A DNA stretch of 64,000 nucleotides from a bacterium (GTDB lineage: Bacteria; SZUA-182; DTGQ01). Location of the stretch: the NCBI GenBank assembly GCA_040755755.1, contig JBFLZW010000050.1:34112-98111 (forward strand). The letters run 5' to 3'. This document shows positions 1 to 64,000 of this stretch, in pieces (positions within the stretch are counted from its first letter, which is position 1; each line of letters begins with the position of its first letter). The notes beneath the pieces were generated by a model. That model was not told the DNA's origin. It was given only the letters and a program-made list of their open reading frames with translations, and did no database searches. The translations under genes were made by a program, and so were the position numbers.

Positions 1-1
1 A

Positions 2-292
2 GCGGAGTACAGCCGAGCACGCCACGATATCGGTAAAGATGACCGCCTGACGCATCAGCGGCTTATCGGCACAGCCAATCTGGAATGGGATTTTCACCCG
101 GCCACACCCTATGTCCGGGTCGGCGCGCTCTATGCAACCCTTGATGCTTCAGGGTGGCCAGATGAGGATCAGACTTCAGCCCTGTTTATCGGCGGCCTTC
201 GGTTCTCCCTGACACAAGGCTTGAGCCTGGGAGCGGAATTCAATATCAGCCAGGATATCGGCTTTGGGGGTACGATAGGTTATATTTTTTAG
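2..292 (+). CDS. C-terminal end of an outer-membrane beta-barrel protein (partial)
   Basis: The frame is open from the left edge to a TAG at 290-292 and gives 96 residues. They alternate polar and hydrophobic positions in strand-like blocks (TPYVRVGALYATL, SALFIGGLRFSL, LSLGAEFNISQDI) and end in GGTIGYIF. A terminal aromatic residue, here Phe, is the usual recognition signal for the BAM complex that inserts outer-membrane barrels. That makes the product the last strands of an outer-membrane protein. The family cannot be named because the start lies outside the window. It converges on the antiporter gene, whose stop is 25 bp downstream. Confidence 0.6.
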   Translation, partial: AEYSRARHDIGKDDRLTHQRLIGTANLEWDFHPATPYVRVGALYATLDASGWPDEDQTSALFIGGLRFSLTQGLSLGAEFNISQDIGFGGTIGYIF

Positions 293-317
293 GAGAAAAT
301 CTTAGCCAAATGGCCCG

Positions 318-1547
318 CTACCTCTGGTCAAGGGAAGGATGGGCCACAGATTCTTTCATATCTCGGCCATCTTCTCCGGAAGCAGTAATGGCATACTTTG
401 TGCCTATTGGCCCGAAAATTTCATTAAAAGTTACTGAGGCCAGGACCAGGGCAGTAATCAAAGGTGCAAGCTGAGGATACTGCCCTCCGATGACCAGCAC
501 CAGGGCAATAGCTACTCCGGCCTGGGGCAGCATGGCAAAGCCCAGATATTTGGCCACCGATTCCGGAACATGGCTCGCTCTCCCTCCCGCATAGGTCCCT
601 GCCACCTTGCCTATAGCGCGGGCTATGACGAATGCCATGGCAGCAGGCCAGTTTTGGAGAAGAATGGACAGGTTTAATGTTGCTCCGGCCAGAGTAAAAA
701 AACATATCAGGATAGGCAGCTCTACGTCTTCCAGAAGAGTCGAAATATGGGGTCTCCTGCTGAAATTGGTCAGAACATAACCATAGCTCATGTTTAAGAG
801 AAGACTGGAGAGCCCGAAGAGCTCTCCTATCTCTCCGGCTAAAAAGGCACACCCCAGGAGTATCACCACAATCTCATGTTTTTCCTTGACTGTCTGCAGA
901 ATACCAATAACCAGGAACCCCAGCAGGAGCCCAATAGTTATCGATCCGCAGATTTCCCACAGAGGTTTTCTGATAACCTGCATCCAGGAGAAATTGTGAG
1001 AGCTGCCATTGAGCAATATTCCGGATACAGCCAGACAGAGGGAAAATAAAACGATGCATACAGCATCATCAAGAGCCACAATTGCCATTAAGGTATCGGT
1101 AAGGGGGCCGTGGGCCTTACATTCGTGAATTACAGCTACTGTGGCCGCAGGTGCAGTTGCAGAACCGATAGCCCCAAGGAGAAGCGCGCTATGGAGTGGT
1201 ATCCTCAGCAGCAGATGCATAACCAGAGTGACAATGAAAAACGCTCCGGCTACCTGGGTAAAAGTAATAACAACCACGGATTTTCCCAGTCTCCGGAGTT
1301 TTTTGTTATTCAAATCCGAGCCAATAATCAGGGCGACCATGCTGAGGCCGAGGACCTCGATGAATCTCAACTGGTGAACCATTGGCGTATGGATAATCTT
1401 CAGGGCCAAACCCAGAAGGATGCCGCACAGAACATAGCCGGTTATTGCAGGAAGCTTTAACCTGTTGACAACCTTTCCTGCCAGGAAACCTCCCAGAAGC
1501 AGAAAACCAAGGATGATAATCTGATTTTCCTTGAGCGGGTGTGCCAT
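318..1547 (-). CDS. Cation:proton antiporter, CPA2 (Kef/NapA-like) membrane domain
   Basis: The product of about 409 residues is almost wholly hydrophobic, with 11-13 predicted membrane segments. It has the CPA2 pattern: N-terminal PAITGYVLCGILLG, a mid-protein stretch with ALDDAVCIVLFSLCL carrying the paired Asp expected of an ion-binding site, and a C-terminal PQAGVAIALVLV. It probably exchanges Na+ or K+ for protons across the inner membrane. There is no TrkA-N or universal-stress domain, so it is the short form. A GTG at 1550 directly precedes the ATG at 1547; either could be used. It stands alone, with divergent or convergent neighbours. The ion is not predictable from sequence. Confidence 0.85.
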   Translation of the reverse strand: MAHPLKENQIIILGFLLLGGFLAGKVVNRLKLPAITGYVLCGILLGLALKIIHTPMVHQLRFIEVLGLSMVALIIGSDLNNKKLRRLGKSVVVITFTQVAGAFFIVTLVMHLLLRIPLHSALLLGAIGSATAPAATVAVIHECKAHGPLTDTLMAIVALDDAVCIVLFSLCLAVSGILLNGSSHNFSWMQVIRKPLWEICGSITIGLLLGFLVIGILQTVKEKHEIVVILLGCAFLAGEIGELFGLSSLLLNMSYGYVLTNFSRRPHISTLLEDVELPILICFFTLAGATLNLSILLQNWPAAMAFVIARAIGKVAGTYAGGRASHVPESVAKYLGFAMLPQAGVAIALVLVIGGQYPQLAPLITALVLASVTFNEIFGPIGTKYAITASGEDGRDMKESVAHPSLDQR

Positions 1548-1619
1548 CACTTCTCAGGATAACCTTTTTTAAGCTTGGACATTATTCCAGTTGTATCGGT
1601 CGCCTGGGTATCTTTTCCA

Positions 1620-2822
1620 TTACCGATTTCGGTCTTTCTCTTCCTCTTCCTGCAACCGAAGCAGGATACTTGAAGCAATCGGGGGGCATCCGGGAACGTA
1701 TATCCCCTTATCCTTATGGCTGGCTGTGCAGTTGCCGATAAGGACCACTCCCGGCGGCGGGTCCTTAAGCTCCTTGCCGATCCCCAGGATCAGTTTTCCG
1801 TCCTGAAACAGCGATGCCGGAACCTGGGAGAGATACCGCCGGAGAAAGAGCAGGGTTGTAGACAGGCAGGCGCTGCACGAGTTGCAGTCATGAACCACAA
1901 CATTGGGGTATTGAATCGATATCTTTTTCGGCGGAGGAGCAAAGGATTGCCGGAAGTGGTGATAGTCCGGCGGCAGGATATGCATCCCGGCAAGGTCGAT
2001 CGTCCCTGTTCCCCGCTCGGCAGCCATGCGAAGGTGGGGAATCGAGGCTGGTTCAAAGCCCATGAGGAAGGCGGCTACGGCGTCGGCAGCCAGGCAATCC
2101 TGGCTGGCTACGACCAGTCCTGCTTTTTTGGGGTCCCCCTCGCTGGGCCCCAGTCCTTCGAGGCCGATCGTGCCGTCGATCAACGCCAGATCAGGCCGCA
2201 GGACTTCGGCCATATCCGCAATAGCCACATCCAGGGCTTTCCCCTGGCCTGCGGGCAGGGCGGGGTATTCCAATTGATGCAGCCTTGCCTTTTCCCGTCT
2301 CCAGAGGACCCCCTTCATGTTTTTGATGCTCAGGCTGACGCCGGTATGCATATGGGTTTTCATGACCGGGATGGAAACCAGATAATCCACCTCCCGGACC
2401 GGGCCGCATACCCGAAGGCTGTGCAGCAGCTTTCCCTGGGGGACCGGCAATTCGAAGGGTGAGCCTTCATCGAGGTCAATCAGACAAACCCCTTTGCTGC
2501 GGGCAATGTCCGCCATTTCGGCTTTCTCCAGGGCATCGAGGGCACGGACACCCAGAATCGGGCTTTCCCCCAGAAGGATTTGTGCCGGTGCCTGTTTCCG
2601 GAAAAAGTCGATGGCGGCGGCCACAACCAGGGGATGCGTGGTCACTCCGGACCGTGCAGGCACCAGGCGTCCGGCATTCGGCTTCAGCAGGATCCTTTTA
2701 CCCGCAAGGGAAGGCAGGTTCAGCGATTCAAGGGCCTTCCAGGCATTATCATAGGGATCATCCCCTCTGGTTACGATGACCAGGGGAGACGATCCTGGCG
2801 AAGAGATTTTTTTCTTGTGCAT
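1620..2822 (-). CDS. DUF362 domain protein
   Basis: The 400-residue protein matches the DUF362 family: KRILLKPNAGR near residue 42, SIPVMKTHMHTGVSLSIKNMKG near 150, then DLALIDGTIGLEG. The family has no agreed reaction; some members carry ferredoxin domains and are suspected of metal or electron-transfer roles. Here the C-terminal third has CNSCSAC, followed later by GNCTAS and PGCPP. That could be a metal or cluster site, but it is not a standard ferredoxin motif. It has no signal peptide and should be cytoplasmic. It lies 34 bp upstream of the pheA stop side on the same strand, so pheA and this gene may share a transcript. Confidence 0.75.
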   Translation of the reverse strand: MHKKKISSPGSSPLVIVTRGDDPYDNAWKALESLNLPSLAGKRILLKPNAGRLVPARSGVTTHPLVVAAAIDFFRKQAPAQILLGESPILGVRALDALEKAEMADIARSKGVCLIDLDEGSPFELPVPQGKLLHSLRVCGPVREVDYLVSIPVMKTHMHTGVSLSIKNMKGVLWRREKARLHQLEYPALPAGQGKALDVAIADMAEVLRPDLALIDGTIGLEGLGPSEGDPKKAGLVVASQDCLAADAVAAFLMGFEPASIPHLRMAAERGTGTIDLAGMHILPPDYHHFRQSFAPPPKKISIQYPNVVVHDCNSCSACLSTTLLFLRRYLSQVPASLFQDGKLILGIGKELKDPPPGVVLIGNCTASHKDKGIYVPGCPPIASSILLRLQEEEEKDRNR

Positions 2823-2856
2823 GGTACCTGCATTTTACCTTAAGAATGGGCTTTTG

Positions 2857-3669
2857 TCAGCACATCTTGGGGTAGGAACCAAGGATTTTCAAAAAAGCGG
2901 CCTTTGCCTCGATCTTTTGCAGGGCTTCGGTCAGGGGTGGATCTTCCCTGTGCCCTTCACAGTCGATATAAAAAAGATAGTCGCCAAGCTTTCCGGATGG
3001 GCGGGATTCAATCTTGTTCAGGTTGATATTCCGGACCTTGAACTCTTCGAGCATTTCGCACAAAATGCCCGGACGGTCGGCCACCGGGTAAATCACCAGA
3101 CTGGTTTTATCCCTGCCGCTACTTTGTTTTGAATCCTCCTCGCTGATGACCACGAAGCGGGTTACATTGAACTTGCTGTCCTGAATGTTTTTCACCAGCA
3201 GGTTCAGGTTGTATATCTGGGCGGCAATGGCCGGGACGATAGCAGCATATTCGGGGCCGGTCTGCTGGGCCAGCATTTCCGCCGATTTGGCATTGCTGCT
3301 GGTTTCGATGATTTCCGCTCCCGAAAGCCGGGTCCGCAGGAATGTTTTGCACTGGGCATGGGTCTGGGGATGAGCGTAGATGACCCTGATCTTATTGATT
3401 CCCCCCTGACCAGCCAGGTTGTGCTTAATGGGAAGTACCGTCTCCGCCTTGATATGCAGGTTAAAGTGAAGAAAAGCATCCAGGGTAAAGCCCACGGACC
3501 CGGTGATCGAGTTCTCGATGGGAACCATGCCCAAATCCCCTTCTCCGCAAGCCGTTCCCTCGAAAACATCCCATACCGTAGGCTTGAAGACGATTTCAGC
3601 CTGCTGCTGGTATCCGGTCACTGCCTCATGGCTGAATGTACCCTTTGGACCAAGGGTAATAATCCGCAT
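2857..3669 (-). CDS. pheA: Prephenate dehydratase, monofunctional with ACT domain
   Basis: It converts prephenate to phenylpyruvate, the committed step of phenylalanine synthesis. The 270 residues begin MRIITLGPKGTFSHEA, as the family does. The catalytic-domain motif NVTRFVVI is near residue 180. The C-terminal ACT domain has the phenylalanine-binding ESRPSGKLGDYLFYID. There is no chorismate mutase domain. The ATG at 3669 is preferred because an AGGAAGGA-type ribosome site lies just upstream and homologues start here; a longer frame to 3750 is open but unlike the family. The ACT domain implies feedback inhibition by phenylalanine. Confidence 0.92.
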   Translation of the reverse strand: MRIITLGPKGTFSHEAVTGYQQQAEIVFKPTVWDVFEGTACGEGDLGMVPIENSITGSVGFTLDAFLHFNLHIKAETVLPIKHNLAGQGGINKIRVIYAHPQTHAQCKTFLRTRLSGAEIIETSSNAKSAEMLAQQTGPEYAAIVPAIAAQIYNLNLLVKNIQDSKFNVTRFVVISEEDSKQSSGRDKTSLVIYPVADRPGILCEMLEEFKVRNINLNKIESRPSGKLGDYLFYIDCEGHREDPPLTEALQKIEAKAAFLKILGSYPKMC

Positions 3670-4075
3670 CCTTCCTTCCTCCGTTCGTTTGGGTTTGCTG
3701 ATGTCCTTATGAAAGAGAAAAAGAAACCACAGAGACACAGAGAGAGGCACAGAGGGGGAAATGCAATGCGGACTCTGTACCGTGAATGTCTTGCGTGGTT
3801 GCTCTTATTGTAATAGAGATTGTCTTTGCGAGTCAAATTAAAACGCCTCATATGAGGTCAATAAGGCGTTCTGAGTTAAAAAGTGTTATAATAAAAGGGT
3901 AGAAGGCGGAAGAGATTTGCATGTTTAGGCTTCGCTACCATGCTCCAACACTCTAACACAGCAGGACTACCAGCCTGCACAGCCTCAACAACCTGAGTAG
4001 TAACGATTTATGAAGCGTCAATGATGGCGATGACTACTCGGTCTCTGTCCATCATTTCAAGAAGGAGATACAGCA
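3670..4075. other. Intergenic region with short repeats and hairpins
   Basis: This 406-bp gap separates divergent genes. It holds a low-complexity run of CACAGAGACACAGAG type (about 3726-3755), a class of repeat also seen near 50331. It also has a hairpin with arms AACGCCT (3842-3848) and AGGCGTT (3864-3870) that encloses the palindrome CCTCATATGAGG. Read on the minus strand the hairpin is followed by TTTTAATTT and so resembles a terminator, but no minus-strand gene lies upstream. No other gene or RNA was recognised. Confidence 0.4.
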
Positions 4076-4175
4076 ATGATAGCCTGCTGTGGACTGGATT
4101 GTTTCAAATGTGAAGGATACCTTGGCTACTCAAGCAGATAGTAACGCTCAGCGAACGGAAGTGGCCAACGTCCAT
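4076..4175 (+). pseudogene. Remnant of a DUF3795 (Cys-rich) gene, frameshifted and truncated
   Basis: A good ribosome site (AAGGAGATACAGCA) precedes an ATG at 4076. It encodes MIACCGLDCFKCEGYLG, close to the usual N-terminus of small DUF3795 proteins, which starts MIxYCGLDCxKC. That frame stops at 4139-4141. The adjacent frame continues the family pattern from about 4122 with LATQADSNAQRTEVA, so a frameshift near 4118-4124 broke the gene. Similarity then ends at the start of the next gene, so most of the roughly 100-200-codon original is gone. The family match is from memory of the motif, not a search. Confidence 0.55.
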
Positions 4176-4908
4176 GAATCAGAACCAGAACCAGAATCAA
4201 TACCTGCTGCCGATATATTCATTTCTTCTCAAGGAGTACGGCCAGCAAGGGTGGTGGCCCCTGCTTGGCTGTGATGGATGTAAGCCAGCCAAAAGGGGGT
4301 CAGTCTCCGGCTACCATCCGGGGGATTATGACCTGCCCAGGACCCGCAACCAGGTCTTTGAGGTCTGCCTTGGGGCTATTCTTACGCAAAATACCGGATG
4401 GCCGCAGGTGGAGATGGCCTTACGGAGACTCCAGGAAAGAAACTGCCTCGATCCGGAGCGGATACGTGCAGTGGATACCGAAGTCTTGAAAGATGCTATC
4501 CGTCCGGCCGGTTATTTCAACCAGAAAGCCAAAAAAGTTAAAATCTTTACTGAGTATTTTCTTGGCCTTGGCCAGGACCAGATCCCTGGCAGGGATGAGC
4601 TTTTGTCCCTCTGGGGTATTGGCCCGGAAACTGCCGACTCAATGCTTCTGTATGCCTTTCGGGTGCCAACATTCGTTATAGATGCTTATACCCGGAGGAT
4701 ACTGATCCGCCTGGGAATAGCGGATGAAAAGAGCAGCTACGATGATCTCAAGAGTCTCTTCGAACAAAGCCTGCCTGAAGATTTCATTCTTTATCAGGAA
4801 TATCATGCCTTACTTGTCGAGCATGCCAAAAGGTTTTATCCGAAGAGAACAGGCACTGAGCTTTGCCCACTTACGCAGATGCTGGGAAATCGAGTGCCGG
4901 GAGGCTGA
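4174..4908 (+). CDS. Endonuclease III-related DNA glycosylase (HhH-GPD, COG2231 type)
   Basis: The protein has 244 residues. The helix-hairpin-helix appears as LLSLWGIGPETADSMLL, followed by the GPD-loop aspartate in FVIDAYTRRI, which activates the nucleophile in this superfamily. The lysine used by true endonuclease III (GRKTA) is replaced by Glu (GPETA), so a monofunctional base-excision glycosylase without AP lyase activity is likely. The C-terminal four-cysteine iron-sulfur loop is absent; only one Cys (ELCPL) remains. The first residues are an odd repeat, MNQNQNQNQ, where the gene abuts the DUF3795 remnant; homology starts around YLLPIYSFLL. The substrate, perhaps alkylated or deaminated bases, is not predictable. 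Confidence 0.8.
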   Translation: MNQNQNQNQYLLPIYSFLLKEYGQQGWWPLLGCDGCKPAKRGSVSGYHPGDYDLPRTRNQVFEVCLGAILTQNTGWPQVEMALRRLQERNCLDPERIRAVDTEVLKDAIRPAGYFNQKAKKVKIFTEYFLGLGQDQIPGRDELLSLWGIGPETADSMLLYAFRVPTFVIDAYTRRILIRLGIADEKSSYDDLKSLFEQSLPEDFILYQEYHALLVEHAKRFYPKRTGTELCPLTQMLGNRVPGG

Positions 4909-5420
4909 TATCACACTGCGCAGTAAATTCGCGGCCAATTATAGGATCAGCAAACAGATCGCGTTTGATATATGGTTTTATTTCCAGGAATTATCAATGT
5001 TTTAAAAAAAAATGGGTGACAGATTCAATTCAATGTTATATAACTATATATAAAGCCAATAAAAATTGTAGAGCTGATTCTATTATTATGGCGAAGCTTT
5101 CACGCTCGTCATTACGAGCGATAAATCCCCGGCAGGCAGCGACTTTTCCCCGTTCATCCGCTCCTGGTAGTCCAGATCATGGTTGTGCAGGTGTCACAGC
5201 GAAATGGTTGGTTATTCTCTACTCCTCTTTTAAGGCAGAGCACCATGCCCGTCAGGGGATCGCTTTTTCCTCATCATAATAAATAATGGTGGGGCATGTG
5301 AGCCCCACTCTGCAATTGCTCCGAGATTCATCATATTCGTTCAATCAACCAGGAGTGGGATATGCGGCTATTATAATAACTTTCTGATTCTGTATTTGAT
5401 GCCTCTTGAAGGGAAGTGTT
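4909..5420. other. Intergenic region upstream of the histidine kinase
   Basis: This stretch of about 510 bp has no convincing gene. It holds a perfect hairpin with arms CGCTCGT (5103-5109) and ACGAGCG (5114-5120). There is no T-run after it, so it is not a clear terminator. The part at 5005-5090 is AT-rich. Nothing else was recognised. Confidence 0.3.
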
Positions 5421-7547
5421 ATGCAGGAAAGAGATTTGGATCATACAATCGAGGCCCTGCAGCAGCAGATAGCCCAAGTGCATCGGTGCGCTGCTGAAGA
5501 TTCAGGTCAGCTGGCAGACATGATGGCCGAAACTCTCCAGGGATTAGTGAACATCGTGGGAGAGTTACGTGCTGCTCAAGAGAATTTGCGTCAGTGGAAG
5601 GATGAATTGTCTGCTGCCCGCAGGGAGGTGGAAGCATCGCATCGGCGGTACCAGAGCCTTTTTGAATCCATTCCGCACGGGTGTCTGATGACGGACAGCG
5701 CCGGTATAATCAAAGAAGCCAATCAAACCGCTCTGGACCTGTTTTCTACCGAACGGGAATGTCTGATTGGCAAGCCACTGCTTGACCTTATAACTGCGAA
5801 AAGCTGCCATCAGGCTTTTGGCGGTAACCGGGTGCCTGACCTTGAAAAGGTGCATAAAGCCCAGGACTTTAAAGTACGTCTGAAGCCATTGGGCAGACCC
5901 GACTTCCCGGCAGTGATCAGGGCGGTGGCTTTGCCTTCCGCTCAGAGCGGGGCGCCTGACGACCTGTGCTGGCTGATCCGCAGCCTTGCAGAGGGCAGAC
6001 GGATAGATGAAGGACGTCGGGCACGGGAAGAGCTTTATTATAACTTTTTCGAGGAGGACTTAACCGGTGAATTCATCTCTACACCGGATGGTCAGATTCT
6101 GGCCTGTAATCCGGCTTTTGCCCGCATCTTTGGTTTTGCCTCGGTCGAAGAGGCCATGAGCTGCAATCTCGATACCCTGTATCCGAATCACCAGGCACGT
6201 GAGGCTTACCTGGAATTGATCCGGAAAGAAAAGAAAATTGAATGCCATGAAACGGAGCTTCGCCGCCGGGACGGCCAGCCGGTCCAGCTTATTGAAAAAG
6301 CCCTGGGCACTTTTGATGATCAGGGCAGGCTGGTTGAAATACAAGGGTATGTTTTTGATATCACCGATCGCAAACTCCTCGAAGAGCAGCTTCGCCAGTC
6401 GCAGAAGATGGAAGCGGTCAGGAGGCTGGCTAACCGCGTAGCTCACGACTTCAACAATCTCCTGGTGGGCGTTAAAGGCTACAGCGAGCTTTTACTCTAT
6501 CACATCGATAGTCAGGATCCTTTGCGTAAAGATATTGAAGAAATCAGAAAAGCCGGTGAGCTGGCAGCCGCATTGACTCATAAGCTCCTGACTTTCAGCC
6601 GAAAGACAACCTCTCAGCACCCGGTGGTGATCGATCTCAAGGCAGCAGTGGCCAGCCTGGATGGGAAACTCCGCACCCTTATCAGCGAGGGAATCGACTT
6701 GACCTATATCTGTGATCCGGGTCCCAGCCTGATAAAAGCCGATCCCGGCCAGATCGGGCAGGTTCTCACCAACCTGATAACCAATGCCCGCGAGGCCATG
6801 CCGCAGGGCGGCAAGATCACCGTTACCATAGCCAATGTCCATCTGGACGAAAGCTACGCCCGTCAGCACGTCGGTGTCCAGGCAGGTCCCTACGTGATGC
6901 TGGCAGTGGCTGACAGCGGAATCGGCATGGACGAGGAAACCCTGTCCCATGTTTTTGAACCCTTCTATACTACCAAAAAGCAGGGTAAAGAGAGGGGGCT
7001 TGGCCTGGCAACAGTTTATGGGATTATTGAACAGTGCGGTGGCCACATCTCCATCTCCAGCCGGCTGGCAGAAGGCACAACCATCAAAATCTATCTGCCG
7101 GTGATTCAGGAGTCCAAAACCTGCAGAACGGGTACCGGCGGCCTGGCCGGACTGGGACAGCAGGCAGCCAGAAAAGGCATGGAAACACTTCTCCTGGTAG
7201 AGGACGAAGAATCGGTCCGGACGGCGATAGGCATGATTCTCAGGAAATTCGGCTACACCGTGCTGGAGGCGCACCAGGGAGAGGAAGCTATGATAATCTG
7301 TGAGCAATATCAGGGCCCGATCCACTTGATGCTGACTGATATGGTAATGCCACGAATGAGTGGCCTGGACCTGGCCAGGCGTCTGAGACCGTATCGTCCC
7401 GAGATGAAGGTGATCTTTATGTCGGGTAACCTGGGTGTCATCTATGATCAGCAGAACTCTTCGGAACCAAACCTGAACCTGCTTTCAAAGCCTTTTGTCC
7501 TGGGCGATCTGGTGCACAGAGTGCGCCAGGTGCTGGATGAAAAATGA
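5421..7547 (+). CDS. Hybrid sensor histidine kinase (PAS-PAS-HisKA-HATPase-REC)
   Basis: This cytoplasmic hybrid kinase of about 708 residues has no membrane segment. In order it has an N-terminal coiled coil (1-75), PAS (about 78-190), PAS (about 205-325), a HisKA helix with phospho-acceptor His342 in RVAHDFNNLL, and an HATPase with N box NAREAMPQGG, G1 DSGIGM, F box FEPFYTTK and G2 GLGLATVYG. A C-terminal receiver follows with Asp640 in LTDMVMP and lysine in LSKPF. The class resembles NtrB-like soluble sensors; the signal is unknown. ATG 5421 follows GAAGGGA at a good distance; a TTG at 5406 is an in-frame alternative. No response regulator gene is adjacent, so the output partner is elsewhere. 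Confidence 0.9.
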   Translation: MQERDLDHTIEALQQQIAQVHRCAAEDSGQLADMMAETLQGLVNIVGELRAAQENLRQWKDELSAARREVEASHRRYQSLFESIPHGCLMTDSAGIIKEANQTALDLFSTERECLIGKPLLDLITAKSCHQAFGGNRVPDLEKVHKAQDFKVRLKPLGRPDFPAVIRAVALPSAQSGAPDDLCWLIRSLAEGRRIDEGRRAREELYYNFFEEDLTGEFISTPDGQILACNPAFARIFGFASVEEAMSCNLDTLYPNHQAREAYLELIRKEKKIECHETELRRRDGQPVQLIEKALGTFDDQGRLVEIQGYVFDITDRKLLEEQLRQSQKMEAVRRLANRVAHDFNNLLVGVKGYSELLLYHIDSQDPLRKDIEEIRKAGELAAALTHKLLTFSRKTTSQHPVVIDLKAAVASLDGKLRTLISEGIDLTYICDPGPSLIKADPGQIGQVLTNLITNAREAMPQGGKITVTIANVHLDESYARQHVGVQAGPYVMLAVADSGIGMDEETLSHVFEPFYTTKKQGKERGLGLATVYGIIEQCGGHISISSRLAEGTTIKIYLPVIQESKTCRTGTGGLAGLGQQAARKGMETLLLVEDEESVRTAIGMILRKFGYTVLEAHQGEEAMIICEQYQGPIHLMLTDMVMPRMSGLDLARRLRPYRPEMKVIFMSGNLGVIYDQQNSSEPNLNLLSKPFVLGDLVHRVRQVLDEK

Positions 7548-7691
7548 TCGGGGGCAGAGAAGAAATAAAACAACCTTCTTCTTTACCATTGATATTATTC
7601 CTGGTCTGAGAAGAACCATCTGCCACCGTTATCCTCCATTCCTGGATGTCTTCCTTGCCATTAATGACCTTCTGGCAACGACCGCTGTCTC

Positions 7692-10600
7692 TTACTGTCC
7701 CCCTTGCCTGATCCGGCTGCCGGTGCCGTCTGAGCGGGCAGGAAAAACCTCAAGATAGCGGGGCATGCGCTCGCGAAGCTCACCTACATGGCTGATGATG
7801 CCTACGATGCGGTCCTGCTGGGACTGGAGCCGTTCCAGGGTATTCATGACCAGGTCCAGTTTTTCATTATCCAGGGTGCCGAATCCTTCATCGAGGAAGA
7901 AAAATCCAAGGTGTTGTGATCTGCCCCGTGCCTGGACCTGGGACGAGAGGGCCAGGGCCAGGGAGAGTGCGGTCAGAAAGGTTTCTCCGCCGGAAAGAGT
8001 CGATACCGGCCGCTCCTTCGCGCCGTTGAAGCTGTCGATCATAAAGAAATTGTTATCCTGGTCCACCCGTAAGGTGTATCGCTCCCTGGTCAGAAACCGC
8101 AGGCACTCGGAGGCCTCACGGCACATATACTCCAGGTATTCATGGCTGAGGAAGGTGACCAGGGCCCGTCCCCGGAACAGCCGGGCCAGCTCATCGGCCT
8201 GATCGATGCGCCGGTCAAGGGCTTTCATCTCCTGATCGATCGCCTGCCACCGCAGGTGGTTTTTCTCAAGCTTTTCCAGTTCGCCGCTGACCACAGCCAG
8301 GTTCCTGTCCTCAGTCTCGACCTGCTGGTGCAGGGTTTGGCAGCGCTCAAGGAGTACGGCATAGGCGGCAGGATCAAAGGATTGCCCTGCCAGTTTATCC
8401 GCCACCGATGCCAGCCGGTCCCGGTTGAGAAGGACCGCCTCCTGGTATCGCCTGATCTCCTGCTGGAGCCGGGCAAGGTCTCCCCGCTCCATCATGGCCT
8501 CGTGTGCGGCCTCGCTCGAAGGGAACTCTTCCTGGCGCAGCCGCTCGTCGAGGGCGATTTTCGCCCGCTCTTCGTTCTCGATCAGGCTCTCCAGTTTCCC
8601 CCGGCAGGTATCGAGATCGGAATGGAGCTTATTCACCAGCTTCTCGGAGTGCTGAAAGCGCTCCTGAGCTTCCTGGAACCGTTTTTCCAGAGAGGTAATG
8701 GCTGTTTCATTCTCCTCGATCAGGCTGCGGATGGGGCGTCCCTGGGTTATGGCCTGGATGGAACGCTCAAGATCGGCCAGCCCTTCGGCCAGACCGGCCA
8801 GGCTCGACTGCAGGGAGGACTGGCGGATTTCGAGCTCGGCCTTCTTCTGCCGCGCCTGCTCCATTTTCCGGCGAAGCTCCTCGATAAACAGAGTCTGCTT
8901 TTTTTGCCGCTCCTGCACGAGGGCCAGGGTGCTTTCCTGCTTTGCCAGGGCCTGATACTGTTCCCGGATTTCATCACGGGAGAGAGCCGGAGCCTGTTCT
9001 CTGAGCTCAGCCGAAAGCCGCTGGCTTTCCTCCTGCTGCATGGTCACTTTCTTCTGCTGCCTCTCGATTTCCCTGGAGACACCTGCAAGGCTGGCGGCCA
9101 TTTTGGCTATCCGGACCTCGAACTGGGAGAATTTCTTCTGCTGCTCCTGCCATCCCTTTTTCTCCTTTTCCCATCGGGCCATCTCCTCACGGAGCCCTTC
9201 AGACAAAGCCGGGGCAGGATGCTGCCGTGAGCCGCAGACCGGACAGGGGGTGCCCTCTTTCAGGCGCAGGGCAAGGTGCGCCCCTTCACTCCTTAATTTT
9301 ACCTGGTCAATCTCCTGATCGCAGTGCACAAGAGCCTCCTGAATCCCTTTTCGCTCAGCCTCCACCAGGTTTTCCACCCCGCCTGCCTGCCAGTCAGGAA
9401 GGGAGCCTGCCCGTGACCAGAAAAGCGATTCCTTCAGGTGTCCCTGGATGGCTGCCAGCCACTGCTTCTCGGCCTGCTTGTGCTCCCCAAGGTTTTTATT
9501 CAGGATGCCCAGCTCATTGGCCAGGACCTTTTCCTTTTCCTCAAGCAGGCAAAGATGCTGATAGGCTGTCTGAATGGCGTGCTTCCTGACCGGATCGACC
9601 GTATTGTGCTCGATTTCCCGGTTGATTTTTTCAAGCCGCTCCTGCTCGGTCTGCCATCTTTGCTGACCTGCGGCCAGATCTTCGGACAGCCGGGAAAGCT
9701 CCTGGCTGATCCGGGTATTTTCAGCCTGCTGCCTGGCCTGCTCTTTTTTCTTCTCCTTGCTCTGCTCATGAGATTCAAGGCAGCTTTTCAGGGTCTGCCT
9801 GCGCTCAAAGAGCCCTGGCCGGTTTTCCTCCCGCCTGCGGGAGATAAGCTCATAGTTCTCTTTCTCCTTCTGGTGCGCACCTTGTTGTCCTTCCAGGGCT
9901 TTTTGCTGCCGGGCCAGGCTCAGGGCTTCTTTCTCCCGTGCGGCCTGAAGATCACGGAGCAGCTCGAGGTCCCTCCGGCACCGTTCCGCACGCTCAGCCA
10001 GAGCGGTCCGCTCCCGTGTTTGCCTCATGGCCTCTTCCTGCTCTTCGAGGGCTTTTTTCTCCTTCTCAAGCTTGGTTTTCTCTTCAAACCATTCCTTGAT
10101 CCGCCGCTGCCCCTCCTCTTCCTGGCGGAGTTTTTCAAGGCTTTGTTTGTGCTCCTGTGCAAGACGGGCCAGCCGCGCCTGTTCCTCCCTCCTGGCCTCC
10201 AGGACGGGAAGCGAGCAGTCTCCCAGACCCCGCGCTTCGGCCTCAAGCTCCCGCCTGCGGCTTTCGGCCTGTTCTTTGGTCCGGCTGGCTTTTTCGTAAA
10301 TCTTTTGCCCGTAGCAGGAGAGGTTGAAAATATTTTCCAGCATGGCTGCCTTGTCTTTGCCCTTCAGGGAGAGAAAGGCATCGAACTTTCCCTGCGGAAG
10401 CACTACGGCCCGGGTAAACTCCTCCTCGCTCAGTCCGATGAGCTTTTCGACGGCAGCCTTGACTTCGGTAATTTTCTCGGCATAGGGAACATACTCCCCG
10501 GTGTCAGGATTCAGGCGGCAGAGAAGCGACCGTTTGTTAATCACGGCATGCGGGTCATCTTTTACCCTCTGGTATCGCTGCTCTACCTGATATCGCTCGT

Positions 10601-10856
10601 TCCCCAGCTCAAACTCAAACCTCACCCAGAGCTTCTCGCTGTTTTGATGGATGATGCCCTGGGTGCCCTTACTGGCCCGCTCCACGTTCCCGTAGAGGGC
10701 CAGGGTCATGGCATCCAGAATAGTGGATTTCCCGGCACCCGTAGGGCCGAAGATCCCGAACAGGCCGCTGGCTCCAAGCCAGGCAAAATCGATATCCTGG
10801 GGATCGCAGTCGCAGTAGCTGTGCAGGCCGCAAAATTCAAGCCGAAGCGGTTTCAT
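7692..10856 (-). CDS. sbcC: SbcC, ATPase subunit of the SbcCD (Mre11-Rad50-like) nuclease
   Basis: This SMC-like ATPase works with SbcD to open hairpins and blocked ends during DNA repair. The 1054 residues start MKPLRLEFCGLHSY. Walker A GPTGAGKST is near residue 40. Two long Glu/Arg/Gln-rich coiled coils flank the zinc hook CPVCG (Cys538, Cys541), where two complexes join. The ABC signature LSGGETF is near 955 and Walker B FFFLDEGFGTLD near 988. The size is normal for the family. It follows sbcD on the same strand after an 85-bp gap that contains a short tandem repeat. The antisense strand is unusually open because of the biased coiled-coil codons; those frames are not genes. Confidence 0.95.
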   Translation of the reverse strand: MKPLRLEFCGLHSYCDCDPQDIDFAWLGASGLFGIFGPTGAGKSTILDAMTLALYGNVERASKGTQGIIHQNSEKLWVRFEFELGNERYQVEQRYQRVKDDPHAVINKRSLLCRLNPDTGEYVPYAEKITEVKAAVEKLIGLSEEEFTRAVVLPQGKFDAFLSLKGKDKAAMLENIFNLSCYGQKIYEKASRTKEQAESRRRELEAEARGLGDCSLPVLEARREEQARLARLAQEHKQSLEKLRQEEEGQRRIKEWFEEKTKLEKEKKALEEQEEAMRQTRERTALAERAERCRRDLELLRDLQAAREKEALSLARQQKALEGQQGAHQKEKENYELISRRREENRPGLFERRQTLKSCLESHEQSKEKKKEQARQQAENTRISQELSRLSEDLAAGQQRWQTEQERLEKINREIEHNTVDPVRKHAIQTAYQHLCLLEEKEKVLANELGILNKNLGEHKQAEKQWLAAIQGHLKESLFWSRAGSLPDWQAGGVENLVEAERKGIQEALVHCDQEIDQVKLRSEGAHLALRLKEGTPCPVCGSRQHPAPALSEGLREEMARWEKEKKGWQEQQKKFSQFEVRIAKMAASLAGVSREIERQQKKVTMQQEESQRLSAELREQAPALSRDEIREQYQALAKQESTLALVQERQKKQTLFIEELRRKMEQARQKKAELEIRQSSLQSSLAGLAEGLADLERSIQAITQGRPIRSLIEENETAITSLEKRFQEAQERFQHSEKLVNKLHSDLDTCRGKLESLIENEERAKIALDERLRQEEFPSSEAAHEAMMERGDLARLQQEIRRYQEAVLLNRDRLASVADKLAGQSFDPAAYAVLLERCQTLHQQVETEDRNLAVVSGELEKLEKNHLRWQAIDQEMKALDRRIDQADELARLFRGRALVTFLSHEYLEYMCREASECLRFLTRERYTLRVDQDNNFFMIDSFNGAKERPVSTLSGGETFLTALSLALALSSQVQARGRSQHLGFFFLDEGFGTLDNEKLDLVMNTLERLQSQQDRIVGIISHVGELRERMPRYLEVFPARSDGTGSRIRQGGQ

Positions 10857-10895
10857 GGGCTGTCTCCCTTCGTATTAATGGCATTACCATATCTC

Positions 10896-10935
10896 CACTG
10901 ACCACTCATCACTGGCCACTGAATCACTGACCACT
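10896..10935. repeat. Three copies of an 11-bp repeat between sbcD and sbcC
   Basis: CACTGACCACT (10896-10906), CACTGGCCACT (10910-10920) and CACTGACCACT (10925-10935) recur with spacers of 3 and 4 bp. This is a short variable-number-type repeat in the only gap of the sbcDC unit. No protein or RNA function is suggested. Confidence 0.7.
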
Positions 10936-10941
10936 ATCATC

Positions 10942-12192
10942 CTAATCATCCATTTCCTCAAGGTCCTGGGTCAATTCCACGAAAAGGTCGAGCAGTTCCT
11001 TCGAGGGTTCGGCACTGGCATTTTTCTGCCGGTAGAAGGCCACGAATTTTTCGATCAGGGAAAGCTCGGCCAGCCGTCTGGCAGGCACTCCGGCATCTGC
11101 GGGCTGGCCGCCGTCTGTGGGCGGAGTTCTGCGTAAGGTGACAATGTGATTATGCCTGCTTCTCAACTCCTTCATTTCCATTGTGCCCAATGGCTGAGGA
11201 TGGATGATTTCCATGTCCACCCACTGGTTCCTGTTTTCCGGCTGACCGCACCAGGCTAAGGCCTCCTGGTAGGATTGAAAGGTTTTTCGCACCAGGGGAA
11301 GCCCGCATTTCAGCGGCACTTCAGTGATCCTGGCTGCCTGGCCCGGCTCGGCCTCCACCAGGATCACCCGTTTTTGCTGCCCTGCCTCGGAAAAACTGTA
11401 GGCCAGCGGAGAGCCGCTGTAGCAGACAGGATAGCCAGCTTCATGGAAAGATTGTGGCCGGTGCAGATGCCCCAGAGCCACGTACTGGATATGAGAAGAT
11501 GCGGGCAGGTCAGCAGGCTGGATGGCGTTCAGGCCGCCGATGGACAGCATACGCTCGGAATCGGATGGCATGCCCTGACCGTAGAAGAGGTGAGAGAGAA
11601 TGATATTGACCGTATCTTCCCGGAACTGTCCGGCCATGATGCCGAGGACTTCCTGAATCTTCTGGCGGTAGGCAAGCACCGTCTTCCCATCGTCACCGGC
11701 AAAGTGGAGGTGAAACAGCTCTCCCAGCCGGGCTTCCGAAGGGTAAGCCAGGGTGACCAGCGTGACCTGATGATCGCAGCCCGGTACCTGAAGGCGAACC
11801 CAGCCAGGACCGCTGGCCGTACGCTGCACCCCGTGCCGCGCTCCTCCCAGAGAAGCCGTATCCCGGGGAAAGCCGATCAGGGTGATACCATGATGCCTGG
11901 CCAGGTATTCCGGAGCGGCAAGCCGCTCCGGATTGTCGTGGTTTCCGGCAATCACTACCACGGCGCGCCTGCCGTTGTCTGCCAGTTTCTCCAGAGCATA
12001 ATAGAAAAGATCTTCGGCTTCAGCCGAAGGGTTGAAAACGTCGTAAACATCACCGGCGATCAGGACCAGATGCACATCGTGGTCCACCACGATCTGATGC
12101 AGCTCATCGATAAATTCCTTCTGCTCCGGAATCCGGGAGCACCCTTCCAGTGTCTTGCCAAGATGCCAGTCAGAGGTGTGAATAATCCTCAT
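10942..12192 (-). CDS. sbcD: SbcD, nuclease subunit of SbcCD
   Basis: This Mre11-like metallophosphoesterase has 416 residues. Its metal-binding motifs come in family order: SDWHLGK (residues 7-13), LIAGDVYD near 48, VVIAGNHDNPE near 82 and ALGHLHRPQ near 235. The C-terminal capping region with acidic tail (DLFVELTQDLEEMDD) is typical. It supplies the exonuclease and endonuclease activity that SbcC gates with ATP. It is first in the sbcDC pair and starts at ATG 12192 with MRIIHTSDWHLG, as homologues do. Confidence 0.95.
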   Translation of the reverse strand: MRIIHTSDWHLGKTLEGCSRIPEQKEFIDELHQIVVDHDVHLVLIAGDVYDVFNPSAEAEDLFYYALEKLADNGRRAVVVIAGNHDNPERLAAPEYLARHHGITLIGFPRDTASLGGARHGVQRTASGPGWVRLQVPGCDHQVTLVTLAYPSEARLGELFHLHFAGDDGKTVLAYRQKIQEVLGIMAGQFREDTVNIILSHLFYGQGMPSDSERMLSIGGLNAIQPADLPASSHIQYVALGHLHRPQSFHEAGYPVCYSGSPLAYSFSEAGQQKRVILVEAEPGQAARITEVPLKCGLPLVRKTFQSYQEALAWCGQPENRNQWVDMEIIHPQPLGTMEMKELRSRHNHIVTLRRTPPTDGGQPADAGVPARRLAELSLIEKFVAFYRQKNASAEPSKELLDLFVELTQDLEEMDD

Positions 12193-12543
12193 CCTTAATT
12201 TCTCCTGCTTGTAAGATTGCAGTTGCGTGCGGTTGTTGTCGCTTGTGCAGCGACATGCGGCAGCCGAACAAAAGAGAATAGCTTTCAGCAGCTTACAGCT
12301 TCAAAACCAGGTCGAAAGGATGCCGAAACGACACTTCCCCAGCAGGGGGAAAGTGCTCGTACAAGGTGATCAATGTGGTCAAAGTACTTAAAATATAAGA
12401 TATTCTTAAGAAAATGACGAGAAAAAAGAATTACTTGGCATTCATTGATGTAACCCTATAGATCATAGCCAAGCCGAGAATGGTTGTCAAGAGGGCTGAT
12501 TGAAGGGCAGGTTTGTCCCTCTCGAAAATGAGATGCTTTTATC
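12193..12543. other. Intergenic region between sbcD and the tad locus
   Basis: This gap of 351 bp contains a hairpin near 12332-12354 (CACTTCCCC against GGGGGAAAGTG with bulges) and an AT-rich part at 12365-12440. It should hold the sbcDC promoter and the end of the tad transcript. Neither could be placed with confidence. Confidence 0.3.
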
Positions 12544-13629
12544 TCATTTTGTGCCTGCCAGGGCTGATTGTGCCCTGTGCAGATTCTCGCTGGCCCTGGA
12601 ATAGAAGACCGGCCTGGCTGCAATCGCCTTCTCAAAATACTGGATCGCCTCCTGGTATTTCCCCTCGGCCATGTACAGGTATCCGATGTTGTTATAGGCG
12701 GCTGCCTCATCTCCCGCACCTTTTTTGAAAGCCTCCAGTGCATCTGCATATCTTCCCAGTTTCCCGAAGGCCAGTCCGAGATTATTGTACGTCGCTTGAT
12801 TTACCGGCCGTATTCTTGAGGCTCTGGATAAGATATCCGCTGCCTTTTCATAATCCTGAGCTGAATAGTAGGACATTCCCAAATTATTCAGCAGGGGGCC
12901 TGAACCGGGATTGATAGCTATGGCCTTCTGGTACTCACTGATAGCGGATTCATACTGCTTCTCCAGGTCATAAATCAGGCCCAGGGAAGCATGGGCCCGC
13001 CACGATTGCGGATTAAGACTTACCGCCTCGGAGAAGTTATCTTTCGCTTCATCCAGTTCTCCTCTGGCCAGAAACACGCGCCCTTTACCCTCATAGGCCA
13101 GGGCATTCCGGGGATCGGTTTTCAGAATCTCTTCAAAGGCTGTCAGCGCTTCTTCGGTCAGTCCCTTCCGTAAACAGAGGATCCCCAACTTGTAATGAAC
13201 ATTGGCCTGATGAGGATACAGGTGAAGGGCCTTGTCATATTGCAGAAGAGCCAGGCCTATTTTACCCTGCCTGATATACTGATCGCCAAGCTTCTCATAT
13301 CCCTCCACGGCTTGGACGGCAGTAGTGGAAAACCGGCTCGTTCTTTTTTTCTCCGGGGTGGGGGGAGGAGACCATCGCGTTCTCTTGTGCGCAATGGGAA
13401 ACCAGCTCTTTCCCTCCTCCCCGGCAGTTGCTGAAGCCCTTTGTTTTTGCAGTGTCTGCAACCTCGTGTATTCAAGCTCACGAAATCTGTTCTTCTTATT
13501 CCCCCACCTGGCGCAGCCAACCACGCCAGCGATAACAGCCGCCCCCAGAAGAGTGTACATAAGAGTACAAAAGCATGAAATGGATAACTGTATGGTCAGG
13601 CTTAATTTGCTGCGGTCAAGCGTATTCAC
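12544..13629 (-). CDS. TadD-like TPR protein, probable lipoprotein
   Basis: The 361-residue protein has a hydrophobic N-terminus ending in GVVGCARWG, which fits a lipobox with Cys at about residue 39 of the long form. A start at ATG 13560 would place that Cys near residue 16. A basic linker with duplicated RTRW/RTSR segments follows. At least six tetratricopeptide repeats run from about residue 110 to the end (for example KLGDQYIRQGKIGLALLQYD, LNNLGMSYYSAQDYEKAADI). TadD proteins are TPR lipoproteins needed for Flp pilus assembly. This gene is last in the tad cluster, 63 bp after tadC, which supports that role. Confidence 0.8.
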   Translation of the reverse strand: MNTLDRSKLSLTIQLSISCFCTLMYTLLGAAVIAGVVGCARWGNKKNRFRELEYTRLQTLQKQRASATAGEEGKSWFPIAHKRTRWSPPPTPEKKRTSRFSTTAVQAVEGYEKLGDQYIRQGKIGLALLQYDKALHLYPHQANVHYKLGILCLRKGLTEEALTAFEEILKTDPRNALAYEGKGRVFLARGELDEAKDNFSEAVSLNPQSWRAHASLGLIYDLEKQYESAISEYQKAIAINPGSGPLLNNLGMSYYSAQDYEKAADILSRASRIRPVNQATYNNLGLAFGKLGRYADALEAFKKGAGDEAAAYNNIGYLYMAEGKYQEAIQYFEKAIAARPVFYSRASENLHRAQSALAGTK

Positions 13630-13692
13630 GGAATAACGTTTTCTCCTTCAATTAGTTGTGTGATTTAGTTGTATGATTTTGGGTGATAATGT

Positions 13693-14670
13693 TCATCTGC
13701 GCAACAACTGGGGCAGTTTATCGATTATTTTAATAACCGGCGGTCCCAGGATAACGATCAAAAGGGAAGGGAAAATGAAAAAAATAAGAGGAAACAGGAT
13801 CTTGACCGGTAATTTGCCAGCCATCTCTTCCGCTCTTTGCTGTCTTTTGACCCGCATGGCATCTGAATGGATCCTCAGTGCCTGGGCTATACTGGTGCCA
13901 AACCGTTCTGCCTGGATCAATAAGGTTACCAGGCTCTTTACATCTTCGAGGTCGGTTCTGAAGGCCAGGCTTCTCAGGGCATCGATACGCGATTTTCCAG
14001 CCCTCAGTTCCAGATTGAGTACCTGAAGCTCATCGCTGATTTCCTGATTGACCAGCCTCATTTCCTCGGCAACCCGGTTAATGGCGGCATCCAATCCCAT
14101 CCCTGCCTCAACGCAGACAACTAAAAGGTCCAGTGAGTCCGGAAAGCCTTCGCATATCTTCTCTTTTCTCCGGTCAGTATGTGCCCGGAGCCAGATATGA
14201 GGCAGATAAAAGCCTGCCACGGCCATCAGGAGCAGGATAAATGCCAGGAATTTGTGCTCGACAGGCCTGGGGAGAATGAGCTGAACAAACAGACAGGCGG
14301 ATGGCAGCAGAATAGCGAAAAAACCCTTGGCACCGAAGAAGATAATAGCTGCATTTCTGCTCCGGTAGCCAGCCCGGAGGAGATTTTTCTGCATGCTGGA
14401 TAACTCCCCCTCGCTCTTTGGCTTCACGAAATTTCCCAGCCTGCTCATGATCCTGACCAGGTATTGTTTAATCCAGGTGAAAACAGCATTTGGCCCTCTT
14501 ACGAGGGTGAGCTCCCTGGTACGCTGCCTGATGCCATCCTGTTTAATTTTTTCCACAAGACTGCGCCGCTCCCGGCAATACCTGACGTAAGAGAAAACCA
14601 GAGCAAGGGTCAGCATAACGGTGATAAAAATTGATGCAGGAAGTAATAACATCATGAAATCATTAACCAT
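13693..14670 (-). CDS. tadC: TadC, inner-membrane platform protein of the Flp pilus
   Basis: The 325-residue protein carries a type II secretion F (GspF) domain at about residues 170-300 (PDSLDLLVVCVEAGMGLDAAINRVAEE). Hydrophobic segments lie at the N-terminus, near 105-150 and at the C-terminus. TadC pairs with TadB as the membrane platform that couples the TadA ATPase to pilin assembly. It starts 4 bp after the tadB stop, so translation is probably coupled. Length and motif order are as expected. Confidence 0.9.
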   Translation of the reverse strand: MVNDFMMLLLPASIFITVMLTLALVFSYVRYCRERRSLVEKIKQDGIRQRTRELTLVRGPNAVFTWIKQYLVRIMSRLGNFVKPKSEGELSSMQKNLLRAGYRSRNAAIIFFGAKGFFAILLPSACLFVQLILPRPVEHKFLAFILLLMAVAGFYLPHIWLRAHTDRRKEKICEGFPDSLDLLVVCVEAGMGLDAAINRVAEEMRLVNQEISDELQVLNLELRAGKSRIDALRSLAFRTDLEDVKSLVTLLIQAERFGTSIAQALRIHSDAMRVKRQQRAEEMAGKLPVKILFPLIFFIFPSLLIVILGPPVIKIIDKLPQLLRR

Positions 14671-14674
14671 ATGA

Positions 14675-15646
14675 CTAAACCTTTATCCTGATCATCTTCC
14701 TCATAACCAGAATTCCCATCCCCATCATGACCAGAGCGCCGAGAGCCAGCTTCACGCCTCGAGGGTCGGTCAGCAGGATTCGGGAATACTCCGGATTTAT
14801 CAAGGACATTAAACCGAACAAGCAAAAGGGAAGGGCGACCAGGATAACCGCCGAGATTCTTCCCTCCGCAGACAGTGCCTGGATATGGCCGCGCAGCTTG
14901 AACCTTTCCCGGATGAGACGGCTGATATTCTCCAGGATTTCGGCCAGGCTCCCGCCGCTCTGCCTCTGGATGATGACGGAAATAGCAAAAAACTTAATAT
15001 CAGGGCAACTGACACGCTCGGTAAGTCCCTTCAAAGCTTCAGGAAATCCAACTCCAAGGTTGATCTGGGCCAGCATTTTTTCAAATTCACTCCCTATGGG
15101 ATCATCAAACTCCTGGGCTACCATCTGGAGCCCTGTGGGGAAAGCCTGCCCTGCTTTCAGGGCCCGGGCAATCAAATTGAGGGCATCGGGCAGTTGTTCC
15201 TCAAACTTGCGCATTCTGCGGTTTCTCTTCAGGGTGAGGAAAAAAAAAGGTAGCATAGCTGCCAGGGCACCTGCGGGCAATCCGATTTTAAAGTTATTAC
15301 CCAACCAGCCAGCAATCAGGGATCCGGCCAGGGCCAGGACAAGGCTGCACAGGACATAAACTCCGAGAGGCTGATGAGTATTGGATTGCTGCAAGAGCTG
15401 ATCGAACCAGCGTATGATCGGAGCTCTGACGTTTGACAGCATCCTGTTGAGCCACGGGATACCACTCAGCTCCTTCTTGCGTCTGATAACCATAGGCGCA
15501 TTCTTTGAAGCCGTGGCAGCGGTTCCCTGCAGTTCCCTCCGGACTCTTCTTGCCTCCGGGTTCCATAATGCTCTGAAAACCTGGAAAATCAGTATCGTAA
15601 AGAGCAGGATAGTGATAAAGAGAAGAACTGTGCCGAAAATTTCCAT
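14675..15646 (-). CDS. tadB: TadB, inner-membrane platform protein of the Flp pilus
   Basis: The 323-residue protein has an N-terminal membrane segment and a central pair of segments near 100-145. A GspF domain has ALNLIARALKAGQAFPTGLQ and the glycine-rich QRQSGGSLAEILENIS typical of TadB. The final membrane helix is near the C-terminus. It is paralogous to the adjacent TadC, and together they form the platform below the pilus. It lies between tadA and tadC with short gaps. Confidence 0.9.
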   Translation of the reverse strand: MEIFGTVLLFITILLFTILIFQVFRALWNPEARRVRRELQGTAATASKNAPMVIRRKKELSGIPWLNRMLSNVRAPIIRWFDQLLQQSNTHQPLGVYVLCSLVLALAGSLIAGWLGNNFKIGLPAGALAAMLPFFFLTLKRNRRMRKFEEQLPDALNLIARALKAGQAFPTGLQMVAQEFDDPIGSEFEKMLAQINLGVGFPEALKGLTERVSCPDIKFFAISVIIQRQSGGSLAEILENISRLIRERFKLRGHIQALSAEGRISAVILVALPFCLFGLMSLINPEYSRILLTDPRGVKLALGALVMMGMGILVMRKMIRIKV

Positions 15647-15666
15647 CGCTGCTATTTTTCCTTTCC

Positions 15667-16989
15667 TTAAATCTCCAATACCTTTGGAGTACTGAAATGT
15701 TCATACGAAAAGGGGATACTTCGCGCCTTAAACCTGTCCACAAACTTTGGTAAGACACCTGTCATTCTGAATCGCCCTTTTACCTTGCCATTATTATCCA
15801 CACCAGTTTGTTCGAAGGAGAAGATTTCCTGTCTGGAGATAATATTTCCCTCCATGCCGGTAATTTCCTGAAGGCTTACCACCTTTCTGCTCCCGTCAAC
15901 CAAACGTGCAGTTTGGATAATGACATTTAAGGCAGAGCTGATATATCTCCTGACCGCCTCATGGGGGATGGTAAGGCCGGACATGGACACCAGTGTCTCT
16001 ACCCTGATCAGAGCATCGAATGGCGTGTTGGCATGGATAGTGGTCAAGGATCCATCATGACCGGTGTTCATAGCCTGAAGCATGTCCAGCACTTCAGCTC
16101 CCCTGACCTCACCAACGATAATGCGTTCAGGCCGCATTCTGAGACTGTTTCTTACCAGCTCCCGCGTACTGATCTCACCCTTCCCCTCGATGTTGGCAGG
16201 ACGTGTTTCCATACGGACCACATGTTCCTGTTTCAGTTGCAGCTCTGCCGCATCTTCGATCGTGATAATCCTCTCGTCCGCCGGAATAAACCGGGAAAGT
16301 ACATTCAGGAGTGTGGTCTTCCCGCTCCCTGTCCCCCCGGAAATCAGAACATTCAATCTCGCTTTCACAATCCCTTGCAGAAGTTCTCCGATTTCCGGAG
16401 TCAGGGTCCTGAACTTGATCAAATCTTCCAGCTCAAGCGGATCAACGGCAAACCGCCTGATAGAGAGCAATGGGCCATCTACGGCAATGGGCGGTATAAC
16501 GGCATTGACTCTGGAGCCGTCAGGCAATCTGGCATCCACCATCGGACAGAATTCATCGATCCGGCGGCCGACAGAGGAGACAATCCTGTCGATGACTTTC
16601 CTCAGATGATCATCATCCCTGAACCGGACATCGGTATGATGGAGTTTTCCGCTCTTCTCCACATATACCTGCCGGTATCCATTAACCATGATGTCTGAGA
16701 TTCCAGAATCACGCATGAAGGGTTCTATTGGCCCAAGCCCGGTGACCTCATCCTGAATCTCCTGATAAAACTGCTCCCTCTCCCCGGGATTCAGGGGCAT
16801 GCTGAACTGGTCCTCTGATAGTATTTCCTCGGTTAACTCCCGGATTTGCCGTTTTAAAGTAGTTTGGTCGAGCGAGTCAATCAGTGACAGATCCAAGACC
16901 TCGATCAGACGGTCATGAACTTTAGCTTTCATGTCGATGTATTCATTTGTTCTTGAAAAGGCGAACGATCTTTCGTTACCCAGGGCCAT
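15667..16989 (-). CDS. tadA: TadA/CpaF, secretion ATPase of the Flp pilus
   Basis: This type II/IV secretion ATPase of 440 residues powers extension, and in some species retraction, of Flp pili. Visible are the N-terminal regulatory helices (1-90), Walker A GGTGSGKTT near residue 215, the acidic ITIEDAAELQL, Walker B IIVGEVRG and the His box GHDGSLTTIHAN. These are the expected motifs in the expected order. It sits 17 bp downstream of the cpaE stop and 20 bp upstream of tadB. A single ATPase gene is normal for tad loci. Confidence 0.95.
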   Translation of the reverse strand: MALGNERSFAFSRTNEYIDMKAKVHDRLIEVLDLSLIDSLDQTTLKRQIRELTEEILSEDQFSMPLNPGEREQFYQEIQDEVTGLGPIEPFMRDSGISDIMVNGYRQVYVEKSGKLHHTDVRFRDDDHLRKVIDRIVSSVGRRIDEFCPMVDARLPDGSRVNAVIPPIAVDGPLLSIRRFAVDPLELEDLIKFRTLTPEIGELLQGIVKARLNVLISGGTGSGKTTLLNVLSRFIPADERIITIEDAAELQLKQEHVVRMETRPANIEGKGEISTRELVRNSLRMRPERIIVGEVRGAEVLDMLQAMNTGHDGSLTTIHANTPFDALIRVETLVSMSGLTIPHEAVRRYISSALNVIIQTARLVDGSRKVVSLQEITGMEGNIISRQEIFSFEQTGVDNNGKVKGRFRMTGVLPKFVDRFKARSIPFSYEHFSTPKVLEI

Positions 16990-17006
16990 GTATTCTCCTT
17001 AATCTT

Positions 17007-18263
17007 CTAATTTCCACCGGATGTTGGTGTACGGGAAAAGATAGGGGCACCGCCGCTGACTTTTGTCAGCCATTTTGGCAGCTTGAAACCGGTCAGGCCC
17101 TCTTTCCCTTCACCTTCGTCCCTGCCGGAAAGCAGGTCAGACAGTTCTTTGAATTTCCGTGATATCTCAGCGCCGGAGTCCAGAGCGGAAAGAGGCTTTC
17201 CCTGATTTATGGCGCTCATGGTCAGTTGGTAATTATTGGGAATACTCCACAAAAACTTTTTCTTGATACTTGCCTCCGCCTCTTTCAATGAGACCGTGGA
17301 GTTTTTCTGGAGCCGGTTCACCAGTATCTGGACGTTCTTTTCAGCAGGAAAACCGAGGTCACGAAAGGTCGATAGGATTCTTTTAACATTAATGAGAGAG
17401 GGAAGGCTGAGCGAAGTGACCATGAGGACCGTATCCGCCAGCCGGAGAGTCCCTCTGGCCATTCCCTCAAGGGATTGCCCGCTGTCTACGATAACAAAAT
17501 CGAACATCTTGCGGATCTGCTCAAGGATGGTCCCCATGATCTCATCAGGAGTCGCTTTCTCTTCTTCATGCAGTTTGGGCGGCGGTACCAGAGGCAGTCT
17601 GGAGGGAGATGGCAGCACATAGACTCCTGAAGAGTGCCGAAAAAATATACTGGTCAGATAGGCAGTATCCAGCCGGGAAATATTCCTGACAGCCTCTGCC
17701 CAATCATAGGCAGGCTTGATACCCAGAAAAAGCGATACATCTCCGAAAGGAGGGCTCATATCGAGAAGAGCCACTGACTGAGAGCCTCCTGATTCAGCCA
17801 GGCTGACAGCAAGGTTTACCGCCACCGTAGTTGTCCCCACTCCGCCTTTGCTTCCCAGGATATTGATTATTTTCTCTTTCTTCGGTTGAGCCTTGCCCTG
17901 CTCCTTGCGCTCCCTGAATCGCTCCCTGAATTGATTAAGAGCACTTTGGACCTCTTCTTTTCGAAATGGCTGCGGGAAAAACTCCCTCACTCCGGTCCGC
18001 AGGGCTTTCAGCAGGGTTTCAGGATTGGTGTCCTGCGAGGTCAGGAAAACCTCTCCGACTATGCCCAAAGATTGAAGATCATTCATGATCCTGAATTCCT
18101 CCGATGGATCATCTCCCATTTCCATGATCAGAAGGTCGCACGGCTCGGAGCTTTCAACTCTCTGGAGATAAAATCCTTCCACCGAAGAGATGATTTCTTC
18201 CAATTCCTCCCGTATCTTCTGCGTCTTGCTTTTGATTCTCACTGAAATGCTGTTTTCAGGCAT
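17007..18263 (-). CDS. cpaE: TadZ/CpaE, ParA-like pilus localisation ATPase
   Basis: The 418-residue protein has an atypical receiver-like N-terminal domain (1-130), then a MinD/ParA-type ATPase beginning INILGSKGGVGTTTVAVNLA, a deviant Walker A. Later come LLDMSPPFGDVSLFLG and FDFVIVDSGQSLEG. TadZ proteins mark the cell-pole site where the Tad machine assembles. The receiver-like domain lacks a convincing phospho-acceptor Asp, as is usual for this family. It lies between the tadG-like gene (139-bp gap) and tadA (17 bp). Confidence 0.9.
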   Translation of the reverse strand: MPENSISVRIKSKTQKIREELEEIISSVEGFYLQRVESSEPCDLLIMEMGDDPSEEFRIMNDLQSLGIVGEVFLTSQDTNPETLLKALRTGVREFFPQPFRKEEVQSALNQFRERFRERKEQGKAQPKKEKIINILGSKGGVGTTTVAVNLAVSLAESGGSQSVALLDMSPPFGDVSLFLGIKPAYDWAEAVRNISRLDTAYLTSIFFRHSSGVYVLPSPSRLPLVPPPKLHEEEKATPDEIMGTILEQIRKMFDFVIVDSGQSLEGMARGTLRLADTVLMVTSLSLPSLINVKRILSTFRDLGFPAEKNVQILVNRLQKNSTVSLKEAEASIKKKFLWSIPNNYQLTMSAINQGKPLSALDSGAEISRKFKELSDLLSGRDEGEGKEGLTGFKLPKWLTKVSGGAPIFSRTPTSGGN

Positions 18264-18402
18264 GATGCAATTTCAACTCCCAGTTGTTAAGGTTTCTGCT
18301 TACCAAAGGATCTCGGTGCCTCTCTCGTGGTCTTGTGTTTTTTTTCGTTCTCGAATGGATATAGACTCTTTCTTATGGAACAGCCTCTCCGGAGGTTTTC
18401 TC

Positions 18403-19554
18403 TCACTCGACCAGCCCGGCAAAGTTGCTCCTAATGGCTCTCGGCGTAGCACTAAATCGAGCACGTATTCCATATTCTGTTCCCGCTTGTCCACTATAGT
18501 TTATAATCTCGGTCAAGGTAATTAAGGTAAATCCTGCAATTTTCTTTCCCCCCACGGGTGGATTTTCTCCTGCGGCAGGCTCATCCTCATAAATCACAGC
18601 TTTCATTGTCCAGGTCTCCGGATCGTTATCAGCATCGTCTTCCCCATCGTTTCTTCCCTTCATATCATCGAAAAACTTTTTCATCGGGAAAAAATTAGAA
18701 GCACCATGAATCTCCTCCACGTTTACAAAATTGCATGTATCGTTTACCTTTACCTCCGGACTGGTAAATTCTCCACTGAGTACAGCCTCCATAAGCCATT
18801 TAAAGTTATGGAAACTGGGGGTCATATCGTAGGTATGCCATCCGATAAACCAGTTATGGTAATCGCCCTGACTTTCATCAAAGTAAGGGGAAAGCCATAT
18901 CTCTTTACCATTGTAACTCGGGTCATCAATAATGCGTTCGGATACTCCGACCGTTAACGAGAGGCTCCCCGGACTCATTGTATGCTGAAAAATCAGGGAA
19001 GACGTGGCGTAAGCAATGGCAGGGGCAGCTTTCATACTGAAAAACCTGGCAAAAAAGGTAGCTACCGGGCTATTGCCAGGGGTACTGCCGTCTTTGCGGA
19101 CTATTACTCTTACTGCATCCGGTTGATTCAAAGTTTCCTTAAATCGTTGCTTCGGGTCCGGCTCCTTCCAATCCCAGATGCCGATTTTTATATCGCTGTC
19201 AGCAATGGTGATGGCTTCCCCTGCTGCACTGTTCAGCCCTGCTACATACCGAACAGCTTCTCTGATATCCGCCTGATCTTCTGCCTCACAAATATACCCC
19301 TGCTGCTCCCAGGGTTTCATATCTTTATAAATGTCTCCCAGAATTCCGGCACCGCGCAGTACTGTGGCATCTGCTATAGTCTGAAGCTCGTTTCTGACGA
19401 TACTTAGAATGGGCCCATCGATCACCAGGGCAGCAATGCCTGTCAGGATCCCTGCGCCTAAAAGTATAACTACGATAATGCCTATTACGCCCCTTTCTTC
19501 CTTCATTTCTGGAATACCTGGAAACCGTCTTTTTACTCTATCCATCTTGTTCAT
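18403..19554 (-). CDS. TadG-like pseudopilin/pilus assembly protein
   Basis: The product has 383 residues. A single N-terminal membrane helix follows basic residues (ERGVIGIIVVILLGAGILTG) and is continued by the TadG-type segment RNELQTIADATVLRGAG. The remaining roughly 320 residues are predicted periplasmic, with many aromatic residues and no known catalytic motif. Proteins of this shape (TadE/TadG) are minor pilins or assembly factors. ATG 19554 is chosen because GGGGGAAG lies 5 bp upstream; the open frame extends to 19602. A 231-bp gap with a CATCC/GGATG-type hairpin separates it from tadE, so its expression may be set apart. Confidence 0.75.
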   Translation of the reverse strand: MNKMDRVKRRFPGIPEMKEERGVIGIIVVILLGAGILTGIAALVIDGPILSIVRNELQTIADATVLRGAGILGDIYKDMKPWEQQGYICEAEDQADIREAVRYVAGLNSAAGEAITIADSDIKIGIWDWKEPDPKQRFKETLNQPDAVRVIVRKDGSTPGNSPVATFFARFFSMKAAPAIAYATSSLIFQHTMSPGSLSLTVGVSERIIDDPSYNGKEIWLSPYFDESQGDYHNWFIGWHTYDMTPSFHNFKWLMEAVLSGEFTSPEVKVNDTCNFVNVEEIHGASNFFPMKKFFDDMKGRNDGEDDADNDPETWTMKAVIYEDEPAAGENPPVGGKKIAGFTLITLTEIINYSGQAGTEYGIRARFSATPRAIRSNFAGLVE

Positions 19555-19785
19555 AATCTTCCCCCATCCTTTAAAATTTGACCGCTCATATCGTCCAGGC
19601 AATAAATAAACCCGCTTTACCCTTTTCCTTCTTGAGGCTTGTTCAGGGCTTTCAGGAAAGCTTTAGAGCCTGTGTGTCAGGGGAGGTTTTGTGAGGATGA
19701 TGGATAAAAACCATCCCCCTTTCCCCTCCCCTTTAAGGAAGAAGGAGAGCAGGTAATCTCATGGCTATGAGAGATGAGCTATATT

Positions 19786-20187
19786 TTATTCATATATCAT
19801 CACCGCCTGGGAGCTTAAGGTAAGTGAGTCACCAAGACCGGGGATAAACGAGTCAAGGGCCCAAAAATCGTATCTGTAAGTTGCCGTAACGTAGAGAGGT
19901 TTCCCCGGCATTTGGCCCTCAGGATGGTCAACATCAATCACCCCGTCCAAGGGCATAAGAGGCTGCAAATAATAACTCACCGTCTCCTTTATCTCATCAT
20001 CACTTACCGATCCGGCCGGATACACGATTCCTCGCCGTGCTCCTTCCCTGCATGCATTGGTAATGATCTGTTTATTACATAGAGCTAAACCAAATTCGAT
20101 TATACCGAAAATAAAAACGAACAGCAGCGGCATGAGAATAGCAAACTCAACGGCCACACTGCCTTTTTCGCCTCTAAGTTTTCCCAT
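19786..20187 (-). CDS. tadE: TadE-like minor pseudopilin
   Basis: The 133-residue protein starts MGKLRGEKGSVAVEFAILMPLLF. G-SVAVEF is a class III prepilin-type cleavage site with the conserved Glu at +5, and a hydrophobic helix follows. The next segment, NKQIITNACREGARRGIVYPAG, is typical of TadE. It should be processed by the prepilin peptidase encoded upstream. ATG 20187 is preferred over the in-frame GTG at 20199 because a GGAGGTGA site precedes it at 8 bp. It follows the small lipoprotein gene closely. Confidence 0.85.
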   Translation of the reverse strand: MGKLRGEKGSVAVEFAILMPLLFVFIFGIIEFGLALCNKQIITNACREGARRGIVYPAGSVSDDEIKETVSYYLQPLMPLDGVIDVDHPEGQMPGKPLYVTATYRYDFWALDSFIPGLGDSLTLSSQAVMIYE

Positions 20188-20205
20188 AGTGATTGTCACC
20201 TCCGG

Positions 20206-20502
20206 TCATTTCACTTCTATTCTATTTACTCGATTGATATTCTGGGTATTCCCGGTTGCCGCGCATGAATTTCCAAATCCCTGCCGGTAGCCCTCTACTA
20301 CCCTGCGGGCTGCCTGCCCATCGAGCCCGTAGACCGGATCGGGGGGCTGTCCTCCAGCCTCGGGATTGAGGGTCTGATGAAGTTTAGCCAGCATGAAGGA
20401 GGTACCATAATCAACCTCCAGCCGGCTCATCCTGCCAGTACAACCTGCGAAAAACATCAATCCGATGATCAGCCCTGCCAACACAGGGCATTGCATGGTC
20501 AT
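20206..20502 (-). CDS. Small lipoprotein of the tad locus, function unknown
   Basis: The product has 98 residues: a hydrophobic signal ending in lipobox FFAGC (Cys near residue 21), then a polar domain with PDPVYGLDGQAARRVVEGYRQGF. A strong ribosome site (GGAGGG, 7 bp before ATG 20502) supports translation. I do not recognise a named family. Its place between the secretin and tadE genes suggests a pilotin or secretin-associated lipoprotein, comparable in position but not visibly in sequence to RcpB or TadF-like accessory proteins. That role is inference from position only. Confidence 0.65.
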   Translation of the reverse strand: MTMQCPVLAGLIIGLMFFAGCTGRMSRLEVDYGTSFMLAKLHQTLNPEAGGQPPDPVYGLDGQAARRVVEGYRQGFGNSCAATGNTQNINRVNRIEVK

Positions 20503-20538
20503 AGAGCATCCCTCCTTGTATGTATAAGTAGTTGTGTA

Positions 20539-22113
20539 CTAAGGTTGTATATGCCCGAAATTTCCTTCCAGCCCGCTCCCGCCTGACATAACTTCTCCCT
20601 CGATACGGGGCAGGATTGAAGGCAGGTCCGAATGATTGGCAGCGGAAGGCCCTTCCCCCCTTCCTTCCATTGCCCCTTCCAGGTAAAACTCAAAGTCATC
20701 CGGCTCGATATATTCATCCGTAGGCAGTGTCTGTCTGGCTAAATCAAGCGGTTTTACCAGATGAGGAGTAACAATGATAATCAGCTCGGTCTCATTTTTC
20801 TGAAACAAGCTGCTCCGAAAAAGCGAACCCAGGATCGGAATATCACCCAGGAGAGGAAATTTCCGGACAATTTCACGGGCGTCATTCTTCAGAAGGCCGG
20901 CAATGGCAAAGCTCTGCCCGTCGCCCAGCTCGATCATGGTTGAAACGCGCCTGGTAGTCAGGGATGGCACGATAAATCCCGCGTAAGCCAGAGCATTGGT
21001 GAAATCGAGCTCAGATGATTCAGGAGTCACCTCCATATTGATTTTCCCGCTGCTCAATACCGTAGGGGTAAATTCCAGTCCAACCCCGAATTTTTTATAT
21101 TCTATCGCAATGCCGTCCTGTTGCGGTACCGGGATAGGATACTCGCCTCCAGCAAGGAAATTGGCGGATTTACCGCTTAAGGTGATCAGCGTCGGTTCTG
21201 CCAGGATTTTTACCAGGCCCTGTTCCTTCAGGGCATCGATAAGAAAGGTCCACGGGACTTCATCGGCATACAGGCGGAAAATGGCGTTGATGCTTGATGA
21301 TAGCTGCAATCTCTTGTCTTTGAAATTTTCAGTTGGCGAAAGGTCGGAAATCGTCGATAGGTTATCGAGAGTGCTTATCCAGAACTGCTTTCCGGTTTTA
21401 TTTACGGTATTAAAATTAATGCCCAGCTTTTTGCCTATACTGCGGGACATCTCAGCTATCCGGACATCGAGCATCACCTGGTGTACACCTCCAACCTCGA
21501 GAAAATTATTGACCCTGGACTGCCCGCCCTGTCCCCTGGGAGCATACGACTCGGCCAGAGCCAGTACCTCGGACAGGCAGGCAGCACTGGAAACAGTGCC
21601 TGACAGGCTGAGACTGTCATGGGTAGCTGCCACCCGGATATTCTCTTCCCTGGGGAACATTTCATGGAGTTTCTCTTTCAACCGGCTTATGTCCGGGACA
21701 ACCTCAAGATCGAAAACATCGCTGACCCTTTCCTCGTGATTCCAGACCTCATCATTCCAGAATGTAAGGCTGGTCACTCCGGCAGCCTTGCCGGTAAGAT
21801 AAATCTGCTGCGGTGTGATTACCAGGGCATCAGCCACTGCAGGATCAGCCAGAGATACCCGCTTCACCTTGTGGGGACTTTCAACGATAATTGATTTTCC
21901 CACCGTCAGGGTCAGTTTCTGGGGAATAGTCATGTTCATATTCGCCTTTTCCTGGATATCAACCCTTTCCGAACTGTCGGTGCTCTCTGCCCGGCTTCGA
22001 AAAGGAAAAATGAGACACAAGGCCACCATAATCACCCAAAGAGCTTCTCTCACCCGTTTATCGAGCACAGCTCCCCTCCGCCACGCTGTAATATTCTTGG
22101 ATTTCCTATTCAA
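20539..22113 (-). CDS. cpaC: RcpA/CpaC, outer-membrane secretin of the Flp pilus
   Basis: The 524-residue protein has a signal peptide (ALWVIMVALCLIFPFRSRA). A pilus/BON-type N domain (KLTLTVGKSIIVESPHKVKRVSLADP) follows, then a BON-like segment near 150-190. The secretin core has VHQVMLDVRIAEMSR, a plug with LAGGEYPIPVPQ, GVGLEFTPTVL, and the final RKFPLLGDIPILGSLFRS and ELIIIVTPHLV. It should form the multimeric channel through which the pilus leaves. The start overlaps the cpaB stop by 8 bp, so the two are translationally coupled. Confidence 0.95.
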   Translation of the reverse strand: MNRKSKNITAWRRGAVLDKRVREALWVIMVALCLIFPFRSRAESTDSSERVDIQEKANMNMTIPQKLTLTVGKSIIVESPHKVKRVSLADPAVADALVITPQQIYLTGKAAGVTSLTFWNDEVWNHEERVSDVFDLEVVPDISRLKEKLHEMFPREENIRVAATHDSLSLSGTVSSAACLSEVLALAESYAPRGQGGQSRVNNFLEVGGVHQVMLDVRIAEMSRSIGKKLGINFNTVNKTGKQFWISTLDNLSTISDLSPTENFKDKRLQLSSSINAIFRLYADEVPWTFLIDALKEQGLVKILAEPTLITLSGKSANFLAGGEYPIPVPQQDGIAIEYKKFGVGLEFTPTVLSSGKINMEVTPESSELDFTNALAYAGFIVPSLTTRRVSTMIELGDGQSFAIAGLLKNDAREIVRKFPLLGDIPILGSLFRSSLFQKNETELIIIVTPHLVKPLDLARQTLPTDEYIEPDDFEFYLEGAMEGRGEGPSAANHSDLPSILPRIEGEVMSGGSGLEGNFGHIQP

Positions 22114-23062
22114 ATGTCACCTCACTAATCTTATCTCCCTTAATCAATTCAACGGTAAACGGCGATTTGACCGATGTCGGGGGGAGGGCGAGGAGTCCAG
22201 CCACCTTTTTACCGCCCTTTTTCCCTGTCCCCCTCTTCTTAACTATCTTTCCTGTTTTTACCACTGGCTTGAGCTGCGGAGCGTTACTGTCCCTGCACGA
22301 GGCCAGAAGGTCCGGTATGGTTATCCCCCTGGTGGGGATGAACGCGATATTGCTGCAACTTCGAAGTGCCAACTGAATCTTGCCCTCGGTAGCGGCCAGA
22401 GCCAGCTTTTCTCCTTCATCCGGCGTCACCTCAAGAGTGATAACATCCACCTCGACAGCTTTTTCCTGTTTTTTGCCATCCCGACCTACTTCTGTCTCAA
22501 CAGCCATTTGTGTACCGGAAGCCAGAACCTGGATGTTTTCAAGCACGGTCTTGGTTATGGGGCCGCTATCCCTCTTCTCCGGATCCTGCTCCCTTAAGGT
22601 TACCAGGACGTCCACCCGATGACCGGGGAAGATAAAGCCGGATACACCAATAACTTTGTCCACCTTTACCGCCATAGCCCGTTTTTCCTTGTCAATTACC
22701 GCAGCCATTCCACCGCTGTCTGAGGTAATGGGAGCTAATCTGGATTCCAGTATCGGCTCGCCTGCTTTGACTGGATAGCGAATGATTCGGTTCACCAGTT
22801 TGGAGGGATCGGTAAAAAACAAGTTCTTGCCTGTTTTCTTATCTGTTGGCAGGCTTTCCTTCAGGAAAGGTGCTCCTTTGATCAATTCCTTGGTAAGGAT
22901 TTCACCCCACTTCAAATTGCGGGCTGCTGTTGCTATGATGACCCGCTCCCTGGAAGTTTCTCCCAACGGGGAAAGTTCTATATATTTGAGGATGCATATC
23001 GTAAGTATTAAAGATATAACCATGGCCAGGCCAAGCAACATGATTGATTTACTCCTATCCAT
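22106..23062 (-). CDS. cpaB: CpaB/RcpC, periplasmic pilus assembly protein
   Basis: The 318-residue protein has an N-terminal membrane anchor (SIMLLGLAMVISLILTICIL). An SAF domain follows (VIIATAARNLKWGEILTKELI ... PVKAGEPILESRLAP), then RcpC/CpaB core motifs MAVKVDKVIGVSGFIFPGHRVDVL and VITLEVTPDEGEKLALAATEG. In other tad systems CpaB stabilises the secretin and binds peptidoglycan or glycans. A lysine-rich stretch (KTGKIVKKRGTGKKGGKKV) near 285 is unusual for the family. Confidence 0.93.
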   Translation of the reverse strand: MDRSKSIMLLGLAMVISLILTICILKYIELSPLGETSRERVIIATAARNLKWGEILTKELIKGAPFLKESLPTDKKTGKNLFFTDPSKLVNRIIRYPVKAGEPILESRLAPITSDSGGMAAVIDKEKRAMAVKVDKVIGVSGFIFPGHRVDVLVTLREQDPEKRDSGPITKTVLENIQVLASGTQMAVETEVGRDGKKQEKAVEVDVITLEVTPDEGEKLALAATEGKIQLALRSCSNIAFIPTRGITIPDLLASCRDSNAPQLKPVVKTGKIVKKRGTGKKGGKKVAGLLALPPTSVKSPFTVELIKGDKISEVTFE

Positions 23063-23164
23063 TCATCTCTCCTTTCTGTCTCCTCTGTCCCATTTCCTTC
23101 TCACCATCCTTTAGGTATCAATCCTGCGCCGGCGATCCCTTCTGCATTCAATCCATTTCCCTGT

Positions 23165-23698
23165 TTAAATAATCCTGCCCAAGACCGAGAGTAACGTCCC
23201 GAAGGCAATGGCCAGTCCATAGTACAAAGCAGGTCCCTTTTCCCCCCTGGACGCAGGTATGTAAGCTATCTGCCGGGTATAAAAGAATGTCTTCACCATA
23301 GCTCCGTATCGCCCGATCATATTTTGGACCTGCCCATGAAGCATGGCAATGACAATGGCATAAACACCGCCGAACAGGGCAGTACCCAAAAAGGCGGAAA
23401 ATACTCCCTTCGGCCCCACTAAGCTGCCGACCGCCCCCATAAGCTTGACATCACCAGCTCCCATGCCCCCTGACAGATAAAAAATGATTAATAGACCCAA
23501 CCCGATTGCCACACCTGCTGCACTCGAGAGCAATCCCTTCCATCCTTCCGTCCAGGTGTGATAAATAATTCCCGTTACCATAGTGGAAAATGTGAGCCAG
23601 TTGGGAATTTTCCGGGATAAAATGTCACCTGTGGCAGCCACAGGCAGTATAATGGCTAAGTATACTATGGGAAATGCTTCAGTTATCCTTGGTTCCAT
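23165..23698 (-). CDS. cpaA: TadV/CpaA, prepilin peptidase
   Basis: This type IV prepilin-like aspartyl protease (A24 family) has 177 residues in about six membrane segments. The two catalytic aspartates are visible: ATGDILSRKIPNWLT near residue 24 and the GxGD-type GGMGAGDVKLMGAVG near 80. It lacks the methyltransferase domain of PilD, as TadV enzymes do. Likely substrates are the two Flp pilins encoded just upstream and the TadE/G pseudopilins. It starts 55 bp after the stop of the second pilin gene. Confidence 0.93.
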   Translation of the reverse strand: MEPRITEAFPIVYLAIILPVAATGDILSRKIPNWLTFSTMVTGIIYHTWTEGWKGLLSSAAGVAIGLGLLIIFYLSGGMGAGDVKLMGAVGSLVGPKGVFSAFLGTALFGGVYAIVIAMLHGQVQNMIGRYGAMVKTFFYTRQIAYIPASRGEKGPALYYGLAIAFGTLLSVLGRII

Positions 23699-23752
23699 GT
23701 GCCTCTCTACAAAGATGTTATTAACCTTAGACTCCTTACCCCAAAAGCCCCC

Positions 23753-23926
23753 CTATCTCGGTAAATCAGGTATACACTTAGATATGGCACCAAAATATGT
23801 GTTCAGGCTACGACCCAATGAGCCCGCCCCTATTGTCATGGCCAGAGCGATCAATCCAACAAGCAAAGCATATTCAAGAGCGACTGCTCCATCTTCATTT
23901 TTTAAAAATTTTATCATTTTATCCAT
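23753..23926 (-). CDS. flp: Flp-type pilin, copy proximal to the peptidase gene
   Basis: A 57-codon gene starts at ATG 23926. The product is MDKMIKFLKNEDG followed by AVALEYALLVGLIALAMTIG and a short polar tail ending IPDLPR. The charged leader, G/AVALEY cleavage site with Glu at +5, and hydrophobic helix are the Flp pilin pattern. After cleavage about 44 residues remain. It is paralogous to the second Flp gene 217 bp upstream: same length, and about half the residues identical. The mature helix is AVALEY here and AGAVEY in the other. Confidence 0.92.
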   Translation of the reverse strand: MDKMIKFLKNEDGAVALEYALLVGLIALAMTIGAGSLGRSLNTYFGAISKCIPDLPR

Positions 23927-24142
23927 GGTATCTACTGTGCAAGGTATTATTAGTATTAACGATATAATAGGTTATTTATACTATCTGGTTTAGATAGTAT
24001 TCTCCCTCCTGAAGCGCATCGTTCTCATTACGCATAAAAGAGGTGCATTACTTACCCCCTCAGATGCAAGGTAAGTAATGCACTCCCGTATCCATTCAGA
24101 TCAAAAGACGTCATCTGGGATCAGCAGACGTTATTAAGCTCC

Positions 24143-24316
24143 CTATCTTGGAAAAGAAGGTATTCTATTAGCTATGTCCTGAAAATATTGGTTTAAGTTA
24201 ATACCCAATGCGCCTGCCCCGACGAGAATCGCAAGAGCGATCAAGCCAAGAAGCAAAGCATACTCAACAGCGCCGGCTCCTTCTTCATCTTTCAAAAATC
24301 TCATCAATTTGTCCAT
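24143..24316 (-). CDS. flp: Flp-type pilin, first gene of the tad locus
   Basis: A 57-codon gene starts at ATG 24316 (AAGGAAGGCGAATGTT upstream). The product is MDKLMRFLKDEEG then AGAVEYALLLGLIALAILVG, with tail NQYFQDIANRIPSFPR. It has the same leader, cleavage context and tail length as the neighbouring Flp gene, so the pair arose by duplication. As the first gene after the promoter region it is likely the major pilin and the most strongly expressed gene of the cluster. Which copy builds the fibre cannot be told from sequence. Confidence 0.92.
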   Translation of the reverse strand: MDKLMRFLKDEEGAGAVEYALLLGLIALAILVGAGALGINLNQYFQDIANRIPSFPR

Positions 24317-24912
24317 AACATTCGCCTTCCTTAAAAATCTAATAATATCAATATGTTATTTTACTTTGACCTTCCTAAACCTTACTAATTCCGTCAATTA
24401 CCAGATTTTTTACACCCTGACGCTTTTCTTCTCTGATCTATCACCGTTTTTTGATAATCACCCCCCCTCTTTTTACTTTCCACCCTGTGTTGGCTTAATA
24501 AACCCTCAGATTCGATCAAATTTTATTTATTTACCCTTGAATACTGAAAATAAATATACCTTAAGATTTATATTACTTATATACTAGCAAAAAAGATGCC
24601 ACTAACACTTTGTTATATTTAATTATAATATTAAAATTTCAAAATTATAATAATTATAACAATTTCTGTTATAAAGAATTGATTTATACTCCCCGATGTG
24701 AAACTTCTTGCATGTGCTGTGCACATATCTTCATATAACCGGCAATCCACGGTAAATGTTAGCCCGGCTCTATGAAAAGTATTCAATACTGCTTTTGGGG
24801 ATAGGTGCTGAATAAGGAGGCAATCTCAGTCCTGGAGAAGACCAAGCATGCCTTCAGATCCCGGGACTTTGGACATCTGCGGAAAAACTGGAGGAAGCTA
24901 TGGCGGGATTAA
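24317..24912. other. AT-rich promoter region of the tad locus
   Basis: This gap of nearly 600 bp between the first flp gene and pdxJ is far richer in A and T than its surroundings, especially 24330-24690. Both flanking genes run on the minus strand, so it carries the tad promoter and the pdxJ 3' end. No reading frame in it looks like a gene. A sigma-54-like element is listed separately. Confidence 0.5.
24586..24601 (-). promoter_or_regulatory. Sigma-54 type -24/-12 element upstream of flp
   Basis: Reading the minus strand from 24601 gives TGGCATCTTTTTTGCT. The GG and GC doublets have the exact 10-bp spacing of the -24/-12 consensus (TGGCAC-N5-TTGC); the only departure in TGGCAC is the last base. 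It lies 270 bp before the first flp start codon, implying a leader of about 255 nt. The region is AT-rich, so a chance match is possible. Confidence 0.4.
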
Positions 24913-25626
24913 TCATCGAATCAGGGTGAGCATTTCTTTGACCGCCTGCTCCAGGCCGACAAAGACGGCGCGGGCTACGATGTTGTGCCCGATATTGAGC
25001 TCTTCGATTTCCTCGATAGCTGCAATCGGGGTGACATTCCGGTAGGTCAGATCATGGCCGGCGTTGACTCCGAGGTTCAGCTTTTTGGCCAGTCTGGCTG
25101 CCTGCTGGATGCGCTCAAGTTCCTCACCCTGGTGGGCCGGGGCCTTGGCCGCAGCATACAGGCCGGTATGAAGCTCGACGTATTGGGCATCGATCTTGCG
25201 GGCCAGCTTTATCTGTGACAGGTCAGGATCGATAAATATACTGACGGTAATTCCGGATTCCCTGAGAGCTCTGACCCGCTGGGCCAGAGCGTCTTTCTGC
25301 CGTTCGATATCCAGTCCGCCCTCGGTGGTCACTTCATTGGGTTTTTCCGGGACCAGGGTGACCATGTCCGGCTTGATTGCCAGGGCAATATCGATCATCT
25401 CGTTTTCAGGACATATCTCGAGGTTGAGGCGGGTTTGCACAACTTCACGCAGGAGCCGAAGGTCCCGGTCCTGAATGTGCCGGCGGTCCTGCCGAAGGTG
25501 TACGGTAATGCCATCCGCACCGGCCATTTCCACCATCACAGCCGCCGCAATCAGGTCCGGCTGGGTCGCTTTCCTGGCTTCCCGGATGTTGGCCACATGG
25601 TCGATATTAACTCCTAATCTGGTCAT
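24913..25626 (-). CDS. pdxJ: Pyridoxine 5'-phosphate synthase
   Basis: It condenses 1-deoxy-xylulose 5-phosphate with 3-amino-2-oxopropyl phosphate, the last ring-forming step of DXP-dependent vitamin B6 synthesis. The 237 residues start [19 protein letters not shown]. They contain [44 protein letters not shown] and the phosphate-binding end [15 protein letters not shown] 25626 is chosen because homologues begin here. An upstream ATG at 25671 overlaps the folP stop in an ATGA and would add 15 residues. The folP-pdxJ arrangement suggests co-transcription from ftsH onward. Confidence 0.95.
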
Positions 25627-25667
25627 TCCCGGTTTTCTCCTTCTCTCCTGACTTATGGTATTACCAT

Positions 25668-26540
25668 TCATCCCTTCACCGCAACCTGCTGCGGCTCCAG
25701 GATGGCATCCATCATCCGGGCTACCCGGACCATGGCCTTGACATCATGGACGCGAACCAGATGAGCCCCGTTCATGATCCCGGCGGCAACGGCAGCCGCA
25801 GTCCCCTCGATCCGGTCCTCCACCGGAAGATCCAGGACCTTACCAATAAAGGATTTGCGGGATGGGCCAAGCAGGACCGGCTTGTCCAGGGAACGAAATT
25901 CCCCAAGCCTTTGAATGATCTCAAGGTTATGGAGGAGCGTTTTTCCAAAGCCGATTCCGGGGTCCACGATGATCTGCTCAGACAGGATACCGGCCTCCAG
26001 GGCTGTCTCAATGCTCTGGTGCAGATAGTCTGCTATTTCCGGGATAAGATGCTGGTAAAAGGGATTCTTTTGCATATCACGGGGCGTTCCCTGAATATGC
26101 ATCAGAACCACAGCGGCCTTAAACCTCCCCACAACAGCGGCCATCTGTGGATCAAAGCGCAGGCCGCTGATATCGTTAATCAGGTGAACCCCTTCATCAA
26201 GCATGGCTTGTGCCACCGCAGCTTTGTATGTATCGATGGACAGGGGAACCGGGATCTCTTTTCGCAGATGGGAAATGAGCGGCTTCAGCCGCGCAATTTC
26301 CTCCTCAGCCGATATGGGCATTGAGCCCGGGCGGGTGGATTCCGCACCAATGTCAATGATATCCGCTCCCTCTTCAACCATCTGACCGGCCCGGCGGATG
26401 GCCTGGTCACGGCCGAGGAACTGCCCCCCGTCGGAAAAAGAATCGGGAGTGACGTTCAGGATGCCCATGATGCAGGTTCGTGATCCAAGCCGAATGGTCC
26501 GGTCATGGAGCACAAGAGAGTATTCTTTCCTCTTTTCCAT
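25668..26540 (-). CDS. folP: Dihydropteroate synthase
   Basis: This folate enzyme joins p-aminobenzoate to dihydropterin pyrophosphate in the cytoplasm. The 290-residue TIM-barrel protein shows [68 protein letters not shown] and the C-terminal [15 protein letters not shown]. All catalytic signatures are present. It lies 111 bp downstream of the ftsH stop on the same strand, an association also seen in many bacteria. Confidence 0.96.
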
Positions 26541-26651
26541 ACGGGACGGTTTCCTTCCTGATATCGCCTTACGGTTATAACTTTCGAATTTTTTCCTACA
26601 CGGGCACCAGGGAAAGACGGGAGAAGTGGGGCATCGGGAAGACTTCTCCCG

Positions 26652-28532
26652 TTATTTTTGAGCGAATGCCTTGACAGCCACAGGCGCTTCTATTACCGGG
26701 ACCTTTTGGTTAGCTGGAGGAGCGTCTTTTTTATCCGGCTGGAGCTCACCCCTGACCAGTGCTTCGATCTCCGCTCCATCCAGCACTTCCTTTTCCAGCA
26801 GGGCGAGGGCCAGGCTGTTCAGTTGGCTCAGGTAGGTTGTCAGAATTGTCTTGGCCAGGTTATAATTCTCGTTCACAATTCTCTTAATCTCCTGATCGAT
26901 CAGAATGGCGGTATCCTCGCTGTAGTCCCGGTGCTGAGCAAATTCCCGGCCAAGGAAAATCTGCTCTTCCTTCTTTCCGAACGAAAGAGGGCCGAGTTTG
27001 TCGCTCATTCCCCACTCGCAGACCATTTTTCTGGCCAGTTCCGTAGCCCGCTCGATATCGTTGCCCGACCCGGTGCTCAGGCTGTTCAGGACGATCTCTT
27101 CAGCCGCCCTGCCGCCCAGCAGAATGGCAATGTTCTTGAGCAGGTAGTCCGACGAATAGTTATGCTTTTCATCAAGCGGAAGCTGCTGCGTCAGGCCCAT
27201 GGCCCGGCCACGGGGGATGATGGTCACCTTGTGAATCGGGTCTGTTCCCGGCAGCATCATGGCCACCAGAGCATGGCCGGATTCGTGGTAGGCAGTGATC
27301 TTCTTCTCCTCGTCGCTGATGATCATGCTCTTTCGTTCCTTGCCCATCATGACCTTGTCCTTGGCTGCCTCGAAGTCTTCCATGGCCACTTTATCCTTGC
27401 CCTTTCTGGCCGCCAGAAGGGCCGCCTCATTGACCAGGTTGGCCAGGTCAGCACCGGAAAACCCGGGGGTTCCGCGGGAGAGTACCTTCAAATCGACATC
27501 GGCGGTCAGGGGCACGTTTTTGACATGAACTCTCAGAATGCCCTCACGCCCCTTGATATCCGGACGGGAAACCACTACCTGCCGGTCGAACCTGCCGGGC
27601 CGCAGGAGTGCCGGATCGAGAACATCCGGCCTGTTGGTGGCAGCCACGATAATAACCCCTTCATTGGATTCAAAGCCATCCAGCTCGACCAGCAGTTGGT
27701 TGAGGGTCTGCTCCCGCTCGTCATGACCGCCGCCGAGCCCTGCGCCACGGTGACGGCCTACGGCATCGATCTCATCCACGAAAATGATGCAGGGGGCATT
27801 CTTTTTCCCCTGCTCGAACAGATCACGCACCCGGGAGGCACCGACACCGACAAACATTTCCACAAAATCGGAGCCGCTGATGCTGAAGAAGGGCACATCC
27901 GCCTCTCCGGCGATAGCCCGGGCCAGCAGGGTCTTTCCGGTCCCCGGAGGCCCCATGAGCAGCACTCCCTTGGGGATTTTTCCTCCCAGTCTCTGGAATT
28001 TTTGCGGATCACGTAAAAATTCGATGATTTCCTGCAGCTCGTCCCTGGCCTCATCAATGCCCGCCACGTTTTCAAAGGTAACTTTCTGCTTGGGATTGGA
28101 GAGCATCTTGGCCTTGCTCTTGCCAAAGGAAAGCGCTTTGGCCCCTCCTCCCTGCATCTGCCGCATCAGATATATCCAGATGGCAATAATCAGGATCAGG
28201 GGAAACCAGGAAATAAAGAGATTGGTAAACCAGGAATTTTCATCCACGGGTTTAGCTTCGATCCGGATGTTCTTGGTCCGCAGGGTCTTGATCAGGTCTG
28301 GATCGTTGGGAGAAAAGGTCTTGAATCGGCTGTTATCCTGATAAGTGCCCTGAATGTCATTACCCTTGATGATAATTTCCGCTACATTCCCCTTTTGGAC
28401 TTCCTCCATGAACTCGCTGAAAATAATTTTTTTAACCTGCGACCTTGGAGTATTAAAGAGGTTGAAGAGCAGAATCAGGACCAATCCCATGACCAGCCAC
28501 AGGGCTAAATTTTTATAGAATGAATTATTCAA
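26652..28532 (-). CDS. ftsH: FtsH, membrane-bound ATP-dependent zinc metalloprotease
   Basis: It degrades misfolded and regulatory membrane or cytosolic proteins. Two membrane helices (about 9-28 and 98-118) flank a periplasmic domain. The AAA module has Walker A GPPGTGKT near 195, Walker [14 protein letters not shown] and second region of homology [20 protein letters not shown]. The protease motif HESGH starts at His416. Translation most likely begins at TTG 28532, 7 bp after GGAGG, giving [14 protein letters not shown] as in homologues (626 residues). A longer frame to ATG 28565 lacks such support. It heads the ftsH-folP-pdxJ group and follows tilS. Confidence 0.95.
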
Positions 28533-28741
28533 AATCTTGCCTCCACGAAGCGAATATTTATACAAGCCAGCTATTTGATATCTATATTTATATACTAAAT
28601 ATATAGTAAGCCTTGTTAATCATAGCACAATATTCCCCCCATTACAACAGACAAACGGGTGAATTTGACTCAAACTATACGGGAATTTTCCATTTTTATT
28701 CATACGGAGCTTCAGCCAGACAGTGCTGTCTGCCTCAGGCC

Positions 28742-30217
28742 TTACTCCGTTGCAAGCCGAAGGACGCGCTCCGTTTTTTCTGTTATCTTGAACGGCTCGG
28801 CGATCCGCCTCCCGAAAACCCAGACCACCTCCTGGCCGAAAGCCACGACAGGGATTTTTTCTCTTTCCGGCCTGGGAATTTTGGCATCAATAAAAAAATT
28901 TTTCAGCTTCTTATGTCCCGGCCCTCCCAGCGGATGGAAACGGTCACCCGCCTGACGCTTGCGGATAACCAGCGGAAGAGGCAGGGTATCAAAATCCAGA
29001 CAGGCTTTTTCAGCCTTGCATTGAGAGCCATGCCTTCCGCTATCCATAACCTCCGTAACCTCTGGTGAGATAGCCTCTGCCGGAACAGCCCCGGCTGGAA
29101 GAATCTCAGCAGAAATCGAAAGATTCAGTTCCGGAATCAGGGTGTTTCCGGGAATATTCATCTGATGGCAGAAATCTGCCTGCGGCAGGGTTTCGAACTG
29201 CTCCTGCCTCCCTTCAATCCAAAAGCTCTTCCCGTGTCTTCGGATGCGCAGGTCCCGGCCAAGGTGCATCACTCCTTCCGCCCTGCCCTCCTTGAGCCAT
29301 TGAAGCACAGCAGACACTTTGAGAAATCCTGTCTTGTAGGGGCTCGAACCTGCCTGCTGGACCGCTTCGCGCAAGGTCTCCCGCTGGAGGGCGAGGGGAG
29401 CGGCCAAAAACGGGTCCAGAGCAAAGCGCATCCTCTGCTCCCCGGCCTCTTCGAGGCACTGCCCCAGGTGCTCCTTGACCAGTCTGGATATCCACTCTTG
29501 CTCTTCCCCCAGAATGGATGCGGTCTGGTGCAGGGTCACGAGGATCTGAGGATTGTATTCCCTGCTCAGCAGGGGGATCAGGTGCAGACGGATTCGGTTT
29601 CGCAGGCAGTTAAGCTCCCGGTTGGTTGAATCCAGGCAAAAAGGTAATTTCTGTTCATCCAGAAAGTCCAGTATTTCCCGGCGAAAAACATCCAGCAGCG
29701 GTCGAATCAAAGGGATTTCCTCATCCCGTCTGGGCCGCATGGCTGCAAGGCCATCCAGTCCCGCTCCCCGGAAAAGGCGCATCAGGAGAGTTTCTGCCTG
29801 ATCATCAGCCGTATGCCCCAGGGCAATCCTGGTGGCCCCGATATCCCTGCCCGTCTCCCTGAAAAACCGATACCTGGCTTCCCTGGCTGCCTCCTCCAGG
29901 GACAGGCCCCTCGTTCTGCTGAGCCGGGGCACGTCCACATGGCGGACAAAGCATTCCAGGCCCAGTTCCTTCCCAAGATGCTGAACAAATCTCGCCTGCT
30001 CTCGTGATTCCTCTCCCCTGATTCCGTGCTCCAGGTGTGCCAGTGCCAGTCTCAGGCTATATTCTTCCCGCAGCTCAAGCAGAAGGTAGAGAAGGGCAAC
30101 CGAATCCGGTCCTCCGGAAATGCCGATAAGCACGCTGTCACTTTGTTTCAGGAGTGCATGCTTTTCGGAGAATTTCCGAATGCGCTGCACGAGATGATAT
30201 TTTATCCTTCCATTCAT
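28742..30217 (-). CDS. tilS: tRNA(Ile)-lysidine synthetase
   Basis: It modifies C34 of the CAU-anticodon tRNA-Ile to lysidine so that it reads AUA. The 491-residue protein has the N-type ATP pyrophosphatase loop SGGPDSVALL (residues 34-43), LALAHLEHGIRGEES, LGHTADDQAETLLMRLFRGAGLDGL and the C-terminal substrate-recognition domain (about 400-485: LPLVIRKRQAGDRFHPLG). It is a long form with both C-terminal domains. The tilS-ftsH order on one strand is a widespread arrangement. Confidence 0.95.
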   Translation of the reverse strand: MNGRIKYHLVQRIRKFSEKHALLKQSDSVLIGISGGPDSVALLYLLLELREEYSLRLALAHLEHGIRGEESREQARFVQHLGKELGLECFVRHVDVPRLSRTRGLSLEEAAREARYRFFRETGRDIGATRIALGHTADDQAETLLMRLFRGAGLDGLAAMRPRRDEEIPLIRPLLDVFRREILDFLDEQKLPFCLDSTNRELNCLRNRIRLHLIPLLSREYNPQILVTLHQTASILGEEQEWISRLVKEHLGQCLEEAGEQRMRFALDPFLAAPLALQRETLREAVQQAGSSPYKTGFLKVSAVLQWLKEGRAEGVMHLGRDLRIRRHGKSFWIEGRQEQFETLPQADFCHQMNIPGNTLIPELNLSISAEILPAGAVPAEAISPEVTEVMDSGRHGSQCKAEKACLDFDTLPLPLVIRKRQAGDRFHPLGGPGHKKLKNFFIDAKIPRPEREKIPVVAFGQEVVWVFGRRIAEPFKITEKTERVLRLATE

Positions 30218-30267
30218 CTTTTTCGACTCAAACTGCTTTTTTCATCAATGAGTGAAAAATAATTTTG

Positions 30268-30366
30268 AGGAGTCAGAAGTCAGGAGTCAGAAGTCAGGAG
30301 TCAGGAGTCAGAAGTCAGAATAAAAGCATTTCTCCTGGCTTTCTGGCTTCTGGCTTCTGACTCCTG
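30268..30366. repeat. Iterated GGAGTCAGAAGTCA repeat with an inverted copy
   Basis: Between tilS and the Nudix gene, 30268-30320 is built from alternating GGAGTCA and GAAGTCA heptamers. The facing segment 30339-30366 (CTGGCTTCTGACTCC type) is their approximate inverse complement, so the whole can fold into a long hairpin. It could end the Nudix transcript, but no clear T-run is present. Such heptamer arrays are usually slippage products. Confidence 0.75.
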
Positions 30367-30375
30367 TTTTTCCCA

Positions 30376-30780
30376 TCAGTACCTTCTCTCAAAGTAATCA
30401 TCCAGAATATTTGCATGATCAAAGGCCATGTCCGGGGGAATCCGGTCTCGAGTGAAAATCCGTGCCTCCGCTGCATCATCCCTGCCCATCGGCTCTCCCT
30501 GCGCCGTCGCCAGATAGACTGTGGAGATGGTGCACAGGCGGGGATCTCTGCCTGGATCCGAATAGGTGTGAAACTGCCGCACCAGGTGCACATCAAGGCC
30601 GGTTTCCTCTTTGGCCTCACGGCAGGCAGCCTCCTCCAGGGATTCTCCATAATCGACAAATCCGCCGGGTATGGCCCAGCCATAGGGCGGATTCTTCCGC
30701 CGGATCAAAACAATTCCCTTTCCCTCTACCTCAATGATAATGTCAACCGTAGGCAGGGGATGCCGATATTTTTGTTCCAT
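30376..30780 (-). CDS. Nudix hydrolase (ADP-ribose pyrophosphatase-like)
   Basis: The 134-residue protein contains a complete Nudix box, [20 protein letters not shown] followed by TGLD, the metal-binding signature for cleaving nucleoside diphosphates linked to another group. WAIPGGF just before it and the C-terminal [12 protein letters not shown] are common in ADP-ribose or NADH pyrophosphatase-like members. ATG 30780 has AAGGAGG 5 bp upstream; the open frame extends to 30873 without support. It may share the tilS promoter. The precise substrate is unknown. Confidence 0.85.
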
Positions 30781-31148
30781 ACTGTCCTCCTTCTCTCCTG
30801 AGCCCTTAGCTTTGTTTCTTCCCGGATCATCAAAGCGAATTTTTATACTCCGGCTCTCAGACTCATGCCTCACCTGCTCACATTCTCATATGCTCATATT
30901 TCAGGGTGAATATCGTATGCTGAATCTATCTCGTCTGGAAACGTCGGGAAAGAGGTGTCTCAACACTGTACTCCAGGACCAAGGGGGGAGATTGAGCGAT
31001 GTCATGGGGTCCATATTCAGGCTATCCTGGTGGGATGTTCGTATCAGATTGAAATGCGCTTACCCGCGAATTTAACCTTTTAATCTTTACAAATCTGGTA
31101 TTATAGCATATATTGAGGGAAATGGAAAGGTAAACGAAAAAGACAGAA
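30781..31148. other. Intergenic region upstream of the Nudix gene
   Basis: This stretch of about 370 bp between the divergent Nudix and receiver genes shows no gene-like frame. The part at 31070-31130 is AT-rich and may hold a promoter. A dispersed repeat copy follows at once. Confidence 0.3.
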
Positions 31149-31213
31149 AGTTCCCCATGTTCCTTTTCTCGATGAGGAGTTATGGAGGCTTTCATACAAG
31201 ATGGGGAACATCT
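31149..31213 (+). repeat. Dispersed inverted-end repeat, copy A (short form)
   Basis: The copy begins with GTTCCCCAT (31150-31158), continues GTTCCTTTTCTCGATGAGGA and ends with ATGGGGAACATCT (31201-31213). The two ends are perfect inverted repeats over 9 bp. It lacks the central CACCC/CCCCCTC..GGGGG core found in the full copies at 36196 and 57855, so it appears internally deleted. Confidence 0.7.
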
Positions 31214-31403
31214 GAAAAAGAGAAGAGCATGACAAGTACGGTTTCGTTCTTGATGGTGGATTATCTGCCTGTGAGGAGTAAATGATTTTTGTTGAAGGGC
31301 GTCGAAGCGGATTGATGAAGTGTAAGGAATTGGGATGGACACCACATTGGTTATTGGAAAACTTACCATCAGAAATCGAAGGAGAAAGGAAAGAGATAAT
31401 CCC

Positions 31404-31787
31404 ATGGATTCCCCAAAAAAAACACCTAATATATTAATTGTGGATGACGACGAGGAACTGTGCAATATTTATAAAGAGGCCTTGGAAGATGAGGGATACG
31501 GAATTGCCACTGCCCAAAATGGCAAGCAGGCTCTGGCCAAGATGAAGGAAGAGCATTTCGATCTGATTATCGCAGATAAAAACATGCCACAGATGGGAGG
31601 TGCCAGGCTGCTGAAGGCAATTCGGAAGAAAGACCCGATTGTGAAAATCGTCCTGATTACCGGTTTCGGAGGGCAAAAGTCATACCTTGATGCCATGGAA
31701 CGGGGTGCGGATGAATTTCTGAATAAGCCTTTTCACGTCGCGGAGCTCAAGAAGTTTGTCTCAAACATGCTGAGTCAGACCTCCTGA
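31404..31787 (+). CDS. Single-domain response regulator (CheY-like receiver)
   Basis: The 127-residue protein is a lone receiver domain: acidic pocket ILIVDDDEELC, phospho-acceptor Asp in LIIADKNMP, then VLITGFGG and the conserved lysine in LNKPFHVAELKKFV. It has no output domain, so it likely passes phosphoryl groups in a relay or acts by protein contact. ATG 31404 after GGAAAGAG is preferred to an in-frame ATG at 31335. No kinase is adjacent. The hybrid kinase at 5.4 kb is a possible but unproved partner. Confidence 0.88.
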   Translation: MDSPKKTPNILIVDDDEELCNIYKEALEDEGYGIATAQNGKQALAKMKEEHFDLIIADKNMPQMGGARLLKAIRKKDPIVKIVLITGFGGQKSYLDAMERGADEFLNKPFHVAELKKFVSNMLSQTS

Positions 31788-32459
31788 GACATTCACCTCA
31801 GACCTCGTAAGAGCTTGTCCCTGGGGCAAGTAATTTCGCTTGCAGAGGGGGATCTGAAAATCCACCCCTAAGTAGTTGAAAGCATCTTTATCCCCCTTTA
31901 TGCCTTTACCCCTTTGTGTCTGCCTGAACAGTAACCAAAAATCAAACTAATATGGCTTGATGCAGGGAATCTGACGACATGCAGACGACATGCAGAGGTC
32001 TTTACAGAAAAAAAAGCCAGTGTGTTGATCTCCACACACTTGGCTTTATCCATTCCGGAAATAAGAGAACAACTGTCAGGTTTAAAAATTAAGAATATCC
32101 CTCCCCAGCATTCAATTCTCCTCATATTTTCCTCTATATTTTCCCCTCCCTCCTGCTCGATATTTTTTCTTAGGAATAATTTATGCTAGAGAAAACGCTA
32201 TGACATGAGCTTACGGTGGATGAGGTTTTTTCAACCTCATAATATCAAGCGGTTAATTGGATTTTTTACCTGAATTCTGTAGAAGAAGCAGTGGGAAAAT
32301 TATGGTTTTCCCCTGATATTTTTTCACTCTCCAGCACTGATTGTTTTTTCACTCCCAGCATTGTAGGGATATATCCCGTGAAGGGAAGAGTTACTTGAGG
32401 TCAATATTTTACGAGAGGGGATTTGATTTACCTGAAATCAAGGATCAAGGGAGGAAGCA
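31788..32459. other. Intergenic region before the FeeM-like gene
   Basis: This non-coding stretch of about 670 bp becomes AT-rich towards its end. It holds the hairpin listed at 32014-32046, a GGGATATATCCC palindrome near 32367 and a weak hairpin after the receiver gene near 31810. No convincing gene is present. Its length suggests regulatory content for the FeeM-like gene. Confidence 0.3.
32014..32046 (-). terminator. Rho-independent terminator-like hairpin on the minus strand
   Basis: AAGCCAGTGTGT (32014-32025) pairs with ACACACTTGGCTT (32034-32046) with one bulged base. On the minus strand the stem is followed by eight T residues, a textbook terminator. On the plus strand only CTTT follows. 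There is no recognised minus-strand gene upstream, so it either serves weakly for the receiver gene or ends an unseen minus-strand transcript. Confidence 0.5.
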
Positions 32460-33266
32460 GTGGTAAGGCAATCGGTTCAAGGGGTATCTAACTTTCAGAC
32501 TAGCGACAATGGTCAGCCTTATTACCATCAGTCTCAATATGGAAAAAGTTACCCACATTTCCATCGAAGCAGGGTTTCAACCGATCTGGACATTGAAGGA
32601 AGCGTAACCGTTCGCAAGGCGGTAACCAGAGACGATTTGATGAAAGTTTTCGGTGTCAGGTGGGAGGGGTATAAAAAGTATTACAAGACTCCGGATGAAA
32701 ATATGGATCAATTCGATTTTTCACCCCATGCATCTTTACTCCTGGCTGAGGATAAAGGCCATAATGCGGTAGGAACGATAAGGATACTTGATCGCCGACA
32801 GGGAAGCGTAGAGCTTGACAAGTTTATCGACCTTGACGCTATCCTTCCATCGGAGAAAAAAACCAGTGTTATTGAAGCCACCCGCTTTTCCATTCCAAGC
32901 CATCCGGAATCCAAAATGATTAAGATGCTGCTCTGGAAAGCACTCGTGCTCTATTGTCAAATAAACCATATCGATACTATTGTCATGTCGGCACGGCCTG
33001 CCGCTGCCCGTTCATATCGGTGTCTGCTTTTTGAAAATGTCGGCCCTCTGGGGGTGTATAAACACGGATTGCTGGGAGATTTGGAACATCAGACGTATAT
33101 ATGCACTATTTCTGAAAGGAAATCTATCCTTAAGCAGAGGCACTGGCCGCTCTATCACTTTTTTTTCGTCAAGGCTCATTCCGGCATCAATACCGATTAT
33201 TTCATGCCTTATGATCCGGAGACTGAATATCAGGATCAGTGCATGAAAAATTGGAGTTATGTGTAA
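32460..33266 (+). CDS. FeeM-like N-acyl amino acid synthase (GNAT fold)
   Basis: The 268-residue protein resembles FeeM and acyl-homoserine-lactone-synthase-like acyltransferases, which join an acyl group from acyl-ACP to an amino acid. Visible are VTVRKAVTRDDLMKVFGVRW (residues 41-60), the acyl-pocket strand NAVGTIRILDR, the family element VIEATRFSIPSH near 140, and YCQINHIDTIVMSARP with RSYRCLLFENVGPLG. GTG 32460 is used, with GGAGG 5 bp upstream. It stands 156 bp before a polyketide ketosynthase gene, so its acyl donor could be made by that pathway. Family assignment is by motif pattern; the amino acid is unknown. Confidence 0.65.
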   Translation: MVRQSVQGVSNFQTSDNGQPYYHQSQYGKSYPHFHRSRVSTDLDIEGSVTVRKAVTRDDLMKVFGVRWEGYKKYYKTPDENMDQFDFSPHASLLLAEDKGHNAVGTIRILDRRQGSVELDKFIDLDAILPSEKKTSVIEATRFSIPSHPESKMIKMLLWKALVLYCQINHIDTIVMSARPAAARSYRCLLFENVGPLGVYKHGLLGDLEHQTYICTISERKSILKQRHWPLYHFFFVKAHSGINTDYFMPYDPETEYQDQCMKNWSYV

Positions 33267-33422
33267 TGGGCAGTTGTGCTGTATTATCCAAGCTGTTTTT
33301 TTATCTTGTCCTGGCATCAACTTTGCAAAATAATCTTGTGCTTACGATTAATTACTAGATTGCTATAATCATGCAATTTATTATTTTTTAACTGTAATTA
33401 ATAAGAAGGCAAGGAAGTAACC

Positions 33423-34778
33423 ATGAGGATGTTCAGTGGAGGCAGCGAAGATAAGGACGAAAAGCAGGAGCCGGAATCCGGGCAGGGAGCAGCCGGGAAG
33501 AAGGGTGCGGATATTGCCATAATCGGCATTGCCTGCCGGTTTCCGGGGGCTCAGGATTACCGGGAGTTTGCTGATAACCTGTTCAAAGGGGTCAATTCGA
33601 TCCGGGAGATCCCTTCTTCCCGCTGGGATACCCAAAAATATTACTCCCCTGATTTTAATAAGCCCAACACCAGCATCAGCAAGTGGTGCGGCCTTATCGA
33701 TGGGATAGATCAATTCGACAACCAATTTTTTAGCATTTCTGCGCGGGAAGCGAATTATATGGACCCGCAGCAGCGGCTTCTCCTGGAAGAAACATGGCAT
33801 TGCATCGAAGATTCGGGAGTCTCCTTAAAAAATCTCCAGAGGAAAATTACCTCCGTGTACATCGGGGTAATGGCCATCGATTACCACCAGGAAGCCTCGC
33901 ATCCGGATATAATAACTGACAGCTATGCCTGCCTGGGAAACTATGAGTGCATCTTGGCCAACAGAATTTCTTATGCTTTCGGACTTCAGGGCGCCAGCAT
34001 GTCGATTGATGCAGCCTGCGCCTCTTCTCTGGTAGCCATGCACCAGGCCAAAAATTCCCTCCTGTTGCGAGAGAGTGATTATGCCCTGGCCGGTGGGGTC
34101 TCCCTGGATTTTCACCCCTGGAAATATATTTCCTTTTCCAAGTCCCGGACGCTGAGCCCGGACGGGCAGTGCAAGACCTTTGATCGGGAAGCCAATGGCT
34201 ATGTGCCGGGAGAAGGGGTGGGGATACTGCTCCTGCAGCGGCTGGAAGATGCTCTTGCTGAAGGTAATCGTATCTACGGGATCATCAAAGGATCGGCGGT
34301 AAATCATGGAGGAAAAACCCTGTCGATTACCGCTCCACGGGTGGAATCGCAAAAGGATGTAATTATGCGCGCTTACCGTGATGCGAACCTGAGCCCTGAC
34401 ACCATAACCTATATTGAGGCTCATGGAACAGGGACCTCTCTGGGCGATCCTATCGAGGTAGAATCCCTGACTCAGGCATTTCAGGAGTATACTCAGGATG
34501 TGCAATTTTGCAGGATCGGTTCGGTCAAAACGAACATTGGCCATCTCGAGGCCGCTGCCGGGGTTGCAGGTGTTATCAAGGTATTACTGATGATGCGCCA
34601 TCGCACAGTGCCCAAGAGCTTGAATATCAAAAAATTAAACCCGATCATCAACTTCAGGGGTTCACCGTTCGTGGTAGCCACTGAACCGGGTGACTGGCAG
34701 GCACGGAACCCTGAATTACCTCTGCGTGCCGGGGTAAGCTCATTCGGGTTTGGCGGCACGACAAAAGATCAAGGATAA
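33423..34778 (+). CDS. Polyketide beta-ketoacyl synthase, isolated KS domain (truncated module)
   Basis: A 451-residue frame holds one KS domain after a Glu/Lys-rich 30-residue start. It begins IAIIGIACRFPGA. The catalytic triad is complete: Cys199 in DAACASS, His334 in EAHGTGT and His374 in NIGHLE. PGEGVGILLLQRLEDA is also present. The frame stops right after SSFGFGGT, where a normal KS continues NxHxxLEE into a linker. The KS end and everything up to the next KR are therefore missing. No acyltransferase domain follows, in keeping with a trans-AT system served by the AT gene at 42 kb. The condensation core may still fold, but the module is incomplete. Confidence 0.8.
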   Translation: MRMFSGGSEDKDEKQEPESGQGAAGKKGADIAIIGIACRFPGAQDYREFADNLFKGVNSIREIPSSRWDTQKYYSPDFNKPNTSISKWCGLIDGIDQFDNQFFSISAREANYMDPQQRLLLEETWHCIEDSGVSLKNLQRKITSVYIGVMAIDYHQEASHPDIITDSYACLGNYECILANRISYAFGLQGASMSIDAACASSLVAMHQAKNSLLLRESDYALAGGVSLDFHPWKYISFSKSRTLSPDGQCKTFDREANGYVPGEGVGILLLQRLEDALAEGNRIYGIIKGSAVNHGGKTLSITAPRVESQKDVIMRAYRDANLSPDTITYIEAHGTGTSLGDPIEVESLTQAFQEYTQDVQFCRIGSVKTNIGHLEAAAGVAGVIKVLLMMRHRTVPKSLNIKKLNPIINFRGSPFVVATEPGDWQARNPELPLRAGVSSFGFGGTTKDQG

Positions 34779-34792
34779 GATCAAAATAGTGC

Positions 34793-37606
34793 ATGCCTAT
34801 CCTGCTGGTGCCGATGAACCACAGCCTTTCTGCGCTGCCCTTTGGCGGATTGGCCAGGACGGTTCAAAAGGAAAATTCGAAATTTTCATTCAAGATCGTG
34901 GAGTTTCAAACATCACACGAGGCACAAACGGCCCTGCCGTTATCCCGGAAGGTGGATATCCTGCTGGCTGAGGCGCAAACGGAGAACGATAATGAGGTTG
35001 AGGTCCGGTATGAAGGAGAGCGAAGGTGGATAAAGCGGCTGCGGGAATTCAATCTTGAGGCAGAAGCGAAGCTAACGGATGGAAGGGCAGCCTCGCTCAA
35101 AGAGAAGGGTGTGTATATCATTACGGGCGGAGCTGGTGGTTTGGGGCTCATTTTTGCCGGGTATCTTGCCGGCAAGGTGAAAGCACGGCTCGTGCTCACA
35201 GGCCGCTCCGAGTTAAGTGACAAGAAGCAGGCCAGGATCCGGGAGCTTGAATCTCTCGGCTCGGAAGTAGCTTATATCAGGGCTGATATTTCCAGCCGTG
35301 AAGAGGTACGGAAACTGATCACTGAGGCTAAATCCCGGTTCGGTGAGATCCAGGGAATCATTCATAGCGCCGGGGTAATCCGGGATGCATATATTATCGG
35401 GAAATCACAAGAGGATATGGATGCGGTACTGGCCCCGAAAGTATTTGGCACCGTGTATCTCGATGAAGCAACCAGAGGGGAGAATCTCGACTTCTTTGTG
35501 CTCTTCTCGTCAATTGCAGGAGCGATAGGCAATCCAGGGCAGATCGATTATGCTTATGCCAATAGCTTCATGGATAATTTTGCCCTCATGAGGGAAGGGC
35601 TGCGAAGAAAAGGGTCCCGCGCTGGCAGGACCTTGTCCATCAACTGGCCGCTGTGGCGGGAAGGCGGGATGAAGGTTGACGAGAACATTGAAAAGGCGTT
35701 GGCAAAGACTTTGGGGATGTGGCCGCTCCGGACAGAGGCCGGGTTGAATACCTTTACTCAGGGGTTGGCCTCGGAGGAAACCCAATTCCTGGCAGTAGAG
35801 GGTGACCAGCAAAAGCTCAGGCAACTGCTCGGAAAAGGAGACGAATCCTCCTGGCAGGAAGATGAAGGCAAAATCCCACCCAAAGCGGATGAGGAAGATT
35901 TACTGGAGAAGATTCAAAAAGACATCGTGAGGATTGCTTCGGAGATTCTCAAGATTCAGGAAACGAGCATCGATGTAAACAAGGACATGAATGAATATGG
36001 TTTCGATTCTATTACCCTGACAGACCTCACCAATCGAGTCAATGCCCGCTACGGCCTGGAGATAGCCATATCTGTTTTCTTTGAACATTCCTCCATCAGT
36101 GCATCTGCGAAGTATTTGGGTAATGAATACCGGGATAGCTTTCTCCGCTATTACCAGGATAGCCTGGGAGTGGGCAAACCAGTAAAAGTGGACCAGGACG
36201 CTCCACATTTCCCTGTTCTTGATGAGGAAGGTGAAAACAGCCATCACCCTCACCCAGCCTCCCCCCTCAAGGGGGAGGAGAGAGATGGGTGTCCTCAACA
36301 AGGATGGGGAACATCTGAGTCTGCTGCATATAAAGTCGAACCCGGAAGCTGCTTTCACACTGTTTTTCTCACCGGGGCTACCGGGATTTTGGGCGGATAC
36401 ATACTCAAAGAGCTGCTGGAAACGACTGATTCACGGATATATTGTCTAATCCGGGCCAATGATACCGTTCATGCTCAAGAGAGGCTGAGGAAAATATTAG
36501 CCATTTATGGGGCGGACGACAGGGTATTAAGCGCATTGAACCACAGAGTCCTTCTCCTGATCGGCGATGTCAGCAAAGATAATCTTGGCTTGTCAGGCGA
36601 GGAATACCGCCATTTGGCAGAGTCGATCGATTGTGCGATTAATATCAAATGGCTGTCCAAAGGCTCGAAAAAGATCCTCGAAGCATCCAAAGAGCTGGGC
36701 TATAAGATGGAACCCATGCCAAAATTCATGCGGTATAACAAGTGCCGCAGGTGCGGCATGTGCCATTTGGGCTGTCCCTACGGTGCCAAGTGGACGTCCC
36801 TGGATTACCTGGATGAAGCCGTAAGCCAGGGGGCTGACGTCAGGTATGAGACCGTTGTCGAGCGGGTTCTTCTCGAGAATGGCAAGGCCGTAGGAGTAAA
36901 GGGAAAGGGTCCGAAGGGGCGGGTTGAAATCTTCTCGGACGTGGTCATTCTGGCCGCAGGCGGCCTGGGGACCCCCGTTATCTTACAGAAAACAGGCATT
37001 GAAGATGCCGGGTCAAATTTTTTTGGGGACCTTTTGATGAATACCTATGGAGTCACCAAAGATCTCAGCCAGCTTCATGAGCCTGTGAAGGCACTTGTTG
37101 ATACTGAATTTCATAAAAGCAAAGGGTTTATTCTCTCTACATTCCTCCAGCCGGCGCGATTGCACAGGTTCGTAGAAGCCGGGGTACGGGGAGTGCTTCT
37201 TCCAACCGACCGAACATTAGGCATCATGACCAAAAGTGCCGATGACCAAACCGGTCGCGTATACCTTGATGGATCTTATTCCAAGGTGGTGACCGAAAAG
37301 GACAGGGCAAGACTGAGAGAGGGCTCTGAAATAGCCAAAGAGATACTTATCAGGGCGGGAGTAGACAGCAAGTCCATCGTGGTTGGAAATCCTGTTGGTG
37401 CTCACCCTGGTGGAACCGCTGCTATCGGCAAAATCGTGAACAGTGATCTGAAGACAGAAATCGATAACCTCTATGTCTGTGATGCCAGTGTCTTTCCGCG
37501 GTCAGTCGGTGCCCCTCCTATTCTGACTATCGCTGCCCTGGCCAAGCGGCTGGCGAAAACGCTGGTATCGCAGCAAACTCTGACCGAGTACCGGAGTGCG
37601 GCATAG
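34793..37606 (+). CDS. Chimeric protein: KR - ACP - truncated thioester reductase - truncated GMC oxidoreductase
   Basis: An open frame of 937 codons. Residues 1-350 are a ketoreductase: structural half with LPFGGLARTVQKEN, then ITGGAGGLG, LFSSIAGAIG and catalytic Tyr in IDYAYANSF. Residues 370-450 are an acyl carrier domain with phosphopantetheine Ser406 in YGFDSI. Residues about 468-509 are encoded by a dispersed repeat. From about 522 a thioester-reductase Rossmann start is seen (VFLTGATGILGG), but it breaks off near 618, before the catalytic Tyr/Lys. Residues about 625-937 are the C-terminal two thirds of a GMC oxidoreductase with CRRCGMCHLGC and GNPVGAHPGGTAAIG, lacking the N-terminal FAD-binding GxGxxG. 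No good ribosome site precedes ATG 34793. Probably a deletion product of a trans-AT synthase. Confidence 0.7.
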   Translation: MPILLVPMNHSLSALPFGGLARTVQKENSKFSFKIVEFQTSHEAQTALPLSRKVDILLAEAQTENDNEVEVRYEGERRWIKRLREFNLEAEAKLTDGRAASLKEKGVYIITGGAGGLGLIFAGYLAGKVKARLVLTGRSELSDKKQARIRELESLGSEVAYIRADISSREEVRKLITEAKSRFGEIQGIIHSAGVIRDAYIIGKSQEDMDAVLAPKVFGTVYLDEATRGENLDFFVLFSSIAGAIGNPGQIDYAYANSFMDNFALMREGLRRKGSRAGRTLSINWPLWREGGMKVDENIEKALAKTLGMWPLRTEAGLNTFTQGLASEETQFLAVEGDQQKLRQLLGKGDESSWQEDEGKIPPKADEEDLLEKIQKDIVRIASEILKIQETSIDVNKDMNEYGFDSITLTDLTNRVNARYGLEIAISVFFEHSSISASAKYLGNEYRDSFLRYYQDSLGVGKPVKVDQDAPHFPVLDEEGENSHHPHPASPLKGEERDGCPQQGWGTSESAAYKVEPGSCFHTVFLTGATGILGGYILKELLETTDSRIYCLIRANDTVHAQERLRKILAIYGADDRVLSALNHRVLLLIGDVSKDNLGLSGEEYRHLAESIDCAINIKWLSKGSKKILEASKELGYKMEPMPKFMRYNKCRRCGMCHLGCPYGAKWTSLDYLDEAVSQGADVRYETVVERVLLENGKAVGVKGKGPKGRVEIFSDVVILAAGGLGTPVILQKTGIEDAGSNFFGDLLMNTYGVTKDLSQLHEPVKALVDTEFHKSKGFILSTFLQPARLHRFVEAGVRGVLLPTDRTLGIMTKSADDQTGRVYLDGSYSKVVTEKDRARLREGSEIAKEILIRAGVDSKSIVVGNPVGAHPGGTAAIGKIVNSDLKTEIDNLYVCDASVFPRSVGAPPILTIAALAKRLAKTLVSQQTLTEYRSAA
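36196..36316 (+). repeat. Dispersed inverted-end repeat, copy B, inside a reading frame
   Basis: This 121-bp segment aligns along its full length with copy E (57855-57975). They share GATGAGGAAGGTGAAAACA, CCATCACCC, CACCCAGCCTCCCCCCTCAA and GGGGGAGGAG, and this copy ends ATGGGGAACATCT. Its left end is degenerate (GGACGCTCCACAT). It is read through in frame as a linker of about 40 residues rich in His, Pro, Gly and charged residues between the ACP and the reductase start. Confidence 0.85.
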
Positions 37607-37982
37607 GAGAAGAGCGGCGGTAGCCGCTTTGAAGTGTGGTGGCACGACACCGCTTCCCTTCAGGGAAAGCGGTGTCCATTTAGCCGGCTAATTCCCGTGC
37701 CGGGTACTAAGTCTCTGTATAAGCATAGTTAATTCATTAAATTCCGATAATATTGATGGAGTGAGAAAAAAATTTCTTGATGGTCTGAGCAGGAAACACA
37801 GTTACCTGTCGGTGTTCGTATCAGGCAGTGGTTTTTGGAGTAATTACCCCAAAATATTATAGAAATTTTAACATAATTAGGCTACAATAGTCTTTCATGG
37901 GCTGGGAACACCGGTTCATTACCGGTAGTCACTTATAATGACCTACAGTCGGAAACCGCTATGACAAAGGAGAAACAAACCG
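37607..37982. other. Intergenic region before metK
   Basis: This gap of 376 bp contains the hairpin at 37647-37675 and an AT-rich stretch at 37720-37890 that probably holds the metK promoter. I looked for SAM-riboswitch-like cores upstream of metK and saw none that I could support. A CCGGT(TCATT)ACCGG hairpin lies near 37912. Confidence 0.35.
37647..37675 (+). terminator. Strong hairpin after the chimeric synthase gene
   Basis: ACACCGCTTCCC (37647-37658) and GGGAAAGCGGTGT (37663-37675) pair over 12 bp with one bulged base. It lies about 40 bp after the stop of the chimeric gene. The following CCATTTAG has no proper T-run, so termination would be inefficient or depend on other factors. Confidence 0.4.
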
Positions 37983-39158
<1,176 letters not shown>

Positions 39159-39201
39159 TGCCTTAAGCATCAGCCTTGACATCGATTACTTATTTTGAGA
39201 T

Positions 39202-39247
39202 AAGCGTTCAGTATCCGGGACAAATCCTGAATGCTGAACGCTTTTAC
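39202..39247 (+). terminator. Terminator or attenuator between metK and ahcY
   Basis: A perfect 10-bp inverted repeat, AAGCGTTCAG (39202-39211) and CTGAACGCTT (39234-39243), encloses a loop with a further small stem (CCGGGA/TCCTG). The T-run is short (CTTTTA). It should reduce read-through from metK into ahcY. No SAH-riboswitch core was recognised around it. Confidence 0.5.
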
Positions 39248-39276
39248 CTTAAACCCATGAGGAGACATGGATAAGC

Positions 39277-40734
39277 ATGAACAATCAGACTGCTGTATTA
39301 GATATGCCTGCGAGCGAAATTGATACCATGAACCAGGATTATAAGGTCAAAGATATTTCATTAGCCAGGGCCGGGCGGCTGCAAATTGAAATTGCCGAAA
39401 AAGAAATGCCCGGGCTTATGGCCATACGAAAAAAATATGCTGCTGAAAAACCTTTGAAAGGGGCACGGATTACCGGCTCTCTTCATATGACCGTCCAGAC
39501 AGCCGTCTTAATCGAAACCCTGGTTGAATTAGGTGCCCAGGTGAGATGGGCCTCCTGTAATATCTATTCCACCCAGGACGAGGCAGCCGCAGCTATTGCC
39601 CAGGCCGGGATTCCGGTGTTTGCCTGGAAGGGAGAAACACTGGAAGAATACTGGTGGTGTACTGACCGGGCATTATCTTTCCCCGGAGGGAAAGGGCCGA
39701 ATCTCGTCGTGGATGATGGCGGCGATGCTACCTTGCTCATCCATAAAGGGTATGAGGCCGAAGAGGGAAGTACCTGGTGCAGCGAGCCTTCAACCAGCAG
39801 AGATGAAGAAACCCTGAAAAACCTTATCAAAGCCGAGTTGCAAAGAGATAATACCCGATGGCACAAGGTAGTGAAGGAATGGGCAGGAGTTTCGGAAGAG
39901 ACCACTACCGGCGTGCACAGATTAATCCAAATGGCGCAGAATGGTACCTTGCTTGTCCCGGCTATCAATGTCAATGATTCGGTGACGAAATCCAAGTTTG
40001 ATAATCTGTATGGATGCAGGGAATCTTTAGCCGATGGCATCAAAAGAGCGACCGATGTCATGGTGGCTGGCAAGGTCTGTGTTGTCTGTGGGTATGGTGA
40101 TGTCGGGAAAGGCTCCGCCAAGTCTCTTCGCGGATTCGGGGCGAGAGTTATCATTACCGAGATCGACCCCATCTGCGCCCTGCAGGCGGCCATGGAAGGG
40201 TATGAGGTCACTACCGTGGAAGACACTCTGGCGGAAGGTGATATCTACATCACTGCAACAGGGGACTGCGATATCATTACCATTGAACATATGGCCAGAA
40301 TGAAAGACCAGGCCATTGTCTGTAATATCGGTCATTTTGACAGTGAAATCCAGGTTGAGGCTCTTAACAATTTTCCCGGCATAAAAAAGGTCAATATCAA
40401 GCCGCAGGTAGATCGATATGACTTTCCTGATGGACACAGTATTTACCTTCTTGCTGAAGGCAGGCTGGTAAACCTGGGCTGTGCTACAGGGCATCCCTCG
40501 TTCGTCATGTCAAATTCATTCTCCAATCAGACCCTGGCTCAAATCGATCTCTGGAAAAAGAGAAGTGAATATAAGCCCAGGGTATACCGGCTGCCGAAAA
40601 AATTAGATGAAGAGGTTGCCCGATTGCACCTTGAAAAAATCGGGGTTAAATTAACCGTTATGACCAAAAAACAATCCGAATATCTGGGCATACCGGTTGA
40701 AGGTCCTTTTAAACCAGAACATTACCGCTACTAA
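39277..40734 (+). CDS. ahcY: Adenosylhomocysteinase (SAH hydrolase)
   Basis: It hydrolyses S-adenosylhomocysteine to adenosine and homocysteine, relieving inhibition of methyltransferases. The protein has 485 residues. Substrate-binding motifs [19 protein letters not shown] and [16 protein letters not shown] lie in the N-terminal half. NAD binding is shown by [19 protein letters not shown], and the C-terminal [18 protein letters not shown] is followed by PEHYRY. The length fits the long bacterial form. ATG 39277 is used, although a start at ATG 39328 ([13 protein letters not shown]) is closer to the usual N-terminus. Intact. Confidence 0.96.
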
Positions 40735-41037
40735 CAGCCTGGCAGTTCAGCAATCGGATGTTCCCCATCCTGTATGAGAGCCTGTTTTACTCTTCTCCCC
40801 CCTCAAGGGGGGAGGCCGGGTGGGGGTGATTGTCGTGAAAACCCTACCTCTCAAGCCTCTCCAGTAAGTTGAGGTGAGAAGAAAAGCAGGCTCAGCTTAA
40901 CGCCTATGGGCAAAAGCTCTATTCTGTATTTAATAAATTAGCAAAAATAACCTAATATATATGCAATATAAAAAATCAGGTGTTCACTGCTCTATAGATA
41001 AATCCATGCAGGTTTTTTTCTTTGGAAGATTCGGATT
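40735..41037. other. Intergenic region between ahcY and a toxin-antitoxin pair
   Basis: This gap of 303 bp separates convergent genes. It is largely occupied by repeat copy C (40757-40842) and a GCCTCTC/GAGGTGAG-type imperfect palindrome near 40848-40880. The remainder is AT-rich with no gene. Confidence 0.4.
40757..40842 (-). repeat. Dispersed inverted-end repeat, copy C (reverse orientation)
   Basis: Read on the minus strand it runs GTGAAAAC, ATCACCCCCACCC, GGCCTCCCCCC, TTGAGGGGGGAG and ends GGATGGGGAACATC. This is the same order as the plus-strand copies B and E. Its left third is missing or too diverged to see. It starts 23 bp after the ahcY stop. Confidence 0.75.
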
Positions 41038-41334
41038 TCATCCCAAGGTTTCTGAGTCTATCCAATCCTCTAAATCAACATTAAGCTCTATTCTTCTGGT
41101 TTTGAGCAGGCCATGGAAATCCCATGGTGACAGATGTAGCTTATTACAAACCTGCATCATCGTTAACTCCCCCTTGCGATACTCATCAAGGAGTCTTTCC
41201 ATCTTGTCTTCTTCGAATCCCTTTTTAAGGATCTGCCTTAAATACTCGGACTTATCAAGGTCCATTTCCTTGATAAAATTTGATAGATCCTTTAAAAATT
41301 TATCGGATACCCTAACGGTTGTCGGCTTTAACAC
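41038..41334 (-). CDS. Antitoxin, UPF0175-like DNA-binding protein
   Basis: The 98-residue protein has an N-terminal ribbon-type segment (VLKPTTVRVSDKFLKDLSNFI) with DLDKSEYLRQILKKGFEED. Then comes a helix-turn-helix-like half, EYRKGELTMMQVCNKLHLSPWDFHGLL, the pattern of UPF0175 antitoxins. GTG 41334 is preferred because GGAGGAG lies 7 bp upstream; the open frame reaches 41370. It overlaps the 3' end of the PIN-type gene by 23 bp, so the pair is coupled. The toxin gene comes first, the reverse of the common order. Confidence 0.75.
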   Translation of the reverse strand: MLKPTTVRVSDKFLKDLSNFIKEMDLDKSEYLRQILKKGFEEDKMERLLDEYRKGELTMMQVCNKLHLSPWDFHGLLKTRRIELNVDLEDWIDSETLG

Positions 41335-41848
41335 GTCTTGTCTCCTCCAATTGATAGATTGCTTCAGCAATGATATCCGGGGAATATCGACCTATGGTCC
41401 TTAGCTTTTGCATAGCCGCCGCTGCTTTTTTATCGTCTATTTTATCTAATCTATATAACTCTAAGACAATTTTAGGGGAAATAATGAAAGGAATTTCAAG
41501 GTATCTGTATATCTTTATAGCCTTACCATCATCGGTAGCTATAAGAGATTTTTCCAGTTGTTGCGATAATGATATGACTTCTCGTTCTCCAGCACCAAGA
41601 GGGTTGAGAAATTCTCCACTTAATGAATTTTTCTGCCTGTTCACAGCAGCGACGTTTATCTTTTCTTTGGCAACATACTGTAAAATTATAGCAGCATCCG
41701 GATATTTAAAAGCAGCTTTTTCACCTGTGGTTTCTTTTAATACCGCTTCAGGGATTACTACTTTCAGGCCCTCAACAAGGAACTTTAACATATTGCATTT
41801 TATTAGCAGGATGAGGGAACAGCTATCGGCTATCAGGTGGTTATACAA
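41312..41848 (-). CDS. PIN-domain toxin (DUF3368-like)
   Basis: The 178-residue protein starts LIADSCSLILLIKC with the first acidic residue of a PIN nuclease site. It contains VVIPEAVLKET, LGAGEREVISLSQQ and SLIATDDGKAIKIYRYL, which carry the remaining Glu/Asp positions. This is the DUF3368-type layout: GAGE, then ATDD. It probably cleaves RNA when released from its antitoxin. Translation begins at TTG 41848, 6 bp after GGAGGGG. An inverted repeat upstream is a likely operator. Confidence 0.75.
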   Translation of the reverse strand: MYNHLIADSCSLILLIKCNMLKFLVEGLKVVIPEAVLKETTGEKAAFKYPDAAIILQYVAKEKINVAAVNRQKNSLSGEFLNPLGAGEREVISLSQQLEKSLIATDDGKAIKIYRYLEIPFIISPKIVLELYRLDKIDDKKAAAAMQKLRTIGRYSPDIIAEAIYQLEETRRVKADNR

Positions 41849-41868
41849 TTTTCCCCTCCTTGCGAAAA

Positions 41869-41894
41869 GTATACAATTCGATTAAATTGTATAC
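41869..41894. promoter_or_regulatory. Palindromic operator of the UPF0175/PIN pair
   Basis: GTATACAATT (41869-41878) and AATTGTATAC (41885-41894) form a perfect 10-bp inverted repeat with a 6-bp spacer, 20 bp upstream of the toxin start. A further half-site, TATACAATT, occurs at 41842-41850 over the start codon. Such sites are typical for autorepression by the antitoxin or the toxin-antitoxin complex. Confidence 0.6.
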
Positions 41895-41985
41895 CAATTT
41901 AACTTAAGATGTCAAGTATTCATAATTTTTGATTTAAAATGAACGTTCATAAGGCAATTCCCAATACGGAGAAGGGGCAGGAGTT

Positions 41986-42969
41986 ATGATCAGGGCATTT
42001 GTTTTTCCCGGCCAGGGATCGCAGAAAAAGGGAATGGGTGGAGAGCTTTTCGACCTGTTCCCTAACATTACGGAAAAAGCTGATAAAATTTTAGGCTATT
42101 CTATCAAGGAACTTTGTTTGGAAGATAAGCAGGATGTTCTGAAATTAACCCAATATACCCAGCCAGCGCTCTATACCGTCAATGCGCTGATGTATTATCA
42201 GAAAATCCAGGAAACAGGCCAAAAACCGGATTTCGTGGCCGGGCACAGCCTGGGTGAATACAATGCCCTGCTGGCAAGCGGAGCATTCGATTTCGAGACC
42301 GGGCTGGAGCTGATTTGTATAAGATCGAGGCTGATGGCCAAAGCCGCAGGCGGCGGTATGGCAGCGGTAATTGGCCTGGGTGAGGAAAAGATCCAGGAAA
42401 TTCTCGACGAAAAGGGTTTGGAAGCCATTGATGTAGCTAACTTCAACTCTCCTTCGCAAACGATCATCTCCGGCATGAAAGAAGATATCGACCGGGCGGA
42501 GAAAGTTTTCCAGGAGGCAGGTGCCCGGTATATCCGCCTGAATGTCAGCGGTGCCTTTCATTCACGGTATATGGAGCCGGCCAGGAAAGAATTTGTGCAG
42601 TCCCTGGAGCTTTTCCAGTTTTCTGATCCTGCCATACCGGTAATATCGAATGTCGAGGCCAGGCCCTATACCAAAGATAAAATCAGGCAGCTCTTGGCTG
42701 ACCAGATCAGCCATTCTGTCAAGTGGACGGAAAGCATTCGCTATCTCATGGGAAAAGGGGTGCAGGAGTTTCACGAGATCGGCCCTGGCAAGGTCTTGGC
42801 AGGCCTGGTCGCTCAAATCCAAAAGCAGGCAGAGCCCCTCGTTGTTGCGGAGGATGCCGATTCTCCGGCAGTTGTGGGAGGAGGGCGGATAAGCCGGGAG
42901 GGAGCAGGAACGAAAATAACAGCTTCTTCCCTGGGCAGCAGGGAATTTAAAGAGGATTACCATAATTAA
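41986..42969 (+). CDS. Malonyl-CoA:ACP transacylase (trans-acting AT), N-terminal part of a split AT-PfaD protein
   Basis: The 327-residue protein loads extender units onto carrier proteins. It has FVFPGQGSQKKGMG at the start, the nucleophile Ser in AGHSLGEYNAL near residue 88, SGAFHSRYM with the catalytic His near 190, and HEIGPGKVLAGL. The last residues, LGSREFKEDYHN, are not AT. They are the beginning of the PfaD region in AT-PfaD fusion proteins, and the frame then hits TAA. Removing one T from AATTAAA at 42964-42970 would join it to the next frame as DYHNKYAYVAGAMYKG. It is probably the AT for the AT-less KS at 33.4 kb. Confidence 0.88.
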   Translation: MIRAFVFPGQGSQKKGMGGELFDLFPNITEKADKILGYSIKELCLEDKQDVLKLTQYTQPALYTVNALMYYQKIQETGQKPDFVAGHSLGEYNALLASGAFDFETGLELICIRSRLMAKAAGGGMAAVIGLGEEKIQEILDEKGLEAIDVANFNSPSQTIISGMKEDIDRAEKVFQEAGARYIRLNVSGAFHSRYMEPARKEFVQSLELFQFSDPAIPVISNVEARPYTKDKIRQLLADQISHSVKWTESIRYLMGKGVQEFHEIGPGKVLAGLVAQIQKQAEPLVVAEDADSPAVVGGGRISREGAGTKITASSLGSREFKEDYHN

Positions 42970-42979
42970 ATATGCCTAT

Positions 42980-44269
42980 GTGGCAGGCGCAATGTATAAA
43001 GGTGTGGGCTCAAAAGAAATCGTCGTCAAGATGGGCAAAGCAGGTCCGATCGGCTATCTTGGAACTGGAGGCGTGCCTCTCGCCCAGGTTGAAGAATCGA
43101 TCCGCTTCATTCAAAAGGAGCTTCACCGTGGTGAAGCCTATGGCATGAATTTACTGTGCAATCTGCAAGATCCCCAGATTGAGGATGAAACGGTGGATTT
43201 GTTTTTGCAGTACGGAGTCAGAAATATCGAAGCCGCAGCCTATATGCAAATGACTCCAAGCCTGATACGATTCCGGTTGAAGGGAATTCATCGCAATGCC
43301 GATGGAGAGATAATTGTCCCGAATAAAGTCATGGCCAAATTGTCCCGCCCGGAAGTCGCTGATCTCTTTATGAGCCCTGCGCCTGAAAGTATCCTTCAAA
43401 AACTCGTGCAGGCAGGAAAACTGACCTCTGAGGAGGCGGCGTTGGGAAGAGAAATACCCGTGGCGGAAAATATCTGTGTTGAAGCTGATTCCGGAGGGCA
43501 TACCGATCAGGGAGTGGCCTCTACCCTCCTGCCAGCCATCATGGCCTTACGGAATGAAAAAATGAAAAAGCATGGCTACCAGAAGCGGGTCAGGGTCGGG
43601 GCAGCCGGGGGAATCGGAACGCCGGAAGCTGCCGCTGCCGCCTTTATCATGGGAGCGGACTTTATCCTCACCGGATCGATCAATCAGTGTACGGTAGAGG
43701 CTGGCACAAGTGATGCTGTAAAGAACATGTTGCAGGAGATCAATGTTCAGGACACGGACTATGCACCGGCAGGAGATATGTTTGAGATGGGAGCCAGGAT
43801 TCAGGTTCTCAGAAAAGGGGTATTTTTCCCAGCCAGGGCGAATAAATTATATGATCTTTATATCCACCATAATTCCCTGGATGAAATTGACGAAAAAACC
43901 AGGAAGCAGATTCAGGAAAAGTATTTCAGACGAAGCTTTGAATCGATATGGGAAGAAACAAAAGACTATTGGCTGAAAAGGAATCCGGAGGAGGTCGCCA
44001 AAGCGGAAAAGAGCCCCAAGCATAAAATGGCCTTGATTTTCCGCTGGTATTTTGGATACTCGACCTTTCTGGCGTTACAAGGAGATGAAGAACACAAGGT
44101 CGATTATCAGGTCCACTGCGGCCCGGCATTGGGTGCCTTCAACCAGTGGGTCAAGGGGACCGGGCTTGAGAACTGGCGAAACCGGCATGTCGATGAGATT
44201 GCGAAAAAACTGATGGAAGAGACAGCCGCCTTGCTCAACGAGCGGTTTCAAAGGTTCCAGCAGGGGTAA
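42980..44269 (+). CDS. PfaD-type enoyl reductase, C-terminal part of a split AT-PfaD protein
   Basis: This FMN-dependent trans-acting enoyl reductase of the 2-nitropropane-dioxygenase fold has 429 codons from GTG 42980. Motifs include GKAGPIGYLGTGGVPLAQVEESI, GMNLLCNLQDPQ, ICVEADSGGHTDQGVASTLLPAI, VRVGAAGGIGTPEAAAAAFIMGADFILTGSINQ and the long C-terminal extension typical of PfaD (VDYQVHCGPALGAFNQWVKGTGLENW). The frame is open 5' of the GTG back into KYAY, matching the PfaD start, so the GTG is probably not the original start. In PUFA and trans-AT polyketide clusters this enzyme saturates the growing chain. No KS module with the matching steps remains here. Confidence 0.88.
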   Translation: MAGAMYKGVGSKEIVVKMGKAGPIGYLGTGGVPLAQVEESIRFIQKELHRGEAYGMNLLCNLQDPQIEDETVDLFLQYGVRNIEAAAYMQMTPSLIRFRLKGIHRNADGEIIVPNKVMAKLSRPEVADLFMSPAPESILQKLVQAGKLTSEEAALGREIPVAENICVEADSGGHTDQGVASTLLPAIMALRNEKMKKHGYQKRVRVGAAGGIGTPEAAAAAFIMGADFILTGSINQCTVEAGTSDAVKNMLQEINVQDTDYAPAGDMFEMGARIQVLRKGVFFPARANKLYDLYIHHNSLDEIDEKTRKQIQEKYFRRSFESIWEETKDYWLKRNPEEVAKAEKSPKHKMALIFRWYFGYSTFLALQGDEEHKVDYQVHCGPALGAFNQWVKGTGLENWRNRHVDEIAKKLMEETAALLNERFQRFQQG

Positions 44270-44357
44270 TCAAGAAATATTACCTCTGGGCATTCGGAAA
44301 ATAAAGAGAGCTATCGTGGCAGCGAGACTCAATATAAATATATTCTCATTGACTAAG

Positions 44358-44382
44358 GTATAAGGTACGCGCTATCTTATAC
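44358..44382. promoter_or_regulatory. Palindromic operator upstream of vapBC
   Basis: GTATAAGGTA (44358-44367) and TATCTTATAC (44373-44382) are inverted repeats matching at 9 of 10 positions around a CGCGC spacer. The site ends 20 bp before the vapB start codon and just before its GGGAGGTG ribosome site. Autorepression by the VapBC complex is the expected role. Confidence 0.6.
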
Positions 44383-44402
44383 ACAAAGGGAGGTGTATAG
44401 CT

Positions 44403-44609
44403 ATGCGCACAAATGTGGTCTTAGATGATGAATTAATTCAGGAAGCCTTTAAACATGCAAATGTGAAAACGAAAAAGGAGTTAATTACTATAGCTTTACA
44501 AGAGTTTGTAAGAAATCATAGCAAACTGGACTTACGAGACCTGAAAGGTAAAATCGCCTTTCAGGAGGACTATGATTATAAAAAGCTAAGAAAAGGTGAA
44601 AAGTTATGA
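44403..44609 (+). CDS. vapB: VapB-type antitoxin
   Basis: The 68-residue protein has the VapB pattern: MRTNVVLDDELIQEAFK for the ribbon-helix-helix part, KTKKELITIALQEFVRN as the second helix, then the toxin-binding tail DLRDLKGKIAFQEDYDYKKLR. ATG 44403 has GGGAGGTG 7 bp upstream. Its stop overlaps the vapC start in ATGA. It should neutralise VapC and repress the operon through the palindrome just upstream. Confidence 0.88.
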   Translation: MRTNVVLDDELIQEAFKHANVKTKKELITIALQEFVRNHSKLDLRDLKGKIAFQEDYDYKKLRKGEKL

Positions 44610-45004
44610 TCATAGTCGATACCTCAGTTTTTATTGACTTTTTCAAGAATAAAAATAATGAGGCGGTCGAAAAATTTACTAATATTCTGTCAATGAATAT
44701 CCCTTTTGGAATTAATGTGTTCATCTACCAGGAATTATTGCAGGGGTGCGCCTCTGAAAAAGATTATCAAAAGTTAAAAAAGTACCTGGATACGCAGACT
44801 TTTTATAAACTACATAATGGAAAAGAATCGTTCGCCCAAGCTGCAAGAATATATTTTACCTGTAGAAGGGCAGGATACACTATTAGCAGTACCATAGACT
44901 GCCTTATTGTTCAGACTGCCATAGAAAACAATTTAGCACTTTTACACAATGATTCTGATTATCGACACATTAAAGAAACCATCAAGGAATTAATCATATA
45001 TTAA
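44606..45004 (+). CDS. vapC: VapC-type PIN ribonuclease toxin
   Basis: The 132-residue PIN protein starts MIIVDTSVFIDFFK, with the first catalytic Asp at residue 4. It has the conserved Glu in FIYQELLQGC, TISSTIDCLIVQTAIENN with the third acidic position, and HNDSDYRHI with the last Asp. VapC toxins cleave tRNA or rRNA. It is coupled to vapB by the ATGA overlap. Both genes are richer in A and T than the neighbouring metabolic genes, which fits an acquired element. Confidence 0.88.
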   Translation: MIIVDTSVFIDFFKNKNNEAVEKFTNILSMNIPFGINVFIYQELLQGCASEKDYQKLKKYLDTQTFYKLHNGKESFAQAARIYFTCRRAGYTISSTIDCLIVQTAIENNLALLHNDSDYRHIKETIKELIIY

Positions 45005-45083
45005 TCTGTTTAACTACTTTAAAAAGCAAAACCCTACTACTTATGACTGCATCAAGATGAAGAAGAGATAGGAAAAGGAGCCT

Positions 45084-45612
45084 ATGGAGAGCACAGAGCA
45101 CAAGAGACCAACCCTTGACAACTCTTCACGCATCGGCATTATCAACCGGGGCGAAGCGGCTATCCGGTTTATCCGGGCGGTCAGAGAGTACAATGCTCTC
45201 TATCACACCAGCCTCACCACGGTGGCTTTTTATCTTGACATTGAGCAGGAATCGCTCTTTGTGAAAGAAGCTGATGATGTCTATCCACTGTCCAAGATAA
45301 CAAGGCTTCACCAGGGGGCATGGGTCTCCTTATCTCAACCGGGAGCTGATGCTGGAAGCACTTCTGTGCGCCCATTGCCAGGCGGTCTGGGTAGGATGGG
45401 GATTTCTGGCTGAAGACGCCGCCTTTGCCGGGATGGTTGAGGATGCGGGTCTTGTGTTTATCGGCCCTTCTGCTCAGGCTATGGCTCTTTTGGGGGACAA
45501 GATATCGGCCAAGGAACTGGCGGAGCGGGCCAGGGTTCCGATCCTGCCCTGGAGCAGGGGGCCGGTGAAAGAGCTGGAAGATGCCCGCAGGGTCGCCGAA
45601 CAGATCGGCTAG
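45084..45612 (+). pseudogene. Broken 5' part of a large acetyl-CoA-carboxylase-like gene
   Basis: The first frame from ATG 45084 gives SRIGIINRGEAAIRFIRAVREY and continues to DDVYPLSKI. The biotin carboxylase sequence then continues in another frame (QGFTRGHGSPYLNRELMLEAL from about 45301), because a frameshift lies between about 45291 and 45318. The second frame runs WVGWGFLAEDAAFAGM, FIGPSAQAMALLGDKISAKEL to EQIG. There a TAG at 45610-45612 replaces what should be Tyr before PVIVKAANAGGGRGIR. Reading resumes at once in the same frame. The ATP-grasp domain is thus split by two lesions. TAG is an ordinary stop elsewhere in the window (for example metK and flp). Confidence 0.8.
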
Positions 45613-45663
45613 CCGGTCATTGTCAAGGCAGCCAATGCCGGAGGCGGGCGGGGCATCCGGTTT

Positions 45664-48600
45664 GTGCGAAAACCGGAAGAGCTGGATACCCAGTTTGTGC
45701 TGGCCAAAGAAGAATCGCTTCGCACCGCCGGGAACGATGTGGTATTTATCGAGCATCTGGTCGTGACCGGACGGCATCTCGAAGTGCAGGTGCTGGCGGA
45801 CCGGCAGGGAAATGTCAGTACCTTTGGTGTCCGGGACTGCTCGGTGCAGCGCAGAAATCAGAAGATTATCGAAGAGCCCCCGCCTCCCCATCTCGATCAT
45901 AAGGTTATCGAGGAAATGCAGGAGGCGGCTGCCCGTCTCATCCGGGAAGCCGGGTATGAGAATGCCGGTACGGTGGAATTTCTGTACGACATGGATCAAT
46001 CACAGTTTTACTTCATGGAAGTCAATACCCGGCTTCAGGTGGAGCATCCGATTACCGAGCAGCTTTACGGTGTCGATCTGGTCAAGGGACAGCTTCTGGT
46101 GGCCCAGGGTCGGCCACTGGAGGAGGCTGTTCACAGCCCCGGGGGCAGTGCTATCGAAGTGCGCCTCAATGCGGAAGATCCGGACAGGGAATTCATTCCG
46201 GCACCTGGCAAGGTTGTGCTGTTTACCGTTCCCTCCGGCCCCGGCATCAGGGTGGATTCGGGCATCGAGCAGGGGAGCGCCATTCCGTCGGAATTCGATT
46301 CCATGATCGCCAAGATCATTGCCTATGCACCCAGCCGGAACGAAGCTCTGGCGCGGTTAGAGCGTGCTCTTCGGGAGATGCGGATCAAGATCGAGGGGGG
46401 AACGACCAACCGCGCCTTTCTGGTGGGGCTCCTGCAGTGCCCCGATATTCAGCGGGGCGGAGTACCGACGCGCTTTGTAGAAGACCTGCTGCGGGATCAC
46501 AATCCGGTCATTCGAAGAGACCGCCGGGACATTGCCCTGATAGCCTGTGCTATTGATCAGGCCATTGCGCGCTACCAGGAAGAGCTTATGCACTTCAGGC
46601 AGCAATGGAGCAGCATCGGCCAGCCCAGGGGCATATCTTCATCCCGCGGTTACGAGATTACTTTGCAGCTTTCCGGCCATACCTATGTATTCCTGGTAAA
46701 GGCACTCGGAGGCAATGTCTATCATCTGAAAATCGATGGACAACTGCTGATAGCTCAATACGTCAAACGAAACCATGAAGCAGTATTGCACTATGGCAAT
46801 CAGCGCTCCACCATTCAGATGGTGAGCCGGGATGATACTCTGCACTGTGAAATAGACGGAACCCCGTATTATATTGAAACAGAATCAAGTGACCACATCA
46901 AAGCCCCGTTCCCGGCAGTAGTTATTGCTACGGTGGCTGCACCCGGTCAGGCTGTAGAGAAAGGGGACCTGCTGCTGCAGCTTGAAGCCATGAAGATGGT
47001 CATGAGCATCGAGGCCCCGAAAAGCGGCAAAGTCAAGACCCTCCATGTCAGGGAGGGAGAGCAGGTGTATGCCGGGCAGCCGCTGATACAATTGGATACG
47101 GGTGAGCAACCTGAACCAGGGGCGGAATCGGGGGAGGAATCCAGTCATCCGAGAGTTATGTTCGATCCTCCACAACTGGATGATAGTGCTTATACCTGGC
47201 AGATCCTGGAGCGGGAGCTTCTGGCTGTTTTTCTCGGCTACGACTATGAGGGAGAAGAGGGGGCCGTTACGGCCATCTTCGAGTCCCTGGTTGATTTTGC
47301 GAGAAAGAATCCCCGGTTCCAGCAGGAGGTTATCCGCTGCTTTTTAGCTGCCCTGGAGATCTATACGGCAGTTGAGGCCCTTTTTTCCCACCGGCGGATT
47401 GAATCGGAAGGGTTTGCCGGTGCATCGAGTTTCCAGGAGTTGCTCATGCACTTTTTTATCCGCAACGACTGTCAGAAGGAGGGATTGCCGCAGGAATTTC
47501 TCGATAGTCTTGAGCGGGCCATCAGATGGTATCCGAATGGAGGGCAGAATGAACACGACCGGTTCAATCAGGCCCTGTTCCGGATTTACAAGTCACATGC
47601 TCATCTTGCGATCAAGCAGACACTGCTTGGCTCTATTTTGCGTTCCCTGAAGGAATTTCCCGATATCAGGGTATTTGGTCAGAGAGTGTCCGATTTGCTC
47701 GACGAGATCGCCCAGACTTCCCAGAATCAACTGCCTCATCTGGCGGATGCCGCGATCCAGGCACGATATTACCTGATAGACAGCATGTTCCTCCAGACCA
47801 TGAAGGAGGAGCGAAAGCAGCAGCTCGAAAGGCTGGTACTGGCATCTGTGGGGATGGACGAGAACCGGCAGGAGCGGGCCGAATTAACGGCCTCGGTAGC
47901 GAATACCGGTCATTACATGGTATTTGAGCTGGTGGCTCTGGCTCTTGATCCAGTCAGAGAGCACCGCACCCTGGCCCTGAAACTGCTTGGCAGGTATTTT
48001 AACCGTGACCGGAGATTCATTGCCGCCAGGATAGAAGAGGAAAACGGACTGCTGCTCTGTCGCGTGAGCAGCATGAAAGATAAGGAGCATCATGAGACTA
48101 TCGTGGCAGTTTCCGATAGCAAGGGCTGGGCAAAAAACGCGGACAGGATCCAAAGCTGCCTTGGAAGAGCACGGAACTTTGAAAAAGCACAATGCTCTGA
48201 AAAACCGGAGCTTATTGCGCTCATTGCAGTCGGAGGAGACCGGGATGAAGAGAAGGAGGAAATGGTTATCCAGCATCTTTACCGGCAGGTTCTCCCTGTA
48301 CGCTGGTGCTGCCTGGGACTGTTCTACGAACATACTGCCTGCTCGTATCGGACATTCACTATCGATCAGGAGGAAAAATGGCGGGAGAACCTTCATCGCC
48401 ATTCATTCAATCCTTTGTTCTACCGTGAGCTGAAATTGCATCTTTTTTCTCATTTCAATCTGAAGATACTTTCCTCCAGTGAATCGGTCTCCCTGATCTT
48501 AGCAGTAGCCAGAAACAACCAAAATGACAAGCGGCTGCTTGCCCTGGTCGATGTTCCGGAAAGCCGGGCCGAGGTTGGCGAGGACAACTCGATTGCCAGA

Positions 48601-49032
48601 ATCATTGCCTTTGACTACGCTCTCATGGAAGCGATTTACGCCATGAACGCCGAGCGGTCCAGGGGAGAAGGGCCGTGCTATCTGAATAGAATCTCGATCC
48701 ACGTTCATTCCCTGCTCACGGTGAATTTGCAGCAAATCACCGACTATGCCCGTAAACTTACCCCCCGGGGCAGGGAATTGGGGCTTGAAAAGGTAATCAT
48801 CTTTACCCGCCGCAGGAAAGAGAGTGACCGGAAAGAGAATGACCGGAGAGAGAGTGAAGGGTTTATTCATGAGTTTGAGCTTCACCTTACCAATATCTCC
48901 CAGGACCATTTTGCCCTCGATGTCTGTCCCCCGTCCACCAGGCTTCTTCAGCCGATGACCGACGATTATGTTGCCAGGATCGTCAGAGCACGGTCGAGGG
49001 TGACCCCGGATTTTTTGGGGTTAATACATTGA
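45664..49032 (+). CDS. Large biotin-dependent carboxylase: BC (C-terminal part), biotinyl domain, ACC-central-like region; carboxyltransferase missing
   Basis: This frame of 1122 codons continues the broken gene upstream. The biotin carboxylase part shows GRHLEVQVLADRQGN, DCSVQRRNQKIIEE and FYFMEVNTRLQVEHPITEQ. A linker and a biotinyl domain follow, with LEAMKMVMS and acceptor lysine at codon 444. The remaining 650 residues are helical and resemble the central scaffold region of eukaryote-like multidomain acetyl-CoA carboxylases. They end QPMTDDYVARIVRARSR, where such proteins pass into the carboxyltransferase. Here the frame stops after LGLIH, 19 bp before a dispersed repeat. It should be inactive alone, yet 3.4 kb stays open. 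It probably once supplied malonyl-CoA to the locus. Confidence 0.72.
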   Translation: MRKPEELDTQFVLAKEESLRTAGNDVVFIEHLVVTGRHLEVQVLADRQGNVSTFGVRDCSVQRRNQKIIEEPPPPHLDHKVIEEMQEAAARLIREAGYENAGTVEFLYDMDQSQFYFMEVNTRLQVEHPITEQLYGVDLVKGQLLVAQGRPLEEAVHSPGGSAIEVRLNAEDPDREFIPAPGKVVLFTVPSGPGIRVDSGIEQGSAIPSEFDSMIAKIIAYAPSRNEALARLERALREMRIKIEGGTTNRAFLVGLLQCPDIQRGGVPTRFVEDLLRDHNPVIRRDRRDIALIACAIDQAIARYQEELMHFRQQWSSIGQPRGISSSRGYEITLQLSGHTYVFLVKALGGNVYHLKIDGQLLIAQYVKRNHEAVLHYGNQRSTIQMVSRDDTLHCEIDGTPYYIETESSDHIKAPFPAVVIATVAAPGQAVEKGDLLLQLEAMKMVMSIEAPKSGKVKTLHVREGEQVYAGQPLIQLDTGEQPEPGAESGEESSHPRVMFDPPQLDDSAYTWQILERELLAVFLGYDYEGEEGAVTAIFESLVDFARKNPRFQQEVIRCFLAALEIYTAVEALFSHRRIESEGFAGASSFQELLMHFFIRNDCQKEGLPQEFLDSLERAIRWYPNGGQNEHDRFNQALFRIYKSHAHLAIKQTLLGSILRSLKEFPDIRVFGQRVSDLLDEIAQTSQNQLPHLADAAIQARYYLIDSMFLQTMKEERKQQLERLVLASVGMDENRQERAELTASVANTGHYMVFELVALALDPVREHRTLALKLLGRYFNRDRRFIAARIEEENGLLLCRVSSMKDKEHHETIVAVSDSKGWAKNADRIQSCLGRARNFEKAQCSEKPELIALIAVGGDRDEEKEEMVIQHLYRQVLPVRWCCLGLFYEHTACSYRTFTIDQEEKWRENLHRHSFNPLFYRELKLHLFSHFNLKILSSSESVSLILAVARNNQNDKRLLALVDVPESRAEVGEDNSIARIIAFDYALMEAIYAMNAERSRGEGPCYLNRISIHVHSLLTVNLQQITDYARKLTPRGRELGLEKVIIFTRRRKESDRKENDRRESEGFIHEFELHLTNISQDHFALDVCPPSTRLLQPMTDDYVARIVRARSRVTPDFLGLIH

Positions 49033-49050
49033 ATTAGCTGCTTATTATAT

Positions 49051-49150
49051 TCCTACCCCTTGAGGGGGATGTTAGGTGGGGTGATGGTTATTTTCACCCT
49101 CCTCATCGAGAAATAGGGTGCCTCTATGACAAGAGAAATGTGGAATATCT
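49051..49150 (-). repeat. Dispersed inverted-end repeat, copy D (reverse orientation)
   Basis: On the minus strand it reads TTTCTCGATGAGGAGGGTGAAAATA, CCATCACCCCACCTAAC, ATCCCCCTCAAGGGG, the same module order as copies B and E. Its outer end at 49137-49150 (ATGTGGAATATCTG) resembles the ATGGGGAACATCTG end. It lies 19 bp after the stop of the truncated carboxylase. Confidence 0.7.
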
Positions 49151-49320
49151 GCCTCTCAGCAGTGGGGTGAGTTGTATTGCCTGATTCATACTGAGCGATT
49201 ATTTTACCTCACTCTTCAGTCAAATGTTCCTTGAAATGGAATGCCTACTCCTTCACGAGATTACAATCAACTCCCAGTAGACGAGCAACCTCTGAAACAC
49301 CCATCTTCACGTCTATCTCT

Positions 49321-50262
49321 TTAGGAATTGCTCTGTATTTTACTCATGAACTCCCGATATATCTCTTCACTCAGGGATTTATTGGCATACAGCTTCTCTA
49401 ACTGTGCTTTCGCCTGCTCTAAGGTAAGGACTCCTTCACTGTAGAGGTCATATAAAGCCTGAGCCCTTCCCTCTTGTCTTCCTTTCTGAATCCCTTTTTC
49501 AATGCCTAATCCTTCTATTGTTGTAGTGATATGCGCCACTTTTATTTCCTCCTCGAATGTCTTCAATTCTTCCTGGAATTTAACTTCAAGTTCCCTCGGT
49601 AAGACCATCACCCAGTCAAGGAAGCGCAACAAGTTTATTATGTCTTCCCGACTGTATCCCTTGAGATATAAAGCCTTGGCCAACCTCTTTTTCCAATCGA
49701 GCCTGGCGTGGTCATCTTTTCGCGTTTCCAAGGTTTTAAGATGGGCCACAACGATAGTTCCAAATGGATTCTGGCTGGCCTCAAGCTCCTCTACCCTGTC
49801 TTTGTAATCAATGAGTTTGACCACAGGGAATTCAAACAAGAGCCTGAATCCCCATCGGTTGATCTCATATCGGCAGGGCCTGTAATTTTCAGCCTCGTCG
49901 GTCAGAATGGCCAGGCTGATAACCTCCTTATCATGATGGTCGAAGATGCGGTAGTTGTAGGTATACATCCTCTTCACAAAGTCGGCGTCCTGATAACCTT
50001 GGACCTCCATGTGAATCAGTAACCATTTTTCTGCCCCGTCCCTCAAGTATACTTTAACTAGCATATCGGCAAGGCGCTTACCGATCATAGAAGCCTTGAC
50101 GATCCTTTCCAGCTCCTTATCGAGGAATTCATAGCCCTTTTCCAGATTGACCTCGTCATAGATTGCTGGAAAGAAGAACGGTAGAAACTGCTTAAAGTAA
50201 ATCTCCATGGCCTCTTTCCAGCCACTGTCTGCTTCACTGTAGACAGTTTCGTCGATGGTCAT
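49321..50262 (-). CDS. Rpn-like PD-(D/E)XK nuclease family protein
   Basis: The 313-residue protein looks like the recombination-promoting nuclease / putative transposase family. It has an N-terminal region with FPAIYDEVNLEKGYEFLDKELE, the nuclease core with LVKVYLRDGAEKWLLIHMEVQGYQD carrying the acidic residues and E-V-Q motif, then FVKRMYTYNYRIFD. The C-terminal helical half ends with IEKGIQKGRQEGRAQALYDLY, typical of the family. Start ATG 50262 has GGAGGAG 9 bp upstream; the open frame reaches 50295. An element with 18-bp inverted ends begins 25 bp upstream of the start codon. Its role, mobile or defensive, is unknown. Confidence 0.75.
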   Translation of the reverse strand: MTIDETVYSEADSGWKEAMEIYFKQFLPFFFPAIYDEVNLEKGYEFLDKELERIVKASMIGKRLADMLVKVYLRDGAEKWLLIHMEVQGYQDADFVKRMYTYNYRIFDHHDKEVISLAILTDEAENYRPCRYEINRWGFRLLFEFPVVKLIDYKDRVEELEASQNPFGTIVVAHLKTLETRKDDHARLDWKKRLAKALYLKGYSREDIINLLRFLDWVMVLPRELEVKFQEELKTFEEEIKVAHITTTIEGLGIEKGIQKGRQEGRAQALYDLYSEGVLTLEQAKAQLEKLYANKSLSEEIYREFMSKIQSNS

Positions 50263-50286
50263 AAGATTGGTCTCCTCCATTAAGCC

Positions 50287-50552
50287 GAATGGCACTTACA
50301 TAAGAATTAGTAATTCTCCCGCAGAGACGCTGAGACGCAGAGGATATCATTGAAAAGTAAAAGTAAAATAAGTTCCTCCTTGTGCCTTTTTACTTTTTGC
50401 TTGCTTCCAGGCCGTTGACACATCGATATATCCCGACTTTCATCAGGACCTTGCCGGATTGGTTGTTCTCTGCGTCTCTGCAGGAGATTTTTTTTCCCTG
50501 TGTGCTTTGTGTCCTCTCTATATTATAAGCTTGGCTTATGTAAGTGCCATTC
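50287..50552. mobile_element. Candidate MITE-like element with 18-bp perfect terminal inverted repeats
   Basis: GAATGGCACTTACATAAG (50287-50304) is the exact inverse complement of CTTATGTAAGTGCCATTC (50535-50552). The 266-bp interior carries a nested inverted repeat of CGCAGAGACG type near 50331-50353 and 50468-50486 and no gene. A near copy of the end, GAATGGCACTTACCTAAG, occurs alone at 50689-50706. Size and structure fit a non-autonomous mobile element or a long palindromic unit. No target duplication was identified. Confidence 0.55.
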
Positions 50553-50752
50553 CCATTAAGCCTGCTCTCCATGCTCTGTATAGGGTTAACTACTTATAGG
50601 ACTGTGAAACACCCCTTATTGTATATATTTTAACTGATCTTTCGGATATTTACCACCAGGATATGAGGAGAGGGAGGGTATTTAACCTGAATGGCACTTA
50701 CCTAAGTACACGACGCGGGAATTACCCGGCCGGTTTGGTTCAACGACACCCA

Positions 50753-50897
50753 CCTCACCCCAACCCTCTCCCCCCACAGGCTTCAGTGGCGGACAGTTTT
50801 GGTTAGCAATTGAGCTCAGGATACCTTTGTTCTTCCTTTCCCTCTTTGAGGGCATCTCTTCTCCCTCGCCCCTGAAGGGGAGAGGGTTGGGGTGAGG
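50753..50897. repeat. 145-bp element with 21-bp perfect inverted repeats
   Basis: CCTCACCCCAACCCTCTCCCC at 50753-50773 is the exact inverse complement of the segment at 50877-50897. The interior of about 103 bp is unrelated. These ends belong to the very common CCTCACCCCAACCCTC class of intergenic palindromes of many bacteria. They differ from the 121-bp family described elsewhere in this window. Confidence 0.7.
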
Positions 50898-50963
50898 GGC
50901 TTTTTGGTAAGTAGCTTAACGTCAGAGATATTGCCCTTAAAAGGAGGGGAAGAAGTCGTTTTT

Positions 50964-51005
50964 GTTCACCCCCACCTAACCTCCCCCCTCAAAAGGGGGA
51001 GGGAT
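50964..51005 (+). repeat. Dispersed repeat, copy F (partial)
   Basis: GTTCACCCCCACCTAACCTC and CCCCCTCAAAAGGGGGAGGGA reproduce the central part of copies B, D and E. The flanking end sequences are not recognisable. Confidence 0.55.
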
Positions 51006-51195
51006 TATGAGGAGCATTCGCTCCATTATGGTGTAAAAATAGGGGGCTACCTCTGATGAACTAAACCTGTCCGCCCCTGAACCCCACAGGCTGGGGAGAG
51101 GGAGTGAAGGGGCGGATTTAACTGGCCGCGGATTTAACGCGCTGTGTACTAAGTTATGCGTATATCAAACCCATAACCTCAAATTACAGCTCCCC

Positions 51196-51936
51196 TCACC
51201 CCACCACCCTGCATTCCCCAACGTAATCCTTAAGAATCCCCTGAAATTCCAGCATCTCTTCCCGGTTATAGGGGGCTACCTTTTTCAGTTCCGGCACCAG
51301 GGGATCTTTCGGGTTAAACCCTTGCAGAACAAATCGCTTTACTCCCTTGATCTGCCGGGCAAGGTCCTGGATATCATCCTTGGTGGTCAGGGTTGGGCAA
51401 ACGGTCATTCGGAGTTCGTAGTCTATCTTTGATTGGGCTAAAATGGAAAGGCTCTTTCGGATCGGGGAGACGCTCTGGGGCACTCCTGCGCAGCGGCTGT
51501 AGCGGATATCATCCAGGGGTGCTTTCATATCCATAGCCACATAATCGAGGAGATTATCCTCAAGCAGAGCGGCGAGAACATCGGGCTTGGTGCCGTTGGT
51601 ATCTAATTTTACCGGATAGGACAGATTCCGGAAAAACCTGATCAATTGGGGCAGTTGGGGGCAGAGGCAGGGCTCTCCTCCCGAAATGACGATTCCGTCG
51701 ATCCAATCGGCAAATTCATGGAGGCGGCTGGCTATCCATTGACGGGAAATAGTGGCATAGGAGTGAGCAGCAAGAACCAGGGTGTAGTTATGGCAATAAG
51801 GACAGCGCAGATTGCATCCTGACAGGAAGATCACTGCCGAGACCTTGCCGGGCCAGTCGCTGAAAGATGTTTCTATGAATCCTTTGATTTGTCCTGCCGG
51901 GCAGGTGTTAATGGCTTTCATACCTGTTGCTTTCAT
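51196..51936 (-). CDS. nrdG: Anaerobic ribonucleotide reductase activating protein (radical SAM)
   Basis: This activase uses S-adenosylmethionine and a 4Fe-4S cluster to form the glycyl radical on NrdD. The 246 residues have the radical-SAM cysteines in SGCNLRCPYCHNY near residue 40, the SAM-binding VISGGEPCLCPQ and KLDTNGTKPD. The size (about 230-250) fits the longer NrdG-type activases of strict anaerobes. It is downstream of nrdD and a redoxin gene on the same strand. Two ATGs (51936, 51921) are possible; neither has a strong ribosome site. Confidence 0.92.
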   Translation of the reverse strand: MKATGMKAINTCPAGQIKGFIETSFSDWPGKVSAVIFLSGCNLRCPYCHNYTLVLAAHSYATISRQWIASRLHEFADWIDGIVISGGEPCLCPQLPQLIRFFRNLSYPVKLDTNGTKPDVLAALLEDNLLDYVAMDMKAPLDDIRYSRCAGVPQSVSPIRKSLSILAQSKIDYELRMTVCPTLTTKDDIQDLARQIKGVKRFVLQGFNPKDPLVPELKKVAPYNREEMLEFQGILKDYVGECRVVG

Positions 51937-52201
51937 ACCGTACTGTTATTTCTCCTGCTCTTTCTCCTACTATTTCTGGTGCTTCTCCTGCGTTACAGCC
52001 TGGTAAGCTGCGGCGGATATCCCTTGCCGGTTTTTCCCCCTGTGAGGGGGGACATTGAGGGGCTATTCGCCTGATGGGTGTCTATGTTCCCCTCACTCAC
52101 GAGCCTTCTTTCCCAAGGGTAATGTCGTGAGCTTAACGGTACTTACCAGGAAAGCCCCTCCCTCCGGCCCTCTCCCCAGAGGGGCGCGCCAGTGCCAGTG
52201 C

Positions 52202-52483
52202 CTACGGCCTGGCAGGCCGTGGGACTACCGGGCCTGCGGCCTGGCGGGCTTCTTCCAGGGTGGGGATTTTGCCCCTCCACTCGGCAACCGTGCTATCCTG
52301 GTTATCGATCAGCATGATGGTCGGGGTTGACAGGATGCCGTAAAATGCCGCTTCTGCAAGTCCTTCAGTTGTTTCAAGGTCGTGTTCTATGGTCAGGTAT
52401 CCATCGTGTGCCAGTTGATGGATAATATTTTTAGCTACCGGACATGCCGGGCAGCCTTCTTTCCAGAATAGCTTAAATTTCAT
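52202..52483 (-). CDS. NrdH/glutaredoxin-like thiol redox protein
   Basis: The 93-residue thioredoxin-fold protein has the redox pair in WKEGCPACPVAKNII (CPAC near residue 11) and the cis-proline in GILSTPTIMLID. Its place between nrdD and nrdG suggests it supplies electrons to, or repairs thiols of, the anaerobic reductase. The last residues (GPVVPRPARP) are low in complexity and run into a G- and C-rich palindromic stretch, so the true C-terminus may have been replaced. A duplicated fragment of its first codons lies just upstream. Confidence 0.8.
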   Translation of the reverse strand: MKFKLFWKEGCPACPVAKNIIHQLAHDGYLTIEHDLETTEGLAEAAFYGILSTPTIMLIDNQDSTVAEWRGKIPTLEEARQAAGPVVPRPARP

Positions 52484-52612
52484 TTCTCATACTCTCCTTC
52501 GTGCAGATAGGTCTGATTTCGGTACTGGTACCGGTTCCCGGTTTCCAGAACAGCTTACATTTCGTTCCCGATATTCTCTTGTTGCAGATAGGTCTGGTTT
52601 CGATACCGGTCC
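52461..52612. repeat. 81-82-bp tandem duplication spanning the nrdD end and the redoxin start
   Basis: The segments starting at 52461 and 52543 share TTCCAGAA(T/C)AGCTTA, ATTTC(A/G)TT and TGCAGATAGGTCTG at the same spacing (81-82 bp), with about 80 percent identity. The duplication repeated the 3' tail of nrdD and the 5' end of the redoxin gene. In the extra copy the redoxin start reads ATG followed at once by TAA, so it is a dead duplicate between the two genes. Confidence 0.7.
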
Positions 52613-54648
52613 CGGAGCTCTCCCCGTTTGCCCTTGTTCCAACTGGAAACCTTGGTGAAGTAGCCGGTAATCCGGGTGATCCCATCGACCTGGGCTGATC
52701 CGCAGTACGGGCAGGATTCTTTCAGTCCCCTGGACGTCTGGTTGCAGTTGTTGCAGGTCGTGAATTCCGGAGAGAAGGCAATCTGGTCATTGAGGGTCTT
52801 GCGGAAGGTCTTGACCACGAAATTGGCCAGAGACTCGCGGGATGGCTTGGCTTCACCCAGCCAGACATGGGTCAGAGCTCCTGCCTCGATCAGCGGGTGG
52901 AACAGGCCTTCCTGCCTGACCCGCTCGATGGGGTTGATCTGGGCGCTGACATTCAGGTAGCTGGAGTTGGTGTAGTATACTTCTCCTTTGGCCGCATCCC
53001 CCTGGACAATACTCTCTGCCTGGGGTCCATAGTGGCGGATATCGAGCTTGGCGAACCGGTAGCTGGTGCTTTCCGCAGGGGTCTGCTCGAGCACGAAATG
53101 CATTTTATGCTTGCTGGACAGCCGGTCAGCCAGAAGCTTCAAATGGGAAATAACTTTCAGCCCCAGCTTGAAGGCTTCTTTTGATTCATGCATTTCCTGG
53201 CCGGTCTGAACCTTTACCAGCTCGTTCAGCCCGACCATGCCGATCAGATGCGAGGCGCGGTCCAGGCGAAGATAGGGCTGCCCGTCCCGGCTCATGGTCA
53301 GGAGGGAGAGCGGGCCGCTCTCTCCGAGAGCCAGGAGCTTTTCGATAAAAACCCGCTTTTGCATATGGGCCTCGGCAGCCAGCTCCATCAGATCACTCAG
53401 CCGCTCGAAGAGCCTGCTGGCATCTCCCCTGGCCTCATAACCAACCCGGGGCAGGTTCAAGGTGATATTCTGCAGGGCGCAGTATCGCATCTTCCAGGGC
53501 TCTTTGGCATCTTCCAGGTCTTCGGCCCTGAGCTTGAAGCTCAGCCGGCAGCATTCGGAAATTTTGGCCGTATCCCCCCGGTCAAAAACAAAGTAGGTGT
53601 TCCCCTTTTCCACAGCCACTTCACAGATATGGTGGAGGAAATCCTGATGGCCCGGAGTCTTGAAAAATTTCTCGGTGATATGAACCAGCGGCTTGGGGAA
53701 GAAGAAGGGCCTGCCTGAGCCGTCTCCTTCCATATAGACATCGAAAAGCGCCCGGGCAAATCTTTGCGACTCTTCCAGATACTGGCCGTAGGTCTTTCCG
53801 GTATAAGTCCCGCCGGGTCCGATGGCCGGAACATTCTCGAAGTGATTGGGAACTTCCCAATAGATATTGATATCACTGAAAATCGCCTGTCCTCCCCTGG
53901 CCACTGCCTGCTGGGAGAACTCGAAAATCATGATCTGGGCCAACTGGCGGACATCCCGGTCCGACATGCCCGAAAGGTACGGGGCAAAGAAGAGGTTAAC
54001 CGCATCCCAGCCGATGGCCCCGGCAAAATTTCCCTGCAGGGCGGCGGCAAACTTCACCATGTGAGCCAGCAGCACTTCCGGATGTTTGGCCGGTTTGGCC
54101 ATGGAGAGAGCATTCGGCAGGTTCAGGCCGAATTTCTTGACATACTCCAGGGACTGGCCGGAGCAGTAAGGGCGGTCACAAAAGCCAAGATCGTGAATAT
54201 GGATATCTCCCCGCATGTGAGCATCGGACACCTCCTGCGAAAAGAGCGCCAGAAGGGCATACTCCTTCTTGATATGCTCGGCCAGGGTCAGGTTGGTGGC
54301 CTCCGGGCCATGCGGTACATTGGCATTTTCCTTGTTTGGATGCAAAATGAGCTGATTGACATCATAGAGCGGCATCCCAAGCCGGGTGTGCATCCAGCGG
54401 GCCCGCTCCAGGCCGTGCTCGATAAGCTTTGCATCCACCAGCTCCCGGATCAGGGGGGCGGTGATGATTTTGAGATTTGAGGCAATAATCTGACTCTCTA
54501 CTTCCTTACTGATGCGGATAGCCGTATCCTCATCAATATAGGTTTCGCGCACCAGGGCCTCGACAATTTTCTGCCGATCCCAACTCCGAAAATCCTCTTC
54601 CGAGGTTCGAACAAAAAGGGCCATATCCGTAGTTTCCAAGGTATTCAT
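52555..54648 (-). CDS. nrdD: Anaerobic ribonucleoside-triphosphate reductase, class III
   Basis: It reduces NTPs to dNTPs without oxygen. The 697 residues include an N-terminal ATP-cone regulatory domain (about 8-100: FVRTSEEDFRSWDRQKIVEAL). The catalytic barrel has DIHIHDLGFCDRPYCSGQSLE. The C-terminal zinc site is CNNCNQTSRGLKESCPYCGS. The glycyl radical site is Gly662 in TRITGYFTKVSSWNKG. ATG 54648 is chosen with AGGAG 8 bp upstream; the open frame begins at 54723. Downstream come the redoxin and nrdG. The tail beyond RDRYRNQ is part of a tandem duplication. An NrdR-like box lies upstream. Confidence 0.96.
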   Translation of the reverse strand: MNTLETTDMALFVRTSEEDFRSWDRQKIVEALVRETYIDEDTAIRISKEVESQIIASNLKIITAPLIRELVDAKLIEHGLERARWMHTRLGMPLYDVNQLILHPNKENANVPHGPEATNLTLAEHIKKEYALLALFSQEVSDAHMRGDIHIHDLGFCDRPYCSGQSLEYVKKFGLNLPNALSMAKPAKHPEVLLAHMVKFAAALQGNFAGAIGWDAVNLFFAPYLSGMSDRDVRQLAQIMIFEFSQQAVARGGQAIFSDINIYWEVPNHFENVPAIGPGGTYTGKTYGQYLEESQRFARALFDVYMEGDGSGRPFFFPKPLVHITEKFFKTPGHQDFLHHICEVAVEKGNTYFVFDRGDTAKISECCRLSFKLRAEDLEDAKEPWKMRYCALQNITLNLPRVGYEARGDASRLFERLSDLMELAAEAHMQKRVFIEKLLALGESGPLSLLTMSRDGQPYLRLDRASHLIGMVGLNELVKVQTGQEMHESKEAFKLGLKVISHLKLLADRLSSKHKMHFVLEQTPAESTSYRFAKLDIRHYGPQAESIVQGDAAKGEVYYTNSSYLNVSAQINPIERVRQEGLFHPLIEAGALTHVWLGEAKPSRESLANFVVKTFRKTLNDQIAFSPEFTTCNNCNQTSRGLKESCPYCGSAQVDGITRITGYFTKVSSWNKGKRGELRDRYRNQTYLQQENIGNEM

Positions 54649-54760
54649 CCTCAAATCTCCTAACCTGATTATACTCGATTCCGTGATGTATTCAAGCCGG
54701 ACTCTTCGGCATCGGTATTTCAATCACGGGTAGATCATATTGTGTATGTTCTCAAGGACA

Positions 54761-54776
54761 ACACTATATATAGTAT
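54761..54776. promoter_or_regulatory. NrdR-box-like palindrome upstream of nrdD
   Basis: ACACTATATATAGTAT closely matches the NrdR box consensus ACACWATATATWGTGT; the core ACTATATATAGT is a perfect palindrome. It lies 113 bp upstream of the nrdD start. A second AT palindrome, ATATCATGATAT, occurs at 54799-54810, with centres 36 bp apart. That is somewhat longer than the usual 31-32 bp between paired boxes, so only the first site is called. Confidence 0.45.
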
Positions 54777-54879
54777 CAGAATATGACCGTATCATACAAT
54801 ATCATGATATCGTGTCAAGCAAGTTACAGAGTTTATGCCTCAGAATCGCGGAATCGTCAGAAAACTGAAAATCCCCCTG

Positions 54880-55700
54880 AGAACAACCTGTGGATAAATT
54901 TTCCTCCTTGTGCCCTGAGCTTTCGAAAGCGGTTTGCTGACACGGCACTCCTTCTATAACTTGTTGAAATATAAAGCGATGCAAGCAGCCTCAATTCAGA
55001 GCATAATCGCTATCGCCGCTGTTTTTCCGCAGCTTTTCCCTGCTGACCTTCCACTTTATCCACAGCTTATCCATAACTTTTGTGGAAAGTCTTCCTAATG
55101 CGTGGCAAAATCACTTCTTTTCCTCCTCCCTCAAGGGTATCTCTTACTCCCTTTCCGGAAATCCCTGACCGGCGTCTGATCCTCGCTGATGGCCGGACCA
55201 CTGCGGACCACTGTGGATAACTTCCTGGTGCCCGCTTTTCATTTTGAAGGCGAGTCCGCCAGGCAATCCCCAGCTCTATAACTAGCTGAAATATCAAACA
55301 AACAAGCGAGCATTAATTTAGAGCGAAATTGCTATCTCCGCCCGTTTCTCAGGCAGTTTCAGCCGATTATTGGCCGGTTATCCACAGGTTATCCATATAA
55401 ATTGTGGAAACTGTTCCTAACAGTTCGCTAATATTACCTCTTTTTTATCTGTCCGAATTTCCGGTTCCCACCTCCTGATGAAAACCGGCTGTGGATAACA
55501 TCAGTTTTTCTCACGGTGCTCATGAATATCTTCCGTCACCAGAGAGGGCTTTGGGCTTAACTGGCTGAAAAGACTGCTAAAATTTATACGCCCCAGTCTG
55601 GTGCAGGTTTTCGATCCCGCTTCATTTTTCAGGTAGTTCTGTGGCCGGATTTCCAGTTTATCCCCAATTTATCCAGAAGCTTATCAAGGATTTCATTAAA
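54880..55700. other. Three diverged repeats with phased DnaA boxes: candidate replication origin or DnaA-binding locus
   Basis: Three units begin near 54880, 55203 and 55481. Each has TGTGGATAA (54889-54897, 55212-55220, 55490-55498). A TTATCCAC-type box follows 166-168 bp later: 55056-55064 and 55378-55386 perfect TTATCCACA, 55658-55666 TTATCCCCA. A second box follows exactly 11 bp later: TTATCCATA at 55067 and 55389, TTATCCAGA at 55669. Between them each unit has a related ACT(T/A/G)G(T/C)TGAAA segment. Five boxes match the DnaA consensus exactly. The region is gene-free and lies between minus-strand nrdD and a long run of plus-strand genes. No dnaA, dnaN or rpmH is nearby, so origin function is an inference. 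Confidence 0.6.
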
Positions 55701-55799
55701 CTGTTTTTCTGTTGAATCCGAAAACTAATTGTGATATTTTGAGCCAGGATGATTTTCGGCATTGGCCGAGAGACAGACGGTCCAGGTTCAACCTAATAA

Positions 55800-57125
<1,326 letters not shown>

Positions 57126-57157
57126 CTGACACTGACAGACAGAGAGGCTGACTTTCC

Positions 57158-57192
57158 CATCCCCCTCTTCCCCTCTGGGGGAGAGGGGGATG
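57158..57192 (+). terminator. Long hairpin after eno
   Basis: CATCCCCCTCTTCCCC (57158-57173) and GGGGGAGAGGGGGATG (57177-57192) pair over nearly their whole length around a TCT loop. It lies 33 bp after the eno stop and could end that transcript, but no T-run follows. Its C/G core is similar in style to the core of the dispersed repeats. Confidence 0.45.
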
Positions 57193-57235
57193 AGTCGATG
57201 TATATACGTTCTGCTTTACGCTAAGGTTGCAGGAC

Positions 57236-57608
57236 ATGACAAAAGCGATCGAAGGATACACACAACTATTGAAGAATATCCGGGAGCGGATCCGGTCGGC
57301 GCAGTACGAGGCTTTATGCGCTGTCAACAAGGAGGTGGTGGCCCTATACTGGGACATTGGCCGGATAATCTCGGAACAAAAACAGGACCAGGGCTGGAGA
57401 AAGTCCCTCGTACAGGGGCTTGCCGACGATTTGCAGCAAGAATTCCCAGGGATAAAAGGTTTTTCTGCATCCAACCTTTGGCGGATGAAGTCGTTTTACG
57501 AGGCATATTCCCCCAATGAAAAACTTGCACCACTGGTTGCGAGAAATCGGCTGGTCTCATAATCTTATCATCCTGGAGCGATGTAATGACTTATTGGAAG
57601 CGGCATGA
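57236..57608 (+). pseudogene. Truncated, frameshifted DUF1016 (YhcG-type) N-terminal fragment
   Basis: From ATG 57236 the frame gives YTQLLKNIRERIRSAQYEAL, AVNKEVVALYWDIGRIISEQ and FSASNLWRMKSFYEAY, the DUF1016 N-terminal domain. At about 57540 the frame shifts: the other frame continues the family with REIGWSHNLIILERCNDLLEAA and stops at 57606-57608. The PD-(D/E)XK nuclease half that should follow is absent. The piece is therefore a remnant of a roughly 350-codon gene. Confidence 0.75.
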
Positions 57609-57616
57609 GGTATTTT

Positions 57617-57826
57617 ATGAGTCGGAAATTATTTGGCCGGTATATTGTCTCGGATCCCGACATTTGTCACGGCAAGCCAACCTTTCGGGGTCGTATTATG
57701 GTCTCGCAAGTTCTCAAACAGGTTGCCAGCGGAATGGCCTGGGAGAAAATTATTGGCAAGTGGCGTGGTAGTATCACCAAAGATGCTATCGCAGAAGCCA
57801 TACGTTTAGCAGGTATGATCAGCTAA
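57617..57826 (+). CDS. DUF433 domain protein (antitoxin-like)
   Basis: The 69-residue protein matches DUF433: GRYIVSDPDICHGKPTFRG, then RIMVSQVLKQVASGMAWEKII and ITKDAIAEAIRLAG. DUF433 proteins are small winged-helix antitoxins usually followed by a DUF5615-type PIN toxin. Here no toxin follows; a dispersed repeat begins 28 bp later. The family's GTRI is GRI here, so one residue is missing from a conserved turn. ATG 57617 is taken as start. Orphaned; possibly decaying. Confidence 0.75.
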   Translation: MSRKLFGRYIVSDPDICHGKPTFRGRIMVSQVLKQVASGMAWEKIIGKWRGSITKDAIAEAIRLAGMIS

Positions 57827-57854
57827 AACAAACTAAACAAATTGCGACACATGC

Positions 57855-57975
57855 AGATGTTCCCTATGTTCCGTTTCTCAATGAGGAAGGTGAAAACAAC
57901 CATCACCCCCACCCAGCCTCCCCCCTCAAGGGGGAGGAGTGGAGAGAAGGTTCCCATTGAAGATGGGGAATATCT
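57855..57975 (+). repeat. Dispersed inverted-end repeat, copy E (best-preserved full copy)
   Basis: The 121-bp copy starts AGATGTTCCCTAT and ends ATGGGGAATATCT, whose inverse complement AGATATTCCCCAT matches the start at 11 of 13 positions. Inside are TTTCTCAATGAGGAAGG, TGAAAACAACCATCACCC, CCACCCAGCCTCC and the palindromic core CCCCCTCAAGGGGG. It lies between the DUF433 gene and ftsB. Confidence 0.85.
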
Positions 57976-57997
57976 ACAGATACATGGACCATGAAAA

Positions 57998-58330
57998 ATG
58001 TCTCAAAGCCGACTGAGCTGCATCTGGAGGTATATACTTCTTATTCTCGCTGTCGGGCTGCTGGTATTCTCCGCCCTTGAGGGGCGGTATAGTCTGATGC
58101 GCATCTACCGGTTTCGGAAGCAGCGTGACCAGATAAAGAGGGATATTCTTCAACTGTCGGAAGAAAATCAAGCTTTACGAAAGGAGATAGAAACACTGCG
58201 CTCCGATCCTGAATATATAGCCCGGATAGCCCGTGAAGATCTGGGACTGGCCAAACCGGGTGAAATTATTTATCGGTATCATCAACTGCAAACTCACAAG
58301 GAAAAACCGGCCCAGAAGGTTACGAGGTGA
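57998..58330 (+). CDS. ftsB: FtsB/DivIC-type septum formation initiator
   Basis: The 110-residue bitopic protein has a membrane helix at about 12-30 ([16 protein letters not shown]). A coiled coil of about 35 residues follows ([20 protein letters not shown]), then the conserved [20 protein letters not shown], the DivIC/FtsB signature. FtsB joins FtsL and FtsQ in the divisome. The position downstream of eno is the classic one. Its stop is 2 bp before the start of the decarboxylase gene, suggesting coupling. Confidence 0.88.
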
Positions 58331-58332
58331 CC

Positions 58333-59316
58333 ATGCCAAGAGTATTGATAACTGGCGGAGCAGGTTTTCTTGGCTCCCATCTTTGCGATTATTTTCTCCA
58401 CGCGGGTTTTGAGGTCATATGCATGGATAACCTCCTGACCGGAGACATCTCAAACATTGCCCACATCCGTTCGGAAAAGTTTCTGTTTATCAAACAGGAC
58501 GTGACCAATTACATCTATCTTGACGGCCCGCTGGACTATATCCTGCACTTTGCCAGCCCGGCCAGCCCCCTCGATTATCAGCAACTGCCCATTCAGACGC
58601 TGAAAGTCGGCTCTCTGGGTACCCATAAAGCTCTCGGCCTGGCCAAGGAGAAGAAAGCCGTTTTCCTGCTGGCCTCGACTTCCGAGGTCTATGGTGACCC
58701 CCTTGTTCATCCGCAAAATGAAGACTACTGGGGGAATGTCAACCCTATCGGCCCCAGAGGGGTATACGATGAGGCGAAACGGTTTGCCGAAGCCCTGACC
58801 ATGGCCTATCATCGCTACCACGGGATCGAGACCAGAATTGCCCGGATATTCAATACCTATGGGCCCAGAATGCGGATTAACGATGGCCGGGTGGTGCCGA
58901 CGCTCATGTCTCAGGCCATCGAGGGCAGGGAGATGACGATTTTCGGCGACGGGAAGCAAACCCGCAGTTTCTGCTTTGTTGACGATCTGGTCGAAGGAAT
59001 CTACCGGCTGCTGATGTCAGGTTGTCAGACTCCGGTCAATATTGGCAATCCTTCCGAGATGACCATTCTGGAATTCGTGGAGGTACTGCGGAAAATCACG
59101 GGCACAGGCAGCAGGGTTGTATTTCAGCCTCTTCCTGAAGACGATCCCAAGGTGCGCCAGCCCGATATCCAAAAAGCCCAGAAGCTGCTCAACTGGAGCC
59201 CCCGCTATAGTCTGGAAGAGGGATTGGCCAGGACCCTGGAATGGATGCGGAAAAAAATCAGCGCAGCCAGTGGATGTCCCGGTGAATGTGCGGGGCTGGA
59301 GGAGATGCCCCGGTAG
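58333..59316 (+). CDS. UDP-glucuronate decarboxylase (UXS-type SDR)
   Basis: This extended short-chain dehydrogenase has 327 residues: NAD-binding [10 protein letters not shown] at residues 8-17, [13 protein letters not shown], the catalytic TSEVYGDP, the [11 protein letters not shown] Tyr/Lys pair, and [25 protein letters not shown] and the GPRM segment are typical of UDP-glucuronate decarboxylase, which makes UDP-xylose for surface polysaccharides. Some dTDP-glucose dehydratase-like proteins are close, so the substrate is probable, not certain. ATG 58333 has GAGGTGA before it. Confidence 0.88.
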
Positions 59317-59365
59317 AATCGCAGAGTCAGTCGTAAAACCACAGCCAACACCCAGAGGAACGATT

Positions 59366-59923
59366 ATGGAAAAAGAACCGCGAATAATCATGACCAAGGA
59401 AGATGTTCAGAATGCCTTACGGAAGATGGCGCAGCAGATATTGATTGAAAATTCTCCTGTCAAAGACTTGGCCTTAGTGGGAATCAGGTCAAAAGGGGTG
59501 GAGTTGGCCAGGAGGCTTATCAGGCTCATTCACGATCTTTCCGGTGTTCAGCTCCCGATCGGAGCGGTTGACGCCACTCTCTACCGTGATGATCTCGATA
59601 ACTCAGCGTATAAGCCGGTCCTGAAAAAAACGGAAATAGATTTTCCTGTCACGGACAAAGATATTGTCCTGGTAGATGACGTTTTATATACTGGCAGAAC
59701 CATCCGGGCAGCCCTCGACGCCCTGATTGACCTTGGCAGGCCGAAAACCATCAAACTGGCTGTCCTGATCGACAGGGGACATCGGGAATTGCCCATCAGT
59801 GCCAATTATATCGGGTTGACTGTGGGCACCAGCCTGGACGAGTCCGTCAAGGTTACCCTGGAGGAAACGGGAGAGGAAGACGGTGCTTTTATCCTTCCCT
59901 TCCCCGAGGAGACGAGATGGTGA
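59366..59923 (+). CDS. pyrR: PyrR, pyr operon regulator / uracil phosphoribosyltransferase
   Basis: The 185-residue protein has the phosphoribosyltransferase site DIVLVDDVLYTGRTIRAALD, GVELARRL, and the PyrR end motifs IDRGHRELPISANYIG and VGTSLDE. PyrR senses uridine nucleotides and binds pyr mRNA in many bacteria; it also converts uracil to UMP. ATG 59366 has AGAGGA upstream. The gap before it is only 49 bp, too short for a full attenuator. If RNA control exists, it would lie elsewhere in the operon. It heads pyrR-pyrB-pyrC. Confidence 0.95.
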   Translation: MEKEPRIIMTKEDVQNALRKMAQQILIENSPVKDLALVGIRSKGVELARRLIRLIHDLSGVQLPIGAVDATLYRDDLDNSAYKPVLKKTEIDFPVTDKDIVLVDDVLYTGRTIRAALDALIDLGRPKTIKLAVLIDRGHRELPISANYIGLTVGTSLDESVKVTLEETGEEDGAFILPFPEETRW

Positions 59924-59963
59924 AACCAGATGGTGAAGATGTGTTAAGGAAGGATCAGAAGGA

Positions 59964-60884
59964 TTGTTGAGAAGGAAGAACTTATTAGGTATTCAGGAGT
60001 TAGACAGGGAGGAAATCTGCTTTATTCTCGATACGGCAGAATCCTTCAAGGAAGTACTTACCCGGCCGATCAAGAAGGTTCCCACGCTTCGCGGGAAAAC
60101 AGTGATCAATCTTTTTCATGAGCCCAGCACCAGGACCCGGACTTCTTTTGAGATTGCCGGGAAAAGGCTGAGTGCTGACACGATTAACATTTCTCCCTCC
60201 ACCAGCAGCCTGACCAAGGGCGAGAGCCTCAAGGACATGGCCAAAACCCTGGAGGCTATGAATCCGGACATTATTGTCATCCGGCATCCCATACCGGGTG
60301 CGCCGCATTTTTTGGCGCAAAAAGCGAAATTCTCCGTTATCAACGCCGGTGACGGAGCGCACGAGCACCCAACCCAGGCCCTCCTGGACCTGCTTACCAT
60401 CCGGGAGCATAAAGAGCGAATCGAGGGGCTTCAGGTGGCTATCGTCGGTGACATTCTCCACAGCCGGGTGGCACGGTCGGACATTTTCGCTCTGGTGAAA
60501 ATGGGGGCCAGGGTAAGAGTGGTTGGCCCGCCAACCCTTATCCCGCCATGTATCGAAAAGCTGGGAGTTACGGTCGAGCATCATCTGGAGCGGGGAATAG
60601 CGGGATGTGATGTGATCATTCTGCTGCGGATACAACTGGAGCGGCAAAACAAATTGTTTTTCCCTTCCATCCGGGAGTATTCCCGGCTCTATGGTCTGAC
60701 CCCGGCCAAACTGGCCTGGGCACGGGAGGATGTGCTCATTATGCATCCCGGCCCGATCAACCGGGGGATCGAGATCGATCCGCAGGTAGCCGATGCGCCC
60801 TTCTCCCTCATTCTCGATCAGGTAACCAATGGCCTTGCCGTGCGCATGGCTTTACTCTATCTCATTCTCGGGGGTGAAAGTTGA
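59964..60884 (+). CDS. pyrB: Aspartate carbamoyltransferase, catalytic subunit
   Basis: It performs the second step of pyrimidine synthesis. The 306 residues have carbamoyl-phosphate loop [11 protein letters not shown], the [15 protein letters not shown] loop, [26 protein letters not shown] and [11 protein letters not shown]. No regulatory pyrI gene follows, so it is the unregulated or PyrC-associated type. The start is TTG (59964 or 59967) after AAGGA-type sequence; no ATG fits the family N-terminus [12 protein letters not shown]. Its stop overlaps the pyrC start. Confidence 0.96.
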
Positions 60885-62191
60885 GAATCGTCATTCAAGG
60901 TGGAAGAATTATCGATCCGGCCAACAACATCGATGGCCTGGTTGACCTTTTGATCGAGGATGGGAAGATCATGGCTGTGGAAAAAAACCTTCCCGTCACT
61001 CAGGATAGCCTGCTGATCAAGCTTTCCGGGAAACTGGTGACCCCGGGACTGGTTGACATGCATGTCCATCTTCGCGAGCCGGGCAGAGAAGATAAGGAAA
61101 CGATAGCTACCGGCTGCGCGGCCGCAGCAGCCGGGGGAGTGACCTCATTGGCCTGCATGCCGAATACTGCGCCGGTCAATGACAACAAGTCCGTAACCGA
61201 ATTTATCCTGCGCCGGGCCAAAGAGGTGGATCTGGTCAGCGTCTATCCCATCGGGGCTATTTCCAAGGGCCTGCGGGGAGAGGAGATGGCGGAGATGGCC
61301 GAGCTTCGGGAAGCCGGGGCTGTGGCCTGTTCCGATGACGGCAGGCCGGTCATGAATGCCCTGCTCATGCGGCGGGCACTGGAATATGCCCGGCTGTTCG
61401 ATATCCCTTTGATCTCTCATTGTGAGGACGTAAACCTTTGTGCCGATGGGGTGGTGAACGAGGGATTTATCTCCACCCTGACCGGCCTTAAAGGGATCCC
61501 CGGAGCAGCCGAAGAGGTTATGGTGGCCAGGGACATCCTGCTGGCCAGGATGACCAGGAGCCGCGTGCATATTGCCCATGTCTCTACGGCTGCCAGTTGC
61601 GCCCTGATCCGTCAGGCCAAACGGGAGGGGATTCCGGTCACAGCCGAGGCCACGCCGCATCATTTCAGCCTGACCGAAGAGCTGGTGGTAAATTTCGATA
61701 CCAATACCAAGGTAAATCCTCCCCTTCGCACCCGGAGCGACCGAGAGGCTTTGGTCGAAGCCCTGCGAGATGGCACCATCGATGTCATTGCCAGTGACCA
61801 TGCACCGCATACCCAGGCCGAGAAAGAGCAGGAATACGACCTGGCACCCTTTGGCATGGCAGGGCTGGAGACCCTGCTTTCGGTCTCTCTGACCAATCTC
61901 TATCATACGAAAAAGCTTGACCTGCTCACTCTTATGGCCAAACTTACCGCCCATCCGGCCAGAATCCTGAATATCCCTGCCGGGACTCTCGCTCCGGGAA
62001 GTCCGGCTGACATCTGCATCATCGATCCTGAAAAGAAGTATATCGTGGATGCAGGCAGGTTTTTCTCCAAAGGGAAAAATACCCCTTTTCACGGCCAGGA
62101 ACTGAGCGGATGCGTAGTCATGACCCTTCGGGCCGGAAAAATTGTTTACCCCCAGGGGGAAACAATTCCTGGCGGGCAGTTATCCCCATGA
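60881..62191 (+). CDS. pyrC: Dihydroorotase, class I
   Basis: It closes carbamoyl aspartate to dihydroorotate. The 436 residues show zinc ligands [10 protein letters not shown] (about 59-68), [26 protein letters not shown] and ASDHAPHT, all typical of the long class I enzyme that can associate with PyrB. Translation starts at TTG 60881, overlapping the pyrB stop (TTGA). It is followed by the binding-protein gene through an ATGA overlap. The three pyr genes form one coupled unit. Confidence 0.96.
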
Positions 62192-63747
62192 CCATCCGAA
62201 GGCTTTTCCTGACGTTCGGTGTTTCCTTTCTGTGCTGCCTGGCGGTTGTCTCCTGCCGTCCGAAGGGGGAAAAGGGCAGCCAGAGCCCCCTGGTTGTCGG
62301 GATGGAAGGAAGTCCCATCACCCTTGATCCGCGCCTGGCGACGGATGCCTATTCGGCCCGGGCCATTCAGATCGTCTATAACGGACTGCTCAAAAAAACA
62401 CCCGAATCCACCCTGACAGCAGATCTTGCCGAGAGGTGGGAGACCCCCGACGACACGAGCTATATTTTCCACTTGCGCCGGGGAGTCAGGTTCCATGACG
62501 GGACCGAGCTGACAGCCGAAGACGTCCGGTATACCTTCGCCAGTCTCCTTGATGCCGGCTTTCCCTCTCCGCTGAAGGATTCCTACAGTCAGATCAGCCG
62601 CATCGAGGTCCTTTCTCCCTATACCGTCAGGTTTCAGCTCAAGGAACCCTTTGCCCCTTTTCTGACCAACATGACCCTGGGTATCGTCCCCCGGCACGCA
62701 GCCGGGAAACCCGGCAGCAGGCTTGCATCTCAGCCGGTGGGCACCGGCCCGTTCCGGCTCACGGGATGGGAGCCGGACGAATCATTGACCTTTCAGGCTT
62801 TCGACCAGTATTTCGAGGGGAAGCCGCGACTGTCTGGCCTGATCTACCGGATCATACCGGATGAAACCATCCGGCTGCTCGAAGTGAAGAAAGGGAGCCT
62901 GGACCTGGTGCAGAACGCTTTATCCCCGGATGCCGTAGAGTCCCTCCGGAATAACCCTCAGATTCAGATTGTCAAAAAGATGGGCACCAATTACACCTAC
63001 CTGGGCTTTAATCTGGAGGATAAAATCCTCAGTCACCTTGCGGTGAGGAAAGCCATTGCCCTGGCTATCAACCGTCCGCTGATCATCCGTCAACTGATGG
63101 GGAACCTGGCAGAGCCTGCCACGGGGGTTCTTGCTCCCGGCAACTGGGCTTATGAACCCGATGTAGCCACCTATGACTATAGGCCGAAAGAGGCCGCCCG
63201 GCTTCTGGATGAAGCCGGGTTTCCCGATCCTGACGGCCAGGGGCCTGCCATGCGGTTTTCGGTGCTCTATAAAACCTCCCAGAATGAGCTGGGCAAACAG
63301 GTGGCCGAGATTATCCAGCATAACCTGGCTGAAATCGGTATTGGCGTCGAAATCAGAAGCTACGAATGGGGTACCTATTTCTCCGATGTCAGGTCAGGCA
63401 ATTTTCAGCTCTGCTCGCTGCAATGGGTGGGAGTAACGGATCCTGACATTTACTATAACCTCTTTCACTCCTCCTGTGTGCCGCCGCACGGGGCCAACCG
63501 GGGCCGGTACCGCAACCGCACCATCGACCTTCTCCTGGAAGAGGGAAGAAGGACCATGGACCCTGAAGCCCGCAAAAAAATTTACAGCTCGGTCCAAAAG
63601 ATCATTGCCGCCGACCTCCCCTATGTCAGCCTGTGGTATCAGACCAATGTAGCGGTCATGAGCCGCAGGGTCCGGGGATTCGTCCTCTATCCGGGCGGGG
63701 ACTTTACCTCGCTGCGACAGGCTTATTGTGCCCCTTCTGAAGGGTAA
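62188..63747 (+). CDS. ABC transporter substrate-binding lipoprotein (peptide/nickel family)
   Basis: The 519-residue protein has a lipoprotein signal [23 protein letters not shown] with lipobox VVSC, then a family-5 solute-binding domain: GSPITLDPRLATDAYS, LAERWETPDDTSYIFHLRRG and KFHDG-like RFHDGTELTAEDV. VGTGPFRLTGWEPDESLTF, AVRKAIALAINR and IQHNLAEIGIGVEIRSYEWG follow. It likely binds oligopeptides or a related ligand for an ABC importer whose permease genes are not in the window. Start ATG 62188 overlaps the pyrC stop. The position in a pyr unit is unusual, and a ligand linked to pyrimidines cannot be excluded. Confidence 0.9.
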   Translation: MTIRRLFLTFGVSFLCCLAVVSCRPKGEKGSQSPLVVGMEGSPITLDPRLATDAYSARAIQIVYNGLLKKTPESTLTADLAERWETPDDTSYIFHLRRGVRFHDGTELTAEDVRYTFASLLDAGFPSPLKDSYSQISRIEVLSPYTVRFQLKEPFAPFLTNMTLGIVPRHAAGKPGSRLASQPVGTGPFRLTGWEPDESLTFQAFDQYFEGKPRLSGLIYRIIPDETIRLLEVKKGSLDLVQNALSPDAVESLRNNPQIQIVKKMGTNYTYLGFNLEDKILSHLAVRKAIALAINRPLIIRQLMGNLAEPATGVLAPGNWAYEPDVATYDYRPKEAARLLDEAGFPDPDGQGPAMRFSVLYKTSQNELGKQVAEIIQHNLAEIGIGVEIRSYEWGTYFSDVRSGNFQLCSLQWVGVTDPDIYYNLFHSSCVPPHGANRGRYRNRTIDLLLEEGRRTMDPEARKKIYSSVQKIIAADLPYVSLWYQTNVAVMSRRVRGFVLYPGGDFTSLRQAYCAPSEG

Positions 63748-63762
63748 GAGAATTATGGATAA

Positions 63763-63909
63763 AGAAGAGTCGAGGCGGGTGAGTATTATTTCTCAAAACA
63801 CGGAGATCAAGAAAGGCAAAACGATAATCTTACGATAGGAGAGATTGAAGAAGCCTTGATGGACAGGGAGAATCTTAGTACAGGTCGCCATAAATACGCG
63901 ACCACATAG
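63763..63909 (+). pseudogene. DUF4258-like fragment
   Basis: A frame without a start codon encodes EYYFSKHGDQERQNDNLTIG and EIEEALMDRENLSTGR, close to the N-terminal half of DUF4258 proteins, which are toxin-like partners of zinc-finger antitoxins. It stops at 63907. An ATG at 63755 opens the neighbouring frame (MDKEESRRV) and would need a frameshift at about 63783 to enter this one. The conserved C-terminal half is absent. It is probably a remnant. The family call is from motif memory. Confidence 0.4.
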
Positions 63910-64000
63910 AAAACAAAAAGAGGTTCGGACATGGTAAAATATCCTTGGTACCAGAGAAGAGGTATCAAAAAAGGTCTGAAAGGAGTGATTATCATGCCAG
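63910..64000 (+). other. Right edge: possible start of a further gene
   Basis: ATG 63931 opens a frame (MVKYPWYQRRGIKKGLK) that runs off the window. ATG 63995 has AAGGAG 8 bp upstream, a better start, but only two codons are inside. Neither can be identified. Confidence 0.2.

Follow-up and report, generated by a model that had tools for sequence, protein, structure and literature searches.

What is the role of an array of DnaA boxes that recurs in three copies between nrdD and eno? The stretch of DNA analysed (the window, 64,000 nucleotides) covers positions 34112-98111 of contig C50 in a genome of 5.26 Mb in 88 unordered contigs (G000), and the original prediction took the array for a candidate chromosomal origin. 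Judged from sequence, the repeated units are very likely DnaA/IHF control elements of the DARS/datA kind (titration included) and not an origin, and on balance we favour DARS2-like DnaA reactivation, by three tandem copies, as their main act.

The array is flanked on the left by nrdD, encoding the anaerobic ribonucleotide reductase (52555..54723, minus strand; PF13597, E 2.1e-147), and on the right by eno, encoding enolase (55824..57125, plus strand; PF00113, E 8.2e-135), both genes being outside the element. Unit 1 extends over positions 54889-55089, unit 2 over 55212-55411 and unit 3 over 55490-55677. Each unit starts with a distal box A on the minus strand, which corresponds to box V of E. 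coli DARS2 and is a perfect TTATCCACA in unit 1 (54889..54897) and a perfect DnaA box in units 2 (55212..55220) and 3 (55490..55498). The predicted repeat spacing of 323 and 278 bp was confirmed by these starts (TGTGGATAA at 54889, 55212 and 55490), as was the presence of a TTATCCACA-type box 166-168 bp further on (at 55056, 55378 and 55658, that is 167, 166 and 168 bp) and of a second box exactly 11 bp after it (at 55067, 55389 and 55669). The first of these two, box B or core box III, is a perfect DnaA box on the plus strand in units 1 (55056..55064) and 2 (55378..55386), and the second, box C or core box II, reads TTATCCATA on the same strand in both units (55067..55075, with one mismatch, and 55389..55397). 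In unit 3, boxes B and C (55658..55677, plus strand) have one mismatch each (TTATCCCCA and TTATCCAGA). The array contains the five perfect boxes that had been counted (54889, 55056, 55212, 55378 and 55490) and a decayed third unit.

Two further components had been overlooked. A fourth box, D or core box I (TGTGGAAA), lies on the minus strand and starts 14 bp past the start of the second box. It reads TGTGGAAAG in unit 1 (55081..55089), head-to-head with box C across a 5-bp gap, and TGTGGAAAC in unit 2 (55403..55411); in unit 3 it is lost and positions 55683-55691 read ATCAAGGAT. The other component is a predicted IHF-type site on the plus strand of each unit, TAACTTGTTGAAA at 54957..54969 in unit 1, with 8 of the 9 informative positions of TAAnnnnTTGATW, and at the fixed offset TAACTAGCTGAAA at 55279..55291 in unit 2 and TAACTGGCTGAAA at 55558..55570 in unit 3. 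Counted from the start of box A (TGTGGATAA) as zero, the IHF-type site (TAANNNNYTGAWA) is found at +66 to +68 and box B at +164 to +168, followed by C at 11 bp and, on the opposite strand, by D at 14 bp past C. In 9 of 9 units the IHF-type site kept the same offset and gave 69 of 81 matches, compared to at most 55 in 1000 shuffles, none of which reached it; box A (TGTGGATA) was invariant across the nine units of alignment A1. Two blocks between the IHF-type site and box B, GCAAAATTGCTAT and TTTTTCAGGTAGTT, were conserved in alignments A1/A2, and the latter is perhaps a second, inverted IHF-type site. Two of the units have a diverged body of 67 nt in common. DnaA boxes with at most one mismatch numbered 34 in the window for 12.07 expected, a count reached in 0 of 100 shuffles. 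Of the five HU/IHF proteins that the genome encodes, the best-scoring models mark three as IHF-alpha-like, one as IHF-beta-like and one as HU-like; the IHF-alpha/beta-like proteins score under the NCBIfam equivalog cut-offs, the best ones by 1-4 bits. A search of the genome with PF00308 revealed no Hda-like protein, apart from two weak matches that by eye resemble IstB/DnaC-type ATPases.

The same arrangement was found in relatives, the named ones being uncultured metagenome-assembled genomes. The order nrdD-array-eno is kept in five genomes (G000-G004) that represent two families of one order, with two units at this site in G001 and one each in G002, G003 and G004. Of the 9 genomes of the phylum, 6 had the box-IHF-box pattern, compared to 2 of 377 other genomes, and a reversed control pattern was found nowhere. 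Profile R1, a sequence-only profile of nine units built from G000-G004 alone, without any E. coli sequence, detected units with the fixed geometry in 8 of the 9 phylum genomes, mostly with two to five matches per genome; unit 3 scored 104.7 bits, being itself among the sequences used to build the profile. Since the spacing is kept across relatives, chance can be excluded. The alternative that had been named, a site for DnaA titration or DnaA reactivation with its spacing under selection, is the one supported by the evidence, and of the two functions reactivation is favoured. The three-box core with box I opposite to II and III is present in units 1 and 2 and in most relatives, and in the more distant G005-G007 box D matches TTATCCACA perfectly or with one mismatch; these three genomes have additional IHF-type sites at +39 and, inverted, near +135. 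Box I is gone in unit 3 and in the eno-side units of G002 and G004, with box A, the IHF-type site and B-C retained. Copies outside the array are dispersed and lie beside hypCD, a menaquinone gene, a homocysteine gene, cytidylate kinase/epimerase, gltX and a flavin reductase gene, and the comparison of these copies showed no neighbouring gene in common. In two phylum genomes (G006 and G007; L176 and L177) a second DnaA-like open reading frame of about 400 residues is present besides dnaA, with 43-44% identity over residues 112-344.

The E. coli DARS core consists of three boxes whose spacing is equal in DARS1 and DARS2; box I points against II and III, and the head-to-head contact between I and II drives the release of ADP (PMC5742627; PMC8682772). 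Read on the other strand, the window core has the order I(+), 5 bp, II(-), 2 bp, III(-), compared to gaps of 5 and 3 bp in DARS1 and DARS2. In detail, unit 1 reads CTTTCCACA-5-TATGGATAA-2-TGTGGATAA, DARS1 TTATCCACT-5-TGTGGATAA-3-TGTGTATTA and DARS2 TTATTCACC-5-TGTGGATAG-3-TGTGAAGAA. A scan for this core geometry, allowing at most four mismatches, retrieved DARS1, DARS2 and window units 1 and 2, with two mismatches in all for the core of unit 1. Nothing was retrieved in datA, oriC, the dnaA and nrdA loci or a 200 kb E. coli control that contains 14 TTWTNCACA boxes. In 213.6 kb of E. coli DNA, R1 matched DARS1 (E 4.7e-4) and, weakly, datA (E 0.012), and nothing else, the 200 kb control included. 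R2, the same profile widened with more copies from the same phylum, matched DARS1 (E 3e-5) and, over the full length from box V to the core, DARS2 (E 2.3e-4), with weak matches to a second DARS2-side site (E 0.044) and to datA (E 0.063) and none in the 200 kb control; the match to DARS2 was obtained with R2 only, and posterior support is low in the middle part of its alignment.

Beyond the core, DARS2 (rppH-mutH region, NC_000913 about 2969135-2969355) resembles the window units in that its IHF sites lie in the spacer separating the core from a distal consensus box (V), which is oriented as box A. It differs in the II-III gap of 3 bp instead of 2 bp, in the distance of box V from box III (185 bp, compared to 164-168 bp for box A), in the positions of its IHF sites, in its known Fis sites (FBS2-3) and in being single, whereas the window element is triplicated. 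Fis is reported to be confined to the E. coli-related gamma-proteobacteria (PMC4245941). DARS1 (bioD-uvrB) has the core geometry and, at -99 from box III, an IHF-like TAACCAGTTAAAA, which is the offset of the window units; however, a distal box is absent from the expected place, and IHF action is not known there. In this respect DARS1 resembles short copies such as the one at C1:164374 of G000 more than it does the window units, and such core-only copies without a distal box resemble short versions of the DARS1 type.

We therefore favour DARS-like reactivation, as the orientation of the core and the 5-bp gap between I and II are those of DARS1 and DARS2 and are the defining trait in the literature. 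To this DARS-type core the units add an IHF-type bend site, at a distance of about 99 bp, and a strong distal box A, at 164-168 bp, and they are probably bound by both DnaA and IHF. ADP-DnaA would assemble on the three-box core, where head-to-head contact of the AAA+ domains of the molecules bound to I and II would loosen ADP, and bending of the spacer by IHF would bring the distal box near the core. The released apo-DnaA could then take up ATP, and the rise in ATP-DnaA would help to time initiation at a separate oriC beside dnaA. Tandem copies may provide a higher dosage in addition to DnaA binding. Counted against DARS are the II-III gap of 2 bp instead of 3 bp, the position of the IHF-type site relative to the flanking boxes, which is nearer to datA than to DARS2, and the loss of box I with the rest kept, which would be odd if box I were essential. 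The sub-cut-off scores of the IHF-like proteins and the restriction of the DARS2 match to R2 also weigh against it.

Outside the phylum, 35 of the 232 genomes had R2 matches with an E-value of 0.001 or lower, these E-values being rough. Three of the loci (L262, L270 and L278) have the full geometry, with box A without mismatch at -165/-166, the IHF-type site with at most one mismatch at -98/-99 and two to three mismatches in all in the core. Among 17 outside loci tested, in most of which the stretch that the genome scan had matched does not include box A, box A was enriched at the predicted offset (Fisher p 0.0013 in an after-the-fact test). At least seven of the loci read (L263, L268, L271, L275, L276, L280 and L281) do not have the geometry or resemble plain box clusters. 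The genes scanned around five outside loci included neither dnaA nor dnaN, and one locus (L264) adjoins an Hda-like gene. One tentative, and rather unlikely, reading is that one ancestral element, with an IHF site 67 bp from a distal box and 99 bp from a three-box DARS core, exists in several bacterial phyla and that DARS1, DARS2 and datA are its rearranged descendants; in DARS1 the core would then survive together with a cryptic IHF-like site at -99, in DARS2 both ends, and in datA the box-IHF-box distances. DARS-like sequences have been described in the literature as conserved in many proteobacteria, and datA and DARS as absent from B. subtilis. An element that combines the DARS core with the IHF spacing of datA, that occurs throughout a phylum both in tandem and at dispersed sites and that has look-alikes of equal geometry in unrelated genomes would, if true, make DnaA recharging an older and broader layer of control and suggests that this replication-timing layer is more widespread than in the E. 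coli-centred picture. The evolutionary relation between datA and DARS would also become testable.

The main rival to DARS-like reactivation is datA-like inactivation or titration, because the IHF spacing matches datA. In E. coli datA (glyY-queG) the distances are 65 bp from box 2 to the IHF site and 97 bp from there to box 3, compared to 67-68 and 99-100 bp in the window units, and the IHF site has the same orientation; from this spacing the units were at first taken for datA only, a reading that was revised once the core geometry was seen. ATP-DnaA oligomers on IHF-bent DNA would hydrolyse ATP and lower initiation, with titration as a side effect, and the weak R1 match to datA mentioned above and the units that lack box I and yet retain box A, the IHF-type site and B-C are in line with this. 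However, the essential datA boxes are reported to be all in one direction (PMC5742627), and boxes 2 and 3 of datA are oriented alike, but in the window units box A runs against B and C. There is furthermore no head-to-head 5-bp core in datA, and its R2 score is well below those of DARS1 and DARS2. We consider a datA-like function unlikely.

Pure titration, in which strong boxes soak up DnaA and spacing is irrelevant, is less probable still. DnaA-box clusters outside the origin restrain initiation in B. subtilis and Streptomyces according to the literature, and by description these clusters can be set beside the window units. Five perfect boxes within 610 bp, in tandem copies, and the over-representation of TTATCCACA in the whole genome (69 occurrences, compared to 20 for the reversed control pattern) would suit such a role. 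Titration alone, however, needs neither fixed spacings nor an IHF-type site nor a fixed head-to-head pair, all of which are kept over families, and B. subtilis differs in being a host without IHF according to the literature.

An operator for nrdD and/or eno, by which DnaA would tie nucleotide supply to replication, is an improbable explanation. E. coli nrdAB is regulated by DnaA, the array lies between the two genes in all five genomes mentioned above, and NrdR-like palindromes are close by. This reading is weakened because further copies adjoin unrelated genes (hypCD, menaquinone, homocysteine synthesis, gltX and flavin reductase), and the E. coli nrdA region was not matched by the profile. 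Among NrdD relatives of other lineages, nearly all are without such an array beside nrdD. The palindrome at window positions 54741-54790, by the nrdD promoter, reads ATATTGTGTATG...ACACTATATATAGTAT, is NrdR-box-like and has similar counterparts in G001-G003; such palindromes had been overlooked as well. Directly downstream of eno, at window positions 57227-57562, lies an open reading frame with a DUF1016_N domain.

The origin itself is probably located elsewhere, in the intergenic region between dnaA and gyrB at C55:141900-142150 (L170 2840-3090), at a switch in GC skew. The single dnaA gene (C55:140561-141895) is on another contig than the array and has DnaA boxes directly upstream of its start codon; three more box-like sequences follow towards gyrB, then ATATCCACA and then CTATTACTACTATCAATATTATTATTAATTA, a region that on the other strand forms a run of TAG/TAA triplets, DnaA-trio-like, before gyrB. 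Judged by eye, the arrangement is similar in G001-G003. Measured over 9 kb on each side, GC skew jumped by 0.13, 0.24, 0.26 and 0.25 at dnaA in four genomes, with a change of sign, compared to jumps at the array of 0.05 in G000, 0.10 in G001 and 0.04 in G002. Although dense perfect boxes and an IHF-type site are features of E. coli oriC too, the array is almost certainly not the predicted chromosomal origin, because the dnaA-gyrB region carries boxes, a trio-like run and the skew switch, because the array has no strong switch in three genomes and because each genome has several dispersed copies. With boxes, trio-like run and skew switch at dnaA on another contig, the origin prediction does not survive the refuting test proposed with it. 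The strongest local GC-skew switch of the array contig is at about window position 31000, away from the array. In a genome of an unrelated lineage (G010), dense inverted perfect DnaA boxes with 11-bp spacing were observed at L084 1436-1700, and this array is probably an origin of that 1.2 Mb genome.
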